Shown in pieces: positions 1 through 64,000 of a stretch of 64,000 nt of DNA. The notes under the pieces were generated by a model, which worked only from the letters and a program-made list of their open reading frames with translations, was not told the DNA's origin and made no database searches. Made by a program: the position numbers and the translations under genes. Numbering within the stretch: the first letter of the stretch is position 1; the number at the start of each line of letters is the position of its first letter. Source of the DNA: Candidatus Dormiibacterota bacterium (GTDB taxonomy: Bacteria; Chloroflexota; Dormibacteria; CF-121); assembly GCA_035544955.1 (NCBI GenBank), contig DASZZN010000029.1, forward strand, positions 1 to 64,000, in the 5' to 3' direction.

Positions 1-1
1 C

Positions 2-145
2 GTCTACATCGCGGTGGCGGCGGGGAGCGGAACGACCTACCTCGAGCCAGCCTTCCTGTTCACGGGAACCTTCACCCAGGGCGGGACGGATTTCGAAAAG
101 CGCGTCCTGGTCCCTGCGCTCGTCACCAGCGCGATTAAGTCATAG
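2..145 (+). CDS. C-terminal fragment of an unrecognised protein
   Basis: An open frame enters from the left edge and ends at TAG 143-145, giving 47 residues. The tail is moderately hydrophobic and mixed, ending in PALVTSAIKS. I see no domain and cannot tell the function. The first 25-bp repeat copy starts 15 bp after the stop, so this gene lies outside the repeat-bounded block that follows. Confidence 0.5.
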   Translation, partial: VYIAVAAGSGTTYLEPAFLFTGTFTQGGTDFEKRVLVPALVTSAIKS

Positions 146-160
146 GGTCCAGGTTCGATT

Positions 161-185
161 GTTCGAATAGTGTCCGCCACGGGCT
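161..185 (+). repeat. 25-bp repeat, copy 1
   Basis: The first of three direct copies (others at 1295 and 2729). The invariant core is AGTGTCCGCCACGGGCT, preceded by GTTCGA/T. It contains TAGTGT, which fits the TANNNT -10 form used elsewhere in this window. In copies 1 and 3 the outer TGTTCG is matched by CGAACA about 30 bp downstream, making a nested inverted repeat. Confidence 0.8.
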
Positions 186-215
186 ACTTAACCGAACACG
201 ATTCGAACCCCCTTC

Positions 216-1121
216 GTGGTTCGCAGATCTCGTCGAAGGGGTAACTCAGAACGTGGAATGATGAGACAAATGGCTATTTCGCGGGCAAATGCCTTTCTTG
301 TGAACACGATAGGACCCACCGGGACCCCCTTTCCGTTTCGTGTCCGGACCGAAGTCACGCCAGCGGGGATCTGGACGTTGTCTTTGGTTGCACTTGATGT
401 TTCAGACGTCGGTCCCTCCTGGGGAGACATCGCCCTGCCCTACACCTATGTATGGGACGTTGGCCACTACCAGTTCCGCCCAGGGAGCGACCGGTTACTT
501 CTCGACGCGGAGGAGATCGCGAGAACACGCGCTATCGAAGTGATGGGATACGAGATAGAGTGGGCCCGCACCCACCGGGGTCCAGCCCGCGAAGGGATTC
601 GCGACCTAATTCGGATTCGGAGTTCCGACCTCCCGCGGTTTGTTGAAGACCTGCACACGTATGACTTCGAGATGATCGACGCGAGCCACGAACTCTCCAA
701 GGCGGAACTCGACGAGCTCATGGTGATCGCCCATGCGCGAGAACCAAAAGCCGGGATGCTTGACCCTCTTACGTGGGCAAGCCTCTACGTGAGCAACCAT
801 GACGCGTGTTACATGTGGCAGGAGGCCCGGTCCAACGACCTCCTCCGGGCGACCGTCAGCCGCGCTTTAGTCAACTTCACGATAGCTTCGAGTCACACCG
901 ACCTCGAGGTGACGGCCCCGAATCCTAGGGTTCTAGACCACCTAATCGAGCCTGCCACCGCGTGGACGGCTCCTCAGGACATGGTCACTCTGTCGGAGGA
1001 CGCGATCAGATTGGCTGTATGTCGTGGCGACTGGAAGCTTGGCCAGAATCTCCCACGAGAAGCCGCTTATATGGTGCAGTACCGGTTCAAGGCCGGTACT
1101 TGGGAATGGCTAGCGGCCTGA
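216..1121 (+). CDS. Unrecognised protein of about 300 residues
   Basis: The frame opens with GTG at 216. ATG codons at 258, 261 and 270 are alternative starts; the third gives MAISRANAFLVNT, and none has a clear ribosome binding site. The protein looks soluble, with no signal peptide or membrane span. It has an aromatic-rich part (residues about 70-100, with VWDVGHYQF) and then a charged helical part. I do not recognise the family. The gene sits alone between repeat copies 1 and 2 like a cassette. An inverted repeat at 209-216/234-241 lies over the upstream start region and may affect which start is used. Confidence 0.6.
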   Translation: MVRRSRRRGNSERGMMRQMAISRANAFLVNTIGPTGTPFPFRVRTEVTPAGIWTLSLVALDVSDVGPSWGDIALPYTYVWDVGHYQFRPGSDRLLLDAEEIARTRAIEVMGYEIEWARTHRGPAREGIRDLIRIRSSDLPRFVEDLHTYDFEMIDASHELSKAELDELMVIAHAREPKAGMLDPLTWASLYVSNHDACYMWQEARSNDLLRATVSRALVNFTIASSHTDLEVTAPNPRVLDHLIEPATAWTAPQDMVTLSEDAIRLAVCRGDWKLGQNLPREAAYMVQYRFKAGTWEWLAA

Positions 1122-1294
1122 CCAAGAGTCAGACTCGTGGGTGGCGGAGCTCCGCCGGGAGCCGCAGGCTGGCAACTCCTAGTCCAGGTTGGCTCTGAGG
1201 ACGCGGCAGGAATGATGTGGGGAGATGGGTGCCGGCTGCGCGCGCCGCTAAAGGCCTGCCGGACTGGCATCTTGGGACCGGCCCAAATTCGTTT

Positions 1295-1319
1295 GTTCGA
1301 TTAGTGTCCGCCACGGGCT
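1295..1319 (+). repeat. 25-bp repeat, copy 2
   Basis: Differs from copy 1 by one base in 25 and is identical to copy 3. It lies between the stop of the 216-1121 gene and the stop of the minus-strand 1340-2722 gene. The downstream CGAACA arm found at copies 1 and 3 is degenerate here. Confidence 0.8.
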
Positions 1320-1339
1320 ACTCTTTAGGACGCTTCTAC

Positions 1340-2722
1340 TCACGAGGAGCTACAGAGCGCTTGGGCCCGCGCGAGCCATTGGTCGTCAGTGATCGGCTGA
1401 CGACCGGGGTCAAAGGGGCCCGGGGAGAGCTGATGCATGAGGTCTTGTGCGGCACTGATACCTCCATTTCGCTCAGCGCTAGCGAACGGGGCCTCTGCCA
1501 CCTGAGACTGACAAACCTCTGAGATGGAGCGAGTTGGTGCTGCCTGATCGAGAAGCCATTGTTCGAAGGCGGCATAAGGTTCATATGCGGGAAATCCAAA
1601 GCGATAAGTGAGTGCATAGGCGGCAGCTTGGCGAAACTGCTGAAGCCTCTGACCTGGTGTGTGGGAGAGCGACATCGAAATGGGCCATTGCCAGGCTGCA
1701 AGCGTGGTCGGCCGCGTAGAAACAGAATCGAACGTGATGACAAACGTAGCGGCATCAATCGGGAGTCCGGCGCGCCGAGCAAGAAGGTTGTATTCGGCCT
1801 GGTAACTGTTGACTTCCCCGACTACCTCGGAATGGCCGGTGGGCGCCACCAAGACGATGGATTGGGATGTGGCCCGAACAGAGGTGGCTGGACTATCGCT
1901 TGGCAGCGAGGCAGACTGCCAAGCGACGCCGCTCCCCATGAGGAGTGTCACCGCTGCAAGCGGTAGCAACGGGAGCACCAATGGCCAGCCCGATGACCGG
2001 AAATGCCAGAGCGCCAAGATCCCCATCACGAGCAAGCCAACCGTCAGCACAGACCCCGCCGCGCTCATCCAATTCCCGATGTCCTGGTAATACCGTGGTG
2101 CCGTCGCCAACGACACGGCGCTTGGCAATAAGGCTGCGGTCAGGCCCACGAGCGTTGAATTCCGAGTTGCGCTGCGTTCGGTTGATCGCAGTAACACGGC
2201 GAACGTGATCGGTACGAAGACCGCCGCGACGCTGATTGACAGTCCGGCAACGATGAGCAGCCCAAAATAGCTGGCAAGGCCATGGTAGCCAGGGCAGCAC
2301 GTATACGTCGATACCAGGTCAGCTCCAAGCAATAAACCGATGGCTGCGCAGACAACGCCGGTAACAATGGCGAACACCCGTAGTCCCGCGGCGACACCAG
2401 AACGTGGAGCAACCCGTTTGAGACTTTGCGTGGCGATAGCCGCGCCCCCGACAACGGCGGCTCCACCAACCGGAAAGGCCAGCCAGCGCAGGCCCTCGAG
2501 GAGGCTGGCAGTATGCCGTGGCAGCATCGAGAGGATGAGGAACCCGCCAGCATAGAGGAACGTAGAAAATGCGATCCGCGCGTCGTAACGGTTGTGGCGG
2601 TCGACCCTCACGGTGGACAAAACGGGACGGGCTAAGAAAGCTGCCGCTGCTGCTCCAGAACACCCTGCTGGCTTTGGCGGGGTGGCCTTCCTGTTGTCGC
2701 GTTTCTTACGCCTCCGGCCCAT
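1340..2722 (-). CDS. Unrecognised multi-pass membrane protein with C-terminal soluble domain
   Basis: 460 residues. A basic N-terminus (MGRRRKKRDNRK) is followed by about seven hydrophobic segments between residues 50 and 270. The C-terminal part of about 190 residues is predicted extracytoplasmic and contains FGFPAYEPYAAFEQWLLDQ; it somewhat resembles peptidase-like soluble domains but lacks an obvious HExxH. Function unknown. The ATG lies 6 bp from repeat copy 3 and the stop 20 bp from copy 2, so the gene exactly fills one repeat-bounded unit, in the opposite orientation to its neighbour. No Shine-Dalgarno sequence is visible. Confidence 0.6.
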   Translation of the reverse strand: MGRRRKKRDNRKATPPKPAGCSGAAAAAFLARPVLSTVRVDRHNRYDARIAFSTFLYAGGFLILSMLPRHTASLLEGLRWLAFPVGGAAVVGGAAIATQSLKRVAPRSGVAAGLRVFAIVTGVVCAAIGLLLGADLVSTYTCCPGYHGLASYFGLLIVAGLSISVAAVFVPITFAVLLRSTERSATRNSTLVGLTAALLPSAVSLATAPRYYQDIGNWMSAAGSVLTVGLLVMGILALWHFRSSGWPLVLPLLPLAAVTLLMGSGVAWQSASLPSDSPATSVRATSQSIVLVAPTGHSEVVGEVNSYQAEYNLLARRAGLPIDAATFVITFDSVSTRPTTLAAWQWPISMSLSHTPGQRLQQFRQAAAYALTYRFGFPAYEPYAAFEQWLLDQAAPTRSISEVCQSQVAEAPFASAERNGGISAAQDLMHQLSPGPFDPGRQPITDDQWLARAQALCSSS

Positions 2723-2728
2723 TCAAAT

Positions 2729-2753
2729 GTTCGATTAGTGTCCGCCACGGGCT
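2729..2753 (+). repeat. 25-bp repeat, copy 3
   Basis: Identical to copy 2 over 25 bp. CCGAACACG follows, as it does after copy 1, so the conserved module is about 45 bp in copies 1 and 3. It abuts the start of the minus-strand membrane protein and lies about 100 bp upstream of the plus-strand gene at 2856. Confidence 0.8.
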
Positions 2754-2855
2754 CCTCCACCGAACACGCTTGTACGCTAGTTCCGCCGCCGGCCGCGAAG
2801 GTAGCTGGCCACCCGGCGCGTTGAGACTGTGGCGACGGCTCCAGCTGCTTGAGGA

Positions 2856-3278
2856 ATGCCCTACCTGCTCTACCTGCTCTTCGTCGTACTCCTACCCGTG
2901 GTCAGCACCGGGGGTGCGGTTGCCCTCCTGGCCGGAGCGTTCGGGCGGGGTACGCAAGCCTCCCTGTTCAGTGTCCTGAGCGCGGTCGGCCTCCTCCTGG
3001 CCGCGGGCCTGTTGATTTTTGTAACGGCGACCGGATCTGGCTACTCAAGCGTAATGGCTTTCGAGGAGTTGATCGTCGCTTCGGCCGCGGCGCTGGTAGG
3101 TTCGGGCGTCTTGATTTTGAAGCCACCCGCGGCTCGCCGGCTCGCGGCCGTTCTCCTCGTTACGGCGTACCCGCTTGTGCTTTTCGGGCTCGGATGGGCC
3201 GGGAGCCTTCTCTCGTCCGGCGCGACGTGCTGGGTGGTAGTCAAGGCCGCGCGAGCTGCCGCCGGCTGGTTCACCTGA
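2856..3278 (+). CDS. Small integral membrane protein
   Basis: 140 residues, almost entirely hydrophobic, with four likely membrane spans (about residues 3-27, 37-58, 68-87 and 98-118) separated by short Gly/Arg turns. GAGG directly abuts the ATG, which is too close for a normal ribosome binding site, so the start is uncertain. No known family is recognised. It is followed by a strong inverted repeat shared with the convergent sialidase-like gene. Confidence 0.55.
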   Translation: MPYLLYLLFVVLLPVVSTGGAVALLAGAFGRGTQASLFSVLSAVGLLLAAGLLIFVTATGSGYSSVMAFEELIVASAAALVGSGVLILKPPAARRLAAVLLVTAYPLVLFGLGWAGSLLSSGATCWVVVKAARAAAGWFT

Positions 3279-3380
3279 CGCGTCTCGGCCTAGAAGAAGG
3301 GTGGTCCAAGACGCGACCCTGCTGCTTTCGGAACTCAGCCGCGACCCGTCACTGCCCGCCGCACGAGCCCTCGATACTGG

Positions 3381-3407
3381 GGAGGAGGAGCGACTCGCTC
3401 CTCCTCC
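3381..3407. terminator. Bidirectional hairpin terminator
   Basis: Perfect 13-bp inverted repeat, 3381-3393 (GGAGGAGGAGCGA) with 3395-3407, separated by one base. It lies between two convergent genes ending at 3278 and 3417. There is no T tract, so the terminator role is inferred from position and stem strength. Confidence 0.55.
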
Positions 3408-3416
3408 GCTTGAGCG

Positions 3417-5141
3417 CTACTGCCCGTCGCCTGGACTGAGCCTAGACGAGAACGGTTGCGGTAGTCCGAGTCGGCCATCCGACCACGCGACGTACAAAGT
3501 CTGGTCCGTGTAGGGCGAATTCGGCGTCGCGAGTACATAGTTATCGGTGTAGTCGCCGAAGTTGGGGATGATGTTTGACGAAACGTTGAGCCATCCCGTT
3601 GGCTCGGTCGTAACGCGCACGTTTCGGGGGATGTCCTCGGTGCGCGGATCAAAGCTCACGGCCGCCATGACGTCAGTCAGCGCCCCCGGCTCTCGCTGCT
3701 GGTACCAGGTCACGTTCAGCTTGCCGTCCGCATCAGCGTTTCGAAGGGCCGGCAGGATGTTCCACGTCGATCCCGGATCCGCGTTCAGGCGGATGGGAGC
3801 GTCCTGCACCGGCTTCAGGCTGACGAGGTTGAAACTCTGGAGCAGGATATCGGCGGTCGGGATGCGGCGCGCGTCATTCCAGGCAATGCTGACCGTCCCC
3901 GCCGGCTGGCTGACCGCGATCCTGGGGAAGTCCTGAATCCCCGGGGATGGGAATTGCGGGACACGATTGTAACCGGGCACGATCGCGAGATCGATCGAAA
4001 TGATATTGACGGCCTGCTGCTTGGGGGTGGTCCCGCACGGCGACACCGGCTGCACGAGAAGGCAGGCAAACGGCACGTAGGCCACCTTGTTCTGTACGGG
4101 CAGCGTCTAGCAATCCGTCGGGCCCCATGGCGGTCCGAGGTTCGTCTGCAGGTTGTATTCCCAGGCTACGTAGACATCTCCGCTACCAACATGCACCGCT
4201 GGGTACGACCCCTCGTTCTGGCACAGCTGGCCGGGCTGAACTACGAAGTACGGCGTGGGCGATCCCCCGGGTGAGCAAACCGGAGTTCCGGGACTGCTGA
4301 TGTCACAGGCCGCCAGCTCGATCTGGCCCTGGAAATTTGGAGAGGCCGGGTCTCCGTTGTAGCGGGTATAGCTAGCGTAGAGGCGGCTGCGGCTCGGGTC
4401 AATCGACAGGAATTCCTTGTCAAGGAAGTCACCCGGACCACCGGCTGCTACGAGGACAGGTGGCTTGCAGGCGAGGATGTTTCCCGTGGCAGCGCACGCG
4501 TTGACAGCTACGTTCGACTGGCCGGTCACGACACTGATGTAAAGGCTGCTGACATAGAAGTAGGTGGTGCCCCCTCGTTGCCAGCTTTCTACGCTGGGGT
4601 CGCCGAAGAGCCGGTATCCGGTCGTGCAATCGTTCGGGAGCCCGCCCATGTCGGTGAACGAGCGGCCGCCGTCGGCTGAGAAGCCGTAACCAGTGACCTC
4701 CTCTTTAAAGGGCGGTGAATACGAAAGACCGCAGGGGGCCAAAAAACCCGTCACATCGTTCCACGCGTCGACCACGTAGGGGCCGGTCGCGGCAATCGAT
4801 GTTTCGGCCTGGCCGTATGCCTGGGCCCCTGGTGGCACCGCGAACTGGTCCTCCTGAGGATTGGCCGCATTGACATTCTTGCCAAACTGCCGTGGCGCAC
4901 CCTCCTCGTTGTGCTCCGGTTGCGTCTTCGCCGCTGACGTCGCGGCCTTCGGCCGTGGAACACCGGCCTGCTGGCTCGCCTTGAAGTCGCAGTAAATGCG
5001 AGCGCCGGCCGAGGCGGCCACGTGGCCGATTCGGGCGCAGAAATCGTTGCTCGCTAAAGCCGGCGCTGTCGTGGCCGCGCTGAGCGGCAGCAAGACTAGT
5101 CCGACGATCCCACCCGCAGCAAAACGGCGCCAATTTCCCAT
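3417..5141 (-). pseudogene. Secreted sialidase/BNR-repeat-like protein split by an in-frame TAG
   Basis: Two open stretches, 4107-5141 and 3417-4106, lie in the same reading frame and are separated only by TAG at 4109-4107. The intact product would be about 574 residues. It has a signal peptide and an Asp-box-like motif (SADGGRSF), and the second part has further beta-propeller-type strands (VSIAWNDAR, LYVAWSDGR), as in BNR/sialidase-fold secreted proteins. The start at 5141 is preferred over ATG 5147: GGAGGG at 5154-5149 is 7 nt from the former and only 1 nt from the latter. The homology of both halves argues for a recent nonsense mutation, a sequencing error or readthrough; the second half lacks its own convincing start. 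Confidence 0.7.
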
Positions 5142-5178
5142 CCCCATTCCCTCCTGGTCAGCCGAATCCTCCCGACGA

Positions 5179-5191
5179 CTTATCCAATAAG
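5179..5191. promoter_or_regulatory. Palindrome upstream of the sialidase-like gene
   Basis: CTTATCCAATAAG is a perfect 5-bp-arm palindrome with a 3-bp centre, 38 bp upstream of the start at 5141. It sits where a promoter would lie and could be an operator. Inference only. The rest of 5142-5437 shows no gene. Confidence 0.3.
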
Positions 5192-5348
5192 CTAACGCCG
5201 CCTTAGCGTCCAGTCAACCGACCGTGCACTCTGCCCAATCCTGTGGGGACTCGGCAGACGCCGCAGCTATGCTTCCTTCGCCGTAAGCACGAGCTAGGCT
5301 TCCGACTGGATGGCCGCCGTGCTGCTTGAATTTGCGCGCACCGAGACG

Positions 5349-5389
5349 GGGCCCGCCTAACTGAGCAGCGCGATGGAGTCTGCGGGCCC
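5349..5389 (+). other. Inverted repeat in the leader of the permease operon
   Basis: GGGCCCGC at 5349-5356 pairs perfectly with GCGGGCCC at 5382-5389, leaving a 25-nt loop. It lies about 50 bp upstream of the first permease gene and could be a leader structure or the terminator of an unseen upstream RNA. No T tract follows. Confidence 0.3.
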
Positions 5390-5437
5390 GGACCTAATCT
5401 CGACCTAACAATTGGATGCAATGGTGGGATCGTAGGC

Positions 5438-6382
5438 ATGCTCTGGCTGAACCTGAGCCTTATCGCACTGATCGTCAGCCTGGCCGTGGCCATCGTTTTC
5501 GCGCGCTGGCCGCAGTTGTGGGCATCCGCGCGGATCGTCGCGCTGTTCGCCTTTCAGCTGAGTGGCATTCTCCTGGTGACCTGGCTACTGGTCGCCGTCG
5601 TCCAGCCTCCGGTGCTACCGGGCCGGGTGCGTGCCGGACCGACCAACGTAGGCGGCGATTGGCATCAGGTGCTCAGCGTCGTGTTGATTGCCGCGGAGCG
5701 CAGCTTCGCGCTGATCGCCGTCGCGATCGCCGCGGGCACGGTTGCCGGCCTCGGCGCAACCTTCGCCATCACGGTCTTGCGCAGCCGGCGGCTCCTCGCG
5801 ATCGCGCCCCTGGTGACGGTCTTGTGGGTCGTCCCCACCTTCCTGTTCGCCATCCTGGCCCAGGAGATTCAGTTCCTGCTTTATAACTCGCTGGACCTGC
5901 GGGTGAGCGGGGGGTATGGCGAGGTGTCCATCGGACAGATTTTCTGGTCGGCTCTTGTGCTGGGCGTGCGCCCGGCAGCCTACATCTTCCGGCAGACCCG
6001 CGTCGCCCTAGACCAGGAGAGCACCATGGATCACGTGCGTGCCGCACAGGCGCGCGGGTTGCCCTGGCGAGTAGTCGCGCTGCGCTACATCATCCGGCCG
6101 ACCGCGCCGACGCTGGTGGGGACCTGGGTCAGCTCGGTGCGATTGATGATCGGCTCCCTGCCGCTCGTCGAGTTTTTCTTCGCCTACCCGGGACTGGGCT
6201 ACACGCTCTTGCTCTCGCTCGGGATCGCGCCCGGCACTCAAGCGCCTGCCCCCAACGCGGACCTTGCCATCGCCCTCGTCGTCGCCATGGCCGGCCTGCT
6301 CGTCCTGCTCGAGTCGGCGGCATCCCTGCTGCAGGGCTGGCTCGACCCCCGCATCCGCGACCTTCGCCTCGAGCAAGCATGA
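5438..6382 (+). CDS. ABC transporter permease, DppB/OppB-type
   Basis: 314 residues with about six membrane spans and a BPD_transp_1 domain. The cytoplasmic EAA loop (about residues 200-225; RAAQARGLPWRVVALRYIIRP) carries the AxxxG...P pattern that docks on the ATPase. A periplasmic-side segment near residues 65-80 follows the second span. The family imports peptides, nickel or similar solutes. The next permease starts inside this stop codon (ATGA). Unusually, no ATPase or classical solute-binding protein is adjacent, so the partner ATPase must lie elsewhere. Substrate unknown. Confidence 0.85.
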   Translation: MLWLNLSLIALIVSLAVAIVFARWPQLWASARIVALFAFQLSGILLVTWLLVAVVQPPVLPGRVRAGPTNVGGDWHQVLSVVLIAAERSFALIAVAIAAGTVAGLGATFAITVLRSRRLLAIAPLVTVLWVVPTFLFAILAQEIQFLLYNSLDLRVSGGYGEVSIGQIFWSALVLGVRPAAYIFRQTRVALDQESTMDHVRAAQARGLPWRVVALRYIIRPTAPTLVGTWVSSVRLMIGSLPLVEFFFAYPGLGYTLLLSLGIAPGTQAPAPNADLAIALVVAMAGLLVLLESAASLLQGWLDPRIRDLRLEQA

Positions 6383-7317
6383 GACGGGCCGCGGCGGTGG
6401 CTGGCGTCGCGATCCTGGTCGCCCTGGGAGCCCTGCTCGCCTATGGCTTGCTGCAACCACTTATGTGGTCGACCACCATCTGGGTCTTCGGCGTCGGGCA
6501 CGGCACGCATGCCGTCTTTCTGCCACCGTTCCACGCATTCAGCACGATCGACGTCTTCGACGCCGACAACAACGTGCATGGCACCCACTTCTATCTGCTG
6601 GGCTCGGACGACGGCGGGCGCGACCTGGTGGCGTTGACCGCGCGCGGCGCGCTGCCCTCCCTGACGCTGGTCGGGCTGGTTGTGATCGCTCGCGTGCTCA
6701 TCGGGGCCCTCGCCGGCCTCGCCATGGGGCTCGGCTATGGTCCGGTGCGCCGGCTGAGCCGGGGCATGAGCCGCTGGGTGATCGGGTTCCCATACCTGGC
6801 GCTGGCCATCATCGTCATCCACGCACTGAGCCCGCGCAACCGCCTGCTCGCGTTCGTGATCGGCATGGCCGTGGTCGGATGGCGCGATGTCGCCGAAGTG
6901 GTTGCCGAGCGGATCGAGCATGTGCGCTCGCAGCCGTTCGCCATGAGCGCCCGGGCACTCGGCACGCACGGACTGACGTTCTTCCGCATCCACGTGCTGC
7001 CCCACCTGCGGCCTGCGCTGGCGGTGGAGCTACCATTTCAGGCCAGCGCGGTGCTCGTCCTGCTCGCGGAGCTGGGCTACCTGAAGGTGTTCATCGGCGG
7101 CGTTATCACCCTCGCCGAAGGCGAGCGGGGTGACCAGCCCCTCCAATTGCTCACGCAGCCGGAGATCGGCCAAATGCTCTCCGACTCGTACCGGTACATC
7201 ATCCACAATCAGTTCCTGCCGGTCCTGGTACCGGCGCTGGCCATCGTACTGGCTGCCCTCGCGTTTGAGCTGATCGGCACCGGGCTGCGGTCGCAGATCG
7301 ACCAGAGCGTCCGATGA
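6379..7317 (+). CDS. ABC transporter permease, DppC/OppC-type
   Basis: 312 residues. One N-terminal span is followed by an extracytoplasmic stretch (about residues 30-85) and then a BPD_transp_1 core. The EAA loop is SARALGTHGLTFFRIHVLPH near residues 194-213. It overlaps the preceding permease by 4 nt and the following Kelch lipoprotein by 4 nt, so the three are very likely translated in a coupled fashion and act together. It should form the heterodimeric channel with the upstream permease. Confidence 0.85.
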   Translation: MRRAAAVAGVAILVALGALLAYGLLQPLMWSTTIWVFGVGHGTHAVFLPPFHAFSTIDVFDADNNVHGTHFYLLGSDDGGRDLVALTARGALPSLTLVGLVVIARVLIGALAGLAMGLGYGPVRRLSRGMSRWVIGFPYLALAIIVIHALSPRNRLLAFVIGMAVVGWRDVAEVVAERIEHVRSQPFAMSARALGTHGLTFFRIHVLPHLRPALAVELPFQASAVLVLLAELGYLKVFIGGVITLAEGERGDQPLQLLTQPEIGQMLSDSYRYIIHNQFLPVLVPALAIVLAALAFELIGTGLRSQIDQSVR

Positions 7318-8651
7318 ACCGAACCCTCAAGCTCATGACGGCAGTCGCCGCGTGGCCGATCCTGCTCGGCGCCTGCGCGCTACCCTTTGTGACGCCGGAC
7401 GCCTCTGGCACAGAGGGCAAGCCCATCGGAGCCTTTGGACCCGAAGCCAAGACGGCGGCCAACAACCTGGGCCTCGTTTTCGCCCTCCTGCCCGACGACC
7501 GAGTGCTGGCGACAGGTGGCTCCGCCTCTCGCGGCTCTTTGGACGACGCGGAGGTGTACGAGGCGCAGCGCAACACCTGGTCGGTCCTTCCCAGCATGCC
7601 CGAGGCACGCAACCAGCACACCGCGACGGCGCTGCTGGACGGCTCGGTCCTCGTGGCGGGCGGCACCTCGGCAACGGGCGACGTCCTCGCGACGGCAGCG
7701 CTCTTTCACGCCAACGGGACCTGGACGCCAACCGGGCCGATGAGTCAGCCGCGGTGGGGGCATACCGCGCTGCGGCTGAACGACGGGCGTGTCCTGATCA
7801 TCGGCGGATGGGCGAGAGCCTATCCAGGGCCCGGCGTCGCTCCCGACGCCACCGTCGACCTTTTCGATCCAGCAACTCAGCGCTTCACGCCGGTCGCTCC
7901 AGCGCCTGCCGTGCTATGGGGGACGATGTTTGCGACCCTCCCTGACGGCCGGGTGCTGATGGCGGGCGGTGAGGATCCGACGAATGGCTCGAACTCGAAG
8001 GCCTGGCTTTACGATCCGAAGACGAACGTGTGGTCGTCGGCCCGGCCAATGCCCGGATCGCGCAGCTACGGAGTCACCGCTACCCTCGCGAATGGCAAGG
8101 TGCTGGTGGCCGGCGGCAATCAGATGCAGCCCCAGCCGGCCGCGCAGCCTCCAACACCATTGAGCGGCGCGATCCTTTATGACCCAGCCCACAATTCGTG
8201 GTCGAAGATCGCAGATGCACCGACCGCGATCAGTCAAGGGTTTGGCGGAGCCATCGTTCTGCGCGACGGCCGTGCTCTCGCCTTCGCGGTGGACTTTTCG
8301 GGAGGTGCCGCAGGGGATGTCTCTGCCATCTTCTATGACCCGGCGACAGGCACATGGTCGACGGGTTCGCCCCTTTCGGTCACGTCTTCGAACGGAGGGA
8401 CCTTTCCGATCGTCCTGCAATCCGGCAAGGTGCTGGTCGTCCTTGGATCCACGAGCGTGCTCTTCGATCCCGAGCGGACGGCGCCAGGCCCGCCCCGGGC
8501 GCCCGTCCACCCGCTCGCGTCGCCGCAGTTGACGCCCTGGCTCCTCCTGGCCGCGGCCCTGCTCGTTCTCATCCTCGGTGCGCAGTACGGCCAGGCACAA
8601 TTTCGCGGCCGAAGGCGGCCCGACGCTTCGCCGAAGGGGTTGGCTGAGTAG
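7314..8651 (+). CDS. Kelch-repeat lipoprotein with C-terminal membrane anchor
   Basis: 445 residues. The signal peptide ends in a lipobox (ILLGAC, Cys22), so the protein is probably lipidated outside the membrane. Five or six Kelch motifs follow (for example GSVLVAGG, GRVLIIGG, GRVLMAGG, GKVLVAGG), predicted to form a beta-propeller. A hydrophobic segment near residues 403-421 and an RGRRRP tail give a second anchor. The ATGA overlap with the permease gene and the lack of a solute-binding protein nearby suggest it serves as an accessory or receptor for the permease pair; that role is inference. Confidence 0.8.
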   Translation: MNRTLKLMTAVAAWPILLGACALPFVTPDASGTEGKPIGAFGPEAKTAANNLGLVFALLPDDRVLATGGSASRGSLDDAEVYEAQRNTWSVLPSMPEARNQHTATALLDGSVLVAGGTSATGDVLATAALFHANGTWTPTGPMSQPRWGHTALRLNDGRVLIIGGWARAYPGPGVAPDATVDLFDPATQRFTPVAPAPAVLWGTMFATLPDGRVLMAGGEDPTNGSNSKAWLYDPKTNVWSSARPMPGSRSYGVTATLANGKVLVAGGNQMQPQPAAQPPTPLSGAILYDPAHNSWSKIADAPTAISQGFGGAIVLRDGRALAFAVDFSGGAAGDVSAIFYDPATGTWSTGSPLSVTSSNGGTFPIVLQSGKVLVVLGSTSVLFDPERTAPGPPRAPVHPLASPQLTPWLLLAAALLVLILGAQYGQAQFRGRRRPDASPKGLAE

Positions 8652-8672
8652 CGTCGCGCCGGGATCGCTGGT

Positions 8673-9098
8673 CTACGAGGTTCTGGCCGCCGTTGACTCG
8701 CGCGCCTCGGTTTCTGCCAGGCCCGGCTGCTGGTAGATGCCGATCAGGTTTCCCGCGGGGTCACGAAACGTCGCGACCACCTCGCGGGCCTTCGGGTCAA
8801 CTGGCTTCACGATCTGACCGCCAGCAGCGACGATCGCTTCAACCGCGGCGGCGGCGCTGCCCACCATGATGTAAACCATCAGTCCGGGCTCGGCCGCGAT
8901 TGGCCGCCCGAGCACCCAGGTGCCGCTGACCTCGTTGACGGTGTCGTCGAATGCCGTCGAGCCGTCACCGCGTCGTCGCGTCTGCCATCCGAAGGCCCGC
9001 TGGTAGAACTTGGCCGATTGCTGGATGTCCTTTGCGGGAATCTCGATGTAGCAGATCTTGCCGGTCCGGTAGGTGGCTGTGGTTGCCGGTGTGGTCAT
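8673..9098 (-). CDS. VOC-family (glyoxalase/bleomycin-resistance fold) protein
   Basis: 141 residues with one double beta-alpha-beta-beta-beta module: KICYIEIPAKDIQQSAKFYQ at the N-terminus and VATFRDPAGNLIGIYQ at the C-terminus. Members bind a metal and act as dioxygenases, epimerases or antibiotic-binding proteins; the substrate here is unknown. TAGGCT lies 6 nt upstream of the ATG, so the transcript may be leaderless. It sits 10 bp downstream of the ABC exporter permease on the same strand but has its own promoter-like sequence. Confidence 0.8.
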   Translation of the reverse strand: MTTPATTATYRTGKICYIEIPAKDIQQSAKFYQRAFGWQTRRRGDGSTAFDDTVNEVSGTWVLGRPIAAEPGLMVYIMVGSAAAAVEAIVAAGGQIVKPVDPKAREVVATFRDPAGNLIGIYQQPGLAETEARESTAARTS

Positions 9099-9107
9099 CG
9101 CTCGAGC

Positions 9108-10757
9108 CTACACCCCGATATCTTTGCGGACAAATCGAAACGCGCCAAGGCCTAACGCCAGGGCGGCGACCGCGATCAGGCCCAGCACCGAGGTCAATGC
9201 CAGCCCGTGGATCAGCGGCGTGCCGTAGTAGTAGAAGGGCGAGAGGCGGAGTGTGGCGCTGGGCAAGAATTCCGGCCCGATGAAGCTGATGAAGAACCAG
9301 ATCAGCAACAGGAAGCTCAGCAGCCCGGTGTCTGCCGCTGTCCGCAGCCACCCCGAGGCCAGGTACCCGATGGCGGCGATCAGCAGACCGAGCGGGATCA
9401 TGCCGAGCGTGGCCGCAGCGAGGTTGCCCGCATCGAGCGTCAGGCCTGCCGCCGCGGCGGCGCCAATCGACGCGAGCAAGGTGATCACGCCGATGAAGAC
9501 TGTGGCGGTGCCGAGGGCGGCGAACCGTGCCAGCAACACCCCGAGGCGCCGCTGCGGAGTTGCCAGCAGCAGCTCGAGGCGGCCGTCCTGCTCGTCGGCG
9601 GACCATCCGTTGACCTGGGTGACGGCAAACGCCATCAGGAAGAGCGGGAGAAAGACAAAGATCGCGCTCAAGAAGCCGGCACTGACGCCGGCATCGCCTC
9701 CACCGAGGGTCTTGATGAAGTTCAGGACAGTGGGCGAACTCGCGAACAAGGACGACAGCCTCGACTCCATCTGCTGGACAGCGAAAATAATCCAGCCGGC
9801 GAAGCCCGCGATGCCCAGTGTCCACCAGAAGGTTGGCATCGCGATCATGCCCAGGCTGCGCGCGTAGACCGAGCGCAGCGACCAGTCTCCGACCGGCAAC
9901 GCCCGGCTCGCCGCGCGCTCGGGGAGCCGGAGCCAGCTTGGCAGCGGGACCGTCCCTCCAACATCGCGATGAACGAAGAGCCAGACCGCCGCGCCGCTAA
10001 GAAGCACGGTCAGGACGAGAAGGAGGAGCATCGCGCCGGCATTGACGCCGTAGCTCGGCACCAGGGGTTTGCTCAGGTTGTAGTAGTAGACCGGAGAGAA
10101 GCGGGAGATCCATTCAGTGTTGGGAATCACGCGGCGGACCATGTCCAGGACGATGAAGATAAGGAGGAGGCCTGCCGTCCAGCCTGCCGCAGGGCCTGAC
10201 TCCTGGGTGAATTGCGAGATCAACAGCGCCACGCCACCAATCACCGCGCAGAGCAGCGCGAGGTTCAAGCCGAAGAGGAGCCCATCACTAAGGCTGAAGC
10301 CGCCACCGAACTTCTGGCCGCCCGCGAACGCCAGCAGCCCGGTCAAGAGACCCATCGCGAGCAGCGCGGTCCACATCGCCGCCAGCTTCTCGAGGGCCAC
10401 CGCCAATCTCGGGTGCGGCAGCGAGAGCAACACATCCAGCGAGCCGCGATCTTCTTCACCGCGCAGCATGCGGCTAGCGGCCAGCAGCGGCCAGACGGCG
10501 ATCAAGAAGATGAAGATGCCGATCTTGAAGGTCGCGTAGCCACCGATCGTGTCGACTGCGACGACATCCGCGTTCCATGCGAACGTGGCGGCCAGGCTGA
10601 CAAGCTGGGCCCGCGCCTGCGGCGTCGTCAGGAGCGTCGCGACGCTCGCCATCGGCGATACGACGACGAGGCCCATGCCGATGCCCCAGCCGAGGATCGG
10701 GATCCGGTAGTCGCGGAGGGTCTTGAGGAAGACGCTCCTAAGCCACATGGTCGGCAT
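9108..10757 (-). CDS. ABC-2 type multidrug exporter permease
   Basis: 549 residues with about twelve membrane spans in two homologous halves (about 1-260 and 290-549); each half contains the EEDRGSLDVLLSLP / DEQDGRLELLLATPQ motif typical of large ABC-2 exporters of antibiotics or polyketides. The ATG lies within the 3' end of the ATPase gene (20-nt overlap). The TetR regulator precedes both, so this is the membrane half of a regulated efflux pump. Substrate unknown. Confidence 0.85.
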   Translation of the reverse strand: MPTMWLRSVFLKTLRDYRIPILGWGIGMGLVVVSPMASVATLLTTPQARAQLVSLAATFAWNADVVAVDTIGGYATFKIGIFIFLIAVWPLLAASRMLRGEEDRGSLDVLLSLPHPRLAVALEKLAAMWTALLAMGLLTGLLAFAGGQKFGGGFSLSDGLLFGLNLALLCAVIGGVALLISQFTQESGPAAGWTAGLLLIFIVLDMVRRVIPNTEWISRFSPVYYYNLSKPLVPSYGVNAGAMLLLLVLTVLLSGAAVWLFVHRDVGGTVPLPSWLRLPERAASRALPVGDWSLRSVYARSLGMIAMPTFWWTLGIAGFAGWIIFAVQQMESRLSSLFASSPTVLNFIKTLGGGDAGVSAGFLSAIFVFLPLFLMAFAVTQVNGWSADEQDGRLELLLATPQRRLGVLLARFAALGTATVFIGVITLLASIGAAAAAGLTLDAGNLAAATLGMIPLGLLIAAIGYLASGWLRTAADTGLLSFLLLIWFFISFIGPEFLPSATLRLSPFYYYGTPLIHGLALTSVLGLIAVAALALGLGAFRFVRKDIGV

Positions 10758-11664
10758 CCGTGGTACGCGGAGCGTCCGCTTGGTAGTAGCGAAGGAAAAT
10801 ATCCTCCAGGCTCGGCTCGTAGCTCGTCAGCGACACGACCGGATAGCGCGCCGCCGCCTTGATCACCGCATCCGCCGGTCCCTGCATGGCGAGGTGCAGG
10901 CCATGCCCTTCATTCAGCGCCTTCACGTCGATCACCCCGTCCAGCGTCTTGAATGTCTCGGCGGGAATCGCGCTGGCGAAGATGATCGTCATTTCGTAGC
11001 GCTTGATGGCCTTCACTTCGGCGACGTCCCCCAGGCGCACCAGTCGACCATCGCGGATGATGCCGACCGTCGAGCAGGTCTTCTCGACTTCGCTGAGGAC
11101 GTGCGACGACAGAAAGACGGTGCGCCCTTCATCGCGCGCCTCGAAGACCAGGCGATCGAATTCCTGCTGGTTCAGTGGATCGAGGCCGCTCGTCGGCTCG
11201 TCGAGAATAAGCAGGCGCGGGCGGTGCATGAAGGCCTGGATCAGGACGACCTTGCGCTTGTTGCCGGTCGAGTACTGGCGGAACTTGCGACTGGTGTCGA
11301 GCTCGAAGCGGTCGATCAACTGCTTGAGGTACGCATGGTCGACGCCCCCGCGCAAGTGCCCGAAGTACTCGAGGATCTGCCCACCCGTCAGATTGGGATC
11401 AAGCGCGGGCTCGCCCGGCATATAGCCGATGAGGCGCTTGATATCCAACGATTTGTTCCAGCAGTCGAGCCCCGCGATCCGCGCTGAGCCGGCGTCGGCG
11501 CGCAGCAGCGCCATCAGCAGCCGGATGGTCGTGGTCTTGCCCGCCCCGTTGGGGCCCAGGAAGCCGAACACCTCGCCCTCCTCGACCTGGAACGAAACGT
11601 CGACGATACCGCGCTTGCTGCCGTAACTCTTGGTGAGTTTTTCCGCCTCGATGATTGCTCCCAT
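10738..11664 (-). CDS. ABC exporter ATPase
   Basis: 308 residues. Walker A is GPNGAGKTT (about residues 38-46), the signature is the degenerate YSTGNKRK found in drug-type exporters, and Walker B is RLLILDEPTSGLD followed by an SSH switch histidine. The last 90 residues form the accessory domain of this subfamily. AAGGAG lies 5 nt upstream of the ATG. It is the energising subunit for the overlapping permease gene and follows the TetR gene by 11 bp, forming one operon. Confidence 0.9.
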   Translation of the reverse strand: MGAIIEAEKLTKSYGSKRGIVDVSFQVEEGEVFGFLGPNGAGKTTTIRLLMALLRADAGSARIAGLDCWNKSLDIKRLIGYMPGEPALDPNLTGGQILEYFGHLRGGVDHAYLKQLIDRFELDTSRKFRQYSTGNKRKVVLIQAFMHRPRLLILDEPTSGLDPLNQQEFDRLVFEARDEGRTVFLSSHVLSEVEKTCSTVGIIRDGRLVRLGDVAEVKAIKRYEMTIIFASAIPAETFKTLDGVIDVKALNEGHGLHLAMQGPADAVIKAAARYPVVSLTSYEPSLEDIFLRYYQADAPRTTDADHVA

Positions 11665-11675
11665 GGATCTCCTTT

Positions 11676-12359
11676 TCAGCCGAACCAGAAATGTAGGGTC
11701 GACTCATCCGTCAGCGTTAGTGACCCCTTCGGTATCCCCAGGATCCGTTCGAATGCCTCGGTGAACGAGGCTACGGATCGCCGAACGACCTCGAAGGTGA
11801 TGGTGCCGGCCTGACGGGCAATGAAGTGCCCGTTCGCGACCTCCTGAAAACCGAGCATCAGCGAGACGAAGACGGTGGCGGTCTCGTCGGGAGAGGCGGA
11901 ACGGAACACGCCCTCATCGATGCCTTGCTGTATCACCGCCGAGAGGAGCGGGACCATGCGGCTGACCGTCAACCGGCGGAGCTTTTCGCGGACGATCGCG
12001 TTGCCGTCTGAATTCCAGACCTCGATGATGGCGAGCATCAGGTCCTTGTGCTCAGCCTTCCGGCGAGCGATACCGGCGAAGAAACGCTCCAGCTTCCGCA
12101 GGGCCGGCAGCTTCGCGTCGTACAGGACAGGCGCCAGGTCCGCGATCGCGCTGTCGGCGAAGCGTTCGACGACCGCCTCCAGCAGCGCCTGCTTCGAATC
12201 GAAGTAGTGGTAGAAGGCTCCCTTCGAGGCTTCGAGCTCGTTGAGGACGTCCTGGATGCTCATCGCCTCATAACCCTTCGTCTGGACGAGGCGCTGAGCG
12301 ACATCCAGGAACGCGTCCCGACGGACCGTATAGAGGGTCGCGTTTACCGTTCGGGCCAT
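11676..12359 (-). CDS. TetR-family repressor of the ABC exporter operon
   Basis: 227 residues from the preferred ATG 12359 (MARTVNATLYTVRRD). The N-terminal helix-turn-helix is AMSIQDVLNELEASKGAFYHYF, followed by a ligand-binding helical domain. An upstream in-frame start at 12401 would run through the operator and promoter and is unlikely. TATTAT lies 7 nt upstream of the ATG, implying a leaderless message, and a 19-bp palindrome sits just upstream of that -10. The gene is first in an operon with the exporter genes and probably represses itself and the pump. Confidence 0.85.
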   Translation of the reverse strand: MARTVNATLYTVRRDAFLDVAQRLVQTKGYEAMSIQDVLNELEASKGAFYHYFDSKQALLEAVVERFADSAIADLAPVLYDAKLPALRKLERFFAGIARRKAEHKDLMLAIIEVWNSDGNAIVREKLRRLTVSRMVPLLSAVIQQGIDEGVFRSASPDETATVFVSLMLGFQEVANGHFIARQAGTITFEVVRRSVASFTEAFERILGIPKGSLTLTDESTLHFWFG

Positions 12360-12371
12360 GTCCACGATAAT

Positions 12372-12390
12372 AACAGACCGACGGTCGGTT
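12372..12390. promoter_or_regulatory. TetR-type operator
   Basis: AACAGACCGACGGTCGGTT reads as AAC-N-GACCG-A-CGGTC-N-GTT, a 19-bp palindrome symmetric except for the two N positions. It lies directly upstream of the proposed -10 (TATTAT on the minus strand, 12372-12367), in the spacer/-35 region. Both position and symmetry fit autorepression by the adjacent TetR protein. Confidence 0.65.
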
Positions 12391-12493
12391 TGGTAATCCA
12401 CCCGGGCTCTGGCCTTCGGGGGGCTAGCGGCGGAAGCCTATTCGAACGCGCTGCACAGCAACCAGCTTTTAATAGGTGAGGAGGGATGGCCCT

Positions 12494-12883
12494 GTGCCCA
12501 AAGCGAAGCAGCTGACAGTGTCGGTCGACAATCGGCCGGGAATGCTGGGGGAGGTCGGCTCGGCGCTCGGCGCGAAGGAGGTCAACATCGTGGCCTTCAT
12601 GGCCACGGTTGCCGACAATCGGGGCATCATCCGGATGATCGTGGACAAGCGGGCCGTGGCAAAACGGGTCTTTGCGGAGCATGGCTGGGTAACCACCGAA
12701 GAGGAGGTGTTGGAAGTCGCGCTTCAAGACAAACCTGGAAGCCTGGGGAGGGTCGCCCACAAGCTGCGCGAGGCCAGCGTCAATATTGACTATTCGTACG
12801 TGGGCTTGGGGCCGAGCGCGCGGCGCGTCAATGCCTACTTTGGGGTCTCAGATCTAAAGGTTGCGTTGATCGCGGTCCGCTAA
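12494..12883 (+). CDS. Tandem ACT-domain protein
   Basis: 129 residues from GTG 12494, chosen because AGGAGG at about 12479-12484 is well placed for it; the upstream in-frame GTG at 12476 would place that site inside the gene. Two ACT domains are visible: LTVSVDNRPGMLGEVGSAL (about residues 6-24) and LEVALQDKPGSLGRVAHKL (about 75-93). Such stand-alone ACT proteins bind amino acids and act as sensors; the ligand is unknown. It ends at a hairpin shared with the convergent ice-binding gene. Confidence 0.8.
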   Translation: MPKAKQLTVSVDNRPGMLGEVGSALGAKEVNIVAFMATVADNRGIIRMIVDKRAVAKRVFAEHGWVTTEEEVLEVALQDKPGSLGRVAHKLREASVNIDYSYVGLGPSARRVNAYFGVSDLKVALIAVR

Positions 12884-12909
12884 GGCCGAGCGGCACGGAA
12901 GCGACGATA

Positions 12910-12943
12910 CCGGAGGACAGGATGATGTCAACCTGTCCTCCGG
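12910..12943. terminator. Bidirectional terminator hairpin
   Basis: CCGGAGGACAGG at 12910-12921 pairs perfectly with CCTGTCCTCCGG at 12932-12943 across a 10-nt loop. It lies between the convergent ACT gene and the ice-binding gene. There is no long T tract; the role is inferred from position and 12-bp stem. Confidence 0.65.
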
Positions 12944-12952
12944 TTGCGCAGC

Positions 12953-13858
12953 CTAGGACGCGCTGCGGCGGTCGACCCCATTCCTGAGGCTGAAGCGCAG
13001 GACTCCAAAGCTGCCGGCGATCCCAGCGATCAGCACGAGGACCCAGGGGAAACTATCGTGAGCCGGCCCGCCGCCCGTCTGCGCCAGTGTGGGGACCGTC
13101 GATGTGCTCGTCGTGCCGGTCGTGCCGGTCGTGCCGGTCGTGCCGGTTGTGCCGGTTGCGCTACACGGACCCGTGGGCAAATTGATGAGATTGCTGTCTA
13201 ATGTGACCGCGCCATTCCGTGCCAGAGCCCGACCCGGGAGAATAGTGGCTCCAGTGACCATCGTGATCGAGGTCAGGGCAATGATGGTTCCCTTGAACTG
13301 CGTTCCCGTTCCGAGCGTTGCGGAGCTCCCAACCTTCCAATAGACGCCACACCCCTGAGCGCCGTTGGTAACGAGAACTCTTGAGTTGCTCGCTGTCGTG
13401 AGGGTGCTACCGGTCCGGAAAATGAAGATCCCATTTCCGCTGAGGGTGAGGGTTCCTGTCAGTTGTGCCGACGAGGAGAAGGTGTAGACGCCGGGGGTAA
13501 GGGTTTTGCCTCCCAGATCCTGACCCGTCATACTGCGCGTCGTTGCCCAGCTCGCCAGATCGTTGTAAGCGGTCACAAGAGAGTTTTTGGCGCCGAGCGC
13601 CACGGCATCCGTCTTGTGCCGGCTCGTTGCACTCCCTGGCGGGAACCCCGTCACTGCGGTACCCGGGCTCAACCCGACTGCGCCATGAATCACCGTTGAC
13701 CCGGTATTGGTGATCGTGCTGCCGGCCAGCACGGCAAAACCGATCGCGGTCCCCAAACGTGGTTGGGTGGCGGCCAGCGCCGCCATTGGCCATGCGCCGA
13801 GGACGAAAGCTGAGACGACAATCGAAAGCGCGATCACAGGCCGCTGGATCTTGTTCAT
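12953..13858 (-). CDS. DUF3494 ice-binding protein with LAQTG sorting tail
   Basis: 301 residues. The signal peptide ends near AALAA (about residue 30). The DUF3494 fold covers about residues 34-232, with AVLAGSTITNTGSTVIHG and LGGKTLTPGVYTF, the hallmarks of bacterial ice-binding beta-solenoids. A TGT repeat linker (about 236-252) leads to LAQTG (258-262), a hydrophobic stretch starting DSFPW and a basic tail, the layout of a sortase substrate. It should coat the cell surface and control ice growth. GGGAG lies 11 nt upstream of the ATG. A second DUF3494 gene is at 15333 and a sortase at 16290. Confidence 0.85.
   Translation of the reverse strand: MNKIQRPVIALSIVVSAFVLGAWPMAALAATQPRLGTAIGFAVLAGSTITNTGSTVIHGAVGLSPGTAVTGFPPGSATSRHKTDAVALGAKNSLVTAYNDLASWATTRSMTGQDLGGKTLTPGVYTFSSSAQLTGTLTLSGNGIFIFRTGSTLTTASNSRVLVTNGAQGCGVYWKVGSSATLGTGTQFKGTIIALTSITMVTGATILPGRALARNGAVTLDSNLINLPTGPCSATGTTGTTGTTGTTGTTSTSTVPTLAQTGGGPAHDSFPWVLVLIAGIAGSFGVLRFSLRNGVDRRSAS
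13110..13157. repeat. 9-bp coding microrepeat in the linker of the ice-binding gene
   Basis: Five to six tandem copies of a CGTGCCGGT-type unit encode the TGT linker of the minus-strand ice-binding protein. The unit length is three codons, so slippage would keep the frame and vary linker length. Confidence 0.7.
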
Positions 13859-13986
13859 TGACTTGTCCGCTCCCTTGAGTCCTGGTGGTCAGAAATACGC
13901 CGCGCCTATTGGACGCCGCGACACCGCAAACGGACTCAGAGGCGAACGCTACACCGAGGGCCTAAGAATTTGCCGGTGAGTTCCTA

Positions 13987-14871
13987 TCAGAATATCACCA
14001 AATCAATTTTCCTGTAAAGAGTGCTCCCAAGAAGCACGCCGTTCGCCCAGTACTCCCCGCTGGAGCTGAGCGGCAGCAGGTCCCAGGTCGCGCCGACATA
14101 CGGCACTGACTCCGTGGCCGTAACGCGACTCCCGTCCAGGAGATCGCCGGGGTTCAGCTCGCCGACCCGTCGACCGTCACCGGTGGGGTGGCCGGGCGAG
14201 GCGACGACCGCACGCCCGTCGGCGAGGACCACGCGGATCACTCGATGACCGAATGGTGCGGGAGTGTGTCCAACAACTGATATTGGGGCGGCAACGCGAC
14301 GGCCGGCGTCGATGGTCCAGACGAGCATACCGGGCCGGAGTTCCGTCACGGGAACCTCGCCGGTGGGGGTCGCGATCCGGTCCCCTGCCGCGAGGCAGAT
14401 CGGGCAACCGTACCGTCCGGGGAACGGCGTGGGATCGTGGCTCTCGAGGTTGATCGCGCCGTGCGTATCGATGGTTCCCACGACGTGTTCCGGCGAAGGC
14501 CTGGCGGCGATGTAGTCGAATCGGAACGCTTGTCCCTCCGGTTGCAGCAGCAGCGCTCCCAGCAGCTCGGCTTGCTGCAGGATCCGGCGGTCGTCGGCGG
14601 CGGTGAGATGCGCGGCATCGAGCTTCTCGTGACGGACGATCGCGTCAAAGGTCGCGGGGTCTTGCGACCGCAAAGCCGCAACCTCTTGGGCCGCCTGCGC
14701 GTCGTCCGGCATGCGGACCACCGGCGGTCCGCAAAACCGGGGTGGTCCAATCGTGTCGATCAAGCTGTATTTCAGCTCGGGCGTCGTGAGCGGCTGCGTG
14801 CCCCCGCCGTACTTGACCGACCCGCACGCCGTCAGGGACAGCAAGACGAGGGCGATGATCAGACGGCGCAC
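13987..14871 (-). CDS. Lipoprotein with a C-terminal Hint (Hedgehog/intein) domain
   Basis: 294 residues from GTG 14871, giving a compact signal peptide with lipobox LTAC (Cys16); TTG 14922 and ATG 14913 are longer alternatives. The middle is an unrecognised helical part. The last 135 residues form a Hint domain: CLAAGDRIATPTG with the nucleophile-type Cys159, VLADGRAVVASPGHP with the block-B His, and GEYWANGVLL near the end. Inteins end in HN; here the expected VHN is replaced by LLGSTL, so self-splicing is unlikely though N-terminal thioester chemistry could remain. Secreted Hint proteins of unknown function occur in soil bacteria. Confidence 0.7.
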   Translation of the reverse strand: MRRLIIALVLLSLTACGSVKYGGGTQPLTTPELKYSLIDTIGPPRFCGPPVVRMPDDAQAAQEVAALRSQDPATFDAIVRHEKLDAAHLTAADDRRILQQAELLGALLLQPEGQAFRFDYIAARPSPEHVVGTIDTHGAINLESHDPTPFPGRYGCPICLAAGDRIATPTGEVPVTELRPGMLVWTIDAGRRVAAPISVVGHTPAPFGHRVIRVVLADGRAVVASPGHPTGDGRRVGELNPGDLLDGSRVTATESVPYVGATWDLLPLSSSGEYWANGVLLGSTLYRKIDLVIF

Positions 14872-14942
14872 GGTATTAAGACGTCGCCGATCGCAAAAGG
14901 TTCCAGTCGCCATGGAGCGCAAATTCGCATATCATGGGCGCC

Positions 14943-15200
14943 ATGAATGGTGTGAACTGGCTCTGGTGGATCATCATCGGCGGCATCGCGGGTGCGCTCG
15001 CTGGGCGCGTCGTCCGAGGGCGCGGCTTCGGGATCATCGTAGACATCATCGTCGGGATCGTCGGCGCCTTCATCGGCGGTTGGATCATCTCCGGCCTCCT
15101 CAACATCCAGGGGAGCGGGATCATCTTCAGTTTCATCGTCGCGTTCATCGGCGCGTGTATCCTGCTCTGGCTGCTGCGACTGGTTGCCAAGCGTGGGTAA
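14943..15200 (+). CDS. GlsB/YeaQ/YmgE-family stress-response membrane protein
   Basis: 85 residues from ATG 14943 (MNGVNWLWWIIIGG). Three hydrophobic segments with Gly-rich motifs (GGIAGALAGRVVRGRGFGIIVD, split over helices 1 and 2, and IVGAFIGGWI) identify the transglycosylase-associated/GlsB family, small membrane proteins linked to envelope stress. TATCAT at 14930-14935 lies 7 nt upstream of the ATG, again a leaderless arrangement and the reason for preferring this start over ATG 14934. It is divergent from the Hint lipoprotein. Confidence 0.8.
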   Translation: MNGVNWLWWIIIGGIAGALAGRVVRGRGFGIIVDIIVGIVGAFIGGWIISGLLNIQGSGIIFSFIVAFIGACILLWLLRLVAKRG

Positions 15201-15294
15201 AAGTGCCTAGTCGACATGGCCATCGTTAAGGCGACAGGTCGTCCCATGCCACGGTGAGTCACATTAAGGCATCAGCCAGTCTTGTATTGGGCCT

Positions 15295-15326
15295 GTTGCA
15301 TATTTATCTGCAACTCGAGTTATGAT
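15295..15326 (+). promoter_or_regulatory. Promoter with operator-like inverted repeat for the second ice-binding gene
   Basis: GTTGCA at 15295-15300 and TGCAAC at 15309-15314 form a 6-bp inverted repeat with an 8-bp spacer, lying over the -35 region. TATGAT at 15321-15326 is a near-consensus -10 exactly 6 nt before GTG 15333. The layout suggests a regulated, leaderless promoter. Confidence 0.55.
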
Positions 15327-15332
15327 GCCGCT

Positions 15333-16253
15333 GTGAAACGAACCCGTCGCTACACGATCGCTATTGTAATTTCAGCCCTGATTATTGGGGCAAACTCACT
15401 CTCGGCGCTGGCGGCCACCGACCCAGGTCTCGCGTCCGCTGGGTTTTTCGCGGTGCTGTCTGGAGCCGGCATGACGAACACCGGCCCGTCCTGGATAAGT
15501 GGCTGGATCGGCGCGTCCGGCGCCGGCATCACCGGATTCCCGCCCGGAACCGCCGGGCCTCAACACATCGGCGACTCGACGTTCACGACGGCCGAAACGG
15601 ATTTGACAACGGCGTATGCCAATGCGGTGCAGCCGTGCACGGTGGACTATTCTGGCGTCAATCTCGGGGGCAAAACCCTTACCCCTGGTGTCTATTGCCA
15701 GACATCGGGTGCGGTGCCGTCGCCGACGCTGACCGGGACGCTGACACTCAACGGCTCGGGTATCTACATCTTTCTCATTGGAACCAGCGCGGCGCCGACC
15801 ACGCTCATTACGGCACCCGGTGCCAAGGTGGTCCTCATTGGGGGCGCCCAGCCGTGCCAGGTCTTCTGGCGGGTCACGTCCTCCGCGACACTTGCCACCA
15901 CAACGCAGTTTGTGGGAACCATCATGGCGAACATCAGTATCCAGCTGCAGAATAAAGCCACCCTCAATGGCCGAGCGCTGGCACGGACCGCTGCCGTCAC
16001 CTTGGACACTAATCGCATCATCCAGCCGACCGGATGCGGCTATGCTGCGCCTGCTGCCGTTCCCCCGCCCGCCGGAAACACACTGCCGGCCACGCTGCCG
16101 CCGACGGCCGTAGCCGGACCGCCCAGCGGTGGCGGCGGTCCTCTACAGGGCGATAGTTTCCCCTGGATCCTGGCTCTTGTCGCCGGTGTCCTAGCCAGCG
16201 CCGGAGCCGCGCGCATGGGCATGACGATGCGAGGCCAGCGCCGCCGCACGTAG
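15333..16253 (+). CDS. DUF3494 ice-binding protein, second copy
   Basis: 306 residues from GTG 15333, which gives a clean signal peptide (KRTRRYTIAIVISALIIGAN) and sits 6 nt after TATGAT; the longer frame from 15282 would cross the promoter. The DUF3494 core (AVLSGAGMTNTGPSWISGW; LGGKTLTPGVYC) is homologous to the gene at 12953. The C-terminal tail GGPLQGDSFPWILALVAG matches the DSFPW anchor of the first copy, but the LAxTG element is absent, replaced by a Pro/Gly-rich stretch. It has extra Cys pairs. It may be membrane-anchored rather than sorted. Confidence 0.85.
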   Translation: MKRTRRYTIAIVISALIIGANSLSALAATDPGLASAGFFAVLSGAGMTNTGPSWISGWIGASGAGITGFPPGTAGPQHIGDSTFTTAETDLTTAYANAVQPCTVDYSGVNLGGKTLTPGVYCQTSGAVPSPTLTGTLTLNGSGIYIFLIGTSAAPTTLITAPGAKVVLIGGAQPCQVFWRVTSSATLATTTQFVGTIMANISIQLQNKATLNGRALARTAAVTLDTNRIIQPTGCGYAAPAAVPPPAGNTLPATLPPTAVAGPPSGGGGPLQGDSFPWILALVAGVLASAGAARMGMTMRGQRRRT

Positions 16254-16289
16254 TAGTAGTCTGGCGACAGGAAGTAGGGGCCGACTGCA

Positions 16290-17078
16290 ATGCTGTCCGC
16301 ACGCCACGGCTCGCTCGGTCGACTCACCGCCGCGCTGATGGCGGCAACCGTCCTGGCTGCTTGCGGAAATGTCCAGGCGAGCGAGGGCCAGCCGGTTCCC
16401 CGCCCATCTCCAATGGCGGCGATCTCTTCGCAACCGGGCGCGCAGCCTGCCGTCGCCCCCTCCGCCGATCAACTCCTTGTCCAGGCGCCCTTGGTCGATC
16501 CCAGCGTCGATCTCCGGGCGGGGCCAGTGGACGTGCCCGTCGAGCTGCGGATTCCGTCACTGCGGATCACCGCCCCCGTGCTTGGTGTAGGGATCAACGC
16601 CAAGAACGTGATGGACACGCCGACAGGTTCGGCGAACGATCCCGTTTGGCGCAAGGTCTTCTGGTATCGGGGTGGCGGCATCCCGGGCGACGCGACCACG
16701 GCGACGATCGCCGGTCATGTCGATGACGTTCTTGGCCGGCCCGCCGTCTTCGCGCACCTCAAAGACCTGAAGCCGGGCGACCGAATTGTCATCCACGATA
16801 CGGGGACCGACCTCGACGTCGAGTTCGTGGTGACCGCCACCGTCGTCTACACGCTCAAGCAGACCGTCGACCACACCGTGCTCTCGCGGATCTACGGGTC
16901 CGGACCTGCCGATGGGCAGGGGCCGCAGCCGTCGCCTGACGGCCTCGCCCACCTGACGCTGATAACGTGCACCGGGCACTGGGTCAGCGGATGGGGCACG
17001 TTCGATCACCGTCTGGCCGTCTACGCGGAGAGCCTTCCGTTGCCGCTCACACCTGGTCCACCGAATGGGAGGGCGTAA
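16290..17078 (+). CDS. Class E/F-like sortase, lipoprotein type
   Basis: 262 residues. The N-terminus has a lipobox (VLAAC, Cys25), and a Pro-rich linker leads to a sortase domain (about 80-248). Catalytic residues are visible: His143 in TIAGHVDD, Cys227 in LTLITCTG and Arg241 in DHRLAVYAE. Sortases cleave LPxTG-like signals and attach proteins to the wall; actinobacterial class E enzymes prefer LAxTG. Candidate substrates in this window are the ice-binding protein (LAQTG) and the two B12-locus proteins (LATTG, LTSTG). It follows the second ice-binding gene by 36 bp on the same strand. Confidence 0.85.
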   Translation: MLSARHGSLGRLTAALMAATVLAACGNVQASEGQPVPRPSPMAAISSQPGAQPAVAPSADQLLVQAPLVDPSVDLRAGPVDVPVELRIPSLRITAPVLGVGINAKNVMDTPTGSANDPVWRKVFWYRGGGIPGDATTATIAGHVDDVLGRPAVFAHLKDLKPGDRIVIHDTGTDLDVEFVVTATVVYTLKQTVDHTVLSRIYGSGPADGQGPQPSPDGLAHLTLITCTGHWVSGWGTFDHRLAVYAESLPLPLTPGPPNGRA

Positions 17079-17183
17079 CCCAGGCGGAGGTCGCGACCGC
17101 TAACGAGGGCTGAACGTGACCGACCAGGAGCAGCCCCAGCCGGTCGTCATGGCGATGTAGTAATTGGCGACCTGCAGGTTTGT

Positions 17184-17455
17184 TCAGAATCTTCGTGGCC
17201 GTCGTACTGGCAGCTCGACCCGATCGTGTACCGAGTTGGCGGGAGCGGTGGGGGTGGCGTCGGGACATATGGGGGTGGGGGTTGGCGTCGGGGAACGCTT
17301 GGGCGTCGCCGTGGGGGTCGGTGTCGCGCTGACCCTGACGGAGGCCGTTACCGTAGGGCTCGGTGCGACCGCCGCAGGATGCCGGCCGTGTCAAGAATCA
17401 GCTGTGCGCCGGCACCCACGATCAGGACGGCAATCACGACCAGGACGAGCTTCAT
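17184..17455 (-). pseudogene. Possible frameshifted Thr/Pro-rich membrane-anchored protein
   Basis: ATG 17455 opens MKLVLVVIAVLIVGAGAQL, a plausible membrane anchor, but stops at 17348. A second frame, open from about 17390 to the TGA at 17184, encodes a Pro/Thr-rich stretch of the SATPTPTATPK and SPTPTPTP type, typical of extracytoplasmic linkers. Joining them needs one frameshift. It fills most of the 418-bp gap 17079-17497, where I see no other gene. Confidence 0.25.
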
Positions 17456-17497
17456 CCGTCAGAACAACGGCACCGTCCCGATCGACCTTGCCCGGCG

Positions 17498-17875
17498 TTA
17501 GGTAGCGTGTTGCCGGCCCTGGGCGCGAGACACGAGGCGCTGCCTGATGCCGTAGGCGGCCACGATGCCACCACCGGTACCGAGCGCGGCCGCGATCAAG
17601 CCTCCAAACACGAAAAGCAGCTGCCGAGCGCCAATCCCGTAGGCAAGGGCGCCCAGGCCAGGAAGACCGAGAGCTACGACGACCGCCCCGCCGAGGCCGA
17701 TGGTGGCCGGCGTGACCCAGGTCGTGCGCAAGGAGAGGCCACCGGGACGGGACCACATCAGGGCCATGAAGCGGTCCGCTGCGGGCAGCAACCGCAGCTG
17801 CCAGGCATCAAGCGGCGGCTTGCCCTTCGGCACTCGCGTCCAGGGATAGCTCATGGGGGTGCAACGCGAGCCCAT
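17498..17875 (-). CDS. Small membrane protein of unknown function
   Basis: 125 residues from ATG 17875 (TACTAA lies 8 nt upstream) or 118 from ATG 17854. A soluble N-terminus (WTRVPKGKPPLDAWQLRLLP) is followed by two Gly/Ala-rich membrane spans around IGLGGAVVVALGLPGLGALAYGIG and LLFVFGGLIAAALGTGGGIVAAYG. The longer frame to 18064 would overlap the divergent lytic transglycosylase gene and is rejected. No family recognised. Confidence 0.55.
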   Translation of the reverse strand: MGSRCTPMSYPWTRVPKGKPPLDAWQLRLLPAADRFMALMWSRPGGLSLRTTWVTPATIGLGGAVVVALGLPGLGALAYGIGARQLLFVFGGLIAAALGTGGGIVAAYGIRQRLVSRAQGRQHAT

Positions 17876-17936
17876 TCGAAACCTTAGTACGCGCCTGATT
17901 GATTCATCGCTCCGGCGCTCATAGAATCCGCCCGAA

Positions 17937-18812
17937 ATGAGACGCCGTCCCGGAATCCGACTGACCGCTCCCATTCTGGCGATCGCGCTGAGCGCATGCG
18001 GTGCGGCCGCCCAGGGCGCGGCACCGCCGGCACGCCCGTCCGCGTCGCATCTTGCCGTGATCACGGCGAGCTCACCGGTGGCGACGCCCAGACCACACGT
18101 CGTTGTCGTCGATGCGGCCTACGTCGCCGACGAGCTGGGTACCGTCGAGCAGGCCATTCGCAATCCCGCGACGCCGCCAGGGGACTACACGAGTTTGGGG
18201 CAGCGCCAGCAGATCGCCTACCATCGGCTCGCCGCCCACCCCGAGTGGGTGCCGGCCGTGCTCAACGCGGTGCCGCCATCGGTTCGCTCAGCCATCCAGG
18301 ACAACCTGAGCGCCGCCCAGCAGATTGGTGACCTGAACGGCACGAGCAGTGCTCTGCCGCACTGGCGGATCATCGCGCCGCCGGGGCCCGACGTGCTGCT
18401 CGGCTACTACAACGAGGCGCAACAGGCCTCTGGCGTGGCATGGCAGTATCTCGCCGCCATCAATCTGATTGAGACCAACATGGGCCGCATCCAGGGATTG
18501 AGCTCGGCCGGCGCGCAGGGCCCGATGCAGTTCATGCCGGCGACCTGGGCCAGCTACGGCCGGGGCGACGTCAACAATCCCCGCGACGCGATCCTCGCGG
18601 CCGGTCGCTACCTCCACACACACGGGGCGCCCCAGAACATGACCCGCGCCATCTACGCGTACAACCCGAGCATGCTGTACGTGCGAGCGGTCCAGTTGTA
18701 CGCGCAGCAGATGTTTGCCAACGAGCGGGCCTTCCTCGGCTACTACAACTGGGACGTCTATGTGCCGACCAGCAACGGTAACGTCCTCTTGCCGGAAGGC
18801 TTTAGCGGCTAA
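17937..18812 (+). CDS. Lytic transglycosylase (SLT-domain) lipoprotein
   Basis: 291 residues. The signal peptide ends in lipobox LSAC (Cys21). A helical region precedes the SLT-like domain (about 155-270), in which AINLIETNMGRIQGLSSAGA holds the catalytic Glu and GPMQFMPATW is the conserved downstream motif. It should cleave murein glycan with 1,6-anhydro product formation at the outer face of the membrane. TAGAAT lies 9 nt upstream of the ATG. Its stop overlaps the convergent hydrolase gene by 4 nt. Confidence 0.85.
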   Translation: MRRRPGIRLTAPILAIALSACGAAAQGAAPPARPSASHLAVITASSPVATPRPHVVVVDAAYVADELGTVEQAIRNPATPPGDYTSLGQRQQIAYHRLAAHPEWVPAVLNAVPPSVRSAIQDNLSAAQQIGDLNGTSSALPHWRIIAPPGPDVLLGYYNEAQQASGVAWQYLAAINLIETNMGRIQGLSSAGAQGPMQFMPATWASYGRGDVNNPRDAILAAGRYLHTHGAPQNMTRAIYAYNPSMLYVRAVQLYAQQMFANERAFLGYYNWDVYVPTSNGNVLLPEGFSG

Positions 18813-19600
18813 CGTCCCGAACCCGGCCCAGCGAGAACCCGCCCAAAGAACCGGAAGGTGCGTTGCAGCGCATCGTCGATCGCCGCCTTGTGCTCGGTCG
18901 CCCCATACCGAAGGAATCCATGCGGCGCAGCGGGATAGGTGACGACCTCTTTGTCGGTCGTCAGCGCCGCCTGAAACGCCGAGACCTGGTCGGCGGGGAT
19001 GCCGGGGTCGGCGCCGCCGAAAATGCCCAGCACCGGAATGCGGATCTCACCGGCGAGCTGCAGCGGCGAGAGACGGCCTGGCTCGGCTTGAAGATGCCCG
19101 TAATAGGCGACGGCGCCGGCTAACCCACCGACCCGCGCCGCCGCAACATAGGCGAGACGGCCGCCCATGCAGAATCCCCAGCACGCCACCTCGGCGGCGC
19201 CACGCGCATGCAGATCATCGACGGCGGTCTGCATGTCGGCCAGAAAACGCTCGTCGGGGAGCTGCTGAGCACGCTGCACCGCGCGGGCCATCGCTTCCGA
19301 CTTGATGCCGGTCCGCTCCGGTGTCCGCATCGACGCCGGCAAATCGCCCTGACGCCCGAAGAAATCGACGAGCGCCGCAGCGTGGCCGTGCCCGGTGATG
19401 CGCCGGGCAAGGTCTTTGTAGAAGTCGGTGTAACCCCAGATGTCGTGGATGATGAGCACTGCGCCGGGCCGGAAACCGGCGTCCGGCAAGGCCGCGAATT
19501 CTCGCAACGCCGCGCCATCGCCGGCGGATAACGTTCGCTCCTCCTCTTTGACCGCGGCCGCGGCACGCGGACCGTCATCGTCTCCCGGCGCCGTGCACAT
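18809..19600 (-). CDS. Dienelactone hydrolase-family protein
   Basis: 263 residues with an alpha/beta hydrolase fold. The nucleophile is Cys in GFCMGG, the acid Asp in FGGADPG and the His in APHGFLRYG, the Cys-Asp-His triad of dienelactone hydrolases. VLIIHDIWGYTDFYKD forms the oxyanion side. The family opens lactone rings in aromatic degradation, but many members act on unknown esters. TAGACT lies 6 nt before the ATG, so the message may be leaderless. It ends against the lytic transglycosylase gene. Confidence 0.85.
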   Translation of the reverse strand: MCTAPGDDDGPRAAAAVKEEERTLSAGDGAALREFAALPDAGFRPGAVLIIHDIWGYTDFYKDLARRITGHGHAAALVDFFGRQGDLPASMRTPERTGIKSEAMARAVQRAQQLPDERFLADMQTAVDDLHARGAAEVACWGFCMGGRLAYVAAARVGGLAGAVAYYGHLQAEPGRLSPLQLAGEIRIPVLGIFGGADPGIPADQVSAFQAALTTDKEVVTYPAAPHGFLRYGATEHKAAIDDALQRTFRFFGRVLAGPGSGR

Positions 19601-19609
19601 CCGCCCAGT

Positions 19610-20131
19610 CTAAGATCTGAGTCCGCGAACGAATTCCGCGACCCGATCCATGGCGGTATCGATCACCGGCAGCAGACCATGACCCACGCCCGGAAACGTC
19701 ACGAGCTCCACCTTCCGCAACAGCCGGACCGACGAGCGCAGCAGGTCAACCCGAGCGAATGGATCGGACTCGCCTGACAACAGCAGCACCGGGCAATCGA
19801 TCTTCGGCCAGTGCTCGGTGCGCAGGTCCTCGGGATGGCCCGGCCGGTGGAGCGGGTAGCTGAGGAGGATCAACGCTACATAGCGCACCTCGACCGCGGC
19901 CATGCTGGCCACGCGACCACCGTAGGAATGACCGCCCGCGATCGCGCCCGCCGGGACTTTCTGGATGAACACGGGAACGGCCCGCTCGGCTTTGGATTTG
20001 GGCAAGTCGATCGCGCTCGCCGTCAGCTTGCGCGCCTGCAACGCTTTGACGTAGGGGCGCATGCTCGTCGCGTCACCCGACGCGCCGTGGGCGAGGTAAA
20101 TGGCGGGAACGTTGGTTGCTCGTGGCGGCAC
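19610..20131 (-). CDS. Small alpha/beta hydrolase (KANL3/Tex30-like)
   Basis: 173 residues from GTG 20131. IYLAHGASGD is the oxyanion-hole strand, GGHSYGGRVASMAA the Ser nucleophile elbow, and LLLSGESDPFA and VGHGLL supply Asp and His. The size and layout match the KANL3/Tex30 hydrolase group, whose substrates are not defined. TAATGT lies 6 nt upstream of the GTG. The plus-strand receiver gene starts only 19 bp away, so divergent promoters overlap. Confidence 0.75.
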   Translation of the reverse strand: MPPRATNVPAIYLAHGASGDATSMRPYVKALQARKLTASAIDLPKSKAERAVPVFIQKVPAGAIAGGHSYGGRVASMAAVEVRYVALILLSYPLHRPGHPEDLRTEHWPKIDCPVLLLSGESDPFARVDLLRSSVRLLRKVELVTFPGVGHGLLPVIDTAMDRVAEFVRGLRS

Positions 20132-20150
20132 CCGTTAACATTAGCGACCC
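20132..20150. promoter_or_regulatory. Overlapping divergent promoters in a 19-bp intergenic region
   Basis: On the minus strand TAATGT (20143-20138) sits 6 nt before GTG 20131; on the plus strand TAACAT (20136-20141) sits 9 nt before ATG 20151. The two -10 hexamers share four bases, so transcription would be mutually exclusive and leaderless in both directions. Inference from spacing. Confidence 0.45.
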
Positions 20151-20381
20151 ATGGCACGCGTCCTGCTCGTCGAGGACGAGCCCAACATCGCGTCGATCAT
20201 CGTCTTCAAGCTCGCCGAGCGCAGCCCGGTCGTGATGATGACCGAGTTCCGTGACACCGTCACGCCAGTGCGGGCCCGGGCGGCTGGCGCCGTAGCGACG
20301 GTAGAGAAGCCCTTCAAGCCAACGCAGCTGGCGCGGCTGGTCGCGCAGCTCGTGCCCGCCGCGGCCGCGGGCCGGCCATGA
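20151..20381 (+). CDS. Truncated response-regulator receiver
   Basis: 76 residues. The first part, ARVLLVEDEPNIASIIVFKL, is a normal receiver beta1-alpha1 with the acidic pair. The last part, VATVEKPFKPTQLARLV, is a normal beta5-alpha5 with the conserved Lys. Between them about 40 residues are missing, including the phosphoacceptor Asp and beta3. Frame is kept, so this is an internal deletion and the product cannot be phosphorylated in the usual way. It is translationally coupled (4-nt overlap) to a 67-residue gene. Confidence 0.6.
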   Translation: MARVLLVEDEPNIASIIVFKLAERSPVVMMTEFRDTVTPVRARAAGAVATVEKPFKPTQLARLVAQLVPAAAAGRP

Positions 20382-20581
20382 TGACGGTGCTGGCGCGCAA
20401 GCAGGGGGCGGCGCTCGTCATCCGGGACCGGGCCCTGGGCATCTTCACCGACAAAGGCTTCACCCCGGTTGATTTCAAGGTCGAGCTCGCCATGAAGCTC
20501 GCCACCCGGCTGAAGTACACGCCGGTCCTGCCGGCGCAGGAGATGGAGGAGCCGGAACTCCTACGCTTCCTCACCGAATAG
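20378..20581 (+). CDS. Small unrecognised protein coupled to the truncated receiver
   Basis: 67 residues starting with ATG inside the receiver's stop (ATGA). The sequence is mixed alpha/beta (AALVIRDRALGIFTDKGFTP, then an amphipathic helix VELAMKLATRL). No domain recognised. Coupling suggests co-function with the receiver remnant. Confidence 0.45.
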   Translation: MMTVLARKQGAALVIRDRALGIFTDKGFTPVDFKVELAMKLATRLKYTPVLPAQEMEEPELLRFLTE

Positions 20582-20624
20582 GCCGAACGTAAGAGCGGTC
20601 GCGGCGCTACGTTGTTTTATTGCG

Positions 20625-21335
20625 ATGACCCCTGAAATCGAGCGCCTGCTCGAGAGCGGCAGACTCGCGGAGACGGAAGGGAACGTCCGCGAGGCGCTCG
20701 TCCGCTTCGAAGCCGCCGTCAAACTAGCCGGGAACGAGGCGCTTCCCCGGCTGCGGCTGGGAACGCTCTGCCACCGAATCCGGGATTATGCCCGGGCTCG
20801 TGCGGCGCTGGATGAGGCCACTCGCCTTGACCCGGACAATGCGGAGGTGGCCTTCCGCCTGGGCCTGACTTGCGATGCGCTGGGGGATCGGGAGCAGGCC
20901 AGGGCCGCATTCGCGCGTGCCATGATGCTCGCGCCCAGTGCCTGGCAAACCTGGTTTCTGATCGGCCGGGACCACCGCCAGTTGGGCCACGCCGAGGTGG
21001 CACGCCTGGCGTACCTCCGCGCCCTGGAAGCGGGGCCCGATGAGCCCGAGCTCCTCTTCGAGCTCGGCACGCTGCTCTGGGAGATGGATATGCGCGACGA
21101 GGGCTTCGCCTTGCTGGAGCGCGCGGCGCTGGCCTGCCCGGTCGACCCCGGGTTCACCTTGCAGCTCGGCCTGGCGGAGATGGCGCGCGAGAACCTGATG
21201 GCGGCGCACCGATTGCTGACGACCGCGAAGCATCTCGATCCCGCGGAGCGGCGCATCGACCTCGCCCTGCAGGACCTCGCGCTTCGAAGGAAGACACTCC
21301 GCAAACGCAAACCCAAACTCAGGCGCGCCGCCTAG
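20625..21335 (+). CDS. TPR-repeat protein
   Basis: 236 residues with no signal peptide. Five or six tetratricopeptide-like repeats of about 34 residues run from residue 5 to 210 (for example ARAALDEATRLDPDNAEVAF and ARAAFARAMMLAPSAWQTWF). TPR arrays mediate protein-protein binding; the partner is unknown. The tail is very basic (RRKTLRKRKPKLRRAA). A hairpin terminator with T tract follows 18 bp after the stop. Confidence 0.75.
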   Translation: MTPEIERLLESGRLAETEGNVREALVRFEAAVKLAGNEALPRLRLGTLCHRIRDYARARAALDEATRLDPDNAEVAFRLGLTCDALGDREQARAAFARAMMLAPSAWQTWFLIGRDHRQLGHAEVARLAYLRALEAGPDEPELLFELGTLLWEMDMRDEGFALLERAALACPVDPGFTLQLGLAEMARENLMAAHRLLTTAKHLDPAERRIDLALQDLALRRKTLRKRKPKLRRAA

Positions 21336-21352
21336 CGCTTTCGGGGAAAGAC

Positions 21353-21378
21353 AAAGGCCGCTTTGAGGGCGGCCTTTT
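21353..21378 (+). terminator. Intrinsic terminator of the TPR gene
   Basis: AAAGGCCGC (21353-21361) pairs with GCGGCCTTT (21369-21377) across a 7-nt loop and runs into a short T stretch. Classic layout just after the TPR stop codon. Confidence 0.75.
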
Positions 21379-21419
21379 GTGGGGAGGAGGGGGGCGATGG
21401 GATTTCGAACCTGACCGCA

Positions 21420-21452
21420 GGCTAGCAGCGGCGCATTACGGTGCTGCTAACC
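21420..21452 (-). terminator. Hairpin downstream of the 21454-23208 gene
   Basis: GGCTAGCAGC (21420-21429) pairs with GCTGCTAACC (21443-21452) with one mismatch near the base. It starts 1 bp beyond the minus-strand stop at 21454. No T tract, so termination is an inference. Confidence 0.4.
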
Positions 21453-21453
21453 G

Positions 21454-23208
21454 TCAAGCGCCCTGACGGGCTCCGGCGTCCGCCCAGCGCGGGGTCGCAA
21501 CGTCGGCCGTAAGGACCTGCTCCTGAGCCAGGATTCGCCGCAGGATGGCGACCGATGAGGCGTAGGTGGAATCCAGGCCGTAGTAGGAGAGACCGCGCGC
21601 GCCTAGCGTGCGGGCCTGGGTGTACGGCGTATCAGAGGCGTAGTGAAGCACCCCGAAATCGAACGGCAGCTTGGTGAAGTTGATGTTCTCCCGCATCGGA
21701 TAGCGCGACGATTCAGCGGCTTCATAGAGGGCGTTGAGATAGGGACCGGCTTCCATTTCGACCACGGTGAAGCTCTCTCGGTGATAGAAGTCGAGATACC
21801 CGCGGTTTTGCAGGAAGGTGCCGCGAACCGTCACCGCGCGCTGATTGTCCAGCGCGGCGCCGTATACGAGGAAGGGCGCGACACTGTTGAAACTGAAACA
21901 GTTGTCCAGCCAGTACGTGTTTTCGGAGTGTTCTTCATAGACGACGTTGGAGATCATGATGTCGCCGATGCTACCGTTGAGGGTCGCTGCCTTGCCAAGG
22001 ACATAAACGCCGCGCAGCGTCCCGACACTCTCAGCCACTTCCCGCAGGACGTTGTAGGCACCGAGCCCGAGCGGGTAGTTGACATTGATCAAGACGGCCG
22101 GGCTGCGCTCCAGGCGATCCGGCGGCGGGCTCCCCAGCCGCGGATCGAGATCGTTGGCGACCAGCCGGTCGACAATGATCACCTGCGCCGCCACATCGAG
22201 GCCCGCCTGGCTCGGAAGGAAAAAGATGCCGCGCTCTTCTTCTTCCGCGGTGCGAAGCGCCCGCCGCCCCTCCGCCTCGGGTGACTGCCCGTAATAGGAG
22301 CGGGCCGCGTAATAGAGGAAGTTGTCCCAGTTGCCACGAGACTGACCCTGGCGGAGCTTCTTGAGCTCGGGTACCAACTCCAGGTTATTGCTGCGTTCGG
22401 TGAACTCCACGATCTCGTGTTGGTGCCGGCGCGCGGAGCCGCTCAATAGGTTCACGAGGCTATGCGTGTTGCTCGAGACGAAGTAGACCGGCCGGTCGCG
22501 CACGCCCTCGCGTTGCATCAGGGACTCGATCGGCTGCCACCAGCGGCGAGTGGCCTTGATGTAACCGATCTGGGTGCCGCCGAGCATCCGCACACGGAAG
22601 TCTTTCTCCTCGGCCCGGATGCGGCGGAGCGGCTCCAGCAAGTCGCCCCAGATTTCAACTAGGCGCAGCGCGTCATCCTCTGAAATGCCGAGTCGTTGCA
22701 GCACCTGGAACTGGTCGGCGACCGTCCTGGCCCGACTGAGGTCTTCCGCATTCAGCAGCGCGTGTAGCTTGTTCCATTCGATTTGAAGCGCGACCAGTTG
22801 CGGAATGACGTCGTCGATATCGGATGGGCTGGCGATGTATACGGCCAACGTCTCCTTGCCGTCGAAGTAGTAGCGACGGCGGCGCCCGGGCGCACTCTGC
22901 ATCTCCCACTTCTCCACGTCGACGTCGAGCAGCCGCTTGAAGACGTCAGCCGATTGGCCGAGCACGATTCGCTTGACTGCGGTGATGGAGGGAGGCAGGC
23001 GACGGAGCGCATAGATCAGCGCTCCGGTGTCCGGCTCGGGCGATCCGGCCTTCGGGTGCAGGCTCGACCGCATCCCGATGTGGGACTGCTCGAGCACCTT
23101 GAGCTTGGTTTCACCCGAGCTTCGTAGCAGCGTGCCGTACGTCCGGGTGTAGAGCTCGACCGCGTCACGGCCTGGCCCGCGGTCAGGGTCGGCATCGATG
23201 AAAGCCAT
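21454..23208 (-). CDS. Large conserved protein with nucleoside-phosphorylase-like C-terminus
   Basis: 584 residues, soluble. The N-terminal 250 residues are helical and charged. From about residue 375 the sequence resembles the purine nucleoside phosphorylase/MTA nucleosidase fold: LRGVYVLGKAATLNGSIGDI followed by MISNVVYEEHS, and the purine-site signature VVEMEAGPY near residue 493. This is a motif-level match only, and phosphate-site residues are not clear, so activity is uncertain. GGATAATAC lies 5-7 nt upstream of the ATG, suggesting leaderless expression. It is divergent from the small helical gene at 23357. Confidence 0.6.
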   Translation of the reverse strand: MAFIDADPDRGPGRDAVELYTRTYGTLLRSSGETKLKVLEQSHIGMRSSLHPKAGSPEPDTGALIYALRRLPPSITAVKRIVLGQSADVFKRLLDVDVEKWEMQSAPGRRRRYYFDGKETLAVYIASPSDIDDVIPQLVALQIEWNKLHALLNAEDLSRARTVADQFQVLQRLGISEDDALRLVEIWGDLLEPLRRIRAEEKDFRVRMLGGTQIGYIKATRRWWQPIESLMQREGVRDRPVYFVSSNTHSLVNLLSGSARRHQHEIVEFTERSNNLELVPELKKLRQGQSRGNWDNFLYYAARSYYGQSPEAEGRRALRTAEEEERGIFFLPSQAGLDVAAQVIIVDRLVANDLDPRLGSPPPDRLERSPAVLINVNYPLGLGAYNVLREVAESVGTLRGVYVLGKAATLNGSIGDIMISNVVYEEHSENTYWLDNCFSFNSVAPFLVYGAALDNQRAVTVRGTFLQNRGYLDFYHRESFTVVEMEAGPYLNALYEAAESSRYPMRENINFTKLPFDFGVLHYASDTPYTQARTLGARGLSYYGLDSTYASSVAILRRILAQEQVLTADVATPRWADAGARQGA

Positions 23209-23356
23209 TGTGGGTATTATCCCGCTCGATTTCGAAAGCCTGCCCGGTGACAGAGCGTCGCTTGTTTACATGTTTTAACGAAAGTTATTTGCTGAGGCTG
23301 GAACCGGCTCGTACCGTAGGCGCTGGCCGAACCAACAAGCGTCGGAGGAACCTAGC

Positions 23357-23704
23357 CTGAGAATCTACGAAGCGATTCAAACTGAGACGCAACGCACGAC
23401 GCTGCGAGTGATCGCGACCCGGGCCGAGGAGGCGAAGCGCAAGCTCAGCCTTTATGGGCTGGACCGCATCCTGTGGGCGCTCGAGGCGTTGAACCTTGCG
23501 GAACGCACCAAGGTGCCTGGCGATATCGTCGAGCAGCTGCTCGCGTTTGGTGTTCCATACACGCCTGACGTCAAAATTCCCGACCTGATCGAGCTCGTCT
23601 TCACGGCGCAGGAGCAGTTCATGAATGTCGAGCCCGACGAGATCAACCGCGTCCCAACCATCGAGGAGTTGGAAGCCTACTTCGAGCAATCGCGCGTCGC
23701 CTGA
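23357..23704 (+). CDS. Small helical protein, probable CTG start
   Basis: 115 residues if started at CTG 23357, which follows GGAGGAA (23344-23350) by 6 nt; 98 residues from GTG 23408, which has no ribosome binding site. The longer form begins RIYEAIQTETQRTTLRVI and reads as an uninterrupted helical protein. Acidic C-terminal part (NVEPDEINRVPTIEELEAYF). Family not recognised. It is divergent from the 21454-23208 gene and ends at an intrinsic terminator. Confidence 0.55.
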   Translation: MRIYEAIQTETQRTTLRVIATRAEEAKRKLSLYGLDRILWALEALNLAERTKVPGDIVEQLLAFGVPYTPDVKIPDLIELVFTAQEQFMNVEPDEINRVPTIEELEAYFEQSRVA

Positions 23705-23725
23705 GATAGCGCACCACTCGTCACT

Positions 23726-23763
23726 AAACGCCGCCGCCCCATGAGTTCGGGCGGCGTTTTCTT
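23726..23763 (+). terminator. Intrinsic terminator
   Basis: AAACGCCGCC (23726-23735) pairs perfectly with GGCGGCGTTT (23750-23759) across 14 nt and ends in TTTTCTTT. It separates the small helical gene from the B12 locus. Confidence 0.8.
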
Positions 23764-23784
23764 TATCGGCCCCGCGGCGCATCC

Positions 23785-23790
23785 TATAAT
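23785..23790 (+). promoter_or_regulatory. Consensus -10 box for the cobalamin riboswitch transcript
   Basis: TATAAT at 23785-23790 with only a weak -35 (TTTATC at 23762-23767, 17-bp spacer). Predicted start near 23797 gives a leader of about 300 nt before the first coding gene, consistent with the riboswitch that follows. Confidence 0.6.
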
Positions 23791-23846
23791 GCGGTCACCT
23801 TTTGGGGGAGGTGATGCCGACCAAGCGTTCCACAAGTTAAAAACGA

Positions 23847-24004
23847 CCGATAGGTGGCTCGAGGAGAGCTGAAAAGGGAAGCCGGTGCGAATCCGGCGCG
23901 AACCCGTCACTGTAACCGAGGAGCCGTGGGCGAGATCCACCGAGGCCGTGCCTTGGGAAGGAGCCCAGCGACAATGATCCGGAGCCAGGAGACCTGCCTA
24001 TCGG
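23847..24004 (+). ncRNA. Cobalamin (AdoCbl-type) riboswitch
   Basis: P1 is formed by CCGATAGG (23847-23854) and CCTATCGG (23997-24004). Within it are the conserved segments GAAGCCGGTGCGAATCCGGC, GTCACTGT and the B12 box GAGCCAGGAGACCTGCC (23982-23998), which defines the class. It precedes a predicted B12-capture and ECF import operon, so binding of cobalamin should switch the operon off when B12 is plentiful. Confidence 0.93.
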
Positions 24005-24060
24005 GGACCAACGACCCTCTTCGAGGCTGAGAGGGAGGTGCCAAGCATCTTCACGATCGG

Positions 24061-24090
24061 CCTCCAGTTGCGCATTCACTGCTCTGGAGG
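24061..24090 (+). promoter_or_regulatory. SD-sequestering hairpin of the riboswitch expression platform
   Basis: CCTCCAG (24061-24067) is perfectly complementary to CTGGAGG (24084-24090), which contains the ribosome binding site of the gene starting at 24096. Loop 16 nt. No terminator T tract is seen, so control is probably translational. Confidence 0.6.
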
Positions 24091-24095
24091 ACACC

Positions 24096-25208
24096 ATGAA
24101 AGGACGACTCACGGCGCTGGCTATCGCCGCGCTCGCGACGCTCGCATCGGCTATGCCGATTTCCGCCTTCACCCCGCAGTCGACCGCGGCATCCCAAGCC
24201 CTTGCATGGCTGCACACCTTGCAAGGAACCGACGGAACCGTGGCCGGCAACGCCTCGCGGACGGAGGAGACCGTCTGGGGCTTGATCGCCAACAACCTGG
24301 CCGTCGCCGACTTGTCCACGTCGGGAAAAACGCCGATCGATTCTCTGCGCACACACATCGCTGACGAAGAGAAGAGTGCGGGAAACATCGGTACCCTTCT
24401 CCTGGCGGTTTCGGCTGCCGGCCTCGATCCCACGACGTTCGCGGGACGGAACCTGCTGCAGGACCTGCAATGCACCTATAACCCATCGACGGGTGCATAC
24501 AACGGGCAACTCTTCAACGACGCCCTCGCCGTCCTCGCCCTGCCGGCCGGCGCCGCGACAGCGAAAGCGAAGCAGTTCCTCGCGAGTCGACAGCAGGCGG
24601 ACGGGGGCTGGGAGTTCCAGGCCGGCTACGGCTCCGATACCAACACCAGCGCACTCGTCCTGATGGCACTCGTGTCAGCTGACGGCCTGGACGCCACGAC
24701 AAGAGACAAGGCGCTCGCGTACTTCAAGCTCCACCAGAAACCCAGCGGAGGATTTGAGTATTCGGCGCCCTTTTCCCCGCCGGGAGATTCGGATCCCAAC
24801 TCGGATGCGGCAGTCATCGAGGCGTTGCTGGCAACTGGCCAGGATCCCACGTCGGCCGCCTGGTCCATCGGCGACAAGAATGCGGTCACCGATCTCCTGA
24901 CCTTCCAGTACCCGAACGGTGGACTTGGTTTCACGCGTCCCGGCCCGTCGGCCAGCGGCACAGCTGACGCCTTCTCGACCACGCAAGCCCTGCCGGCCCT
25001 CACATCGAAGTACCTCCCGGTGAAAAAGACCAACGGGGTCATGCCATCGACATGTCCGGCGGTACCGATCACGACACCGACCCCGACCCCGTCGACAACG
25101 CAACTGGCCACGACGGGCGCTCCGCCAGATCCCACACCGCTGCTGCCGATGGTGGCTGGACTCGCCATCGTGGCGCTCGGCTGGAGACTGCGCCGACGCG
25201 CTCGCTGA
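24096..25208 (+). CDS. Surface alpha/alpha-barrel protein, transcobalamin alpha-domain-like, LATTG tail
   Basis: 370 residues. A signal peptide (to about 25) is followed by prenyltransferase/squalene-cyclase-type repeats: ALAWLHTLQGTDGTV, AKQFLASRQQADGGWEFQ, VTDLLTFQYPNGGLGF. This alpha6/alpha6 barrel is also the cobalamin-cradling domain of intrinsic factor and transcobalamin. A Thr/Pro linker leads to LATTG (337-341), a hydrophobic segment and RLRRRAR, a sortase-type tail. It is the first gene after the cobalamin riboswitch and is coupled to the next gene. I infer B12 binding at the cell wall; terpene cyclisation is unlikely because DxDD-type acid motifs are not seen and the protein is secreted. 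Confidence 0.75.
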   Translation: MKGRLTALAIAALATLASAMPISAFTPQSTAASQALAWLHTLQGTDGTVAGNASRTEETVWGLIANNLAVADLSTSGKTPIDSLRTHIADEEKSAGNIGTLLLAVSAAGLDPTTFAGRNLLQDLQCTYNPSTGAYNGQLFNDALAVLALPAGAATAKAKQFLASRQQADGGWEFQAGYGSDTNTSALVLMALVSADGLDATTRDKALAYFKLHQKPSGGFEYSAPFSPPGDSDPNSDAAVIEALLATGQDPTSAAWSIGDKNAVTDLLTFQYPNGGLGFTRPGPSASGTADAFSTTQALPALTSKYLPVKKTNGVMPSTCPAVPITTPTPTPSTTQLATTGAPPDPTPLLPMVAGLAIVALGWRLRRRAR

Positions 25209-25933
25209 GAATCGCCAAAACGACGTGGCTGGGTGCCGCCGCGGCGGCGGCGCTCATCGCCGGCCTCCTCTCCATGCGGCCGGCCCATGCGGCGATCCAT
25301 CACGCCGCGCTGGTCATCCAGCACGCGAGCGGGAGCGTCATCACGCGATGCGTGGCCTTTGCGGAAGACCAGATCACCGGGCTTCAACTGGTCGAGCGCT
25401 CGGGCGTGCAGTACGAGGCGCAGAATTTCGGTTCGATCGGGAGTGCGATGTGTCAGCTCGACCGGGAGCCATCGAGCATGCCATCCGGATGCTTCGGCGC
25501 CGGACCGTACTGGCAGTACTTCCATCGTCGGGGCAGCGCCTGGCAAACATCGGCGTTCGGGGCCAGCTCGTCGCTCCTGCGCGACGGCGACATGGACGGA
25601 TGGCATTTTGCAGTGGGGGCGAATCAGGTTCCCGGCAGCGTGGCGTTTTCGTCGGTCTGCGCCGCGCCCGCGCCACCCGCCGCGACCGCAACGCAGGTGA
25701 CGCACGCACCGAATCACGCGACCCCTCTTCCGGCGGCAACGCCCGCACCGTCGACCAGCCTGGAGGCGTTGGCGCCGTCAGACTCACCGCCGCCCAATGC
25801 CGTGCTGACATCCACGGGACCGCCCACGCAGCCGCCGAAAGCGACCGCGCTCGGACCCTGGCTCGCGTTCGGCAGTATCGCGATCCTGCTCCTGACGCTC
25901 GGTGCCGTCAACCTGCGGAGGCGGGGCCCGTGA
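25205..25933 (+). CDS. Surface DUF4430-like protein, transcobalamin beta-domain-like, LTSTG tail
   Basis: 242 residues from CTG 25205, which overlaps the preceding stop (CTGA) and yields a textbook signal peptide (RIAKTTWLGAAAAAALIAG...RPAHA). No in-frame ATG or GTG nearby gives a signal peptide. The mature domain (about 35-150) has the DUF4430 pattern: ITGLQLVERSGV, paired Cys, GPYWQYFHRRGSAW, then DGDMDGWHF. In transcobalamin and intrinsic factor this beta domain closes over B12 bound to the alpha barrel. A Pro/Ala linker leads to LTSTG (201-205), a membrane span and LRRRG. I infer it pairs with the upstream barrel. Confidence 0.7.
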   Translation: MRIAKTTWLGAAAAAALIAGLLSMRPAHAAIHHAALVIQHASGSVITRCVAFAEDQITGLQLVERSGVQYEAQNFGSIGSAMCQLDREPSSMPSGCFGAGPYWQYFHRRGSAWQTSAFGASSSLLRDGDMDGWHFAVGANQVPGSVAFSSVCAAPAPPAATATQVTHAPNHATPLPAATPAPSTSLEALAPSDSPPPNAVLTSTGPPTQPPKATALGPWLAFGSIAILLLTLGAVNLRRRGP

Positions 25934-26766
25934 TCCGCCACCCGTTCGCCTGGGGCGTATGGGCGATCGCGGTCCTTGCCGCCGCATTCATCGACCGCAA
26001 TCCGTACCTGCAGGTGCTGCTGTTGCTGGTCGTAGTGAACGTCTTTCTGCCCTACCGTGCACGTCGCCGCGTCCGGACCTGGAAGTTCGCGGTGGCACTG
26101 GCGTTGGTGCCCGTCGTCTTCAGCGTCGCGCTCAGCCGTTTCGGCCAGCACGCGCTCTTTACGCTGCCGGCGATCCCGATCATCGGCGGACGCTGGACCT
26201 TCGATGCCGTCGCGTTTGGCGCCTCGACCGGCCTGGCCCTCGTGCTGACGGTCGCCGTCTTCGCCGTCGTGCAAAGCACCGTGCGAAGCGCCGACCTCGT
26301 CGCGATCCTTCCCCGCCCGCTGTACCGGGCAGGCACGACCGTCGCCCTCGCCCTCGCCTTCGCACCAAAAACGCTGACCGCGTTTCAATCGATCCGCGAG
26401 TCGCGCCAGCTGCGCGGGCGGCGAACCGGCTGGCGATCGGCGCCCGCGTTGCTGCTGCCGCTCCTGCTCACGACCCTCGAGCGCGCGCTGCAGTATGGCG
26501 AGTCGCTCGACGCGCGCGGTTTCGGCAGCGGCCGCAGGTCCCGATACCGCCCGCTCCAATGGACACCCGGGGACCTGCTGGTCCTGCTCGCCTCGCTCGC
26601 GGCGATCGTCGCCATCGCGGTGTTGCCGGGCGTTTCGTATAACCCGTACCAGGAGCTGGTGCCGAGCGTTCCGGACCCGGATCAGCTGCTGGCTGTCGGC
26701 CTGCTCGCCGTGCCCGCCGTCACCGCCAGCCTTTCGCGAGTGGACCATGCCCCTCATCACGCTTGA
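25930..26766 (+). CDS. ECF transporter T component (EcfT/CbiQ family)
   Basis: 278 residues from GTG 25930, which overlaps the previous stop (GTGA). About five membrane spans. The cytoplasmic coupling helices carry RESRQLRGRRTG (about 158-169) and ESLDARGFGS (about 195-204), the two xRG motifs that dock onto the ATPases. It is the scaffold linking the S component to the EcfA pair. Its 3' end overlaps the ATPase gene by 20 nt. Position in the B12-controlled operon indicates cobalamin or a precursor as substrate. Confidence 0.85.
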   Translation: MIRHPFAWGVWAIAVLAAAFIDRNPYLQVLLLLVVVNVFLPYRARRRVRTWKFAVALALVPVVFSVALSRFGQHALFTLPAIPIIGGRWTFDAVAFGASTGLALVLTVAVFAVVQSTVRSADLVAILPRPLYRAGTTVALALAFAPKTLTAFQSIRESRQLRGRRTGWRSAPALLLPLLLTTLERALQYGESLDARGFGSGRRSRYRPLQWTPGDLLVLLASLAAIVAIAVLPGVSYNPYQELVPSVPDPDQLLAVGLLAVPAVTASLSRVDHAPHHA

Positions 26767-28249
26767 CGCCGTCAGCTATCGCTACCCGGAGGCCGACAAG
26801 CCTGCGCTGAGTGACGTCACGACGACGGTCGAGCCCGGCGAAGTGATCCTCCTCCGCGGCGCCTCGGGCAGCGGAAAGTCGACCCTGCTTCGCTGCCTGA
26901 ACGGTCTCGTCCCGCACAGCACCGGGGGCCAGTTCCGTGGCCGGGTCGTGGTCTGCGGCCTCGACACGCGGGCGCACCCACCACGACAGCTCGGGATCCA
27001 CATCGGTTTCGTCTTTCAGCATCCCGAGGCGCAGTTCGTTCTCGAGGACGTCGAGGCCGAGCTGGCGTTTGGTCTCGAGAATCTCGGACTCTCGCGGCCG
27101 CTGATGCGCAAGCGCGTCGAGGAAGTGATCGACCAGGTCGGTATTAACCCGCTGCGGCGTCGCCGGATCGATACCCTCTCGGGCGGCGAACGCCAGCGCG
27201 TCGCCATCGCGGCCGCGCTCGCCATGCACCCGGATGCGCTCGTCCTCGATGAGCCGACCTCGCAGCTCGACCCGCAGGCCGCCGAGGACGTCCTACAGGT
27301 CGTGCTCCGGCTGGTTGCCGAGCTCGGTATGACGACGGTGATCGCCGAGCATCGCGTCGAGCGCATCGCGCCCTTCGTCGATCGCATCTGGACGCTCGAC
27401 GGCGGGATGCTGCGTGACCAGGCGCCGCGTGTCGCACTTGCCGAAGGCGGAGCCCGCCCGCCCGTCGTCGACCTGGCGCTGCGGGCCGGGTGGACACCGA
27501 TCCCGCTAGGACTTCGGGACGCCCGCGTCCATGCGCAACGCCTGCCCAGGGCCCCAGCCAAACCCGTGCCCGTTGACGGCCACGGGCCCGTCATCTGCCG
27601 GATTGACCGACTGGATCATCGCTACGACACCATCCCCGCGGTGCAGGGTGTGTCGTTGACCCTGTGCCGAGGCCAGGTTGTCGCCTTGATGGGTCGCAAT
27701 GGATCCGGAAAGACCACACTCTTGCGGTTGATCGCCGGGCTGATGCGGCCACAACACGGCACCGTCACGCATGAGGGCATTGCCGCCTACGTACCGCAGG
27801 ACGCCGACTCGCTGCTGTTCGCGCCAACCGTGAGTGAGGAGCTGCGGGGCCAGGCGGCCGAGGTCGTCGCGCCGTTCGCCGCCTGGCTCCATCGTTATCC
27901 ACGTGACCTGAGCTCGGGCGAGCGTCAGCAACTGGCCATCGCCTTGATGGGGGCCCGAGCCGACCTGTTGCTGCTCGACGAACCGACGCGTGGACTCGAT
28001 CCCCAGGTGAAGCGGGCCCTCAGCGCCTACCTGCGCACGCGCGCCGGCGCGGGCGCCGGGATCCTGGTCGCCACCCACGACGTCGAATGGGCGGCCCGCA
28101 CGGCCGATCGCGTGCTCCTGATGGCAGACGGCGAAATCTACGCCGACGGTCCACCAGCCAGCGTGTTGAGTGACTCCCTGGTTTTTGCTACGCAGATCAG
28201 CAAGCTCGTCGGTGGCGGTTGGCTCCTGCCGGAGGCGGTGCCGATATGA
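26747..28249 (+). CDS. Fused EcfA-EcfA' ATPase of the ECF transporter
   Basis: 500 residues from ATG 26747. Two complete ABC ATPase domains: the first with Walker A GASGSGKS (38-45), signature LSGGERQR and Walker B ALVLDEPTSQLD; the second (from about residue 285) with GRNGSGKT, LSSGERQQ and LLLLDEPTRGLD. ECF systems usually encode these separately or as duplicates; here one polypeptide supplies both sites. Q-loop sequence FQHPEAQF in the first half is typical of EcfA. The S component starts inside its stop (ATGA). Confidence 0.9.
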   Translation: MPLITLDAVSYRYPEADKPALSDVTTTVEPGEVILLRGASGSGKSTLLRCLNGLVPHSTGGQFRGRVVVCGLDTRAHPPRQLGIHIGFVFQHPEAQFVLEDVEAELAFGLENLGLSRPLMRKRVEEVIDQVGINPLRRRRIDTLSGGERQRVAIAAALAMHPDALVLDEPTSQLDPQAAEDVLQVVLRLVAELGMTTVIAEHRVERIAPFVDRIWTLDGGMLRDQAPRVALAEGGARPPVVDLALRAGWTPIPLGLRDARVHAQRLPRAPAKPVPVDGHGPVICRIDRLDHRYDTIPAVQGVSLTLCRGQVVALMGRNGSGKTTLLRLIAGLMRPQHGTVTHEGIAAYVPQDADSLLFAPTVSEELRGQAAEVVAPFAAWLHRYPRDLSSGERQQLAIALMGARADLLLLDEPTRGLDPQVKRALSAYLRTRAGAGAGILVATHDVEWAARTADRVLLMADGEIYADGPPASVLSDSLVFATQISKLVGGGWLLPEAVPI

Positions 28250-29085
28250 CCCGATGGCTCGCCGCCCGGGCCGAAGACGCGGTCTTGCTCGGGCTCACCG
28301 GCGCCGGGCTCGCGCTTTTCATCGGACCGCTCCTGCTCGGACCAGCCTTTCCGCAACCCGTGGTGCTCTTCAGCGCGCTGGTCGCTGTCTCGACAGTGGT
28401 CGTGCTGGGCGTCGCCCTCCAAACCCATCGCCTCTCGACCCGGCTGCTGGCGGTGCTGGCGGCGCTGGTCGCGATCGATGCCACGCTGAGGCTCGTCATC
28501 GTCATCGGGCTCCTCGGCTTTTCACCGATCTTTTTCCTGGTGATCGCGGGCGGATTCGTGATGGGGCCAAGCTTCGGCTTCGCCGGTGGCGCCCTGACGC
28601 TGCTCCTGTCCGCCGTCCTGACGGCGGGCCTGGGGCCGTGGCTTCCCTACCAGATGCTTGCCGCGGGTTGGGTCGGCATGGGCGCCGGATACCTTGGCCG
28701 GGCGACTCGCCGCTCCACCTCGCCCTTGGCCGTCGCCCTGCTGTGCCTCTATGGCGGCCTGGCCGGCTTCGCCTATGGCCTGCTGCTCGACCTCTGGGAA
28801 TGGCCGTTGCTCGTCGCCGCCGGATCATCACCGTTGAGCTGGGCGCCCGGGATCGGCCTGGCGGCCCTGCTTCGCCGCGCCGGCGGCTTCTACCTCGCAA
28901 CCTCGGTCGCCTACGACAGCTTCCGGGCCGCCGGCAACTTGGTGCTGCTCGCCCTGCTGGGTCCGGCCGTGATCCGTGCCCTCGACCGCTTCCGGCGTCG
29001 CTTCCTCCTGGACTGGGTCGAGCCCGAATCGGGGCCGGAACCGGCCCCCGCTAAGATTTCGGCAGATGTCGGAACTCCCGCCTGA
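28246..29085 (+). CDS. ECF transporter S component, probably cobalamin-specific
   Basis: 279 residues from ATG 28246, overlapping the ATPase stop by 4 nt. About six membrane spans; the core GFSPIFFLVIAGGFVMGPSF and GFAGGALTLLLSAVLTAG resembles ECF S components of the CbrT-like group. It binds the substrate in the membrane and docks on EcfT-EcfA. Specificity for cobalamin or a precursor is inferred from the riboswitch and the transcobalamin-like partners. The C-terminal tail (VEPESGPEPAPAKISADVG) overlaps the start of the next gene. Confidence 0.8.
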   Translation: MTRWLAARAEDAVLLGLTGAGLALFIGPLLLGPAFPQPVVLFSALVAVSTVVVLGVALQTHRLSTRLLAVLAALVAIDATLRLVIVIGLLGFSPIFFLVIAGGFVMGPSFGFAGGALTLLLSAVLTAGLGPWLPYQMLAAGWVGMGAGYLGRATRRSTSPLAVALLCLYGGLAGFAYGLLLDLWEWPLLVAAGSSPLSWAPGIGLAALLRRAGGFYLATSVAYDSFRAAGNLVLLALLGPAVIRALDRFRRRFLLDWVEPESGPEPAPAKISADVGTPA

Positions 29086-29749
29086 GATCGCGGTCGAACC
29101 CGAACCGACCGATGTCGATCCGCCGCCCGAAGCCATCCGCCCGGACCGGCCGCGCATCTGGCCGGACGAGCCACGCGCGCCGCGCCCACAGATCAAGCGT
29201 CCGATGGAGGAGTGGCTGGCTGAATTCGAGGAGCGGGTCAAGCAGCAGGACGCCCGCCCACGCGAGCCGCTCAGCCGCCGGCGGCGGCCCCGCGGCCTGG
29301 CGCGCATCGTGCCGCAGGCGGCCACCCCACGTCCCGAACGTCCACCCGAACGGGCCCGGACCGAGGCGGGCAGCGCGCAGCCCGGTGATCAGCAACGGCG
29401 CGGCCGGCGGCGGCGGGGCCGCGGCGGTCGCGCGCTGGCCCCCGGCGAATCCGCACAGGCGCCGCGCCCGAACCAGCCGCGGCAGAACCAGCCCGCCAGA
29501 TCACCCCGTCAAGGATCGGCGCCACGCCAGCCGGGCGCACCCGGGCCGCAGCGCGGCCGGGACCGGCAACCAAATCCGCCGCGAGGCGACGCACCCCCGC
29601 CCCAATCGTCGGCCGACCCGCAATCCGATCCAAATCGGCGCCGGCGGCGACGGGGTCGAGGCCGAGGCCGCGGCCCGCGGCCGGGCGGTCCGCCGAGTCC
29701 AGGCGGGGGTCAGGGGGGCGGTCCCGGCGGTGGCCCCGCCCCCAGCTGA
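29066..29749 (+). CDS. Arg/Pro/Gly-rich disordered protein
   Basis: 227 residues from ATG 29066, inside the end of the S-component gene. An acidic N-terminus (MSELPPEIAVEPEPTDVDPP) and a short helix (RPMEEWLAEFEERVKQQ) are followed by low-complexity RGR/RRRGRG and PGGxxG blocks resembling RGG-box RNA-binding tails. No folded domain. The 20-nt overlap ties it to the B12 operon, although its composition suggests a nucleic-acid role. It may be an independent gene that is simply co-transcribed. Confidence 0.5.
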   Translation: MSELPPEIAVEPEPTDVDPPPEAIRPDRPRIWPDEPRAPRPQIKRPMEEWLAEFEERVKQQDARPREPLSRRRRPRGLARIVPQAATPRPERPPERARTEAGSAQPGDQQRRGRRRRGRGGRALAPGESAQAPRPNQPRQNQPARSPRQGSAPRQPGAPGPQRGRDRQPNPPRGDAPPPQSSADPQSDPNRRRRRRGRGRGRGPRPGGPPSPGGGQGGGPGGGPAPS

Positions 29750-29773
29750 GCTCGGCGAGGCACGGAAATGGCC

Positions 29774-29799
29774 GGAATAGAATGGACCAGCGGGGCGTT
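29774..29799 (+). promoter_or_regulatory. SigR-type promoter, GGAAT-N18-GTT
   Basis: GGAAT at 29774-29778 and GTT at 29797-29799 are 18 bp apart, matching the consensus of SigR/SigH oxidative-stress sigma factors. The ATG of the sigma gene follows 3 bp later, so the transcript would be leaderless and autoregulated. Confidence 0.7.
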
Positions 29800-29802
29800 G
29801 GC

Positions 29803-30369
29803 ATGAGTAGCGATTTTTCGCTTTTTGAAAGGCATTTGGATGCGCTCTACCGAAGCGCGTTGCGCCTTACCAGGAAGCCGGAAGACGCCGAGGATCTGGT
29901 GCAGGAAACCTATTTGCGAGCCTACCGATATCGAAACCGCTTCAAGCCGGGCACGAATGAGAAGGCGTGGCTCTTTACGATCATGACCAACGTCTTTCGG
30001 AACAAACTGCGCAAGCGGCCCGCGCCCGAAGACTCCATCGATCAACCCGGAACCGACTTCGACATCTATGACCAGATGCGGCGCGATGGTATGCCGGTGC
30101 ACCTGATGTCGCCGGAGGAGATCATCGTCGACCGCGGTTTCGGGGACGAAGTCAAGCACGCGCTCGAGGAACTCCCCGTTCCGATGCGGATGGTAGTGGT
30201 GCTGGTCGATGTCGAGGACTTCTCCTATAAAGAGGTGGCGTCGATCCTTGGCATCAAGATCGGCACCGTGATGTCCCGTCTCCACCGCGGCCGGCAAGCA
30301 CTCCAGAAGAAACTGTGGGAATATTCGGGTAGGCCGAAAGCACCATCGCTGGCCGTGGGGGCACGCTGA
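29803..30369 (+). CDS. sigR: ECF sigma factor, SigR/SigH-like
   Basis: 188 residues from ATG 29803. Region 2 (about 6-75) contains the DAEDLVQETYLRAYR motif and region 4 (about 125-180) the helix-turn-helix YKEVASILGIKIGTVMSRLHRGR. The sequence and the RsrA-type partner immediately after match the thiol-oxidative-stress group of actinobacteria. ATG 29782 lies upstream of the SigR-type promoter's -10 and is less likely. Its stop overlaps the anti-sigma start by 1 nt. Regulation: released from RsrA on disulfide stress, then autoactivates from its own GGAAT-N18-GTT site. Confidence 0.85.
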   Translation: MSSDFSLFERHLDALYRSALRLTRKPEDAEDLVQETYLRAYRYRNRFKPGTNEKAWLFTIMTNVFRNKLRKRPAPEDSIDQPGTDFDIYDQMRRDGMPVHLMSPEEIIVDRGFGDEVKHALEELPVPMRMVVVLVDVEDFSYKEVASILGIKIGTVMSRLHRGRQALQKKLWEYSGRPKAPSLAVGAR

Positions 30370-30614
30370 TGGGAGATCACTGCGAACAGACGATGCGCCG
30401 GCTCAACACCTACATCGACCGCGAGTTGACCGAAACCGAGGTCCGCAAAGTCAAGGCGCACCTGGATGACTGTCCTCCCTGCGAGCAGGTCTTCGATTTC
30501 CAGGCGGAGATGAAACGCCTGGTTCGCAAGGAATGCTGCACCGACGACGCCCCCGCGCGCCTGCGCGATTGGGTCCGACAGCTCGGCACCGAGAAACCTA
30601 AGCCAGCTGGATGA
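30369..30614 (+). CDS. rsrA: Zinc-binding anti-sigma factor, RsrA-like
   Basis: 81 residues. The ZAS motif is HLDDCPPC (His-x3-Cys-x2-Cys, about residues 34-41), with an additional Cys5 and a CC pair near residue 58, the layout of mycothiol-system RsrA. It holds the sigma factor when reduced and zinc-loaded, and lets go when the cysteines form a disulfide. TGATG junction with the sigma gene and ATGA junction with the CcdA-TlpA gene. Confidence 0.85.
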   Translation: MGDHCEQTMRRLNTYIDRELTETEVRKVKAHLDDCPPCEQVFDFQAEMKRLVRKECCTDDAPARLRDWVRQLGTEKPKPAG

Positions 30615-31807
30615 TCGTCGACCTGGCCCTGGCGTTTCTCGCCGGCCTGCTGTCGTTCGCCTCGACCTGCGTGTTGCCGCTGGTTCCGGCCTATGTCGCC
30701 TATATGGGTGCGGCCTCAACGGGGACCGACACGACCCTCCGCCAGCAGCTCAAGGTGCTGGGGAACGCGGCACTCTTCGTCGCCGGGTTCGCCACCGCTT
30801 TCGTCGCCCTGGGCGCATCGTTTGGGCTGATCGGGGCGGACCTGAAAGCCTATCGCCCGCTGCTGCTGCAGATCGCCGGCGCGGCGCTGGTGTTGATTGG
30901 GATCGCGCTGCTGACCCTGGGCCGGATTCCCGGGTTGATGGGCGAGAAGCGCTTCGACATCGCGCACCGGTTGCCACGCGCGCCGTGGGCCTCGTACGTG
31001 GTTGGCCTCGCCTTCGCGATCGGCTGGACCCCGTGCGTCGGGCCCATCCTCGCGGCCATCCTGCTCCGGGCTGGCGGCAGCGGGACGGCGGCGCAGGGGG
31101 CGCTGCTACTGGCGGTCTATTCCGTGGGCCTGGGCCTGCCGTTTCTGATTGCCGCGGGCCTCTCCGGCATGCTGACCCGGTTGCTGACCCGGGTGCGGGG
31201 CGCGTACGCCGTCCTGAATGCCGTCGCGGCCGTCTTCCTGATCGGCATGGGTTTGCTGATCTTCTCCAACCGTCTCACGGTCTTCAACGACTTTTTCCCC
31301 GTCGTCACCGTCACGACGCCCTTCGACTCGCACTTCGACAGCGGCAATCCCACGCCCGCGCCCCATGGAACGGTGCAGGTCGGCAAGCCCGCGCCGAACT
31401 TCACCGCGACTGACATCGACGGACACCGTGTCTCGTTGTCGGACCTGAAAGGGAAGCCGGTGCTGATCAGCTTCTGGGCGACTTGGTGCGTTCCTTGCCG
31501 CGACGAGCTGCCGTTGATCCGCGACGAGTACATCACCCATCACGCAGAGGGCTTTTCGGTGATGGCGATCAACTTCGGCGATGAGTCGGCTGACACCGTG
31601 CGCAAATTCTGGAGAAGTCTTAACCTGCAGCCGGCACCGTTCCTTGACCCCGACGGCCGCGTGGCCAACGCCTACGGTGTTGCGTTGAACAACACGGGGT
31701 TGCCCGTCAGCATCCTGGTCGCCCGTGACGGCACGGTCAGCAGCTACGAGCCGTTTCCCCTGACGAAGGACTACCTCGATCCGGCGCTGCAGAAAGTCCT
31801 CTCGTGA
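30611..31807 (+). CDS. CcdA-TlpA fusion, membrane thiol transfer protein
   Basis: 398 residues. The first 230 are a CcdA/DsbD-beta membrane domain with six spans and the two redox Cys in FASTCVLPLVPAY and GWTPCVGPIL. After a linker comes a TlpA-type thioredoxin domain (about 258-398) with WATWCVPCRDELPL as its CxxC site. Electrons would pass from cytoplasmic thioredoxin through CcdA directly to the attached extracytoplasmic domain. Overlapping the anti-sigma stop places it under the redox sigma factor, which is biologically sensible. Confidence 0.9.
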   Translation: MIVDLALAFLAGLLSFASTCVLPLVPAYVAYMGAASTGTDTTLRQQLKVLGNAALFVAGFATAFVALGASFGLIGADLKAYRPLLLQIAGAALVLIGIALLTLGRIPGLMGEKRFDIAHRLPRAPWASYVVGLAFAIGWTPCVGPILAAILLRAGGSGTAAQGALLLAVYSVGLGLPFLIAAGLSGMLTRLLTRVRGAYAVLNAVAAVFLIGMGLLIFSNRLTVFNDFFPVVTVTTPFDSHFDSGNPTPAPHGTVQVGKPAPNFTATDIDGHRVSLSDLKGKPVLISFWATWCVPCRDELPLIRDEYITHHAEGFSVMAINFGDESADTVRKFWRSLNLQPAPFLDPDGRVANAYGVALNNTGLPVSILVARDGTVSSYEPFPLTKDYLDPALQKVLS

Positions 31808-32769
31808 CCCAGACCGCGCCGCCCAACACCTGGTCCGGGCGAGGGCTCTGGCGGTATCGCGCCGACCTCGCGATCCGCGGCGACCCGGTGACCCTTGGCG
31901 AAGGCGGGACCCCGATCGTGCTCTATGAAAAATACCTGCTGAAGCTGGAGGGCATCTCGCCGACCGGTTCGTTCAAGGACCGCGGAGCGGCGACCGCCAT
32001 CACCGCGGCCCGCGCCGCCGGCGCAAAAACCGTGATCGAGGACTCGTCAGGCAACGCCGGTACCGCAATCGCTGCCTATGCGGCCGCCGCCGGTCTTCGC
32101 GCACGCATCTTCGCGCCCGACGACATCGTCCCGGTGAAAGCCCGCGCGATCGAGGTGCTAGGGGCGGAGCTCATCAAGGTGTCGGGACCGCGCTCAGCCG
32201 TCACCGAGGCGGCCGTGGCGGCGGCCAAAGAGGCCTATGACGCCGGCCACGCGCGCGACGATGCCTTCCTCGAGGGGACCAAGACCATCGCCTATGAACT
32301 GTTTGAGGAGTTGGGCGACCAGCTCCTCGACGTAATCACGCCAGTCGGCCAGGGAACCGTGCTGATCGGGATGGCGTTGGGGTTCGCCGACCTCGTGGCC
32401 TCCGGCCGGATGGAGCGGGCGCCCAGGCTGCACGGGGTGCAGTCCGAAGCGTGCGCGCCGCTGGTCCGCGGGGCGTCGCTGGGGCGGCCGGCCCCCGTGG
32501 TCCGGCAACCATCCATTGCCGACGGGATCCGCATCCCCGAGCCGACGCGGGCGGAACGGAGCTACAACGCCGTCCGCTACAGCGGCGGCCGCTGGATCGC
32601 GGTCTCGGAGGACGCGATCGAGCGCGCCTGGCGACAGGCGGCCGCCGCGGGGCTGCTGATGGAGCCGACGTCAGCCGCGGCGATCACCGGTGCCCGGGTG
32701 CTGAACCTTCCGCCCGGCGCCGCCCTGATCATCACCGGCTCCGGCCTCAAGGCGATCGACCACTACTGA
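31804..32769 (+). CDS. Threonine synthase-like PLP enzyme
   Basis: 321 residues, fold type II PLP family. The PLP lysine is K58 in SPTGSFKDRG, the phosphate loop is SSGNAGTA, and GQGTVLIG closes the cofactor site. It most resembles ThrC, which makes threonine from O-phosphohomoserine, but it is shorter than typical (350-430) and lacks an extended N-terminal domain, so another PLP lyase is possible. It starts GTG inside the previous stop (GTGA). Confidence 0.75.
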   Translation: MTQTAPPNTWSGRGLWRYRADLAIRGDPVTLGEGGTPIVLYEKYLLKLEGISPTGSFKDRGAATAITAARAAGAKTVIEDSSGNAGTAIAAYAAAAGLRARIFAPDDIVPVKARAIEVLGAELIKVSGPRSAVTEAAVAAAKEAYDAGHARDDAFLEGTKTIAYELFEELGDQLLDVITPVGQGTVLIGMALGFADLVASGRMERAPRLHGVQSEACAPLVRGASLGRPAPVVRQPSIADGIRIPEPTRAERSYNAVRYSGGRWIAVSEDAIERAWRQAAAAGLLMEPTSAAAITGARVLNLPPGAALIITGSGLKAIDHY

Positions 32770-33135
32770 CCGCTGGCGGGCCGCCGCCAGCGTCTCGGGA
32801 TCGTACGCCAGCGCCAGTCGCGCTCCCCAGAGATCGATGTGATAGCCGGGCAAACGCCGGCGGCCTATCCTCGGCATGTCGACGTCGGGCAACGACTTGA
32901 CCTCGAGCGCACGCCGCGGGATCGCCTTGCTCACGGCCCAGGCCAGCAGGCGCTCCGGATCGGAGCTGACGACCTTGCCGTACCAGCCAGGTCCGAAGCG
33001 GGCGTGCTCGAGGTAGACGAGCGGGGCGAGCCAGAGCCCACCCCCCGCGGCGTAGCGAAATCCATCGGATCGGCGCGCGAAGGCGCGCGGGGTCTCAGGC
33101 GGCACGGACCAGGAAGCGAGCCGGGTCGAAGGCAT
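32671..33135 (-). CDS. Uncertain small protein, DUF4031-like in part
   Basis: 154 residues. The middle (RFGPGWYGKVVSSDPERLLAW and RLPGYHIDLWGARLALAYDP) vaguely resembles DUF4031 proteins. The start lies within the 3' end of the ThiO-like gene, and the last 33 residues run antisense through the threonine synthase gene, so the true C-terminus is doubtful. Real gene likely, boundaries not secure. Confidence 0.4.
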   Translation of the reverse strand: MPSTRLASWSVPPETPRAFARRSDGFRYAAGGGLWLAPLVYLEHARFGPGWYGKVVSSDPERLLAWAVSKAIPRRALEVKSLPDVDMPRIGRRRLPGYHIDLWGARLALAYDPETLAAARQRSVVVDRLEAGAGDDQGGAGRKVQHPGTGDRRG

Positions 33136-34213
33136 CGAGTGGGAGTCGAGGCCGGCGACGGGCCAGCAGGTCGGCGACCAGTTCGCCGGTGATCGGCGCC
33201 AGCAGAATCCCGTTGCGGAAGTGGCCCGCCGCCACGATCACGCCATGCCATCCGGGGAGGCGACCGAGCAGGGGAATCCCGTCCGATGTTCCCGGGCGGA
33301 GCCCCGCCCAGGCTGACACGAAGGTAGCTTGGGCCAGCCGCGGCGCGATCCGCGGCACCAGCGCCAGCAGGCGCGCGATGCCGGCCGCTGTCGGACGCGC
33401 GTCGTATCCCGCCTCTTCCACGGTGGTGCCCACGTAGGTGGATCCATCGGGTTTGGTCAGCATGTATCCTTCGGCGAAGCTCACCACGTTCTTCAGCCCG
33501 GTTCCCATGGTCCGTAAGGCCACCATCTGGCCGCGCACGGGTCGAACCGGGATCGGCGTCTCCAGGGCATCCGACCAGGAGGACGCCCAGGCGCCGTTCG
33601 CGATCACGACCTCGCCGGCGTGCACGGCCTCGCCGCCGATCGCCACGCCGACCACCCGATCGCCGCTCGTCAGCAGGCGGTCGATGCTCGCGCCCTCCCG
33701 CAGCACGGCGCCGAGGTCGACCGCCGTTCGAGCCAGCGCTTGGGCGAGGGTCCGGGGCATCACCTGGTGATTTTCCGGATAGTAGAGCGCCGCACGGACA
33801 TCGGGGTTCAACGCCGGCTCGAGATCGAGCGCCGCGGCGCGGTCGCGCCAGGCGACGGCGACCCCGTGGTCGACCTGCCAGGCGCGGTGCGCGCGCAGCT
33901 GTGGCTCCTCCCCTTCATGGAACGCCACGTGCAGGAGCGGGGCTGCACGATAGCCGATGTCCACGCCGGAGCGGTCCAGGAGCTCCGTTGCCAGCGCCGG
34001 GTAAAGCCGGGCACTCTCCATCTCGAGCATGGACAGTGCCGTCGGGGTGGAACGGTCCGGATTGATCTGGATCATGCCGGCGGAGGCACCGGTCGCCGCC
34101 CCGCCCACCTGGCCGCGCTCGAAGACCATCACTTTTACGCCGGCCTTCGCCAGCTGGTAGGCGATCGATGTGCCGATCACACCGGCGCCGACGACGATGA
34201 CATCAGGACTCAC
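33095..34213 (-). CDS. FAD-dependent amine oxidase, glycine oxidase (ThiO)-like
   Basis: 372 residues. The Rossmann motif is VIVVGAGVIGTSIAYQLAKAG (split over residues 5-25), the second FAD segment is EVVIANGAWAS, and the C-terminal GIPLLGRLPGWHGVIVAAGHFRNGILLAP is the DAO-family FAD-binding end. ThiO feeds thiamin biosynthesis by oxidising glycine; sarcosine oxidase is an alternative, and no thi gene is adjacent. TAACAT lies 7 nt upstream of the GTG start, suggesting leaderless expression. Confidence 0.8.
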   Translation of the reverse strand: MSPDVIVVGAGVIGTSIAYQLAKAGVKVMVFERGQVGGAATGASAGMIQINPDRSTPTALSMLEMESARLYPALATELLDRSGVDIGYRAAPLLHVAFHEGEEPQLRAHRAWQVDHGVAVAWRDRAAALDLEPALNPDVRAALYYPENHQVMPRTLAQALARTAVDLGAVLREGASIDRLLTSGDRVVGVAIGGEAVHAGEVVIANGAWASSWSDALETPIPVRPVRGQMVALRTMGTGLKNVVSFAEGYMLTKPDGSTYVGTTVEEAGYDARPTAAGIARLLALVPRIAPRLAQATFVSAWAGLRPGTSDGIPLLGRLPGWHGVIVAAGHFRNGILLAPITGELVADLLARRRPRLPLDAFDPARFLVRAA

Positions 34214-34249
34214 ACGGCCGATGTTAGTCCCCGTTGGACGCGGGCCGGG

Positions 34250-34462
34250 TTAGTCGATCAGGCGGCGCAGCCGCAGGTCTTCGCTAGCCCGCGCTTCCTG
34301 GTAGAGCGCGCAGGTGGCCATCTTTCCCAGGCAGGGCGGCGACGGCCACTTGACGACGCCGTAGAACTTGTGGACCTTCCGGTCGACATGGCAATCCGCC
34401 TGGAAGACCTTGAAAAAGGCGGTCCGCTTCCGCAGGATTTGCTCTAGATAGGGACAGTGCAT
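34250..34462 (-). CDS. Small cysteine-containing protein
   Basis: 70 residues (MHCPYLEQILRKRTAFFKVF at the N-terminus). Four Cys at positions 3, 24, 44 and 51 could bind zinc, and PCLGKMATCALYQEA is the likely second pair. No family recognised. It stands alone before the patatin gene. The adjacent 34463-34627 stretch shows no gene or clear promoter. Confidence 0.5.
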   Translation of the reverse strand: MHCPYLEQILRKRTAFFKVFQADCHVDRKVHKFYGVVKWPSPPCLGKMATCALYQEARASEDLRLRRLID

Positions 34463-34627
34463 AACGGGGAAAAGTGATACTGCAAGGCTAACACGAAGCG
34501 GGTTTCGCGGAGCCCTGCAGTCGGCCTCTTCAAGGCTAGTAACGCAGCGTCCACAAGCTTCCAGCCTGCTGCCACCGACCCGTTACACTCAGCCGGAGCG
34601 CATGTTCGGATCGGGATCTCAAACGTA

Positions 34628-35605
34628 ATGCCTATGCGGGAAACTGGCTTCTGGCGATCCCCGAACATGCTGTCCTGGTGGCGACGGCGCCGACCAACGA
34701 TTGCGCAACCTGGGGGGAAACAGCGACGGTTGGTCTTTGTCCTGGGGGGAGGCGGGAGCCGAGGTGCCTGCAGCGTGGGCGTCCTCAAGGCGCTGCTGGA
34801 AGCCGGTATCACGCCGGATGGGCTGGTCGGCTGTAGCTCCGGGGCCTTCAATGCCGTCGCCCTTGCCGCCAAGCCCGACCTGGAAACGATCGAGCAGCTG
34901 GCCCAGGTGTGGCGCACGATCCGCAATCGCGACCTCTTCAACCGCAACCCGCTGCGCATGGCCTACCGGTATGTCCGTACGCGCAACAGCGTCTTCGACA
35001 GCCGCTACCTGCGAACGCTGGCCGCGATGAACCTGCCCGCGACCTTCGAACAGCTCGTGCTGCCCTGCGCAGTGATCGCGACGAACCTGACCCGGGCGCG
35101 CAAGGAGATCTTCACCACCGGTAGCGTGCCGGATGCGGTGGCCGCCTCGGCCGCCATTCCCGGCCTCTTCAATCCCTACCGCATCGGCGATGAAGAGTTC
35201 GTCGACGGAGCCGTCGCTGAGAACGTCGGCCTCCCCGAAGCGATCCAGCTGGGGGCCACCCACATCGTCGCCATCGATAACAGCACATCCAATCCGCGCC
35301 GCCCACCGAACCACACGCTGACCGGCATCCTGTCGCAGAGCATCCAGATCATGCTCGGCCAACGAATGCTGGAGGAATACCAGCGCTATTCGGACCAGGC
35401 CGAGATCTGCCTGCTGGTCCCGAACGTCGAGTTCGGCACAGCCGGCACCGACTTCAGCCAGGTGGATCGCCTGATCGAAGAGTCGTATGCCCGCACCCGC
35501 GGCTTCCTCGACGCCGGCGGCCTCGATCATCGCGGCCGGCTCGAGCCGGGCATTCACTGCATGCTGCCCATCCGGCACCCGTCCGTCATCAGCCTCGCCC
35601 AGTGA
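34628..35605 (+). CDS. Patatin-like phospholipase
   Basis: 325 residues. The oxyanion hole is GGGGSRGAC (about 38-46), the serine elbow is GCSSG (about 69-73), and the catalytic Asp is in EEFVDGAV; together the Ser-Asp dyad of the patatin family. A basic, aromatic N-terminus (SWWRRRRP) may bind membrane. It hydrolyses lipid acyl esters, exact substrate unknown. The next gene starts inside its stop (GTGA), so the two are coupled. Confidence 0.85.
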   Translation: MPMRETGFWRSPNMLSWWRRRRPTIAQPGGKQRRLVFVLGGGGSRGACSVGVLKALLEAGITPDGLVGCSSGAFNAVALAAKPDLETIEQLAQVWRTIRNRDLFNRNPLRMAYRYVRTRNSVFDSRYLRTLAAMNLPATFEQLVLPCAVIATNLTRARKEIFTTGSVPDAVAASAAIPGLFNPYRIGDEEFVDGAVAENVGLPEAIQLGATHIVAIDNSTSNPRRPPNHTLTGILSQSIQIMLGQRMLEEYQRYSDQAEICLLVPNVEFGTAGTDFSQVDRLIEESYARTRGFLDAGGLDHRGRLEPGIHCMLPIRHPSVISLAQ

Positions 35606-36843
35606 CGGCCGCCGCGCCAAAGCCGGGCCGCCGCTGGCGGTGGGCTCAATGGACCTGGCCGCTTGGACTCTTGCTGCTCGCCTGGCTGATCACGCCGCTG
35701 CGCGCGGGCGCCAACTATCCGGGCATGCCCTGTGCGGCGCAAGCCGACACCGTGTTCGGGCTGGCGTCGTACACGATCCTGTTCATCCCGACGGCCGCCA
35801 TCCTCCTCCTGCTCAGCCGTCGCCTGATTCCCGCTGCCCGACGCCGGGGTCTTCGCGCCTGGGTTGCTGGCCTCTTCGTTTTCGGCTTCGCTGTCGCCAT
35901 CGTCTTTCTTGCCTTTGCCGGTGTCTCCGCGGACCGCCGACCTTTTCGCGCCAGCGAGCAGGCGATCAACTGTCCGACGCTCGGCGGTGGACTGCAGGCA
36001 CTGCACTGCTGGCGGAGCGGGAGCACGATCGAGATGAACGTCTCTGGTCAGCGGCCCCTCGACGTCGCGGGCGTCCAGTCGATGGCGAAGACGCTGGCGG
36101 CCTCCAAGCAGGATGCCGCGCTCTATGAGGCCTTCGTCCTCGACACGACCGACGCGAGCATTGCGAACTACTCGAACGCGCGCTTGTTCATCCTTCAGGA
36201 TCCGGGCCTGACCGATTTCGCCGACCTGTGCCTTTCCGAGCGCCAGGCCAAGCTGCGCGAGGTGCAGACGCATCGCGTCGGCTTCTACCGCTACAGCGCG
36301 CAGCAATCACCACCGGTCGACGCTTTCTTCTTGCAGGACACCGCGAGTGGCGGCGAGGTGGGATACGAGGTGATCGACTTCCTTCATGGGCAAATCACCC
36401 TCCCCTACGTGCGGCCCAGCGACCTGCAGCCGGCCGAGTCGGCCTATCTCGATCGCGTCTCGCGGTCGATGACCACGTTGAATCAGGACCTCGATCGTGA
36501 GACCCAGTCACCCTCGCCGCCGGGCGCCCTGGCCGCCATGCGCGGGGACTTTCAGCGGATCACGGCTGACCTCGCGAGCGCGACCCCGTCGCGACTCGTA
36601 CTGTTTCGCGACAGCCGGGTGCAGCGATTCCTACAGAACTACGACCTGATCCTGACCGCGGAAGAGAGCGCCGCCCAGGGGCAGAGCGGGCAGGCGATCC
36701 ATTCCACTGCCTACCAGGATCACCGCCGTTACTACTATCAGGAGGCGCGCGTCGCCCGGCTGATCGGATACCTCTACCTGCAGCAGCCCGGCCACGACTT
36801 CACCGAGGACGTGCTATCCACCGTCAACTGGGCCGTCTTTTAG
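35602..36843 (+). CDS. Unrecognised membrane protein coupled to patatin
   Basis: 413 residues. Three N-terminal spans (about 17-34, 48-72, 85-107) precede a large soluble domain (about 110-413), predicted extracytoplasmic. This domain is helical toward the end (YYYQEARVARLIGYLYLQQP). No family recognised. The 4-nt overlap with the patatin gene suggests a shared lipid-related role. It ends overlapping the convergent glycosidase gene by 4 nt. Confidence 0.6.
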   Translation: MTAAAPKPGRRWRWAQWTWPLGLLLLAWLITPLRAGANYPGMPCAAQADTVFGLASYTILFIPTAAILLLLSRRLIPAARRRGLRAWVAGLFVFGFAVAIVFLAFAGVSADRRPFRASEQAINCPTLGGGLQALHCWRSGSTIEMNVSGQRPLDVAGVQSMAKTLAASKQDAALYEAFVLDTTDASIANYSNARLFILQDPGLTDFADLCLSERQAKLREVQTHRVGFYRYSAQQSPPVDAFFLQDTASGGEVGYEVIDFLHGQITLPYVRPSDLQPAESAYLDRVSRSMTTLNQDLDRETQSPSPPGALAAMRGDFQRITADLASATPSRLVLFRDSRVQRFLQNYDLILTAEESAAQGQSGQAIHSTAYQDHRRYYYQEARVARLIGYLYLQQPGHDFTEDVLSTVNWAVF

Positions 36844-38003
36844 GCCGCTGCCATCGACGGCGCTTTGGCCTCATCGCGCAGGATCGCTTTGACGGTGTCG
36901 ATCCAGCGGGAATCGCCACGGTCGGCCTGCCAGAGCCAGTACTCGCTGCCCCAGAACAGCACGGTGCTGAAGCCGGCGTCCTTGAGGTTCGCGAACAGGC
37001 TGCGAATCGCCTGCGGACTGGTGCTCTTCGGGTTGACGTCGCTATTCGCGCCTGACTCCCAGGGTTCGGCCTGCGCCTCCGTGATCCACGCCTGCTTGCC
37101 TTGGAGCCGGGCCAGCTCGCGAACCTTGGCCAGTCGATCCGGCCAGTCGGCGTCAGCGTGACTCATGTTGTCATGACCCAGAAAGCGGTAGCCAATCGCT
37201 GTGTAGACATCGAGACCGAGGACATCACCCTTGCCCAGGAGCGACAGACCGTCGCGCTCCGCGCTGTCCGCCTGGAATCCGAGAAATTGCCGAAGGTCGA
37301 AGCCCTGGCGTGCCGAGGCCTGGTCGAGGATGAGGTTGAAGTGACTGAAGGCGTTCACGATAAGCGGCCGGTGATGGCCGTCCAGCTGGCGCATGCTGCT
37401 GATCTCGTCGCGGAGGAACGCGGCATCGATCCATAACCGTTGCGGACCAGCCCGGTTGAAGGGCTCATTCTCGACCTGCCAGGCGATCAGGGTCGAGTTG
37501 TCTCGATAGCGAAGCACGGTGTCGTTGACGAATGCGAGGGTCGCATCACGCAGGCTGGCGTCAGACGCCGCGTCCTGCCCCTGCGCCAGACCTGCGGCCG
37601 GCATCGCCGCCGCCGGGATATAGAACTCCGGCCAGCCGAGCCCCTTCATGCCAACGGCCAGGACGATCGGCTGCCCGGTTCGCTGCGCCTCGCTCATCAA
37701 CCAGTCCAGCTGCCCATAGCCCTCCTGATCGATCTGGTCCCAGTAGGCACTGAGACGGATGACGCGGAAATGCAAGGCCTCCAGCCGGGTGAATGCCGAT
37801 CGGTAATCCAGTCCCATCGAGGCGGCGCGATGGGGGTTGAAGCTGATCCCGACCTGCACCGGCCCTACGACCCCATGCGCCTTCGCCGTCGCCGGCTTGA
37901 AGAGCTGCAGCGGCGCCAACGCCAGGAAGGGCACGAGCAGCACGATCGCCATCGCCTGCACCCGCCGTCGTTGCAGCAGCGATTGGAGCCTGGGAAAGGT
38001 CAT
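36840..38003 (-). CDS. Membrane-anchored clan GH-A glycoside hydrolase
   Basis: 387 residues. A membrane anchor or signal (about 17-35) precedes a TIM-barrel domain. The acid/base is E180 in WQVENEPF and the nucleophile E309 in QAWITEAQAEPW, as in clan GH-A (GH5-like). It should cleave beta-linked polysaccharide outside the cell; no carbohydrate-binding module is present. Substrate not inferable from sequence alone. Convergent with the gene ending at 36843. Confidence 0.8.
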   Translation of the reverse strand: MTFPRLQSLLQRRRVQAMAIVLLVPFLALAPLQLFKPATAKAHGVVGPVQVGISFNPHRAASMGLDYRSAFTRLEALHFRVIRLSAYWDQIDQEGYGQLDWLMSEAQRTGQPIVLAVGMKGLGWPEFYIPAAAMPAAGLAQGQDAASDASLRDATLAFVNDTVLRYRDNSTLIAWQVENEPFNRAGPQRLWIDAAFLRDEISSMRQLDGHHRPLIVNAFSHFNLILDQASARQGFDLRQFLGFQADSAERDGLSLLGKGDVLGLDVYTAIGYRFLGHDNMSHADADWPDRLAKVRELARLQGKQAWITEAQAEPWESGANSDVNPKSTSPQAIRSLFANLKDAGFSTVLFWGSEYWLWQADRGDSRWIDTVKAILRDEAKAPSMAAA

Positions 38004-38118
38004 AGCTGAGACGGCCGGCGCGCGCCAAAGCCGCTAGTGGTGTCACGGCCGCATGCGAGATTTCTTGCGCGTGGCGGCTGATGTAAAAAGCTCGCGACAG
38101 TTCACGTAGCATTGGCCG

Positions 38119-38874
38119 GTGACGATCGCGCACGCCGAAAGCCTGGCGGCGAAGTTCCGGAGCGGCCGCATTTTGCTCGGCGGTCATCGCGGAAACCCGG
38201 ATGAGTACCCGGAGAACACGCTGGGCTCTTTCCGTTCCGCGATCGAACTCGGTTGCGACGTGATCGAATGCGACGTCCATCTCTCCGAGGACGGCGGCCT
38301 CCCGGTCATCCACGATCACCTGCTCGATCGGACGACCGATGGCAGCGGGTTGGTGCGGGATTACAGCATGGCCGAGCTGAAACGGTTCGACGCCGGAGGC
38401 TGGAAAGATCCGCGCTTCAAAGGCGAACAGATCCCGTCGCTCGACGAGGTCCTCGCCGTGGCAAAGGGACAGGTCGGCGTGGCGATCGAGATCAAGAACC
38501 TGCCACTCCCCTACGCTGGAATCGAGGACGCGGTCGTCCGCACCGTCAAGGGTGCCGGGATGGTCCACCAGGTCGTCGTCATCTCCTTCGACCACCGTTC
38601 CGTCCAGCGGATCAGCGAGCTCGAGCCCGAGATCCTGACGGGAGTGCTCGAGGCCTCGCGCCCGGTCGACATCTTGCGGGTTATGGACGATGCGGGCGCC
38701 GATGTCTTCTGCCCGCATTGGGCATCGATCGAGCCGGAGACGGCAGCCGAGCTGCACGCCGCCGGCAAGCTGATCGGGGTATGGACCGTCGACGACGTCT
38801 TCTCGCTCACCTGGTCCAAGGCGCTGCCCGCCAACGCAATTTACACGAACAAGCCGCGCGAAATCCGTCCGTAA
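38119..38874 (+). CDS. Glycerophosphodiester phosphodiesterase
   Basis: 251 residues from GTG 38119. GHRGNPDEYPENTLGSF (about 23-39) holds the catalytic His and Arg, and DVIECDVHLSEDGGLPVIHD supplies the metal Glu-Asp pair and the second catalytic His. The protein is cytoplasmic, with no signal peptide, so it would act on internal glycerophosphodiesters. TAGCAT lies 6 nt before the GTG, the leaderless pattern. Confidence 0.88.
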   Translation: MTIAHAESLAAKFRSGRILLGGHRGNPDEYPENTLGSFRSAIELGCDVIECDVHLSEDGGLPVIHDHLLDRTTDGSGLVRDYSMAELKRFDAGGWKDPRFKGEQIPSLDEVLAVAKGQVGVAIEIKNLPLPYAGIEDAVVRTVKGAGMVHQVVVISFDHRSVQRISELEPEILTGVLEASRPVDILRVMDDAGADVFCPHWASIEPETAAELHAAGKLIGVWTVDDVFSLTWSKALPANAIYTNKPREIRP

Positions 38875-38884
38875 GCCGGAACGC

Positions 38885-39094
38885 TTAGCCAGAGGGGCAA
38901 TGCTCGGCGAGATGAATCACTCCGATAAGGACGAGCGTACCGATGACGACGAACGCGGCGCCGACGACGATGTTGACTGGACGCGATGACCGGCCACGGG
39001 CGGCAATCTGGCTGCTGAAGACAATCGCAGCCAGGCCAACTAGGATTCCCAGAACCCGACGGGTCGCTGCCAGCCCAGCGGGATTGGGTTGCAA
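38885..39094 (-). CDS. Small two-span membrane protein
   Basis: 69 residues with two hydrophobic helices (about 12-30 and 40-62: RVLGILVGLAAIVFSSQIA and NIVVGAAFVVIGTLVLIGVI) and a short tail. No family recognised. Convergent with the GDPD gene. Confidence 0.5.
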   Translation of the reverse strand: MQPNPAGLAATRRVLGILVGLAAIVFSSQIAARGRSSRPVNIVVGAAFVVIGTLVLIGVIHLAEHCPSG

Positions 39095-39157
39095 CCAAAT
39101 GATAGCCAGGCGATCAAGCTATGAGCGATCAGCTCATGGTAGGTGGTGCCCCCTCAG

Positions 39158-40318
39158 CTACTTAAAGGCCGAGAGCCCGGTGATCTCCTCGCCGATGGCG
39201 AGTATGTGGATTTCGCTGGTCCCCTCGTAGGTCAGGACCGTCTCGAGGTTGTTCATGTGCCGCATCACCGGGTACTCGAGGCTGATGCCGTTGGCACCCA
39301 GGATGGTGCGCGCCTCGCGCGCAATCTGCAGCGCCTCGCGGACGTTGTTGAGCTTCGCCATCGAGATCTGCGTCGCCGTCGCGCTGCCCTGATCCTTTAG
39401 CCGACCCAGCTGCAGGGCGAGCAGCTGTCCCTTGGTGATCTCGGTGAGCATGTTCACGAGCTTTTCCTGGGTCAGCTGATAGGCGGCGATCGGTCGATCG
39501 AACTGCACGCGGGCCATCGAATAGCCAAGCGCGCTGCGATAGCAGGCGATCGCCGCGCCGAGCACGCCCCAGACGATGCCGTAGCGGGCCTCGTTCAGGC
39601 AGGAGAGCGGGGCCTTCAGCCCCTGCGCCTCGGGCAGCTCGTTGCCGGCCGGGACCCGGACGTCGTCGAGGATCAGCTCCGACGTGACCGAGGCCCGCAT
39701 CGAAAGCTTGTGGTGGATCTCGCGGGCTTCGAATCCCTTGGTGCCCTTCTCCACCAGGAAGCCGCGGATCCCCTGCTCGCTGCGGGCCCAGACGATCGCG
39801 AGGTCGGCGAGGTTACCGTTGGTGATCCAGCGCTTGGTGCCGTTGAGGATCCAGTCTTTGCCATCGCGGCGGGCGCGGGTCGCCATTCCAGCCGGGTTGG
39901 AGCCAAACTCCGGCTCGGTCAGTCCGAAGCAGCCGATGACCTCCCCGGCCGCCATCCGCGGTAGCCAGCGCTGCTTCTGCTCCTCTGACCCGTAACGATG
40001 GATCGGAAACATGCACAGCGACCCCTGCACCGAGACGAAGCTGCGCAGCCCGCTGTCGCCCCGCTCCAGTTCCTGGCAGGCGAGGCCATACATGACGTTA
40101 CTCATGCCCGCGGCGCCATAGCCGTGCAGGTGCATGCCAAAGACGCCGAGGCGGGCCAGCTCCGGCAGGATCTCCATCGGGAAGGTCGCCCGCTCGTAGT
40201 GGTCGGCAATGATGGGCAGGAATCGCTGGTCGACGAAGCGACCCACCGTCGAGCGGACGAGTCGCTCCTCTTCGGTCAGCAGGTCATCGGTGTGGTAGAA
40301 GTCCACCAGCTCCGGCAA
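39158..40318 (-). CDS. Acyl-CoA dehydrogenase, glutaryl-CoA dehydrogenase-like
   Basis: 386 residues of the full acyl-CoA dehydrogenase fold. The FAD motif is GCFGLTEPEFGSNPAGM, and the catalytic Glu365 lies in TYEGTSEIH. The first 30 residues (LVDFYHTDDLLTEEERLVR) and the TEPxFGSNP form are typical of glutaryl-CoA dehydrogenase, which oxidises and decarboxylates glutaryl-CoA in Lys/Trp degradation; another short-chain substrate remains possible. The likely start is TTG with TAGAAT upstream. Confidence 0.85.
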   Translation of the reverse strand: MPELVDFYHTDDLLTEEERLVRSTVGRFVDQRFLPIIADHYERATFPMEILPELARLGVFGMHLHGYGAAGMSNVMYGLACQELERGDSGLRSFVSVQGSLCMFPIHRYGSEEQKQRWLPRMAAGEVIGCFGLTEPEFGSNPAGMATRARRDGKDWILNGTKRWITNGNLADLAIVWARSEQGIRGFLVEKGTKGFEAREIHHKLSMRASVTSELILDDVRVPAGNELPEAQGLKAPLSCLNEARYGIVWGVLGAAIACYRSALGYSMARVQFDRPIAAYQLTQEKLVNMLTEITKGQLLALQLGRLKDQGSATATQISMAKLNNVREALQIAREARTILGANGISLEYPVMRHMNNLETVLTYEGTSEIHILAIGEEITGLSAFK

Positions 40319-40374
40319 AGCGAACCCATTCTAAGGTTGCGTAATGCGCGCCCCCTATCATGGGAATGGCGTGC

Positions 40375-42123
40375 ATGGAAAACCCCCTCTCCCTGTGGCA
40401 TTTTTATCTCCGCAACAAGCGCAAAGTGGTGCCGGTCATCGGCATCCTCGCGCTGGCGATCCTTGGCGTGGTCGTCACGGACTCGCTGCTGGCTTCCGCC
40501 CGTGAGACGGCCTACGCCACCTTCGGCAGCTACCAGAAGCTGATCCTCGTCGCCCCACGGGCGACTCTCGACCAGGACCTGGCAAATCCGCTGCAGGATT
40601 CACTCGCACGGCTCCACGAGGTGCAGCTCCAGGTGGATTCGCTCGATGGTCCCGGCGGCATCTCCTCGTACTACAACGCTGTCATCGCGTTGCCGACCCA
40701 GGTCCGCGCGCAGCTTCCCGCCGTCCAGCAGCTTCAGGTCGACGCCGCCAACGCGCGCTATTACGCCGCGCGGCTGCGCGGCGACATCGTGCCCCTCGGC
40801 GATCTCATCGTTCGGGTCCAGCGGCTGCAATCGGAGGAGAAAGCGTTCGAGGAGCTGGTCCGGACGCTGACCCAGAATCCCAATGACCCGCGCCCGTTGA
40901 TCACCTATCTGCAGCAGCATCAGACCTGGCTGCATTCGGTCCTGCCTGACGCCGCGCAGCTTGGGCGGCTCCAGGCGGCGGTGACCAGTGCGTCCTCGGA
41001 CGCCGCCGGCCTGCAGCAATCGTTGCAGGCGATCAACCGCGACACTGCCAACCTCAACGCCGCCGGCCGGAACGTCGCTGACATCCCGATCCCGCCGTCG
41101 CCAAGCGCGACGATCGACCAATTCAAGACGTCCCTCGACCGTCTGACCTCGAGCCTCGGCTCTATCCAGGCTCCCCAGCCAGGCCTCGACAAGCTGGTCG
41201 CCGACAGCGCCCGCATCCCCGGGACCACGTTCGTCAAGCGGGACGCGTACTCGAACCTCGACATCAATATGCTCGCCGGAAATGCCCAGTTCGACCTTTA
41301 CGGGCTCGATCAAGCCGGCATGGCGCAGCTCCTCTCGCTGTACGGCGACCAGGTGGTCACCGGCCGGTTGCCGTCGGCGAACGCCAATGAGATCGCGCTC
41401 TCCGAAGAAATCGCGCGATCGCGGCACGTGTGGATCGGCGGAAAGGTCGGAAACGCGCTCGATGAGCTCGACCGTCTGCCCGATACCTTCACGGTGATCG
41501 GCATCATCCGCGGGCCAACCCGCCTCGGCCTTATCCCGATCGACTACTTGACGGAGCACTACCTCTTCGAGCGGCGCTACCAAGGCCTCGTGGTGGTGCC
41601 GCAGGCCGGCCACGAGCAGGCCGTCCATGACCAGGTCCAGCGCCTGATCGGCGACAGCGCCTTTCGGATATTCGACTGGCCGTACATCAAGGGAAAGATC
41701 GATAGCCTGATCGCGAACCTCGACACCATCAATCGCTTCCTGATCCTGCTGGTGACGATCGTCCTCGCGCTCGTGGTCGGATTGCTCAACAACCTCTTCT
41801 TCCGGCAGCGAATGAACGAGTTCGGGCTGCTCGCCGCGGTCGGGTACAGCCGCTGGGGTCTGATCATGCGGGTGGCCTGGGAATCGCTGGGTGTCACAGT
41901 GGCGGCCTGGGGCATCGGCGTCGGCCTTGGTGTAGCGGTGCTCACCTGGTTCAACGCGATTTTCATGCTGCCGCACGGCCTGCTGATGAACATCTTCGAC
42001 TGGAACGTGCTCGCGCTCCATACGCTCCCCATTCCGTTGATGGTCTTTCTCTTCGGCATGGGAACCGTGGCCTGGCAGCTGCTCCGCCTGGACCCCATCT
42101 CGATCATCGAGAGGAGAGACTGA
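40375..42123 (+). CDS. FtsX/MacB-type ABC permease with a long coiled-coil
   Basis: 582 residues from ATG 40375; ATG 40360 is an alternative. One N-terminal span (about 17-37) is followed by a large extracytoplasmic region rich in Gln/Leu heptads (about 60-250) and a MacB-like core, then three C-terminal spans forming the FtsX domain (about 448-575). The next gene supplies the ATPase. Such pairs act as mechanotransmission complexes or lipoprotein/peptide exporters rather than importers. Cargo unknown. Confidence 0.8.
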   Translation: MENPLSLWHFYLRNKRKVVPVIGILALAILGVVVTDSLLASARETAYATFGSYQKLILVAPRATLDQDLANPLQDSLARLHEVQLQVDSLDGPGGISSYYNAVIALPTQVRAQLPAVQQLQVDAANARYYAARLRGDIVPLGDLIVRVQRLQSEEKAFEELVRTLTQNPNDPRPLITYLQQHQTWLHSVLPDAAQLGRLQAAVTSASSDAAGLQQSLQAINRDTANLNAAGRNVADIPIPPSPSATIDQFKTSLDRLTSSLGSIQAPQPGLDKLVADSARIPGTTFVKRDAYSNLDINMLAGNAQFDLYGLDQAGMAQLLSLYGDQVVTGRLPSANANEIALSEEIARSRHVWIGGKVGNALDELDRLPDTFTVIGIIRGPTRLGLIPIDYLTEHYLFERRYQGLVVVPQAGHEQAVHDQVQRLIGDSAFRIFDWPYIKGKIDSLIANLDTINRFLILLVTIVLALVVGLLNNLFFRQRMNEFGLLAAVGYSRWGLIMRVAWESLGVTVAAWGIGVGLGVAVLTWFNAIFMLPHGLLMNIFDWNVLALHTLPIPLMVFLFGMGTVAWQLLRLDPISIIERRD

Positions 42124-42782
42124 TGCTGAGCGCACAGGACCTCGCGCTCGACTATCGCAGCGGCGATAGCGTCGCCCATGCCGTTAACACCGTCTCCCTG
42201 TCGGTGGAACAGGGCAGCTTCGTCGGACTGATCGGCCCCTCCGGGTCCGGAAAGAGCTCGCTGATGTATCTGCTATCTGGACTGAAGCGGCCGACACGAG
42301 GCCAGGTGGCCTTCGAAGGCCGCGATTACAGCGACATCTCGACTCCCGGCCTGATCCGCCTCCGCCGGCAGCGCTTCGGTTTCGTCTTCCAGCAGCACTT
42401 CCTGATCAACTACCTGAGCACGCTCGAAAACGTCATGGTGGGCGCGGTAAAGCGCAATCACGAGGCGGTGGCCTATGCCCAGGAGCTCTTGCGGCGAGTC
42501 GGCCTTGGCGACAAGCTGCGGCAGCGGCCGTATCAGCTCTCCATCGGCGAGCGGCAGCGCGTGGCCGTGGCCCGCGCCCTCATCCACCGGCCGGCGGTCG
42601 TGTTCGCGGATGAGCCCACCGCGTCGCTCGACCAGGGAACCGGCCGCGATGTCATCAACCTGCTCGCCGACTACCGGACGAGTGGCGGTGGGAGCGTGGT
42701 GGTCGTCACCCACGATCCGGCGATGTTGACCGGTGCCGACCGGGTCCTGCAGATGCGGGACGGGCGCCTGAGCGTGGCTTAG
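42123..42782 (+). CDS. ABC ATPase of the LolD/MacB group
   Basis: 219 residues. Walker A is GPSGSGKSS, signature LSIGERQR and Walker B VVFADEPTASLD, with VTHDP as the H-loop. The LolD-type FQQHFLINYLSTLENV Q-loop supports pairing with the FtsX-type permease. The ATG overlaps the permease stop by 1 nt (TGATG). It ends overlapping the convergent HD gene by 4 nt. Confidence 0.9.
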   Translation: MLSAQDLALDYRSGDSVAHAVNTVSLSVEQGSFVGLIGPSGSGKSSLMYLLSGLKRPTRGQVAFEGRDYSDISTPGLIRLRRQRFGFVFQQHFLINYLSTLENVMVGAVKRNHEAVAYAQELLRRVGLGDKLRQRPYQLSIGERQRVAVARALIHRPAVVFADEPTASLDQGTGRDVINLLADYRTSGGGSVVVVTHDPAMLTGADRVLQMRDGRLSVA

Positions 42783-43351
42783 GCGGGCGCCCCCGCCAGC
42801 CCGAGGGCGGCGGCGTTCCCTCTCATCGCGTCGATGACCATTTGGATGTGCTGGTCTAAGTCGACGCCGAGCTGCTCGGCCCCGGTGAAGATCTGCTCGC
42901 GGTGGACGCCACGAGCGAACGCCTTGTCCTTGAACTTCTTCTTGACGGACTGGACGTCGACATCCGCGACCGCCTTGCTGGGCCGCACGAGCGCCACCGC
43001 CGCGACGAAACCGACCAGCTCGTCGACGGCGTAGAGCACTTTCTGCATCGGGGTGGTCCGGGGCGCGTTGGCGTAGTCCGCGTGCGAGAGGACGCCGTAC
43101 CAGATCTCCTCCGGCCAGCCGCGCTCCTTCAGGATCTCAGCGCCCTTGATCGCGTGCTCGCCGACCTCGGGGAAACGCTCGTAGTCATAGTCGTGGAGGA
43201 GGCCGACGACGCCCCAAGTGTCAGGGTCACCGCTGTACTTCGGCGCGTACGCCCGCATCGCCGACTCGACGCCCAGCCCGTGCTTGATCAGGTGCGGGCT
43301 TTGGGTGAACTCGTTGAGGAGCGCCCAGGCGTCGTCCCTGCTGGTTGGCAC
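42779..43351 (-). CDS. HD-domain hydrolase
   Basis: 190 residues. The first His is in PHLIKHGLGVE and the HD pair is in GLLHDYDYE, followed by HAIKGAEILKERG and LSHADYAN, the HDIG-type metal phosphohydrolase pattern. Such proteins hydrolyse nucleotides or related phosphoesters; the substrate is unknown. TAGACT lies 8 nt upstream of the GTG start. Confidence 0.8.
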   Translation of the reverse strand: MPTSRDDAWALLNEFTQSPHLIKHGLGVESAMRAYAPKYSGDPDTWGVVGLLHDYDYERFPEVGEHAIKGAEILKERGWPEEIWYGVLSHADYANAPRTTPMQKVLYAVDELVGFVAAVALVRPSKAVADVDVQSVKKKFKDKAFARGVHREQIFTGAEQLGVDLDQHIQMVIDAMRGNAAALGLAGAPA

Positions 43352-43488
43352 GGTGGTCGAGTCTAACAGCCGTTACACCCTCCGCCGTTTGCGGGGGAGC
43401 GCAGGGTGGGGCTATCGCCGGTGGGCACTTCGGGCTATTGACGCGCCAACGGGGACCACCTACGCTCATTGCAGGAGGTCTGGTTTAC

Positions 43489-43629
43489 ATGGTTCGGCAT
43501 CTCCACCACTGGCTTGACATGGTGGAAGCACTGCTGATTATCGGGGTCCTGCTCGCCATCGCCTGGGTTACCTGGCTGGCGCTGACGCAGGCGTACTCCC
43601 CGGTCTTCAACCTCTTCAACAGGCTCTAG
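43489..43629 (+). CDS. Small membrane protein of 46 residues
   Basis: ATG 43489 follows AGGAGG (43473-43478). The protein has one strong membrane span (VEALLIIGVLLAIAWVTWLA) with MVRHLHHWL before and AYSPVFNLFNRL after. The gene is too short for most callers but the ribosome binding site is good. It lies directly upstream of tRNA-Lys. Confidence 0.6.
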   Translation: MVRHLHHWLDMVEALLIIGVLLAIAWVTWLALTQAYSPVFNLFNRL

Positions 43630-43660
43630 CAAACGGCCAGGCTGGGCGTCGACCCCTACC

Positions 43661-43666
43661 TATAAT
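43661..43666 (+). promoter_or_regulatory. -10 box of the tRNA-Lys gene
   Basis: TATAAT at 43661-43666, 7 nt before the tRNA 5' end; the -35 is weak (CAGGCT). Transcription would start at or very near the mature 5' end. Confidence 0.55.
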
Positions 43667-43673
43667 CGACGGC

Positions 43674-43745
43674 GGGGGTGTAGCTCAGTGGTAGAGCACC
43701 TGCCTTTTAAGCAGGGTGTCGAGAGTTCGATCCTCTCCGCCCCTA
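43674..43745 (+). tRNA. tRNA-Lys(TTT)
   Basis: All four arms fold. Acceptor GGGGGTG pairs with CGCCCCT (with two G-U wobbles), D arm GCTC/GAGC, anticodon stem CCTGC/GCAGG with loop CTTTTAA (anticodon TTT), T arm GAGAG-TTCGATC-CTCTC, discriminator A. CCA is not encoded. Its 3' half is duplicated at 47271 and 48739, marking it as an integration site. Confidence 0.95.
43703..43745 (+). repeat. tRNA-Lys 3'-half repeat, copy 1 (attL-like)
   Basis: The anticodon loop through the discriminator of the intact tRNA. The same 41-43 nt recur at 47271-47313 and 48739-48780. The identity may extend a few bases beyond the tRNA (AATCCAAA) when compared with copy 3. Confidence 0.85.
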
Positions 43746-43920
43746 ATCCAAATACAAACCGGACACCCGAACTGATTTCCTGGCTGGCTACAGCGCTGGC
43801 CGACACTATGATTGCGCCCGTTTTTAGCAACAGCTGCAAGGAAACGGTGCATGGCAGCGGCAAGGTGACGGCTCCCGTGCTGGCTACCCAGCCGCAGCGC
43901 GTGTCAGCCTGATACGACGG

Positions 43921-44796
43921 TCAGGCCGACCTACTTGAGGTGAGCTCCTTGTTCGCCGGGGCCCAAGTTGCGAGAAGGCGGATCGCGTCGACGGAAGGGG
44001 TGCCGGGCTCGGGGCTGTAGACGTACAGCGACAACCCGGTGTCGGCTGGCAGTTGCATGGACTCAAACAGTAGGTGGAGCTCTCCGACGACCGGGTGGTG
44101 AAAGTGTTTAACGCCCGTAAAGTGCTGGCGGACGTTGTGCGTCGCCCAGCGCGTGCGGAACTCCTCGCTGCGGGTGGACAGCTCACCGACGAGGTCGCTC
44201 ATTGCGCGGTCGTTCGGGTCGCGGCCAGCTCCTGTGTGCAGGATCGCCACGGTGTCGTCGGCCGCTCGGTCCCAGTCGCGATAGAAGGCGCGGGCACGGT
44301 CGTCGAAGAAGATGAACCGGGCGTGGTTCGCCGGACGCGCCGGGTTGGCGAACATTTCCGAATACAGCGCATAGCCCAGCAGATTCGCAGCGAGGATGTC
44401 GAGGCGCTCGTTGCCGACGAATGCCGGGGCGCCCGTGATCGCGTCGAGCGCCAGCTGCACGCCCGGGCGGATGCGCTGTTTCGGGGCCGGGCGACGGCGC
44501 CACCGGCTGCCCATCCCAGAGGCGCGGGCGAGGTCAAAGAGATGTGCCCGTTCCGCCTCGTCAAGCTGCAGCGCCCGCGACAGGCCCTCAAGCACAGCCT
44601 CCGACGCCCCCGCAAGGTTGCCCCGCTCGAGGCGGGTGTAGTACTCGATGCTGACCGCGGCCATCTCCGCGACCTCCCCACGGCGCAACCCCGGCACCCG
44701 CCGGGTACCCGCGTAGGAGGGCAACCCTGCCTGTTCCGGCGTGATCCTGGCCCGCCGCGAGGCCAGGAACTCGCGGATCTCGGTCCGGTTGTCCAT
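43921..44796 (-). CDS. XRE-family regulator with MmyB-like ligand-binding domain
   Basis: 291 residues. The N-terminal helix-turn-helix (about 10-75) includes PGLRRGEVAEMAAVSIEYYT. The rest is the MmyB-like sensor domain, with LDILAANLLGYALYSEM and HFHHPVVGELHLLFE as hallmarks. Such regulators often sit divergent to short-chain dehydrogenases that they control, exactly as here. TATCGT lies 7 nt before the ATG. Confidence 0.85.
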   Translation of the reverse strand: MDNRTEIREFLASRRARITPEQAGLPSYAGTRRVPGLRRGEVAEMAAVSIEYYTRLERGNLAGASEAVLEGLSRALQLDEAERAHLFDLARASGMGSRWRRRPAPKQRIRPGVQLALDAITGAPAFVGNERLDILAANLLGYALYSEMFANPARPANHARFIFFDDRARAFYRDWDRAADDTVAILHTGAGRDPNDRAMSDLVGELSTRSEEFRTRWATHNVRQHFTGVKHFHHPVVGELHLLFESMQLPADTGLSLYVYSPEPGTPSVDAIRLLATWAPANKELTSSRSA

Positions 44797-44949
44797 GCCC
44801 TGAACGATAGAACTTCGCCGGTCTGCGCAGAGAGGCCCTGCTGTTACCCCTCAGAACGGTGACTCCCTCACCGCGCCGCAGCTTGCTTACATGAAGAGCG
44901 CCCCAGTCTGAGGGACGACTAGCCACCACCTAAGAAGGATGTGAGATAC

Positions 44950-45816
44950 ATGACGGACAAGAAAGTTTGGTTCATCACCGGTGCCGGCCGCGGCATGGGT
45001 GTGGACATCACCAACGCTGCCTTGGCCGCCGGCAACGCGGTAGTGGCCACCGGACGCAACTCCGACAGGATAAGGAGCGTGCTGGGCGAGGCCGACGACC
45101 TGCTCGTCGTCAAGCTCGACATCACAGACCCCGCGGACGCTCAGGCCGCCGCGCAGGCTGCCGTGGAGCGGTTCGGCCGCATCGATGTGCTCGTGAACAA
45201 CGCCGGGAACTTCATCGCCGGCTTCTTCGAGGAGATCGGCTCGGAGCAGTTCCGCTGGCAGCTCGAGACCAACCTATTCGGCCCGATGAACGTCACCCGG
45301 GCGGTCCTGCCCGTAATGCGGCGGCAACGGTCCGGCCTCGTGGTGGCGATCTCGTCGACCGGCGGAATCGTCGGGCAGGAGTTCTGCTCGGCATACTCCT
45401 CCAGCAAGTTCGGGATCGAGGGCTGGATCGAGTCTCTGACCCCCGAAGTCGCACCGTTCGGCATCCGCACGATGCTCGTCGAGCCCGGCTTCTTCCGCAC
45501 TGACCTGCTGACACCGGAGTCGACTGTCTACGCCGAGCCGTCGATCGAAGATTACGCCGAGCGCACCCGGCAGACGATCGCCGCGTGGAACAGCATGAAC
45601 GGTCAGCAGGGCGGGGATCCAGCCAAGCTCGCCGCAGCAATTGTCCGCCTCGCGAACCAGGACGAGGTGCCGCTGCGCTTCGTCGCCGGCGCCGACGCCG
45701 TCGAATCCGTCGAGCGGAAGGCCCGGGACCTGCTCGCCCAGGCCGACGCCAACCGTGAGCTGTCCTCGTCCTTGGCCCTCGACGATGTCGTGAGTCCCGT
45801 CCGGGGGAGACCCTGA
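44950..45816 (+). CDS. Short-chain dehydrogenase/reductase 1
   Basis: 288 residues. Classical SDR: the cofactor loop is TGAGRGMG and the active site is Ser-Tyr-Lys with YSSSK. NNAGNFIAGFF is the structural NNAG segment. NAD(P)-dependent oxidoreduction of an unknown alcohol or carbonyl. The divergent XRE regulator and the second SDR overlapping its stop by 1 nt suggest a small inducible operon. Confidence 0.88.
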   Translation: MTDKKVWFITGAGRGMGVDITNAALAAGNAVVATGRNSDRIRSVLGEADDLLVVKLDITDPADAQAAAQAAVERFGRIDVLVNNAGNFIAGFFEEIGSEQFRWQLETNLFGPMNVTRAVLPVMRRQRSGLVVAISSTGGIVGQEFCSAYSSSKFGIEGWIESLTPEVAPFGIRTMLVEPGFFRTDLLTPESTVYAEPSIEDYAERTRQTIAAWNSMNGQQGGDPAKLAAAIVRLANQDEVPLRFVAGADAVESVERKARDLLAQADANRELSSSLALDDVVSPVRGRP

Positions 45817-46583
45817 TGACATCAAAGAAACTGACCGGCACGGCCGCTCTCGTCACCGGCGCGAGCAGCGGTATCGGTGCCGCGACCGCCCGCCAGCTCG
45901 CAGAGCTCGGTGCTTGCGTCGCGCTCGTCGCCCGCCGCCGGGACCATCTCGAAGACGTCGCTGCCGAGATCGACAGGGCGGGAGGCACCGCGCTGGTCGT
46001 GGAAGCGGACATCACCGACCGTACCCAGGCAGAGGCGGCCGTACGCCAGGCCGTTGAACGGTTCGGCCGGCTGGACACCCTTGTCAACAACGCTGGCGTC
46101 ATGCTCTTGGGGGCGGTCGTGGGTGCGGACCCCGAGAAGTGGGAGCGCATGATCGCCATCAATGTCCAGGGCATGCTCTACACCACCCATGCCGCCCTAC
46201 CACACCTACTGCAGGCCGCCGCGGAGGGCCCGCGCCGTGTCGCCGACATCGTCAACATCAGCTCGATCGCCGGGCGCGTCGCCTGGAAAGGCTACGCGGT
46301 GTACAACCTGACAAAGTTCGGCGTGAACGGCTTCACCGAGGCTCTGCGTCAGGAAGTCACCCAGCGGCACGTGCGCGTCGGTGTCCTCGAGCCAGGTGGC
46401 GTGGCGACCGAACTGGGCTCGCACAACGACCCCCAGATCCGCGAGCAGATGATCGACCCGTTCTATGAGCGGACCGAGGTCCTCGCCCCGGACGACATCG
46501 CCGACGGCGTCGCCTACATGGTCACTCGCCCTCGTCACACAGCCATCAGCGAGCTCTGGATCATGCCCACCGACCAGCCCTGA
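45816..46583 (+). CDS. Short-chain dehydrogenase/reductase 2
   Basis: 255 residues. TGASSGIG cofactor loop, NNAG segment (NNAGVMLLGA) and YNLTK active-site Tyr-Lys. The starting ATG overlaps the previous TGA (TGATG). Substrate unknown; probably acts with SDR 1. Confidence 0.88.
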   Translation: MTSKKLTGTAALVTGASSGIGAATARQLAELGACVALVARRRDHLEDVAAEIDRAGGTALVVEADITDRTQAEAAVRQAVERFGRLDTLVNNAGVMLLGAVVGADPEKWERMIAINVQGMLYTTHAALPHLLQAAAEGPRRVADIVNISSIAGRVAWKGYAVYNLTKFGVNGFTEALRQEVTQRHVRVGVLEPGGVATELGSHNDPQIREQMIDPFYERTEVLAPDDIADGVAYMVTRPRHTAISELWIMPTDQP

Positions 46584-46640
46584 CGTCGAGCGCCGGGCCA
46601 CCATGCAGAAAATGTGCGGGTCGCTTAGCGTGTGTCGCCC

Positions 46641-47162
46641 ATGGCTGAGTACCTGCCGTTCGAGATCCGACCCATCCCTCCCTTCACCAACGAATGGGCC
46701 AAGCTCGCCATAACGGTCTATGCCGCGCTCGTCGATGAAGGGCTCTACACCGCGCAAGAGGTGGAGGGCATGGCCGACCCGGAACAGCACGAAGCGTCCT
46801 GGCTCCCCAGAAACCGCTACATTCAGCTCGTCCAACTAGGCGGGTTCCTCGGTCCCGAGCTCGTTGCCATCGTTGATGTGCTGCGCCGCGACGACGAAAC
46901 CGCCATTATCGAAGAGCTCGCGGTCCACCCGCGATATCAAGACCAGGGCTACGGAGGGAAACTTGTGCGCGCGCCTGTAGCATCAGCGCAGCGCGCGCAG
47001 CTGCCGATACTTGAGGTCTTCGCGCTCGAGCGAGAACCCAAGGCGGTTTCGTTCTGGCGCCACCTGCTGGGAGCCCCCAACATCGGCGGCCACCTGATCC
47101 TACTGGGCACACGCCGACCCGCGAAGGGCTGGCGCCTACCTACCGCCGAGATTTCGGTTTAG
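46641..47162 (+). CDS. GNAT-family acetyltransferase
   Basis: 173 residues. The acetyl-CoA motif is EELAVHPRYQDQGYGGKLV, with the Q/R-x-x-G-x-G/A pyrophosphate loop (QDQGYGG). Substrate unknown. TAGCGT lies 9 nt before the ATG 46641. It ends 42 bp before the right-end repeat of island A. Confidence 0.8.
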   Translation: MAEYLPFEIRPIPPFTNEWAKLAITVYAALVDEGLYTAQEVEGMADPEQHEASWLPRNRYIQLVQLGGFLGPELVAIVDVLRRDDETAIIEELAVHPRYQDQGYGGKLVRAPVASAQRAQLPILEVFALEREPKAVSFWRHLLGAPNIGGHLILLGTRRPAKGWRLPTAEISV

Positions 47163-47203
47163 GGTCGGAGTCTGAATCGTGCAAGGCAAAGGGCTCGGCT
47201 TTG

Positions 47204-47312
47204 CACACCATAACTGCGGGTATTTCGCTTGGTCCGCCAACCTCGGAGCTACAGCGCTCAAGCCCTGCTACCTTTTAAGCAGGGTGTCGAGGGTTCGATC
47301 CTCTCCGCCCCT
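47204..47312 (+). repeat. 109-bp island right end, copy 1
   Basis: 67 nt of arm (beginning CACACCATAACTG) followed by the 42-nt tRNA-Lys 3' half. It aligns without gaps to 48671-48779 at about 93 of 109 positions by eye. The same right end twice argues that related elements inserted one after the other. Confidence 0.8.
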
Positions 47313-47430
47313 ATTCCAGACCATCAGGTCTTCTGAACCAGCGACGGCGGCTGCCCACTGGGGCCACAACGGGATCTAAACCGCCCGTACAAGCCTCAGG
47401 CTCCTGCGATTTGTGATAGGTGGGATTGAA

Positions 47431-47459
47431 TTGCTATTGGCGCGACCGGGTTGTAGACT
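47431..47459 (+). promoter_or_regulatory. Promoter of the GHD-repeat protein
   Basis: TTGCTA (47431-47436), a 17-bp spacer and TAGACT (47454-47459). The start would give a 5' leader of about 155 nt to the ATG at 47620. The rest of the 47313-47619 gap shows no convincing gene. Confidence 0.5.
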
Positions 47460-47619
47460 CTGACGCGGGGACTTGGGTCGCTACGATTGCAGCCGAGGCA
47501 AGGAGGCCCCACGGCGTGACCAACACTTCTGTTTAAGCGTACCCGCGAACGAGGTGTTTCGTTCCAATCCCCAAGGGACTTTGCTAGGACGGCGGTTTCA
47601 TGGATAGGGGACCAACGCA

Positions 47620-48333
47620 ATGAGAAAGCTGATCGGCGCCCTGATGTCGCTGCTATTGATCGGTCTTTCTGGAGTAACGACCTATGTTGCGGCCGCGGCG
47701 AAGGACAAGGATTCGGAGGCCACGCCTTGTAATGGCACCCTTCTCCCTGGTGAGTACAAGGACGTCATCGTGCCCGTTAACGGGACCTGCTTCCTGACCT
47801 CAGTTCAGGTTGTCGACCACAACATCTACCTGGACAGCAATGCCTATCTCTTCGCTTATGGCACGCAGGTGGGCCACGACATCGAATCCATCGCGCCCAC
47901 GGCCTACATCGAAACACGTTTCGGAACCAGCGTCGGCCATGACATCTCCTTCAAAGGACCGGGTGGCGGCGTGACGATTTGCTCGACAACCGTCGGCCAC
48001 GACGTCACGGTGGAACAGGCCATCAATTTTGATGCCCAGGTCGGCGGCGTCGATGACGGCGGCATCGGCGGCGGCTGCGGTCCGAACGGTGGCAACGACA
48101 TCGGACACAACCTCATCGTTCGTGACAGCACGGCCGCCGTCGAAACCAGCAACAACAACGTGGGGCACAACCTCGAGTTACTTGACAATCATGGATCTGG
48201 CGGCGTCCCCAGTGGCGCTCACACCGTGCTCAACAATCAAATCGATCATGCCTTGATCTGTCTGGATAACAATCCACCACCTGTATCAGCCGGCAACACC
48301 GCTCAGAAATATGAGGGACAGTGTCAGGCTTAG
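47620..48333 (+). CDS. Secreted beta-solenoid protein with VGHD/VGHN repeats
   Basis: 237 residues. A signal peptide (to about 27) precedes seven repeats of about 20 residues, each carrying a VGHDI/VGHNL-type motif: VDHNIYL, VGHDIES, VGHDISF, VGHDVTV, IGHNLIV, VGHNLEL and IDHALIC. The regular spacing predicts a parallel beta-helix with stacked His and Asp/Asn. Six cysteines suggest disulfides outside the cell. Function unknown. It is the only intact gene of island B. Confidence 0.7.
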   Translation: MRKLIGALMSLLLIGLSGVTTYVAAAAKDKDSEATPCNGTLLPGEYKDVIVPVNGTCFLTSVQVVDHNIYLDSNAYLFAYGTQVGHDIESIAPTAYIETRFGTSVGHDISFKGPGGGVTICSTTVGHDVTVEQAINFDAQVGGVDDGGIGGGCGPNGGNDIGHNLIVRDSTAAVETSNNNVGHNLELLDNHGSGGVPSGAHTVLNNQIDHALICLDNNPPPVSAGNTAQKYEGQCQA

Positions 48334-48385
48334 CTGGGAGAAGTCTCCGAATAGCCCTCGAGCACTAGGCACCCAAGAGCGGCCG

Positions 48386-48643
48386 GCCACACCGGCCGCT
48401 CTTCATCTCGCCCCTCTTGATATCGCCGGGTGCGGGCAACCCCAGCAGGGCACGATCTTCACGCACTTCAAGGGCGTCGCGTTTCCGATCACGAGCCCGC
48501 ACCAGGTGGGCGAGGGCAGTTTCGTAATCCGCTCGGGCACCGGCGCCTACGCGGGCATCCGCGGTCGCGGGTCGTTCCTAATTGTGGTAGACCAGATCTC
48601 GAACCAGTTCATCGGCACGGAGACCGGAAACGTCGAAAGCTAG
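48386..48643 (+). pseudogene. C-terminal remnant of a secreted beta-barrel protein
   Basis: The open frame (reaching back to 48311) ends in IRSGTGAYAGIRGRGSF and FIGTETGNVES, the closing strands of small secreted beta-barrel proteins of the allene-oxide-cyclase-like/dirigent type. No signal peptide or N-terminal strands precede it, so the 5' part is missing. It lies at the edge of island B, consistent with truncation by recombination. Confidence 0.45.
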
Positions 48644-48670
48644 CTAGGGTGGGGCGGCAGTCAGCGGTGA

Positions 48671-48779
48671 CACACCATAACTGTGCCCGTTTCGCTTGGC
48701 CTCCCAAACTCGGAGCTACAGCGCATAAGCCCGCCTAGCTTTTAAGCAGGGCGTCGAGAGTTCGATCCTCTCCGCCCCT
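48671..48779 (+). repeat. 109-bp island right end, copy 2
   Basis: Second copy of the arm plus the tRNA-Lys 3' half. The sequence after it (AATCCAAAATAC) nearly matches that after the intact tRNA (AATCCAAATAC), suggesting the att core extends past the tRNA. Confidence 0.8.
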
Positions 48780-48816
48780 AATCCAAAATACGATCGACTG
48801 CCGCTATCCTGTCCCG

Positions 48817-49998
48817 GTGCAAAGGGGCAAAGGCTTGCTCGGCAAATCGGTGATTGCAATCGCCCTTGCATCCCTCCTCTCCGATCTCGGACACGAGACA
48901 GCAACTGCCCTGCTTCCGGGCTTCCTTACCATCGCTCTTGCCGCTCCACCTATCGCGCTGGGTTTGGTCGAAGGGTTCTCGGACCTTGTGGCTGCCGGAG
49001 CCAAGCTCTATGGAGGCAAGCTGGCTGCTGACGGTATCGCATTGCGCGCCTGGGCCGCCGGGGGTTATGCGACTACGGGGTTAGCAACGGCCCTGCTCGG
49101 CCTCATTCCCTCATGGCCGTGGCTGGTGCTGATCCGTCCGATTGGCTGGGCGGGGCGGGGATGGCGCGGGCCAGTGCGCAACTTGCTGCTCACACTCTCC
49201 GTCTCGAAGCAACAATTCGGGAGAGCCTTTGGCTTTGAGAGGGCAGCAGACAATGCCGGAGCTGTGATCGCTCCCTTGGTGGCGGTTGTTCTACTCGGCG
49301 CGTTTTCCTACCGACCGACCTTCGTCTTTGCTGCTCTACCCGGATTCTTGGCAGCCGCGTGCTATCTACTGGTGCGACCAGTCATTGCTGAGCGCGGGAA
49401 CTTCGGTGTTCGGCTCACTGGCTATCCGACGGCATTCAATCGCCTGCTCGTCGCCACCGCCGTGTTCGGCAGCGCCCAGTTTGCTGGGAGTCTTTTTACC
49501 CTTCGAGCAATCCAGCTATTGGCTCCCCTGAACGGTCCCGCAACCGCGGTCACGCTCGCCATCTTTCTGTATTTCATCTACAACCTGACCGCCACCGCCG
49601 CCTCTTATCCAGCCGGGGCCTTCGCTGATCGCACCGGCAGGCGCGTGACCTTGCTAATTACTGGCTTTCTCTTGTTCGCCATATCCGCTGCTTCACTCGC
49701 GCTCGCATCAACCGCAGTCTGGTTGCTCATCCCCGCCTTTGTGGCCGGCGGCGCGGCTGCCGGATCGGTTGAGGTTGCCGAAAGTACGCTGGCGGCGCAC
49801 CAGCTCGCGGCCGCTGACCGTGGCGCAGGATTTGGGGTCCTGGCGGCCGTCAACGGAGCAGGCGATTTCGTGGCATCCGTTTGGGTGGCGCTGGTTTGGA
49901 CGGTTGCTGCTCCGAGTATCGCTTTTGCCGGGGCTGCCATCGTGGCCGTGGTTGGGGCTGTTCTTGCTGGCCGGGTATCCGTGACTCCTGAGGTTTGA
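48817..49998 (+). CDS. Major facilitator superfamily transporter
   Basis: 393 residues with about twelve spans from GTG 48817. The first loop holds SDLVAAGAKLYGGKLAADG, and GAFADRTGRRVTL in the second half is the MFS motif A. A drug or metabolite exporter is most likely; substrate unknown. TATCCT lies 6 nt upstream of the GTG, and the 3' border of the tRNA repeat lies immediately before it. Confidence 0.85.
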   Translation: MQRGKGLLGKSVIAIALASLLSDLGHETATALLPGFLTIALAAPPIALGLVEGFSDLVAAGAKLYGGKLAADGIALRAWAAGGYATTGLATALLGLIPSWPWLVLIRPIGWAGRGWRGPVRNLLLTLSVSKQQFGRAFGFERAADNAGAVIAPLVAVVLLGAFSYRPTFVFAALPGFLAAACYLLVRPVIAERGNFGVRLTGYPTAFNRLLVATAVFGSAQFAGSLFTLRAIQLLAPLNGPATAVTLAIFLYFIYNLTATAASYPAGAFADRTGRRVTLLITGFLLFAISAASLALASTAVWLLIPAFVAGGAAAGSVEVAESTLAAHQLAAADRGAGFGVLAAVNGAGDFVASVWVALVWTVAAPSIAFAGAAIVAVVGAVLAGRVSVTPEV

Positions 49999-50074
49999 CC
50001 AGCCAGAAAGGGGGCGCTGGTGGAAATGCACGGGGTTCTGGAGCGTGAATTCGCTCCAGCCTAGACTTCTCGCC

Positions 50075-50791
50075 GTGGCCAGCGCCGACGTGCCCCGCTT
50101 TCGCAATCGAGGCGACTCGGTCTCACGGTTGGAGGGGTTCAGCGACACCGCCTTCGGTTTCGCCATCACCCTTCTGGTCGTTTCGCTAACCGTTCCGACC
50201 AGGTTCCAGGAGCTGCTGCAGCAGCTGAGCGGGCTTCCCGTCTTCGCGGTAACCTTCGGGCTGGTCGCGACCATCTGGTATGCGCAATACGTCTTTTTCC
50301 GGCGCTATGGGCTCAACGACGTTGTGACCGTCACCCTCACGCTGGTCCTGCTGTTTGTGGTGTTGTTTTACGTCTACCCGCTGAAATTCCTCTTCGGGGT
50401 CGTTTTTCAGGTCGGGGGAGTCGCCTTCCAGGAGCGGGATGCCCCAGCCCTTTTCCTAATCTATGGCCTCGGTTTCGCCGGCGTCAACCTTGTCCTCGCG
50501 CTGCTCTACGTTCACGCCTACCGGAAGCGAGACGAATTAGGGCTCACCGACTGGGAGCGCCTGGTAACGCGCCTTTCGATCGCCGACAACACGGCGACCA
50601 TGATGATCGGACTGCTCTCAGCCGCACTGGCGCAGGTCGTCCCTCCGCCCGCCACCGGGGCCGTGGCCGGATCAATCTACTTCGCGGTCGCGCTGCCCAA
50701 GTTCCTTGCCGGATGGTACGCGGGTAGCCGAGCCCGGGCGCTAGCCAGATCACCCCAGCAGACACCGCGGGCCCCCGAGCCTGGTCTTTAG
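50075..50791 (+). CDS. TMEM175-family (DUF1211) membrane protein
   Basis: 238 residues from GTG 50075, 7 nt after TAGACT (50062-50067); the frame also runs back to ATG 50045, before the promoter. RLEGFSDTAFGFAITLLVVSL carries the FSD motif of TMEM175-type potassium channels. About six spans. In bacteria these are leak channels for potassium or protons. It ends overlapping the M23-like gene by 4 nt (convergent). Confidence 0.8.
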   Translation: MASADVPRFRNRGDSVSRLEGFSDTAFGFAITLLVVSLTVPTRFQELLQQLSGLPVFAVTFGLVATIWYAQYVFFRRYGLNDVVTVTLTLVLLFVVLFYVYPLKFLFGVVFQVGGVAFQERDAPALFLIYGLGFAGVNLVLALLYVHAYRKRDELGLTDWERLVTRLSIADNTATMMIGLLSAALAQVVPPPATGAVAGSIYFAVALPKFLAGWYAGSRARALARSPQQTPRAPEPGL

Positions 50792-51588
50792 AAGCAGGGC
50801 GAGGGGGCGTTCGCGGCGTATCCGTAGAGGTTCTCGAGGAACTGGTGCGGGTTAACCGTCCCGGCATGGGCGTGCAGTGGATGCGGTGACTCGATCACTT
50901 CGAAATGCACGTTGGCCATGTCGCTGAAACCGGCGCCTGGATCATCCGGGTCGCCACCGCTCTTCGCGATCAGAGCGCCCGCTGCCACATGCTCCCCGTT
51001 CGGGACATCGAACTCACGGACGTGTCCATAGAGGAACGCAATGGCGTCGCCCTGATCATCCTTGAGGACATCCGACACGACCACAACGGCATAGCCCTGC
51101 GGTCCGCCGGGGATAGTCCAGTTGGTCATGCGGTAGACATTGCCCGACGTCACCGCGTACAGCGGGGTTCCGCTGTCGAGCACGATGTCGATCGCGTTGT
51201 GGCCGAACAGCTCCTGCAATGTTCCGGTGGTCACGTCATGCACGGGAAGCTGCTCACGGATCGACCCGCCGTTGTAGGCGCCGTAATCCTCGATCATGCG
51301 TCCCTCGGGATCGCCTGGGTGGCCCCACGGAAGACGCATGGGGAGGCCCGACGTGTCGGTCACATTGCTCGTAAAGGCGATGGCGAGCGTCATTGGCGGG
51401 CACAACGGACGCGGGGAGGGGCTGGCAGTCGGGCTTGCGACCGTGACTGACACGGCAACCGATGAATGGCCGCCAGCAGGCAGAGCGGCGCTCACCGCGC
51501 TGAACTGAAAGGCGGCGCCGGCCAGCGCGCCCAACGTAATCCCGCCGGTAATGGCCGCGACCTTCGTGATTTTCATCGTCGCCCGCAC
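50788..51588 (-). CDS. M23-like peptidase with a substituted catalytic His
   Basis: 266 residues. Signal peptide (about 1-35) and a Pro/Ser linker precede an M23/LytM-type domain. GHNAIDIV gives the zinc His and Asp, and FLYGHV the catalytic-loop His. The HxHFE motif appears as NVHFEV, so the first His, the general base, is Asn. The second His, a zinc ligand, is kept. The domain may bind peptidoglycan without cutting. It starts with GTG. Confidence 0.65.
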   Translation of the reverse strand: MRATMKITKVAAITGGITLGALAGAAFQFSAVSAALPAGGHSSVAVSVTVASPTASPSPRPLCPPMTLAIAFTSNVTDTSGLPMRLPWGHPGDPEGRMIEDYGAYNGGSIREQLPVHDVTTGTLQELFGHNAIDIVLDSGTPLYAVTSGNVYRMTNWTIPGGPQGYAVVVVSDVLKDDQGDAIAFLYGHVREFDVPNGEHVAAGALIAKSGGDPDDPGAGFSDMANVHFEVIESPHPLHAHAGTVNPHQFLENLYGYAANAPSPCF

Positions 51589-51721
51589 AACGCGCGCACC
51601 TCACGAATTGGTACGAAAGGAGCCCATCAGCAGGTTGTGCATAACCAATTGGGCGCATGCAGCGTTTCACGGACCTTGGATCGCACCGCCGACAACATTT
51701 CCACAGGCGCAAAGAAAGTTG

Positions 51722-51778
51722 TTTGCAGAGCGGCCAGACGCTGGTAGTATTTCTCTCAACGCTGCGTGACCGCAGCGT
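51722..51778 (+). promoter_or_regulatory. Promoter and 5'-end hairpin of the 51805 gene
   Basis: TTTGCA (51722-51727), 17-bp spacer, TAGTAT (51745-51750). The predicted start is near 51757, and ACGCTGCG-TGAC-CGCAGCGT (51759-51778) then forms an 8-bp hairpin at the very 5' end of the RNA, which may stabilise the message or regulate it. Confidence 0.55.
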
Positions 51779-51804
51779 CCTAGGTTCAGAAGGGCAGGCA
51801 CAAC

Positions 51805-52449
51805 ATGCAACACATTGACGATACTGGCTGCCTTACGCAGCGCTCCCAGCTCGATCGACTCCAAGCGCTCGCTGACCGCATCGCTCGCGAGCGCATAAAG
51901 ACACTCCAGCCCTCAGACCTACTGGCGACCACCGTCTTCGTGATTGGTCCCACTGGCCAGGAATCGACGTGGGACCTCGACCACCTGGAGCTGGCGCGGT
52001 CGTCCCCAGATGCCGCCGTCCAGCTGTTACTCGACCCTGAGGCGGTGTTGGATAACCTCGTGCCCACGCAGGCGATCATGCGCATCCTCCGCGATACGGG
52101 AGCTTCGGCGGTCGCCCTCATCGCGCCGATAAGCGCAGCCGGGGCCGCGCTCCAACTGGCCGACGTCGATCACGAGCAGAGCCTGACGGCGCGGATCGCG
52201 CATCAGCCCGATAGCGAGCCCAGCCTGAGCCAATGGGACTTCGGCAAGGTGGCATGGACAGTGCGCCTCCGGCATGTTCTCCGAGCCGCGCGCGGCGCCG
52301 CCGTCGACGAGGCAGCCCAGCCGTCAGCCCGGCCGGTGACGACACCGATGCGGGCCGCGGAGCCGGTTGTCGGACGTCGCAACCAACGGCGGGAGATGCG
52401 CGAGCAGCTGCACCGCACACCGGCGGCCGCGCCCTCCTGGCTGCAGTAA
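51805..52449 (+). CDS. Unrecognised protein with basic tail
   Basis: 214 residues, soluble. The N-terminal 140 residues are mixed alpha/beta (LQALADRIARERIKTL; ATTVFVIGPTGQESTWD), and the C-terminus is basic and probably flexible (VGRRNQRREMREQLHR). No family recognised. An AGAAGGGCAGG site precedes the ATG. Convergent with pyrE, 5 bp apart. Confidence 0.55.
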   Translation: MQHIDDTGCLTQRSQLDRLQALADRIARERIKTLQPSDLLATTVFVIGPTGQESTWDLDHLELARSSPDAAVQLLLDPEAVLDNLVPTQAIMRILRDTGASAVALIAPISAAGAALQLADVDHEQSLTARIAHQPDSEPSLSQWDFGKVAWTVRLRHVLRAARGAAVDEAAQPSARPVTTPMRAAEPVVGRRNQRREMREQLHRTPAAAPSWLQ

Positions 52450-52453
52450 GGGA

Positions 52454-53056
52454 CTAGGCCGGAACCTTCTTGCCGCTGCCGCGCGGCGACGCCACCGGCA
52501 CGCCGGCAGCGCATTGCGGGCACGCGTCCGGCGCGTAAGAAGGGAAATCGACCGTCAGGCAGGCAAAGAAGGGAACATCGGTCGCGGCCCGACCAGCCGT
52601 TCGGTCGGCAAGGACTCCAACGCCGATGACGACGCCGCCGGCGTCGGTAATGCAGGCGTGCGTCTCAGCGAGCGATCCACCGGTCGTGACGACATCGTCG
52701 ACCACGAGGACCCTGCTGCCGGGCGAGATCTCGAAGCCGCGACGTAGGACCCGGCCTGCCGATCCGCCGCGCTCGACATAAACGGCGTTGACACCAAGCT
52801 GCCGGGCAACCTCATACGCGAGGATGATGCCGCCAGTTGTGGGGCCGGCCACCAACTCGGGTCGCAGTGGCATGAATTGCTGCGCGATCATGCCGGCGAG
52901 CTCGGTGGTCGCCTTCGGATCTTCCAGGATTCGGAACTTCTCCAGGTAATCAGTGCCGTGCCGTCCGCTGGTGTAGACGAAGTGTCCCCGTAGGAAGGCA
53001 CCTGCCGCGTCGAATGCCCGATGGGCATCGAACTGACTCATGTTGCGGTCAGGCAT
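52454..53056 (-). CDS. pyrE: Orotate phosphoribosyltransferase
   Basis: 200 residues. The PRPP-binding motif is VLVVDDVVTTGGS (about 120-132), with YLEKFRILEDP and GPTTGGIILAYEVA typical of OPRTase. Converts orotate and PRPP to OMP. Last gene of the pyr operon; its ATG overlaps the pyrD stop by 8 nt. A C-terminal Cys pair (CPQCAAG) is an unusual addition. No OMP decarboxylase gene is in this operon. Confidence 0.93.
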   Translation of the reverse strand: MPDRNMSQFDAHRAFDAAGAFLRGHFVYTSGRHGTDYLEKFRILEDPKATTELAGMIAQQFMPLRPELVAGPTTGGIILAYEVARQLGVNAVYVERGGSAGRVLRRGFEISPGSRVLVVDDVVTTGGSLAETHACITDAGGVVIGVGVLADRTAGRAATDVPFFACLTVDFPSYAPDACPQCAAGVPVASPRGSGKKVPA

Positions 53057-53990
53057 GGGTCAGCACGCTCGCGGACCGGATCGGCAACGCGCGCATGTCC
53101 CCGAACCCACGCTCTTCTAGATATTCAGCGATCCCATCGTGGACTTCGCGGGCTGCCTGAGGCCGGACGTAGTTGACAGTTCCCAATTGCACGGCCGCCG
53201 CGCCGGCCAGCAGGAATTCCAACGCATCGAGGGCCGACGTGATCCCACCGATGCCAATCACCGGAATGCGCACGGCCGCGGCCACCTGCCAGACCGCGTG
53301 CAACGCCAGCGGCTTGATCGCCGGTCCGCTCAAGCCGCCGCTGCCCCGCGACAGCACGGGCCGGCGCCGGCGAACGTCGATCGCCATCCCAACGTAGGTA
53401 TTTGTGGCGGACACCGCGTCCGCCCCTGCGTCTTCGACCGCGCGAGCAACCCCGACGAGGTCGGTGACGTTGGGGGTCAGCTTGACCATCAACGGAAGCC
53501 GCGTCACGGCCCGGACGGCCGAGGTCAGCTCGGCCGCCAGGTCGGGATCGACGCCGAACTGCAGGCCGTTGGCGACGTTCGGACAGGAGATGTTCAACTC
53601 GAGCCCGGCAATGCCGAGCACGCCCTCAAGGCGGCGCGCGACCGCGACGTACTCGTCCACCGAGTCGCCGGCGACGTTGACGATCACGGGCAGGTCCCAC
53701 GATGCCCAAACCGGTGCATAGACTCGCGCCACGTGATCGACGCCGGGATTTTGCAATCCGATGGCATTCAGCATTCCGGATGGCGTCTCCGCGATGCGGT
53801 TCGGGGCGTTGCCGTCTCGTGGTCGCAGCGTCGTGCCCTTAGTAACGATGGCGCCCAAGACGGCACGGTCGACCTGCGGCGCATCGAAGCCGTAACCGAA
53901 GGTCCCCGACGCGACCAGCACCGGGCTCCGCAGGCGCAGGCCCCCGCCGAGGTCGACGCGCAGATCCAGGGGCTTAGCCATGGAACTCAT
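53049..53990 (-). CDS. pyrD: Dihydroorotate dehydrogenase, class 1B catalytic subunit
   Basis: 313 residues, FMN TIM barrel. LRVDLGGGLRLRSPVLVASG, LELNISCPNV and VIGIGGITSALDALEFLLAGA are the conserved segments. Class 1B is indicated by pyrK immediately upstream, which passes electrons to NAD. The start overlaps the pyrK end by 17 nt. Oxidises dihydroorotate to orotate. Confidence 0.93.
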   Translation of the reverse strand: MSSMAKPLDLRVDLGGGLRLRSPVLVASGTFGYGFDAPQVDRAVLGAIVTKGTTLRPRDGNAPNRIAETPSGMLNAIGLQNPGVDHVARVYAPVWASWDLPVIVNVAGDSVDEYVAVARRLEGVLGIAGLELNISCPNVANGLQFGVDPDLAAELTSAVRAVTRLPLMVKLTPNVTDLVGVARAVEDAGADAVSATNTYVGMAIDVRRRRPVLSRGSGGLSGPAIKPLALHAVWQVAAAVRIPVIGIGGITSALDALEFLLAGAAAVQLGTVNYVRPQAAREVHDGIAEYLEERGFGDMRALPIRSASVLTHA

Positions 53991-54834
53991 CCGTCATCCG
54001 ATCCCAATCGATGCGATCGGCGCGCACGCACGGCCCGTCCTGACAGGTTAGGAGGTAACCGGCGCGACTCCGCGGCGCCGCGCAACCCAGGCAGGTGCCG
54101 ACGCCGCAACCCATCGGCGTTTCGAGCGCCACCTGGATGGATGAGAGAGGAATCCCGTGATGGGGTGCTGCGCTGATCAAGGCCTGGAGCATCGGCGTCG
54201 GTCCACAGGCGACTATGTCGATACCCCCCACCCCGGCCCTCCCCCACAAGGGGGGAGGGAGATTGGAGAGCAGATCCACCACCCGCCCGCGATGGCCTGC
54301 GCTGCCGTCGTCGGTGGCGACCCGCATGTCGGCCCCAACGAATCGACTCGCGGGCAGGAGCTGCGCGGCCGTGCGCGCGCCCTGAAGCATCGTGACCTTG
54401 CGTCCACGGGCCACGAGTGCCTGAACGACTCCCGGGAACACGGCGACGCCGAGGCCGCCGGCGATGCAGACCGCGGGGCCGTCACCGTCGAGCGCGAAGC
54501 CGCGCCCGAGTGGGCCGAGCAGGTCGATCTCGTGGCCCTCATGGCGGACCGACAGCCAAGCGCTCCCGGCGCCCACGACATTGAAGATGAACCCGATCCG
54601 GCCACTCGCCGGATCGGACCAGGCGGCGCTGTAGGGCCGGCGCAGGATCGTATGCGGCGCGCTGACCGCAAGTTGGAAGAACTGCCCGGGGTTGACGGCG
54701 ACCGCTGACGGCGGATGGTAGAGGACCAGCTCCACCGCCCCGGCCATGGGGACGGAGCGCTCGACCACGATCGCGCCCCCACCTTGCCCTCCCCCGGAGG
54801 GGGAGGGTGATATCCGCTCAACAGCGATACTCAT
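53974..54834 (-). CDS. pyrK: Dihydroorotate dehydrogenase electron-transfer subunit, with two inserted palindromic elements
   Basis: 286 residues from ATG 54834, overlapping the carAB stop (ATGA). FAD domain (FFQLAV...RRPYSAA), NAD domain ([11 protein letters not shown]) and the [2Fe-2S] cysteines in [10 protein letters not shown] and CQDGPC. Two stretches are foreign to the family: [13 protein letters not shown] at the N-terminus and [13 protein letters not shown] before [11 protein letters not shown]. Each is encoded by a GC-rich palindrome of the same type (54787-54807 and 54237-54259), inserted in frame. The enzyme probably tolerates them as loops. Confidence 0.9.
54224..54263. repeat. 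Palindromic element 2 inside pyrK
   Basis: CCCTCCCCC (54237-54245) and GGGGGAGGG (54251-54259) with a 5-nt loop, in a CCCCCACC...GAT context shared with element 1. Encodes [13 protein letters not shown] in pyrK. Confidence 0.75.
54775..54812. repeat. Palindromic element 1 inside pyrK
   Basis: CCCTCCCCC (54787-54795) and GGGGGAGGG (54799-54807) with loop GGA, flanked like element 2. Encodes [13 protein letters not shown] near the pyrK N-terminus. Confidence 0.75.
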
Positions 54835-57800
54835 GCGCGCACGACCTCGGCGACAGCGCCCACGTACTCGCCGAGCGTCGCGACGCTCGATCGATGTTCT
54901 CGGCGCCAGGATCGCAATGCCTGCACCAGCGCCCGTGCGGTGTCCAGCGAAGTCAGGCACGGGATGCGGCGCTCGACCGATGCCCGGCGGATCTCGTACC
55001 CATCGCGCAGGGGCACGCCCCCACCGTTATTGGCGACGGGCGCCGGCGTCGATACGGTGTTGACGACGAGCTGGACCTGGCCGGACTGGATCACGTCCAC
55101 GACATTGGGATGGCCGTCGCGCAGCTTCTGCACCGTGGTTGCCGGGATCGCCGACTCGCCCAGCAAGGCGGCGGTGCCCGCTGTCGCGTAGAGCCGAATG
55201 CCCAGGGCATGAAGTCCCCGCAAGATGGGCAGCGCCTCCTGCTTGTCGGCGTCGGCGATCGAGCACAAGGCCGCGCCGTCAGGTGGAAGTTCCTGCATCG
55301 TCGAGAGGAACGCCTTGTACTGGGCGGTCGGCAGGTCTTGCGCGATCCCCATCGCCTCACCCGTCGACTTCATCTCTGGCCCGAGCACGGCGTCGACGGC
55401 CGGCAGCTTGGCCATCGAGAAGACAGGGGCCTTGACGGCATACAGCGGCCGGCTCGGCTGGAGGCCGTTGGCGAAGCCGAAGTCGTTGAGGGAGCGGCCC
55501 AATGCCGCATGCGTGGCCAGGTTCACCATCGGCACCCCCGTCACCTTGCTGAGGAAGGGCACCGTCCGGCTGGCCCGCGGGTTCACCTCGAGCACGTGCG
55601 GGATGCCGTCCTGTATGACGAACTGGATGTTGATCAGGCCCACCGCCTTGAACAGGCGGGCGATGATGGTCGTCGCCTCGACCACGCGGTCGGTCTCAGC
55701 CGGCGTCAGTGTGATCGGCGGGTAGACCGCGAATGAATCGCCCGAATGGATGCCGGCCCGCTCGATGTGTTCGAGGATGCCCGGTATCAACACGGTCTCA
55801 CCGTCGCAGACGGCGTCGACGTCGATCTCGCGCCCCAGCAGGTACTTGTCGACGAGGATCGGGCCGCGCACGCCGAAGGCCATGGCTGCCTCGACGTAGC
55901 GTCGAAGATCCGCCGCCGAGTGGACGATCTCCATGCCGCGCCCGCCCAGGACATAGGATGGCCGCACCAGGACCGGGTAGCCCACTTTCGCGGCGATCGC
56001 CAGCGCGGTCTCGGCGTTGGTGGCTGAGCCGCCGGGTGACTGTGGGATCCCGCTGTCGCGCAGCAGCGCCTCGCAGCGACGCCGGTCTTCCGCCAGGTCG
56101 ATGGTGTCGACGCTTGAGCCGAGAATGTGAGTCCCGCCTGCCGCCAGGGCGTCGGCGAGGTTCAGACCCGTCTGCCCGCCGAACTGGACCATGACGCCCA
56201 GCACGGGGTCGCGGCGCAGCACGTTGCGGACGCCCTCCAGGTCGAGCGGTTCGAAGTAGAGACGGGTCGAGGCATCGAAGTCGGTGCTGACCGTCTCGGG
56301 GTTGCTATTGATGAGCACGCTGTCGAGGCCGGCCTCCTGCAGCGCGGCCGAGGCGTGCACGCTGCAGTAGTCGAATTCGATTCCCTGGCCGATCCGGATC
56401 GGACCCGAGCCGATCACCGCCACCGCGGTGTTCCCGCTGCGGATGATCTCGTCCTCGTCCTCATAGGTGGCGTAGTAATAGGGTGTCACCGCCTCGAACT
56501 CCGCGGCGCAGGTATCGACCTGCCGGAAGGTCGGCTCCGGCGCGCTGGCCTGGAGCCGCCCGCCGCAAAGTTCCGCGATTCGCTCGTCATCGAAGCCGGC
56601 GCGCTTCGCGCGCAGAAGTAGATCCGGGTCCGGCCCCAACCCTTGCTGCAGCTCGGCCTCGAGCGCCGTGATGAACGCCAGGCGGTCGACGAACCAGGGT
56701 GCGTAGCCGGTCGCCGCGCCGACCTCATCATGGCTGGCGCCGTCGCGCAGCGCCTGCATCGCGGCCATCAGCCGGCGGTCGTTGGGCTGATGCAGCAGGT
56801 CTGGACGGCCGCGCAGTTGCGTGGCATCGGGAAGACGCTGCTCTAGCGCCCGCAAAGCCTTGCCCAGCGCGGCCTCAAACGTCCGCTCGATCGCCATCAC
56901 CTCGCCGGTGGACTTCATCTGCGTACCCAGCGTCCGGTCCGCGGCGGGGAACTTATCAAAGGGCCAGCGCGGGATCTTGACAACGCAGTAGTCGAGCGCC
57001 GGCTCGAAGGCCGCACTCGTCTGCCCCGTGACCGCATTGGCGATTTCGTGAAGGCCGCGTCCGGCGGCGATCTTGGCGGCCACTCGCGCGATCGGATATC
57101 CCGTCGCCTTCGACGCCAGCGCGGACGACCGGCTGACCCGAGGATTCACCTCGATGACGTAGTACTGATCGGATTCTGGGTCCAGCGCGAACTGCACGTT
57201 GCACCCGCCTTCGATGCGCAGGGCCCGGATGATGCGCAGCGACGCCGATCGGAGCATCTGGTACTGGCGGTCGGAGAGCGTCTGGCTGGGCGCCACCACG
57301 ATGCTGTCACCGGTATGCACGCCCATGGGGTCGAGGTTCTCCATGTTGCAGACAGCGATGCAGGTGTCGTTGGCGTCCCGCATGACCTCGTACTCGATCT
57401 CTTTCCAGCCGGAGAGCGAGCGCTCGACCAGCACCTGCCGGATCGGACTCGCGGCCAGTCCGTCGCGGACGATGGCTTCGAGCTCGAGCGGGGTCTCCGC
57501 CATCCCGCCGCCCGTGCCGCCCAGGGTGTAGGCCGGTCGAACCACAAGCGGGAGCCCGATCGCTGCGGCGAATTCCTGGGCGGCCTCGACCGTGGTCACG
57601 GTGCGGCTGTCCGGCACCGGCTCGCCGATGCGCAGCAACACGCCCTTGAAGGCTTCGCGATCCTCCGCCTCCCGGATCGCCGCGAGCGGCGTCCCGAGCA
57701 CACGCACCTCGCAGCGGTCGAGGACGCCGGCGTCGGCCAGTGCCACCGCCAGGTTGAGCCCGGTCTGGCCGCCGAGGGTCGGCAGCAGCCCATCAGGCCG

Positions 57801-59180
57801 CTCGCGTTCGATGATCGCCGTGATCGCCTCGACCGTCAGCGGCTCGATGTAGACGCGGTCCGCGATGCCTTCGTCGGTCATGATGGTCGCCGGGTTGGAA
57901 TTCACGAGGATGGTGCGCACGCCTTCTTCGCGAAGCGCCTTGCAGGCCTGGGTTCCCGCGTAGTCGAACTCCGCGGCCTGGCCGATCACGATCGGGCCGG
58001 ACCCGATGACGAGCACGCTGGTGGGACGGCGCACCGGCTCGCGCACGGTGATCGGCACCGCTTGCCGGCCGGCGACCAGGTCGAGGAACTCATCGAAGAT
58101 CACCTGGTTGTCCTGCGGTCCGGGTGCGCCTTCGGGGTGATACTGCACGGAGCGGACCGGCAGATGATCGTGCACGAGGCCCTCCACCGAGCCATCGTGC
58201 AGGTTGCGGTGACTGACGCGGAAGCCGCTGCTCGCGGGCAGGCTCTCCGCATCGACCTCGAACTCATGATTCTGCGACGTCATGCTCACCCGCCCCGTCC
58301 GCAGGTCGAGCACGGGATGGTTGCCGCCGTGGTGCCCGAATCGCAGCCGTGAGGTGCGGGCGCCGGCCGCCTGGCCGACCAGTTGATGCCCGAGGCAGAT
58401 GCCCAGCACCGGGACGCGCTTGATCAGCTGCCTCGTCATCTCGACGGCCGGCTGCAACTGTGATGGGTCACCCGGGCCGTTCGAGAGCACGACCGCGTCC
58501 GGGCGGCGCGCGAGGATCGTCTCGAGGTCGCTGTCGTGCGGCAGGACCTCGACCTCGATACCGCGTGCGCGCAGCGATCGGAGGATGTTGCGCTTGACGC
58601 CGTAGTCGACGACGACGAGCCGCAGGCCGGTCCACTGGCGCAACGACCGGGCCGAGAGCACGGGATCGAGGGACTCCATGACATCGGTGAACGCTCCGGA
58701 GACCTGGCGGACCAGGTCCTGTTCCTCGAGTGGAATCACGCGGGGAACACGCTCGCGCAGTGACGGGAGCTCGTGACGGGGCCCGATGAGCGCCCGCTGC
58801 GCGCCCGTGCCTCGCAGATGTCTGGCCAATCGCCGCGTATCGCAACCGGTGAGGATCGGGACACCGTAGCCGTCGAGCCACTCGGCCAGTGACTGGTGGG
58901 TGCGCCAGTGCTGCTGGAAGGGGCTGAGCTGACGGGTGATCAACGCCCGAGCCCAGGGGCGGCCCGACTCCTGGAAATCCGGTGTCGCGCCATAGTTGCC
59001 GACCAGTGGATAGGTCATGACCACCATCTGCCCGGCATACGAGGGGTCCGACAGCACTTCCTGGTAGCCGGTCATGCACGTGTTGATCACGACTTCACCC
59101 GCGGCCTGGGTGGCCTGCCCACCACGCTCGCCGAACACGGTGAAGCCGTCCTCGAGGACGAGCACCATCGCGTCAGGCAT
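54831..59180 (-). CDS. carAB: Fused carbamoyl-phosphate synthase, CarA-CarB
   Basis: 1449 residues in one frame. Residues about 1-370 are CarA: the glutaminase nucleophile is C262 in GICLGHQ and the His-Glu pair is H348/E350 in YHPEG. A linker of only about 15 residues leads to CarB (from about 385), with both ATP-grasp halves: [20 protein letters not shown] and [18 protein letters not shown]. The C-terminal MGS-like allosteric domain is last ([16 protein letters not shown]). Makes carbamoyl phosphate from glutamine, bicarbonate and ATP. Bacteria normally keep CarA and CarB separate; this layout resembles eukaryotic CPSII. Overlaps pyrC by 8 nt. Confidence 0.93.
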
Positions 59181-60315
59181 GCTGCATCACGCGCTCCGTC
59201 ACCACTTGCCCTCGACAGACGGTCATGACGACATGTCCGCGCAGCCGCCGCCCTTGAAACGGCGTGTTCTTGCCGCGGCTGCGGAAGGAGGACGCGTCAA
59301 CGGTCCATTCGGCATTCGGGTCGATCAGGATCCATTCCTCCTCGAGCGATTGGCCCACAATCTCTCGTGGGCGGGACACGCAGGCGCGGTAGACGACGCG
59401 ATCGGTGAGACCGAGCCCCAGGACGACGCTCACCGCCGTCTCGAAACCGTGGAAGCCATTGGCGCCCGCCTGCTTCGCGGCCTGGTCATGCGGCGCATGA
59501 TCGGTTGCGATCACGTCGATCACCCCTTCGATCAGCGCCTGGCGCAGCGCATCGCGGTCGTCGGCGGTCCTTAGCGGCGGATTGACGTTGCCGTGTGGAC
59601 CCATCGCTGCCGCATCCCGCGATGTGAGCGTGAGGTGATGCGGGGTGGCTTCGGCCGTTACCGCCAAGTCATCCGCCTTGGCGGCACGAATCAACTCGAC
59701 CGCCTGGCGCGTGCTGACGTGCTGGACGTGGAGGCGGGCACCCTTGATAGTGCGCAGCGCGTCCAGCGCGTCTCTGACCGCGGCGGCCTCCGCATCGGGG
59801 CCGTTCCCGAGGCCCTCCGCCTGCGCGTGGATGAGCACCGGCAACCCAGCCGCTGCCGCTGCTGCGAGGGCACGGCCAAGCATGGCGCGGTCCATCGCGT
59901 GCCGGCCATCGTCGGAGAGCGCCACGGCTCCGACCGCTTTCAGCGCCACGGCGTCGGTCAGCTGCTGGCCTTCGAGGCCGATGGTGACGGCTCCGACGAA
60001 ACTGATGCGGATCGGCAGCGCCTCGCTCCGCGCTACCAGGCTTTGCAGCCGCTCGGGTCGATCGGTCACAGGGGCGGTGTTCGCCATGGCGACCACGTGT
60101 GTGAACCCGCCGACGGCGGCGCTTGTCGCGCCGGAGAGCAGCGTCTCCTTCTGCGGGAACCCGGGATCGCGCAAGTGCGCGTGCAGGTCCATCCAGCCGG
60201 GGGAGAGCACGAGTCCGGTTGCATCACGATCGTCGGCACCCTCGGCGTTGACATCCACCGTTTGCGGCATCGAAAGGCCGCCGGGTCCCAGCACGCGGAC
60301 GTAATGCAGGCGCAT
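59173..60315 (-). CDS. pyrC: Dihydroorotase
   Basis: 380 residues, amidohydrolase TIM barrel. The metal motif is [10 protein letters not shown], the substrate segment is [10 protein letters not shown], and [11 protein letters not shown] supplies the Asp. Closes carbamoyl-aspartate to dihydroorotate. Its ATG shares an A with the pyrR stop (TGATG). Confidence 0.93.
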
Positions 60316-60866
60316 CAGACCTCTGACCGCTCGAGGATGCGAACCGCATCCTCACCATCGGTTTCCATCAAGTGCACGTCCACCCACTCCTGTCGCGAGG
60401 TCGGCACGTTCTTGCCGATGTAGTCAGGACGGATCGGCAGCTCGCGGTGACCGCGGTCAACCAGCACGGCAAGCTGGATCTGCGTGGGGCGGCCAGCGGC
60501 GATCAGGGCGTCGATGGCGGCGCGCACCGTCCGCCCGTTGAAGAGCACGTCATCGACGAGCAAGATGGGCCGGCCGTCGACCGCCGCCGGCGGCAGGACC
60601 GGCAAGGGGGCAATCGCCGCACGGGGCTGGTCGTCGCGGTAGGCTCGCACGTCGAGCGGGATGACGGGAAGGCGGACGCCTTCGAGCTCCTCGAGGGTGG
60701 CAGCCAGCCGCTGCGCGAGCGGGAGGCCGCGGGTGACGATGCCCAGTAAGCTCAGTTGCGCGAGGTTCGGCTGCCGCTCGATCACTTCGTGTGCAATGCG
60801 TCGCCAGGCGCGGCGCAGACCTTCGGCATCGAGGATGACGGCCTTGGCGGGCGGGGTCTGCAACAT
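60315..60866 (-). CDS. pyrR: PyrR bifunctional regulator/uracil phosphoribosyltransferase
   Basis: 183 residues from ATG 60866, which overlaps the pyrB stop (TGATG). The PRPP motif is PILLVDDVLFNGRTVRAA. RDD and LGIVTRGLPLAQRLA are typical of PyrR, which binds pyr-operon leader RNA when UMP is plentiful. Its likely target is the hairpin at 61836-61851. It lies second in the operon instead of first. Confidence 0.92.
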   Translation of the reverse strand: MLQTPPAKAVILDAEGLRRAWRRIAHEVIERQPNLAQLSLLGIVTRGLPLAQRLAATLEELEGVRLPVIPLDVRAYRDDQPRAAIAPLPVLPPAAVDGRPILLVDDVLFNGRTVRAAIDALIAAGRPTQIQLAVLVDRGHRELPIRPDYIGKNVPTSRQEWVDVHLMETDGEDAVRILERSEV

Positions 60867-61822
60867 CAGCGCCCCAGTGCCCACTCGAGCACGGCCATCC
60901 GTACCCACAACCCATTGCGCGCCTGCCGGAAGTACGCGGCCCTCGGGTCGGCGTCGACCAGCGGATCGATCTCTCCCAGGCGCGGCAGTGGATGCATGAG
61001 GATGGCGTGCTCCGGCAATCGGCGCATCACCTCGGGCGTGACGACATAGACGCCGCGAAGCCGCTCGTATTCTTCGGGCGACTCGAAGCGCTCGGCCTGG
61101 ATGCGCGTCTGATACAGGACGTCGAGCCCCGGGATCGCGCCGACCAGGTCGTCGGTCAGCCGCAGGCTCTGTTGCGCCCGCTGGAGGGAGCCAACCACGT
61201 CGTCGCCCATACGTAACGCCGGCGGCGCGATCAGCACCAGCTCGTTTCCCGGGAAGCGTGAGAGCAGCACCGCGAGCGACCGAACCGTCCGGCCATTGCG
61301 CAAGTCGCCCGCCAGGCCAATCCGCAGGTGGTCGAGGCGGCCCAGCTCTTTCTTGACGGTGAAGAGATCGAGCAGCGCCTGCGTCGGATGCTGCCCGGCC
61401 CCGTCTCCGGCGTTGATCACCGGCACCGTGGCCACGGCCGCCGCCCGCTCGGCGGTGCCGACCTCGGGATGGCGCAGCACGAGGCCGTCGACGTAGCCGC
61501 CGATGACGCGGATGGCGTCCTCCAGCGACTCTCCCTTGGCTGCTGACGAGGCCCGGGTGGCGTTCTCCGCGCTCAGGACCTGGCCGCCGAGCCGGTGCAT
61601 GGCTGCCTCGAAGGAAAAGCGCGTGCGGGTGCTCGGTTCGTAGAAGACCGTCGCGAGCAGCCGGCCCGACAGCCGCCCCATCGCGATCTCGTTGGCCTGT
61701 TCGAATGCGGCCGCCCGCTCAAGCAACTGCTCGATCAGGGCACGGTCCAGAGCGTGTGGCCCGGTCAGATGTCGGATGGGAACCTGCGTCCGCGCGGCCG
61801 GAGCGGTCAGGGTGTCTCGCAC
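60866..61822 (-). CDS. pyrB: Aspartate carbamoyltransferase
   Basis: 318 residues from GTG 61822. The carbamoyl-phosphate loop is FYEPSTRTRFSFEAA, with HPTQALLDLFT and the Asp-binding HPLPRLGEI. Joins carbamoyl phosphate and aspartate. No PyrI regulatory chain is present. AAAGGAG lies 6 nt before the GTG and directly follows the PyrR-type hairpin. First gene of the pyr operon. Confidence 0.93.
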   Translation of the reverse strand: MRDTLTAPAARTQVPIRHLTGPHALDRALIEQLLERAAAFEQANEIAMGRLSGRLLATVFYEPSTRTRFSFEAAMHRLGGQVLSAENATRASSAAKGESLEDAIRVIGGYVDGLVLRHPEVGTAERAAAVATVPVINAGDGAGQHPTQALLDLFTVKKELGRLDHLRIGLAGDLRNGRTVRSLAVLLSRFPGNELVLIAPPALRMGDDVVGSLQRAQQSLRLTDDLVGAIPGLDVLYQTRIQAERFESPEEYERLRGVYVVTPEVMRRLPEHAILMHPLPRLGEIDPLVDADPRAAYFRQARNGLWVRMAVLEWALGR

Positions 61823-61835
61823 CGAATTCTCCTTT

Positions 61836-61851
61836 CGGTCTCGCTGGACCG
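61836..61851 (-). promoter_or_regulatory. PyrR-binding hairpin at the pyrB ribosome binding site
   Basis: On the minus strand CGGTC-CAGCGA-GACCG forms a 5-bp stem and hexaloop CAGCGA, matching the CNGNGA loop of PyrR binding sites. The SD (61835-61829) begins at the very next base. Binding of PyrR could block initiation instead of, or as well as, attenuating transcription. No terminator is seen in the leader. Confidence 0.7.
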
Positions 61852-61875
61852 GGTTAAAGGACGAAGGTCCCGGTA

Positions 61876-61904
61876 AGTCTACGGGCCGAGGCCCAGGGTG
61901 TCAA
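61876..61904 (-). promoter_or_regulatory. Promoter of the pyr operon
   Basis: On the minus strand TTGACA (61904-61899), 17-bp spacer, TAGACT (61881-61876). Predicted start near 61870, leader about 48 nt. The best sigma-70-like promoter in the window. Confidence 0.8.
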
Positions 61905-62072
61905 ACCAAACGTTTCTCGGCCTGATATCAACGATCCTGATCGAACGCATCGGAGAAATGAATTGGACAAATGACAGGTCCGTTGATAGGGTTGCTATAG
62001 CCTTTTTAAGGCGCGATATCAAGTTCTGTGTCACCCCGGGGCGAGCGGGAGCACACGGAGGCAAAGGGCGAG

Positions 62073-62315
62073 ATGGAAGTCATCGTATACACCCGACCGG
62101 ACTGCGAGAGCAGCCGCCGAATCAAGGAGATCCTGGAGAGCCGCGGCGTCGCGTTCCAGGAGCATATTTGCGCCGACGGCAAGCTCGATGGCAAGGACCT
62201 GCGCAACCTCGACATCGAGGTCCGGCAGGTGCCGTTAACGGTGATCGACGGCGTGCCGATCGCCGGGCTACAGCAGGCCAAGATCGAACAAGCGATCGGC
62301 TGGATCGGTTTCTAA
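62073..62315 (+). CDS. Glutaredoxin-like protein, monothiol
   Basis: 80 residues from ATG 62073. The active site is TRPDCESSRRIKE, with CxxS in place of CxxC, then the cis-Pro segment VPLTVIDGVPIAG, as in NrdH/glutaredoxin-like small thiol proteins. Role: single-cysteine thiol exchange or partner of a reductase. A 5' leader of about 150 bp follows the divergent pyr promoter. No SigR-type site found nearby. Confidence 0.75.
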   Translation: MEVIVYTRPDCESSRRIKEILESRGVAFQEHICADGKLDGKDLRNLDIEVRQVPLTVIDGVPIAGLQQAKIEQAIGWIGF

Positions 62316-62371
62316 CCGAGTCGCGACCGGCCCGCTAGATCGGCGCGTCAGGCGGCGCGTAGGATGAATTC

Positions 62372-62587
62372 ATGCCCGAGATCGGCAAGCTGCTCATCAT
62401 TGTTGGCGGCTTCATCCTCGTGGTCGGGCTCTTTCTGAGCTTGGGCCTCAGGATTCCCTACCTCGGCAAATTGCCGGGCGACATCTCGGTCGACCGTGGC
62501 AATGTGCATTTCTACTTTCCGATCGTCACCGGCTTGCTGCTGAGCCTGGTGCTGACGATCCTGCTGAACGCCTTCTTCCGCCGCTGA
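62372..62587 (+). CDS. DUF2905 membrane protein
   Basis: 71 residues. Two spans with the family motif GRIPYLGKLPGDISVDR, here LRIPYLGKLPGDISVDRG, between them. Function unknown; widespread in bacteria. TAGGAT lies 6 nt before the ATG (leaderless pattern). Convergent with dnaJ, 1 bp apart. Confidence 0.85.
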   Translation: MPEIGKLLIIVGGFILVVGLFLSLGLRIPYLGKLPGDISVDRGNVHFYFPIVTGLLLSLVLTILLNAFFRR

Positions 62588-62588
62588 C

Positions 62589-63626
62589 TCAGCTGGTCCG
62601 GGCTTTGCGGATTCCCTCGTAGAGGTCGCGCACCGCCGGGGTGATCGGCTCCGGGATGCGAATCTCGAGCGTGGCGTAGAGGTCGCCGGGCAGTCCGTCT
62701 TTGAGCGCGGGCAAGCCCTTGCCCTTCAGCCGAAAGACTTTGCCCGCCTGGCTCGCAGGCGGGATCTTCAGCTGGAGTTGTCCCCCCGTGAGTGACTGGA
62801 TCGTGACCTCGTCGCCGAGCGCGGCTTGGTCGTCGAGTACCGGAAACGGCGTGTAAAGATCCCGGCCCTTGGCCGCGAAACGGTCATGCGGCAGCAGATG
62901 GACGCGGAGATAGAGGTCGCCCGCTTCGGCGCCGCGCTGCCCTTCGCCCTTCACCCGGATGCGTGAGCCCTCGATCACGCCCGCCGGGATCTTGACCTGG
63001 ATCTGTCGGCGCGTGGCGCGAACCCCGGCGCCACCGCAGGTCGGGCAGGTGACGCTCTCCATCACGGTGCGGTTGCCTACCTTGCGCCGCTCGGCGGTAA
63101 AGCCCGAGCCGCCGCAGGTGGGGCAGGTCTCAGGCACCTCGGTCTGAATGGTGCGCTCGCCACCTTGCGCTGCCTCTTCGAGCGTGATCTCGATCGGATG
63201 CTCGATGTCCTCGCCGCGCTCCCGAGTGACGCTTCGACCGCGCGTCCCCTCGAAGCCGAAACCGGAAAACCCGCCGCCTTCGCCGGAAAAGTAGGTGTTG
63301 AAGAAGTCGCTGAAATCGCCGAATCCGGCGGCCTGGCCGGCCCCGCGGCTGGGCTGCGACTGGTACTGGCGGCCGAACTCTTGCTCGCGCTCGATCCGTT
63401 CCCAGTCGGCGCCGAGCTGGTCGTATTTCGATCGCTTTTTTGGGTCGCTGAGCACCTCGTAGGCCTCGTTGATTAGCTTGAAGCGGTCGGTGGCCTTGGG
63501 GTCCTTGTTAACGTCGGGATGGAACTGGCGTGCCAGCCGGCGGTAGGCGGACTTGATCTCCTTCTCGGTGGCGGTCCGAGTGACGCCGAGCGTCTGGTAG
63601 TAGTCCTTGTACTGAGGCGTGGCCAT
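62589..63626 (-). CDS. DnaJ-type co-chaperone with a shortened zinc region
   Basis: 345 residues. The J domain (about 8-73) has the HPD motif in [12 protein letters not shown] Gly/Phe-rich part follows (about 95-130). Only two CxxCxGxG repeats (CPTCGGSG and CPTCGGAG) are present instead of four, so at most one zinc is bound. The C-terminal substrate-binding domain is complete (about 210-335). Stimulates DnaK in protein folding. Confidence 0.85.
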
Positions 63627-63669
63627 GGATTACTCTGTAATGCCCGAAACAGCCCGGACTAAAACGAGG

Positions 63670-64000
63670 TCAGGAGGCGCTGCGGACAGCGGCGTACTCG
63701 CGGCAGTGTTGGACGAACTTGTCGACCAGCAACGGATTCTGCCCGAAGTGCAGGTGCACGTAGCTGGCGAGCAGGTTGGGTGCCACGAAACCCTCGTAGC
63801 CGATGACGTCGCCCTCGGCGTTCTGCATCTGGTAGGCGGGCTTCAGGTCGCCGTTGTGGCCAGTGATGCGGCTCCAGTGGAACTCGTGCCCTCGGTAGAA
63901 CTGCCCGCGCGGTGACAGGATGTTGTCCTCGAGGGTGAGGAGCTGCCGGTAACCGAAGCGATGGATCTCGCCGTCCATCTCGACGTCGACCGGGATCACC
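63670..64000 (-). CDS. C-terminal part of cobyrinate a,c-diamide synthase (CobB/CbiA)
   Basis: About 109 residues run in from the right edge, so the 5' part is outside the window. GYRQLLTLEDNI, RGHEFHWSRI and ASYVHLHFG match the C-terminal glutaminase domain of CobB/CbiA, with the conserved His-x-x-His-like triad region. This enzyme amidates the corrin ring in B12 synthesis. The codon at 63999 (GTG) is probably internal. A matching role with the B12-import locus 35 kb upstream is plausible. Confidence 0.75.
   Translation of the reverse strand, partial: VIPVDVEMDGEIHRFGYRQLLTLEDNILSPRGQFYRGHEFHWSRITGHNGDLKPAYQMQNAEGDVIGYEGFVAPNLLASYVHLHFGQNPLLVDKFVQHCREYAAVRSAS

Follow-up and report, generated by a model that had tools for sequence, protein, structure and literature searches.

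A probable riboswitch-controlled corrinoid scavenging operon with transcobalamin-like surface proteins and a CbrT-like ECF importer in a Chloroflexota genome

What might two exported proteins be doing between a cobalamin riboswitch and the genes of an ECF importer? The question is raised by a group of five genes within the 64,000-nucleotide stretch of DNA analysed here (the window). We consider it quite probable that they form a riboswitch-controlled operon for scavenging corrinoids (vitamin B12), in which two surface proteins corresponding to the domains of transcobalamin and intrinsic factor feed a CbrT-like ECF importer.

The locus, its riboswitch and the importer

The source genome belongs to the Chloroflexota (3.67 Mb, 95% complete), and its close relatives are soil 'Chloroflexi bacterium' MAGs. 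The five genes lie 3' of the riboswitch, all on the plus strand. They encode the SCO2321-like alpha/alpha-toroid protein P1 (24096-25208, 370 aa), the SCO2322-like beta-domain protein P2 (25205-25933, 242 aa), the transmembrane coupling protein EcfT (25930-26766), a fused EcfA-EcfA' ATPase (26747-28249) and the substrate-binding component EcfS (28246-29085). Successive genes overlap by 4 nt (P1/P2), 4 nt (P2/EcfT), 20 nt (EcfT/EcfA-A') and 4 nt (EcfA-A'/EcfS).

The aptamer at 23835-24015 (plus strand) matches RF00174 over its full length, with a cmscan score of 111.4 bits (E 4.7e-27) against a gathering score of 31.5. A genome-wide scan revealed no second cobalamin riboswitch, making this the sole copy. 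At loci with the P1/P2-ECF type of operon, the element is the rule, being present at 38 of the 42 scanned, while it was absent from two scanned loci where EcfT, EcfA and EcfS accompany a canonical DUF4430 protein.

EcfT matches CbiQ (PF02361) above the cut-off (26.5 bits), and the fused ATPase contains two ABC_tran stretches whose best NCBIfam matches are ECF ATPases. The match of EcfS to ECF_trnsprt (PF12822) falls under the cut-off; this model is matched in 24 of 25 members of the EcfS family, and the S component gave no match to CbiM. Comparison of the EcfS profile (alignment A4) with PDB chains placed chain A of 6FNP first (E 6.8e-7), followed by FolT (E 0.002-0.005). The former is the cobalamin transporter ECF-CbrT of Lactobacillus delbrueckii (PMC5997447). 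This ranking of profile matches supports the view that, among solved structures, EcfS is closest to cobalamin-specific CbrT, ahead of folate-specific FolT. The locus therefore combines a CbrT-related S component with EcfT and two ATPase domains, as in a cobalamin ECF transporter. An earlier note on this DNA had proposed the riboswitch, the gene set with overlaps of 4-20 nt and a cobalamin-type S component, and on all three points the present results agree with it.

The rest of the genome is in keeping with a need for such an importer. It contains a single TP_methylase match, so that synthesis of the corrin ring is probably lacking, and it encodes two B12-binding proteins that need the cofactor, a methylmalonyl-CoA mutase and, next to metF, a corrinoid protein. 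No BtuC candidate was found in the genome, its sole FecCD match being a zinc-type permease with its own ATPase and a Fur-like regulator alongside. These findings suggest an organism that uses B12 and depends on its import, and the riboswitch operon is the only candidate for B12 import found in its genome.

Two surface proteins and their folds

P1 has a hydrophobic, signal-peptide-like N-terminus. Its toroid repeats match Pfam SQHop_cyclase/Prenyltrans just under the cut-off (E 1e-4 to 5e-4), and the protein matches the NCBIfam family SCO2321_fam (NF053823) with E 3e-21 and 75.9 bits against a cut-off of 300. P1 gave no match to Pfam Cobalamin_bind (PF01122), for which its best homologue scores 16.1 bits against a cut-off of 25. 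The toroid fold is visible in the model of L066, a longer chain homologous to P1, in line with the original description of P1 as an alpha/alpha barrel. Taken alone, the toroid resembles the transcobalamin family no better than it does terpene cyclases and RabGGTase. The DxDD catalytic acids of type II terpene cyclases, by which the earlier note would have recognised such an enzyme, do not occur in the P1 sequence.

At its C-terminus, P1 carries LATTG followed by a hydrophobic segment and a basic tail, and L[PA]xTG tails are also seen in the majority of its single-toroid relatives, one of which (L042) reaches the TIGR01167 LPXTG model. The genome has four sortase-family genes. One of them lies within the window (16290-17078, plus strand; PF04203 match at 16545-17030, 62 bits, above the cut-off) and may be the partner for the sorting tails. 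P1 thus shows the LPxTG-like motif, hydrophobic segment and basic tail of sortase-anchored proteins, in a genome that encodes sortases. Since the LPxTG/LAxTG motif is conserved and four sortase genes are present, P1 is probably sorted to the cell wall.

P2 starts at a CTG codon that overlaps the stop codon of P1 as CTGA, and the start codon at this position is GTG in its nearest relative (L032). Its N-terminus resembles a signal peptide, and LTSTG and a hydrophobic segment are found at the C-terminus. However, LTSTG is common to close relatives only, and other P2 proteins have either a membrane segment alone or a lipobox, the latter in the toroid-less group of families f3 and f4. Judging from these sequence features, P2 would at least be tethered to the membrane. 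The claim that both proteins are anchored to the wall is consequently well grounded for P1, but does not extend to P2 beyond its close relatives.

P2 has no Pfam match of any kind, DUF4430 (PF14478) included, and matches the NCBIfam family SCO2322_fam (NF040672) with E 5e-7 and 30.2 bits against a cut-off of 85. A search of PDB chains with its sequence profile returned nothing related and did not recover transcobalamin. We predicted its structure with AlphaFold from an alignment of 45 homologues (A1); another alignment (A2), in which toroid and beta-only proteins were mixed, misplaced the beta domains and was left out of structure prediction. The P2 model has a pLDDT of 93.3, and Foldseek places human transcobalamin first among its PDB matches, through the isolated beta domain (5no0, E 5.9e-5, TMt 0.70). 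The 19 best PDB matches consist solely of transcobalamin, haptocorrin, intrinsic factor and the DUF4430 protein 3u7z (Ruminococcus gnavus RUMGNA_00854), and other folds enter the list only from E 0.07 onward. DUF4430 proteins such as 3u7z share both fold (TMt 0.81) and key positions with P2. In addition, HHalign links the P2 profile to canonical DUF4430 domains (73%, E 3e-5 over the matching positions), and the P2-containing fused homologue L035 has a weak Pfam DUF4430 match (E 0.004). The model thus supports a beta domain of the transcobalamin/intrinsic-factor fold in P2. Given the model matches and the profile link, calling P2 'DUF4430-like' was right at the level of the fold, although Pfam is silent on P2 itself.

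Fused, split and toroid-less relatives

The homologue search covered the Chloroflexota and then the Anaerolineaceae. A single chain of the transcobalamin type is not encoded in the window, where the two domains belong to two genes, but such one-chain homologues occur in Anaerolineaceae. Chains L065-L069, of about 540-577 aa, comprise one toroid, a P2 domain and a membrane segment, while the double-toroid chains (L034, L035, L039, L055-L057 and L060-L062), of about 830 aa, comprise two toroids followed by the same elements. In the one-chain homologues, the toroid precedes the beta domain, as in transcobalamin, and EcfS and EcfT are encoded downstream; a cobalamin riboswitch lies upstream of their genes at the loci scanned. 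A fusion of the toroid with a canonical DUF4430 domain also occurs, in L092.

The L066 model (pLDDT 91.6, pTM 0.80) retrieves solely transcobalamin, haptocorrin and intrinsic factor as its 14 best PDB matches, in alignments that span the two domains. Superposed over both domains, this ligand-free model differs from transcobalamin and intrinsic factor by an rmsd of 22-24 Å, indicating that its domains are placed unlike those of the B12-bound structures. The offset in the model may reflect either flexibility of the apo form or a different arrangement.

In the EcfS tree, the fused forms make up a single clade embedded in the split forms, and the toroid-less forms fall on the side of the window. 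The latter, families f3 and f4, encode P2 as a lipoprotein together with an S component and a riboswitch, without a toroid. This combination of P2 and transporter shows that the toroid is not indispensable and that a two-domain clamp is not essential for transport. As a lineage without the toroid retains P2 and the transporter, P2 is probably the core part and P1 an enhancer. The gene neighbourhood is conserved among Chloroflexota and extends to an actinomycete, Embleya, whose locus has the same gene order and two riboswitches. A search of plasmids yielded one actinomycete locus.

The association of the components was also evaluated in a sample of 201 Chloroflexota genomes. P2 is encoded in 50 and the S family in 49, with both present in 46 (Fisher p 7e-37, with no correction for kinship). 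In several of these co-occurring genomes (G118, G110, G150, G126, G134 and G174), the genes for P2 and the S component are separated by 90 kb to more than 1 Mb on a single contig. The toroid is present in 40 of the 201 genomes, 38 of which also have P2, and P2 without the toroid is confined to families f3 and f4 plus one genome with a partial P2 match (G115). In place of P2, the remaining two toroid genomes (G057 and G138) encode a canonical DUF4430 protein, which adjoins EcfT, EcfA and EcfS genes with a related S component and has no cobalamin riboswitch; G138 also encodes a toroid-DUF4430 fusion.

Proposed corrinoid capture, alternatives and known systems

In the mechanism that we propose, low intracellular cobalamin would allow the riboswitch to permit expression, and cobalamin inside the cell would turn the operon off. 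P2, with its DUF4430-type beta domain, would act as the core corrinoid binder at the outer face of the membrane beside the transporter. P1, in the cell wall, may close over the corrinoid, forming a complex with P2, or may concentrate corrinoids beforehand. The ligand would then be handed over to the CbrT-like EcfS, and EcfT and EcfA-A' would bring it into the cell at the expense of ATP.

The strongest competitor, which we regard as possible but clearly the less likely reading, is that P2 alone binds the corrinoid and feeds the S component, with P1 as an accessory (a wall concentrator or a structural partner) and no transcobalamin-like clamp. The f3 and f4 loci, which lack a toroid but keep the ECF genes and the riboswitch beside a lipoprotein P2, are what it would lead one to expect, as is the fused L066 model, which shows no closed clamp. 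It accounts less well for the company that the toroid keeps with P2 outside these families (38 of the 50 P2 genomes), and for the fusion of toroid and P2 in transcobalamin order in Anaerolineaceae or of toroid and canonical DUF4430 domain in L092. The idea of a split transcobalamin put forward in the earlier note is therefore favoured by the P2 fold, a toroid without DxDD, the one-chain homologues, the CbrT-like EcfS and the setting in a B12 scavenger, but it has to accommodate a toroid that can be dispensed with.

Two further readings are much less probable. Cobalt ECF transporters are known targets of cobalamin riboswitches, and EcfT scores as CbiQ, so that import of cobalt rather than cobalamin might be considered; we judge this improbable, as the S component is of the ECF_trnsprt type with CbrT as its best solved relative and no CbiM match, corrin methyltransferases are too few for cobalt to be used in corrin synthesis, and a cobalt importer would have no use for a beta fold of the transcobalamin type. 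The cobalt importer was rejected on the grounds of the missing corrin synthesis and the CbrT-like S component. Slighter still is the chance that P1 acts as an exported enzyme of the terpene-cyclase kind, with P2 as a surface protein unrelated to it and the ECF neighbourhood incidental. The sequence matches of P1 are indeed to squalene-hopene cyclase repeats, but this scenario is at odds with the export signals, the riboswitch control, the neighbourhood kept in Chloroflexota and an actinomycete, and the one-chain fusions with a beta domain, and the missing DxDD led us to reject a terpene cyclase identity for P1.

We return to corrinoid capture by both proteins and its relation to known systems. 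The animal transcobalamin, intrinsic factor and haptocorrin (2bb5, 2pmv, 4kki and 5no0) resemble P2 in beta-domain fold, contain the domains of the fused homologues in the same order, and share their presumed ligand. Unlike them, the window encodes two separate exported, cell-tethered chains that would serve an ECF importer, whereas the animal proteins serve endocytosis; identity in fold alignments is 8-17%, and Pfam Cobalamin_bind is not reached. ECF-CbrT has the closest solved relative of EcfS and similar ECF module parts, but it is a cobalamin transporter that relies on a shared (group II) ECF module and for which no capture protein outside the cell is described (PMC5997447). The operon in the window, in contrast, is dedicated and combines a riboswitch and a fused ATPase with a pair of surface proteins. 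In acI Actinobacteria, ECF modules behind cobalamin riboswitches have been proposed to import cobalamin in auxotrophs, and the portion of that account drawn on here does not mention capture proteins (PMC5301498). Canonical DUF4430 proteins adjoin a related EcfT/A/S set at loci L090 and L091, which differ from that of the window in having no cobalamin riboswitch.

P1 and P2 match SCO2321_fam and SCO2322_fam, and the Embleya operon agrees with that of the window in order and riboswitch control; as both proteins score below the curated NCBIfam cut-offs, they are relatives and are not called members. The two families are named by Streptomyces coelicolor loci, with no function given. The literature searched, which excluded preprints and most subscription journals, yielded no description of a bacterial transcobalamin-like binder, and we provisionally regard such a capture protein as undescribed. 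The suggestion that the split form may be new thus stands as far as its description is concerned, but not for the families themselves, which NCBIfam already lists.

Taken together, the analysis tilts moderately towards a general conclusion, that bacteria possess a transcobalamin made of two proteins. It would catch corrinoids on the cell surface for an ECF importer dedicated to them, and would come in split, fused, double-toroid and toroid-less forms. If true, this would provide the animal B12 carriers with a counterpart or a source among prokaryotes, and would explain two families known to NCBI by locus tag alone. To our knowledge, the S component is usually presented as the sole substrate binder of an ECF transporter; such transporters would gain an extracellular capture stage, and for the largest vitamin. 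The natural one-chain and split forms would offer material for testing how two domains close around B12.

Loci with other arrangements

In the Chloroflexota genomes G118, G110, G150, G126, G134 and G174, the genes for the secreted toroid and beta-domain proteins (P1-P2) and the gene for the S component (EcfS) co-occur despite lying 90 kb to >1 Mb apart on one contig.

A stretch of the 5.7-Mb linear plasmid of Embleya sp. NBC_00888 (L085), unannotated at this locus, carries two cobalamin riboswitches, a toroid with an LARTG motif, a pair of SCO2322-like proteins and a complete set of ECF genes. In genomes G057 and G138 (loci L090, L091 and L092), canonical DUF4430 lipoproteins adjoin EcfT/A/S with a weakly related S component, and a helix-turn-helix-type gene takes the place of a cobalamin riboswitch near the toroid. 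L092 encodes a toroid-DUF4430 fusion (5157-7130, minus strand).

Surface sorting

The second SCO2322-like copy of locus L041 (8526-9212, minus strand) ends in a PEP-CTERM-like tail, bringing to three the types of signal that sort this domain to the surface. In the window, the N-terminus of a sortase-family protein (16290-17078) resembles a lipobox (LAACG), which sortases do not usually have. A separate minus-strand gene of the window (21454-23208) encodes a protein matching DUF6909 (E 1e-211).

Relatives lacking the toroid

The toroid gene is absent from the f3/f4 family loci L023, L049, L050, L052 and L053, where the P2 homologue bears a lipobox (e.g. LALGAVTACG). It adjoins the same ECF genes as in the window operon, with the riboswitch also present where scanned, and resembles a stand-alone corrinoid-binding lipoprotein.
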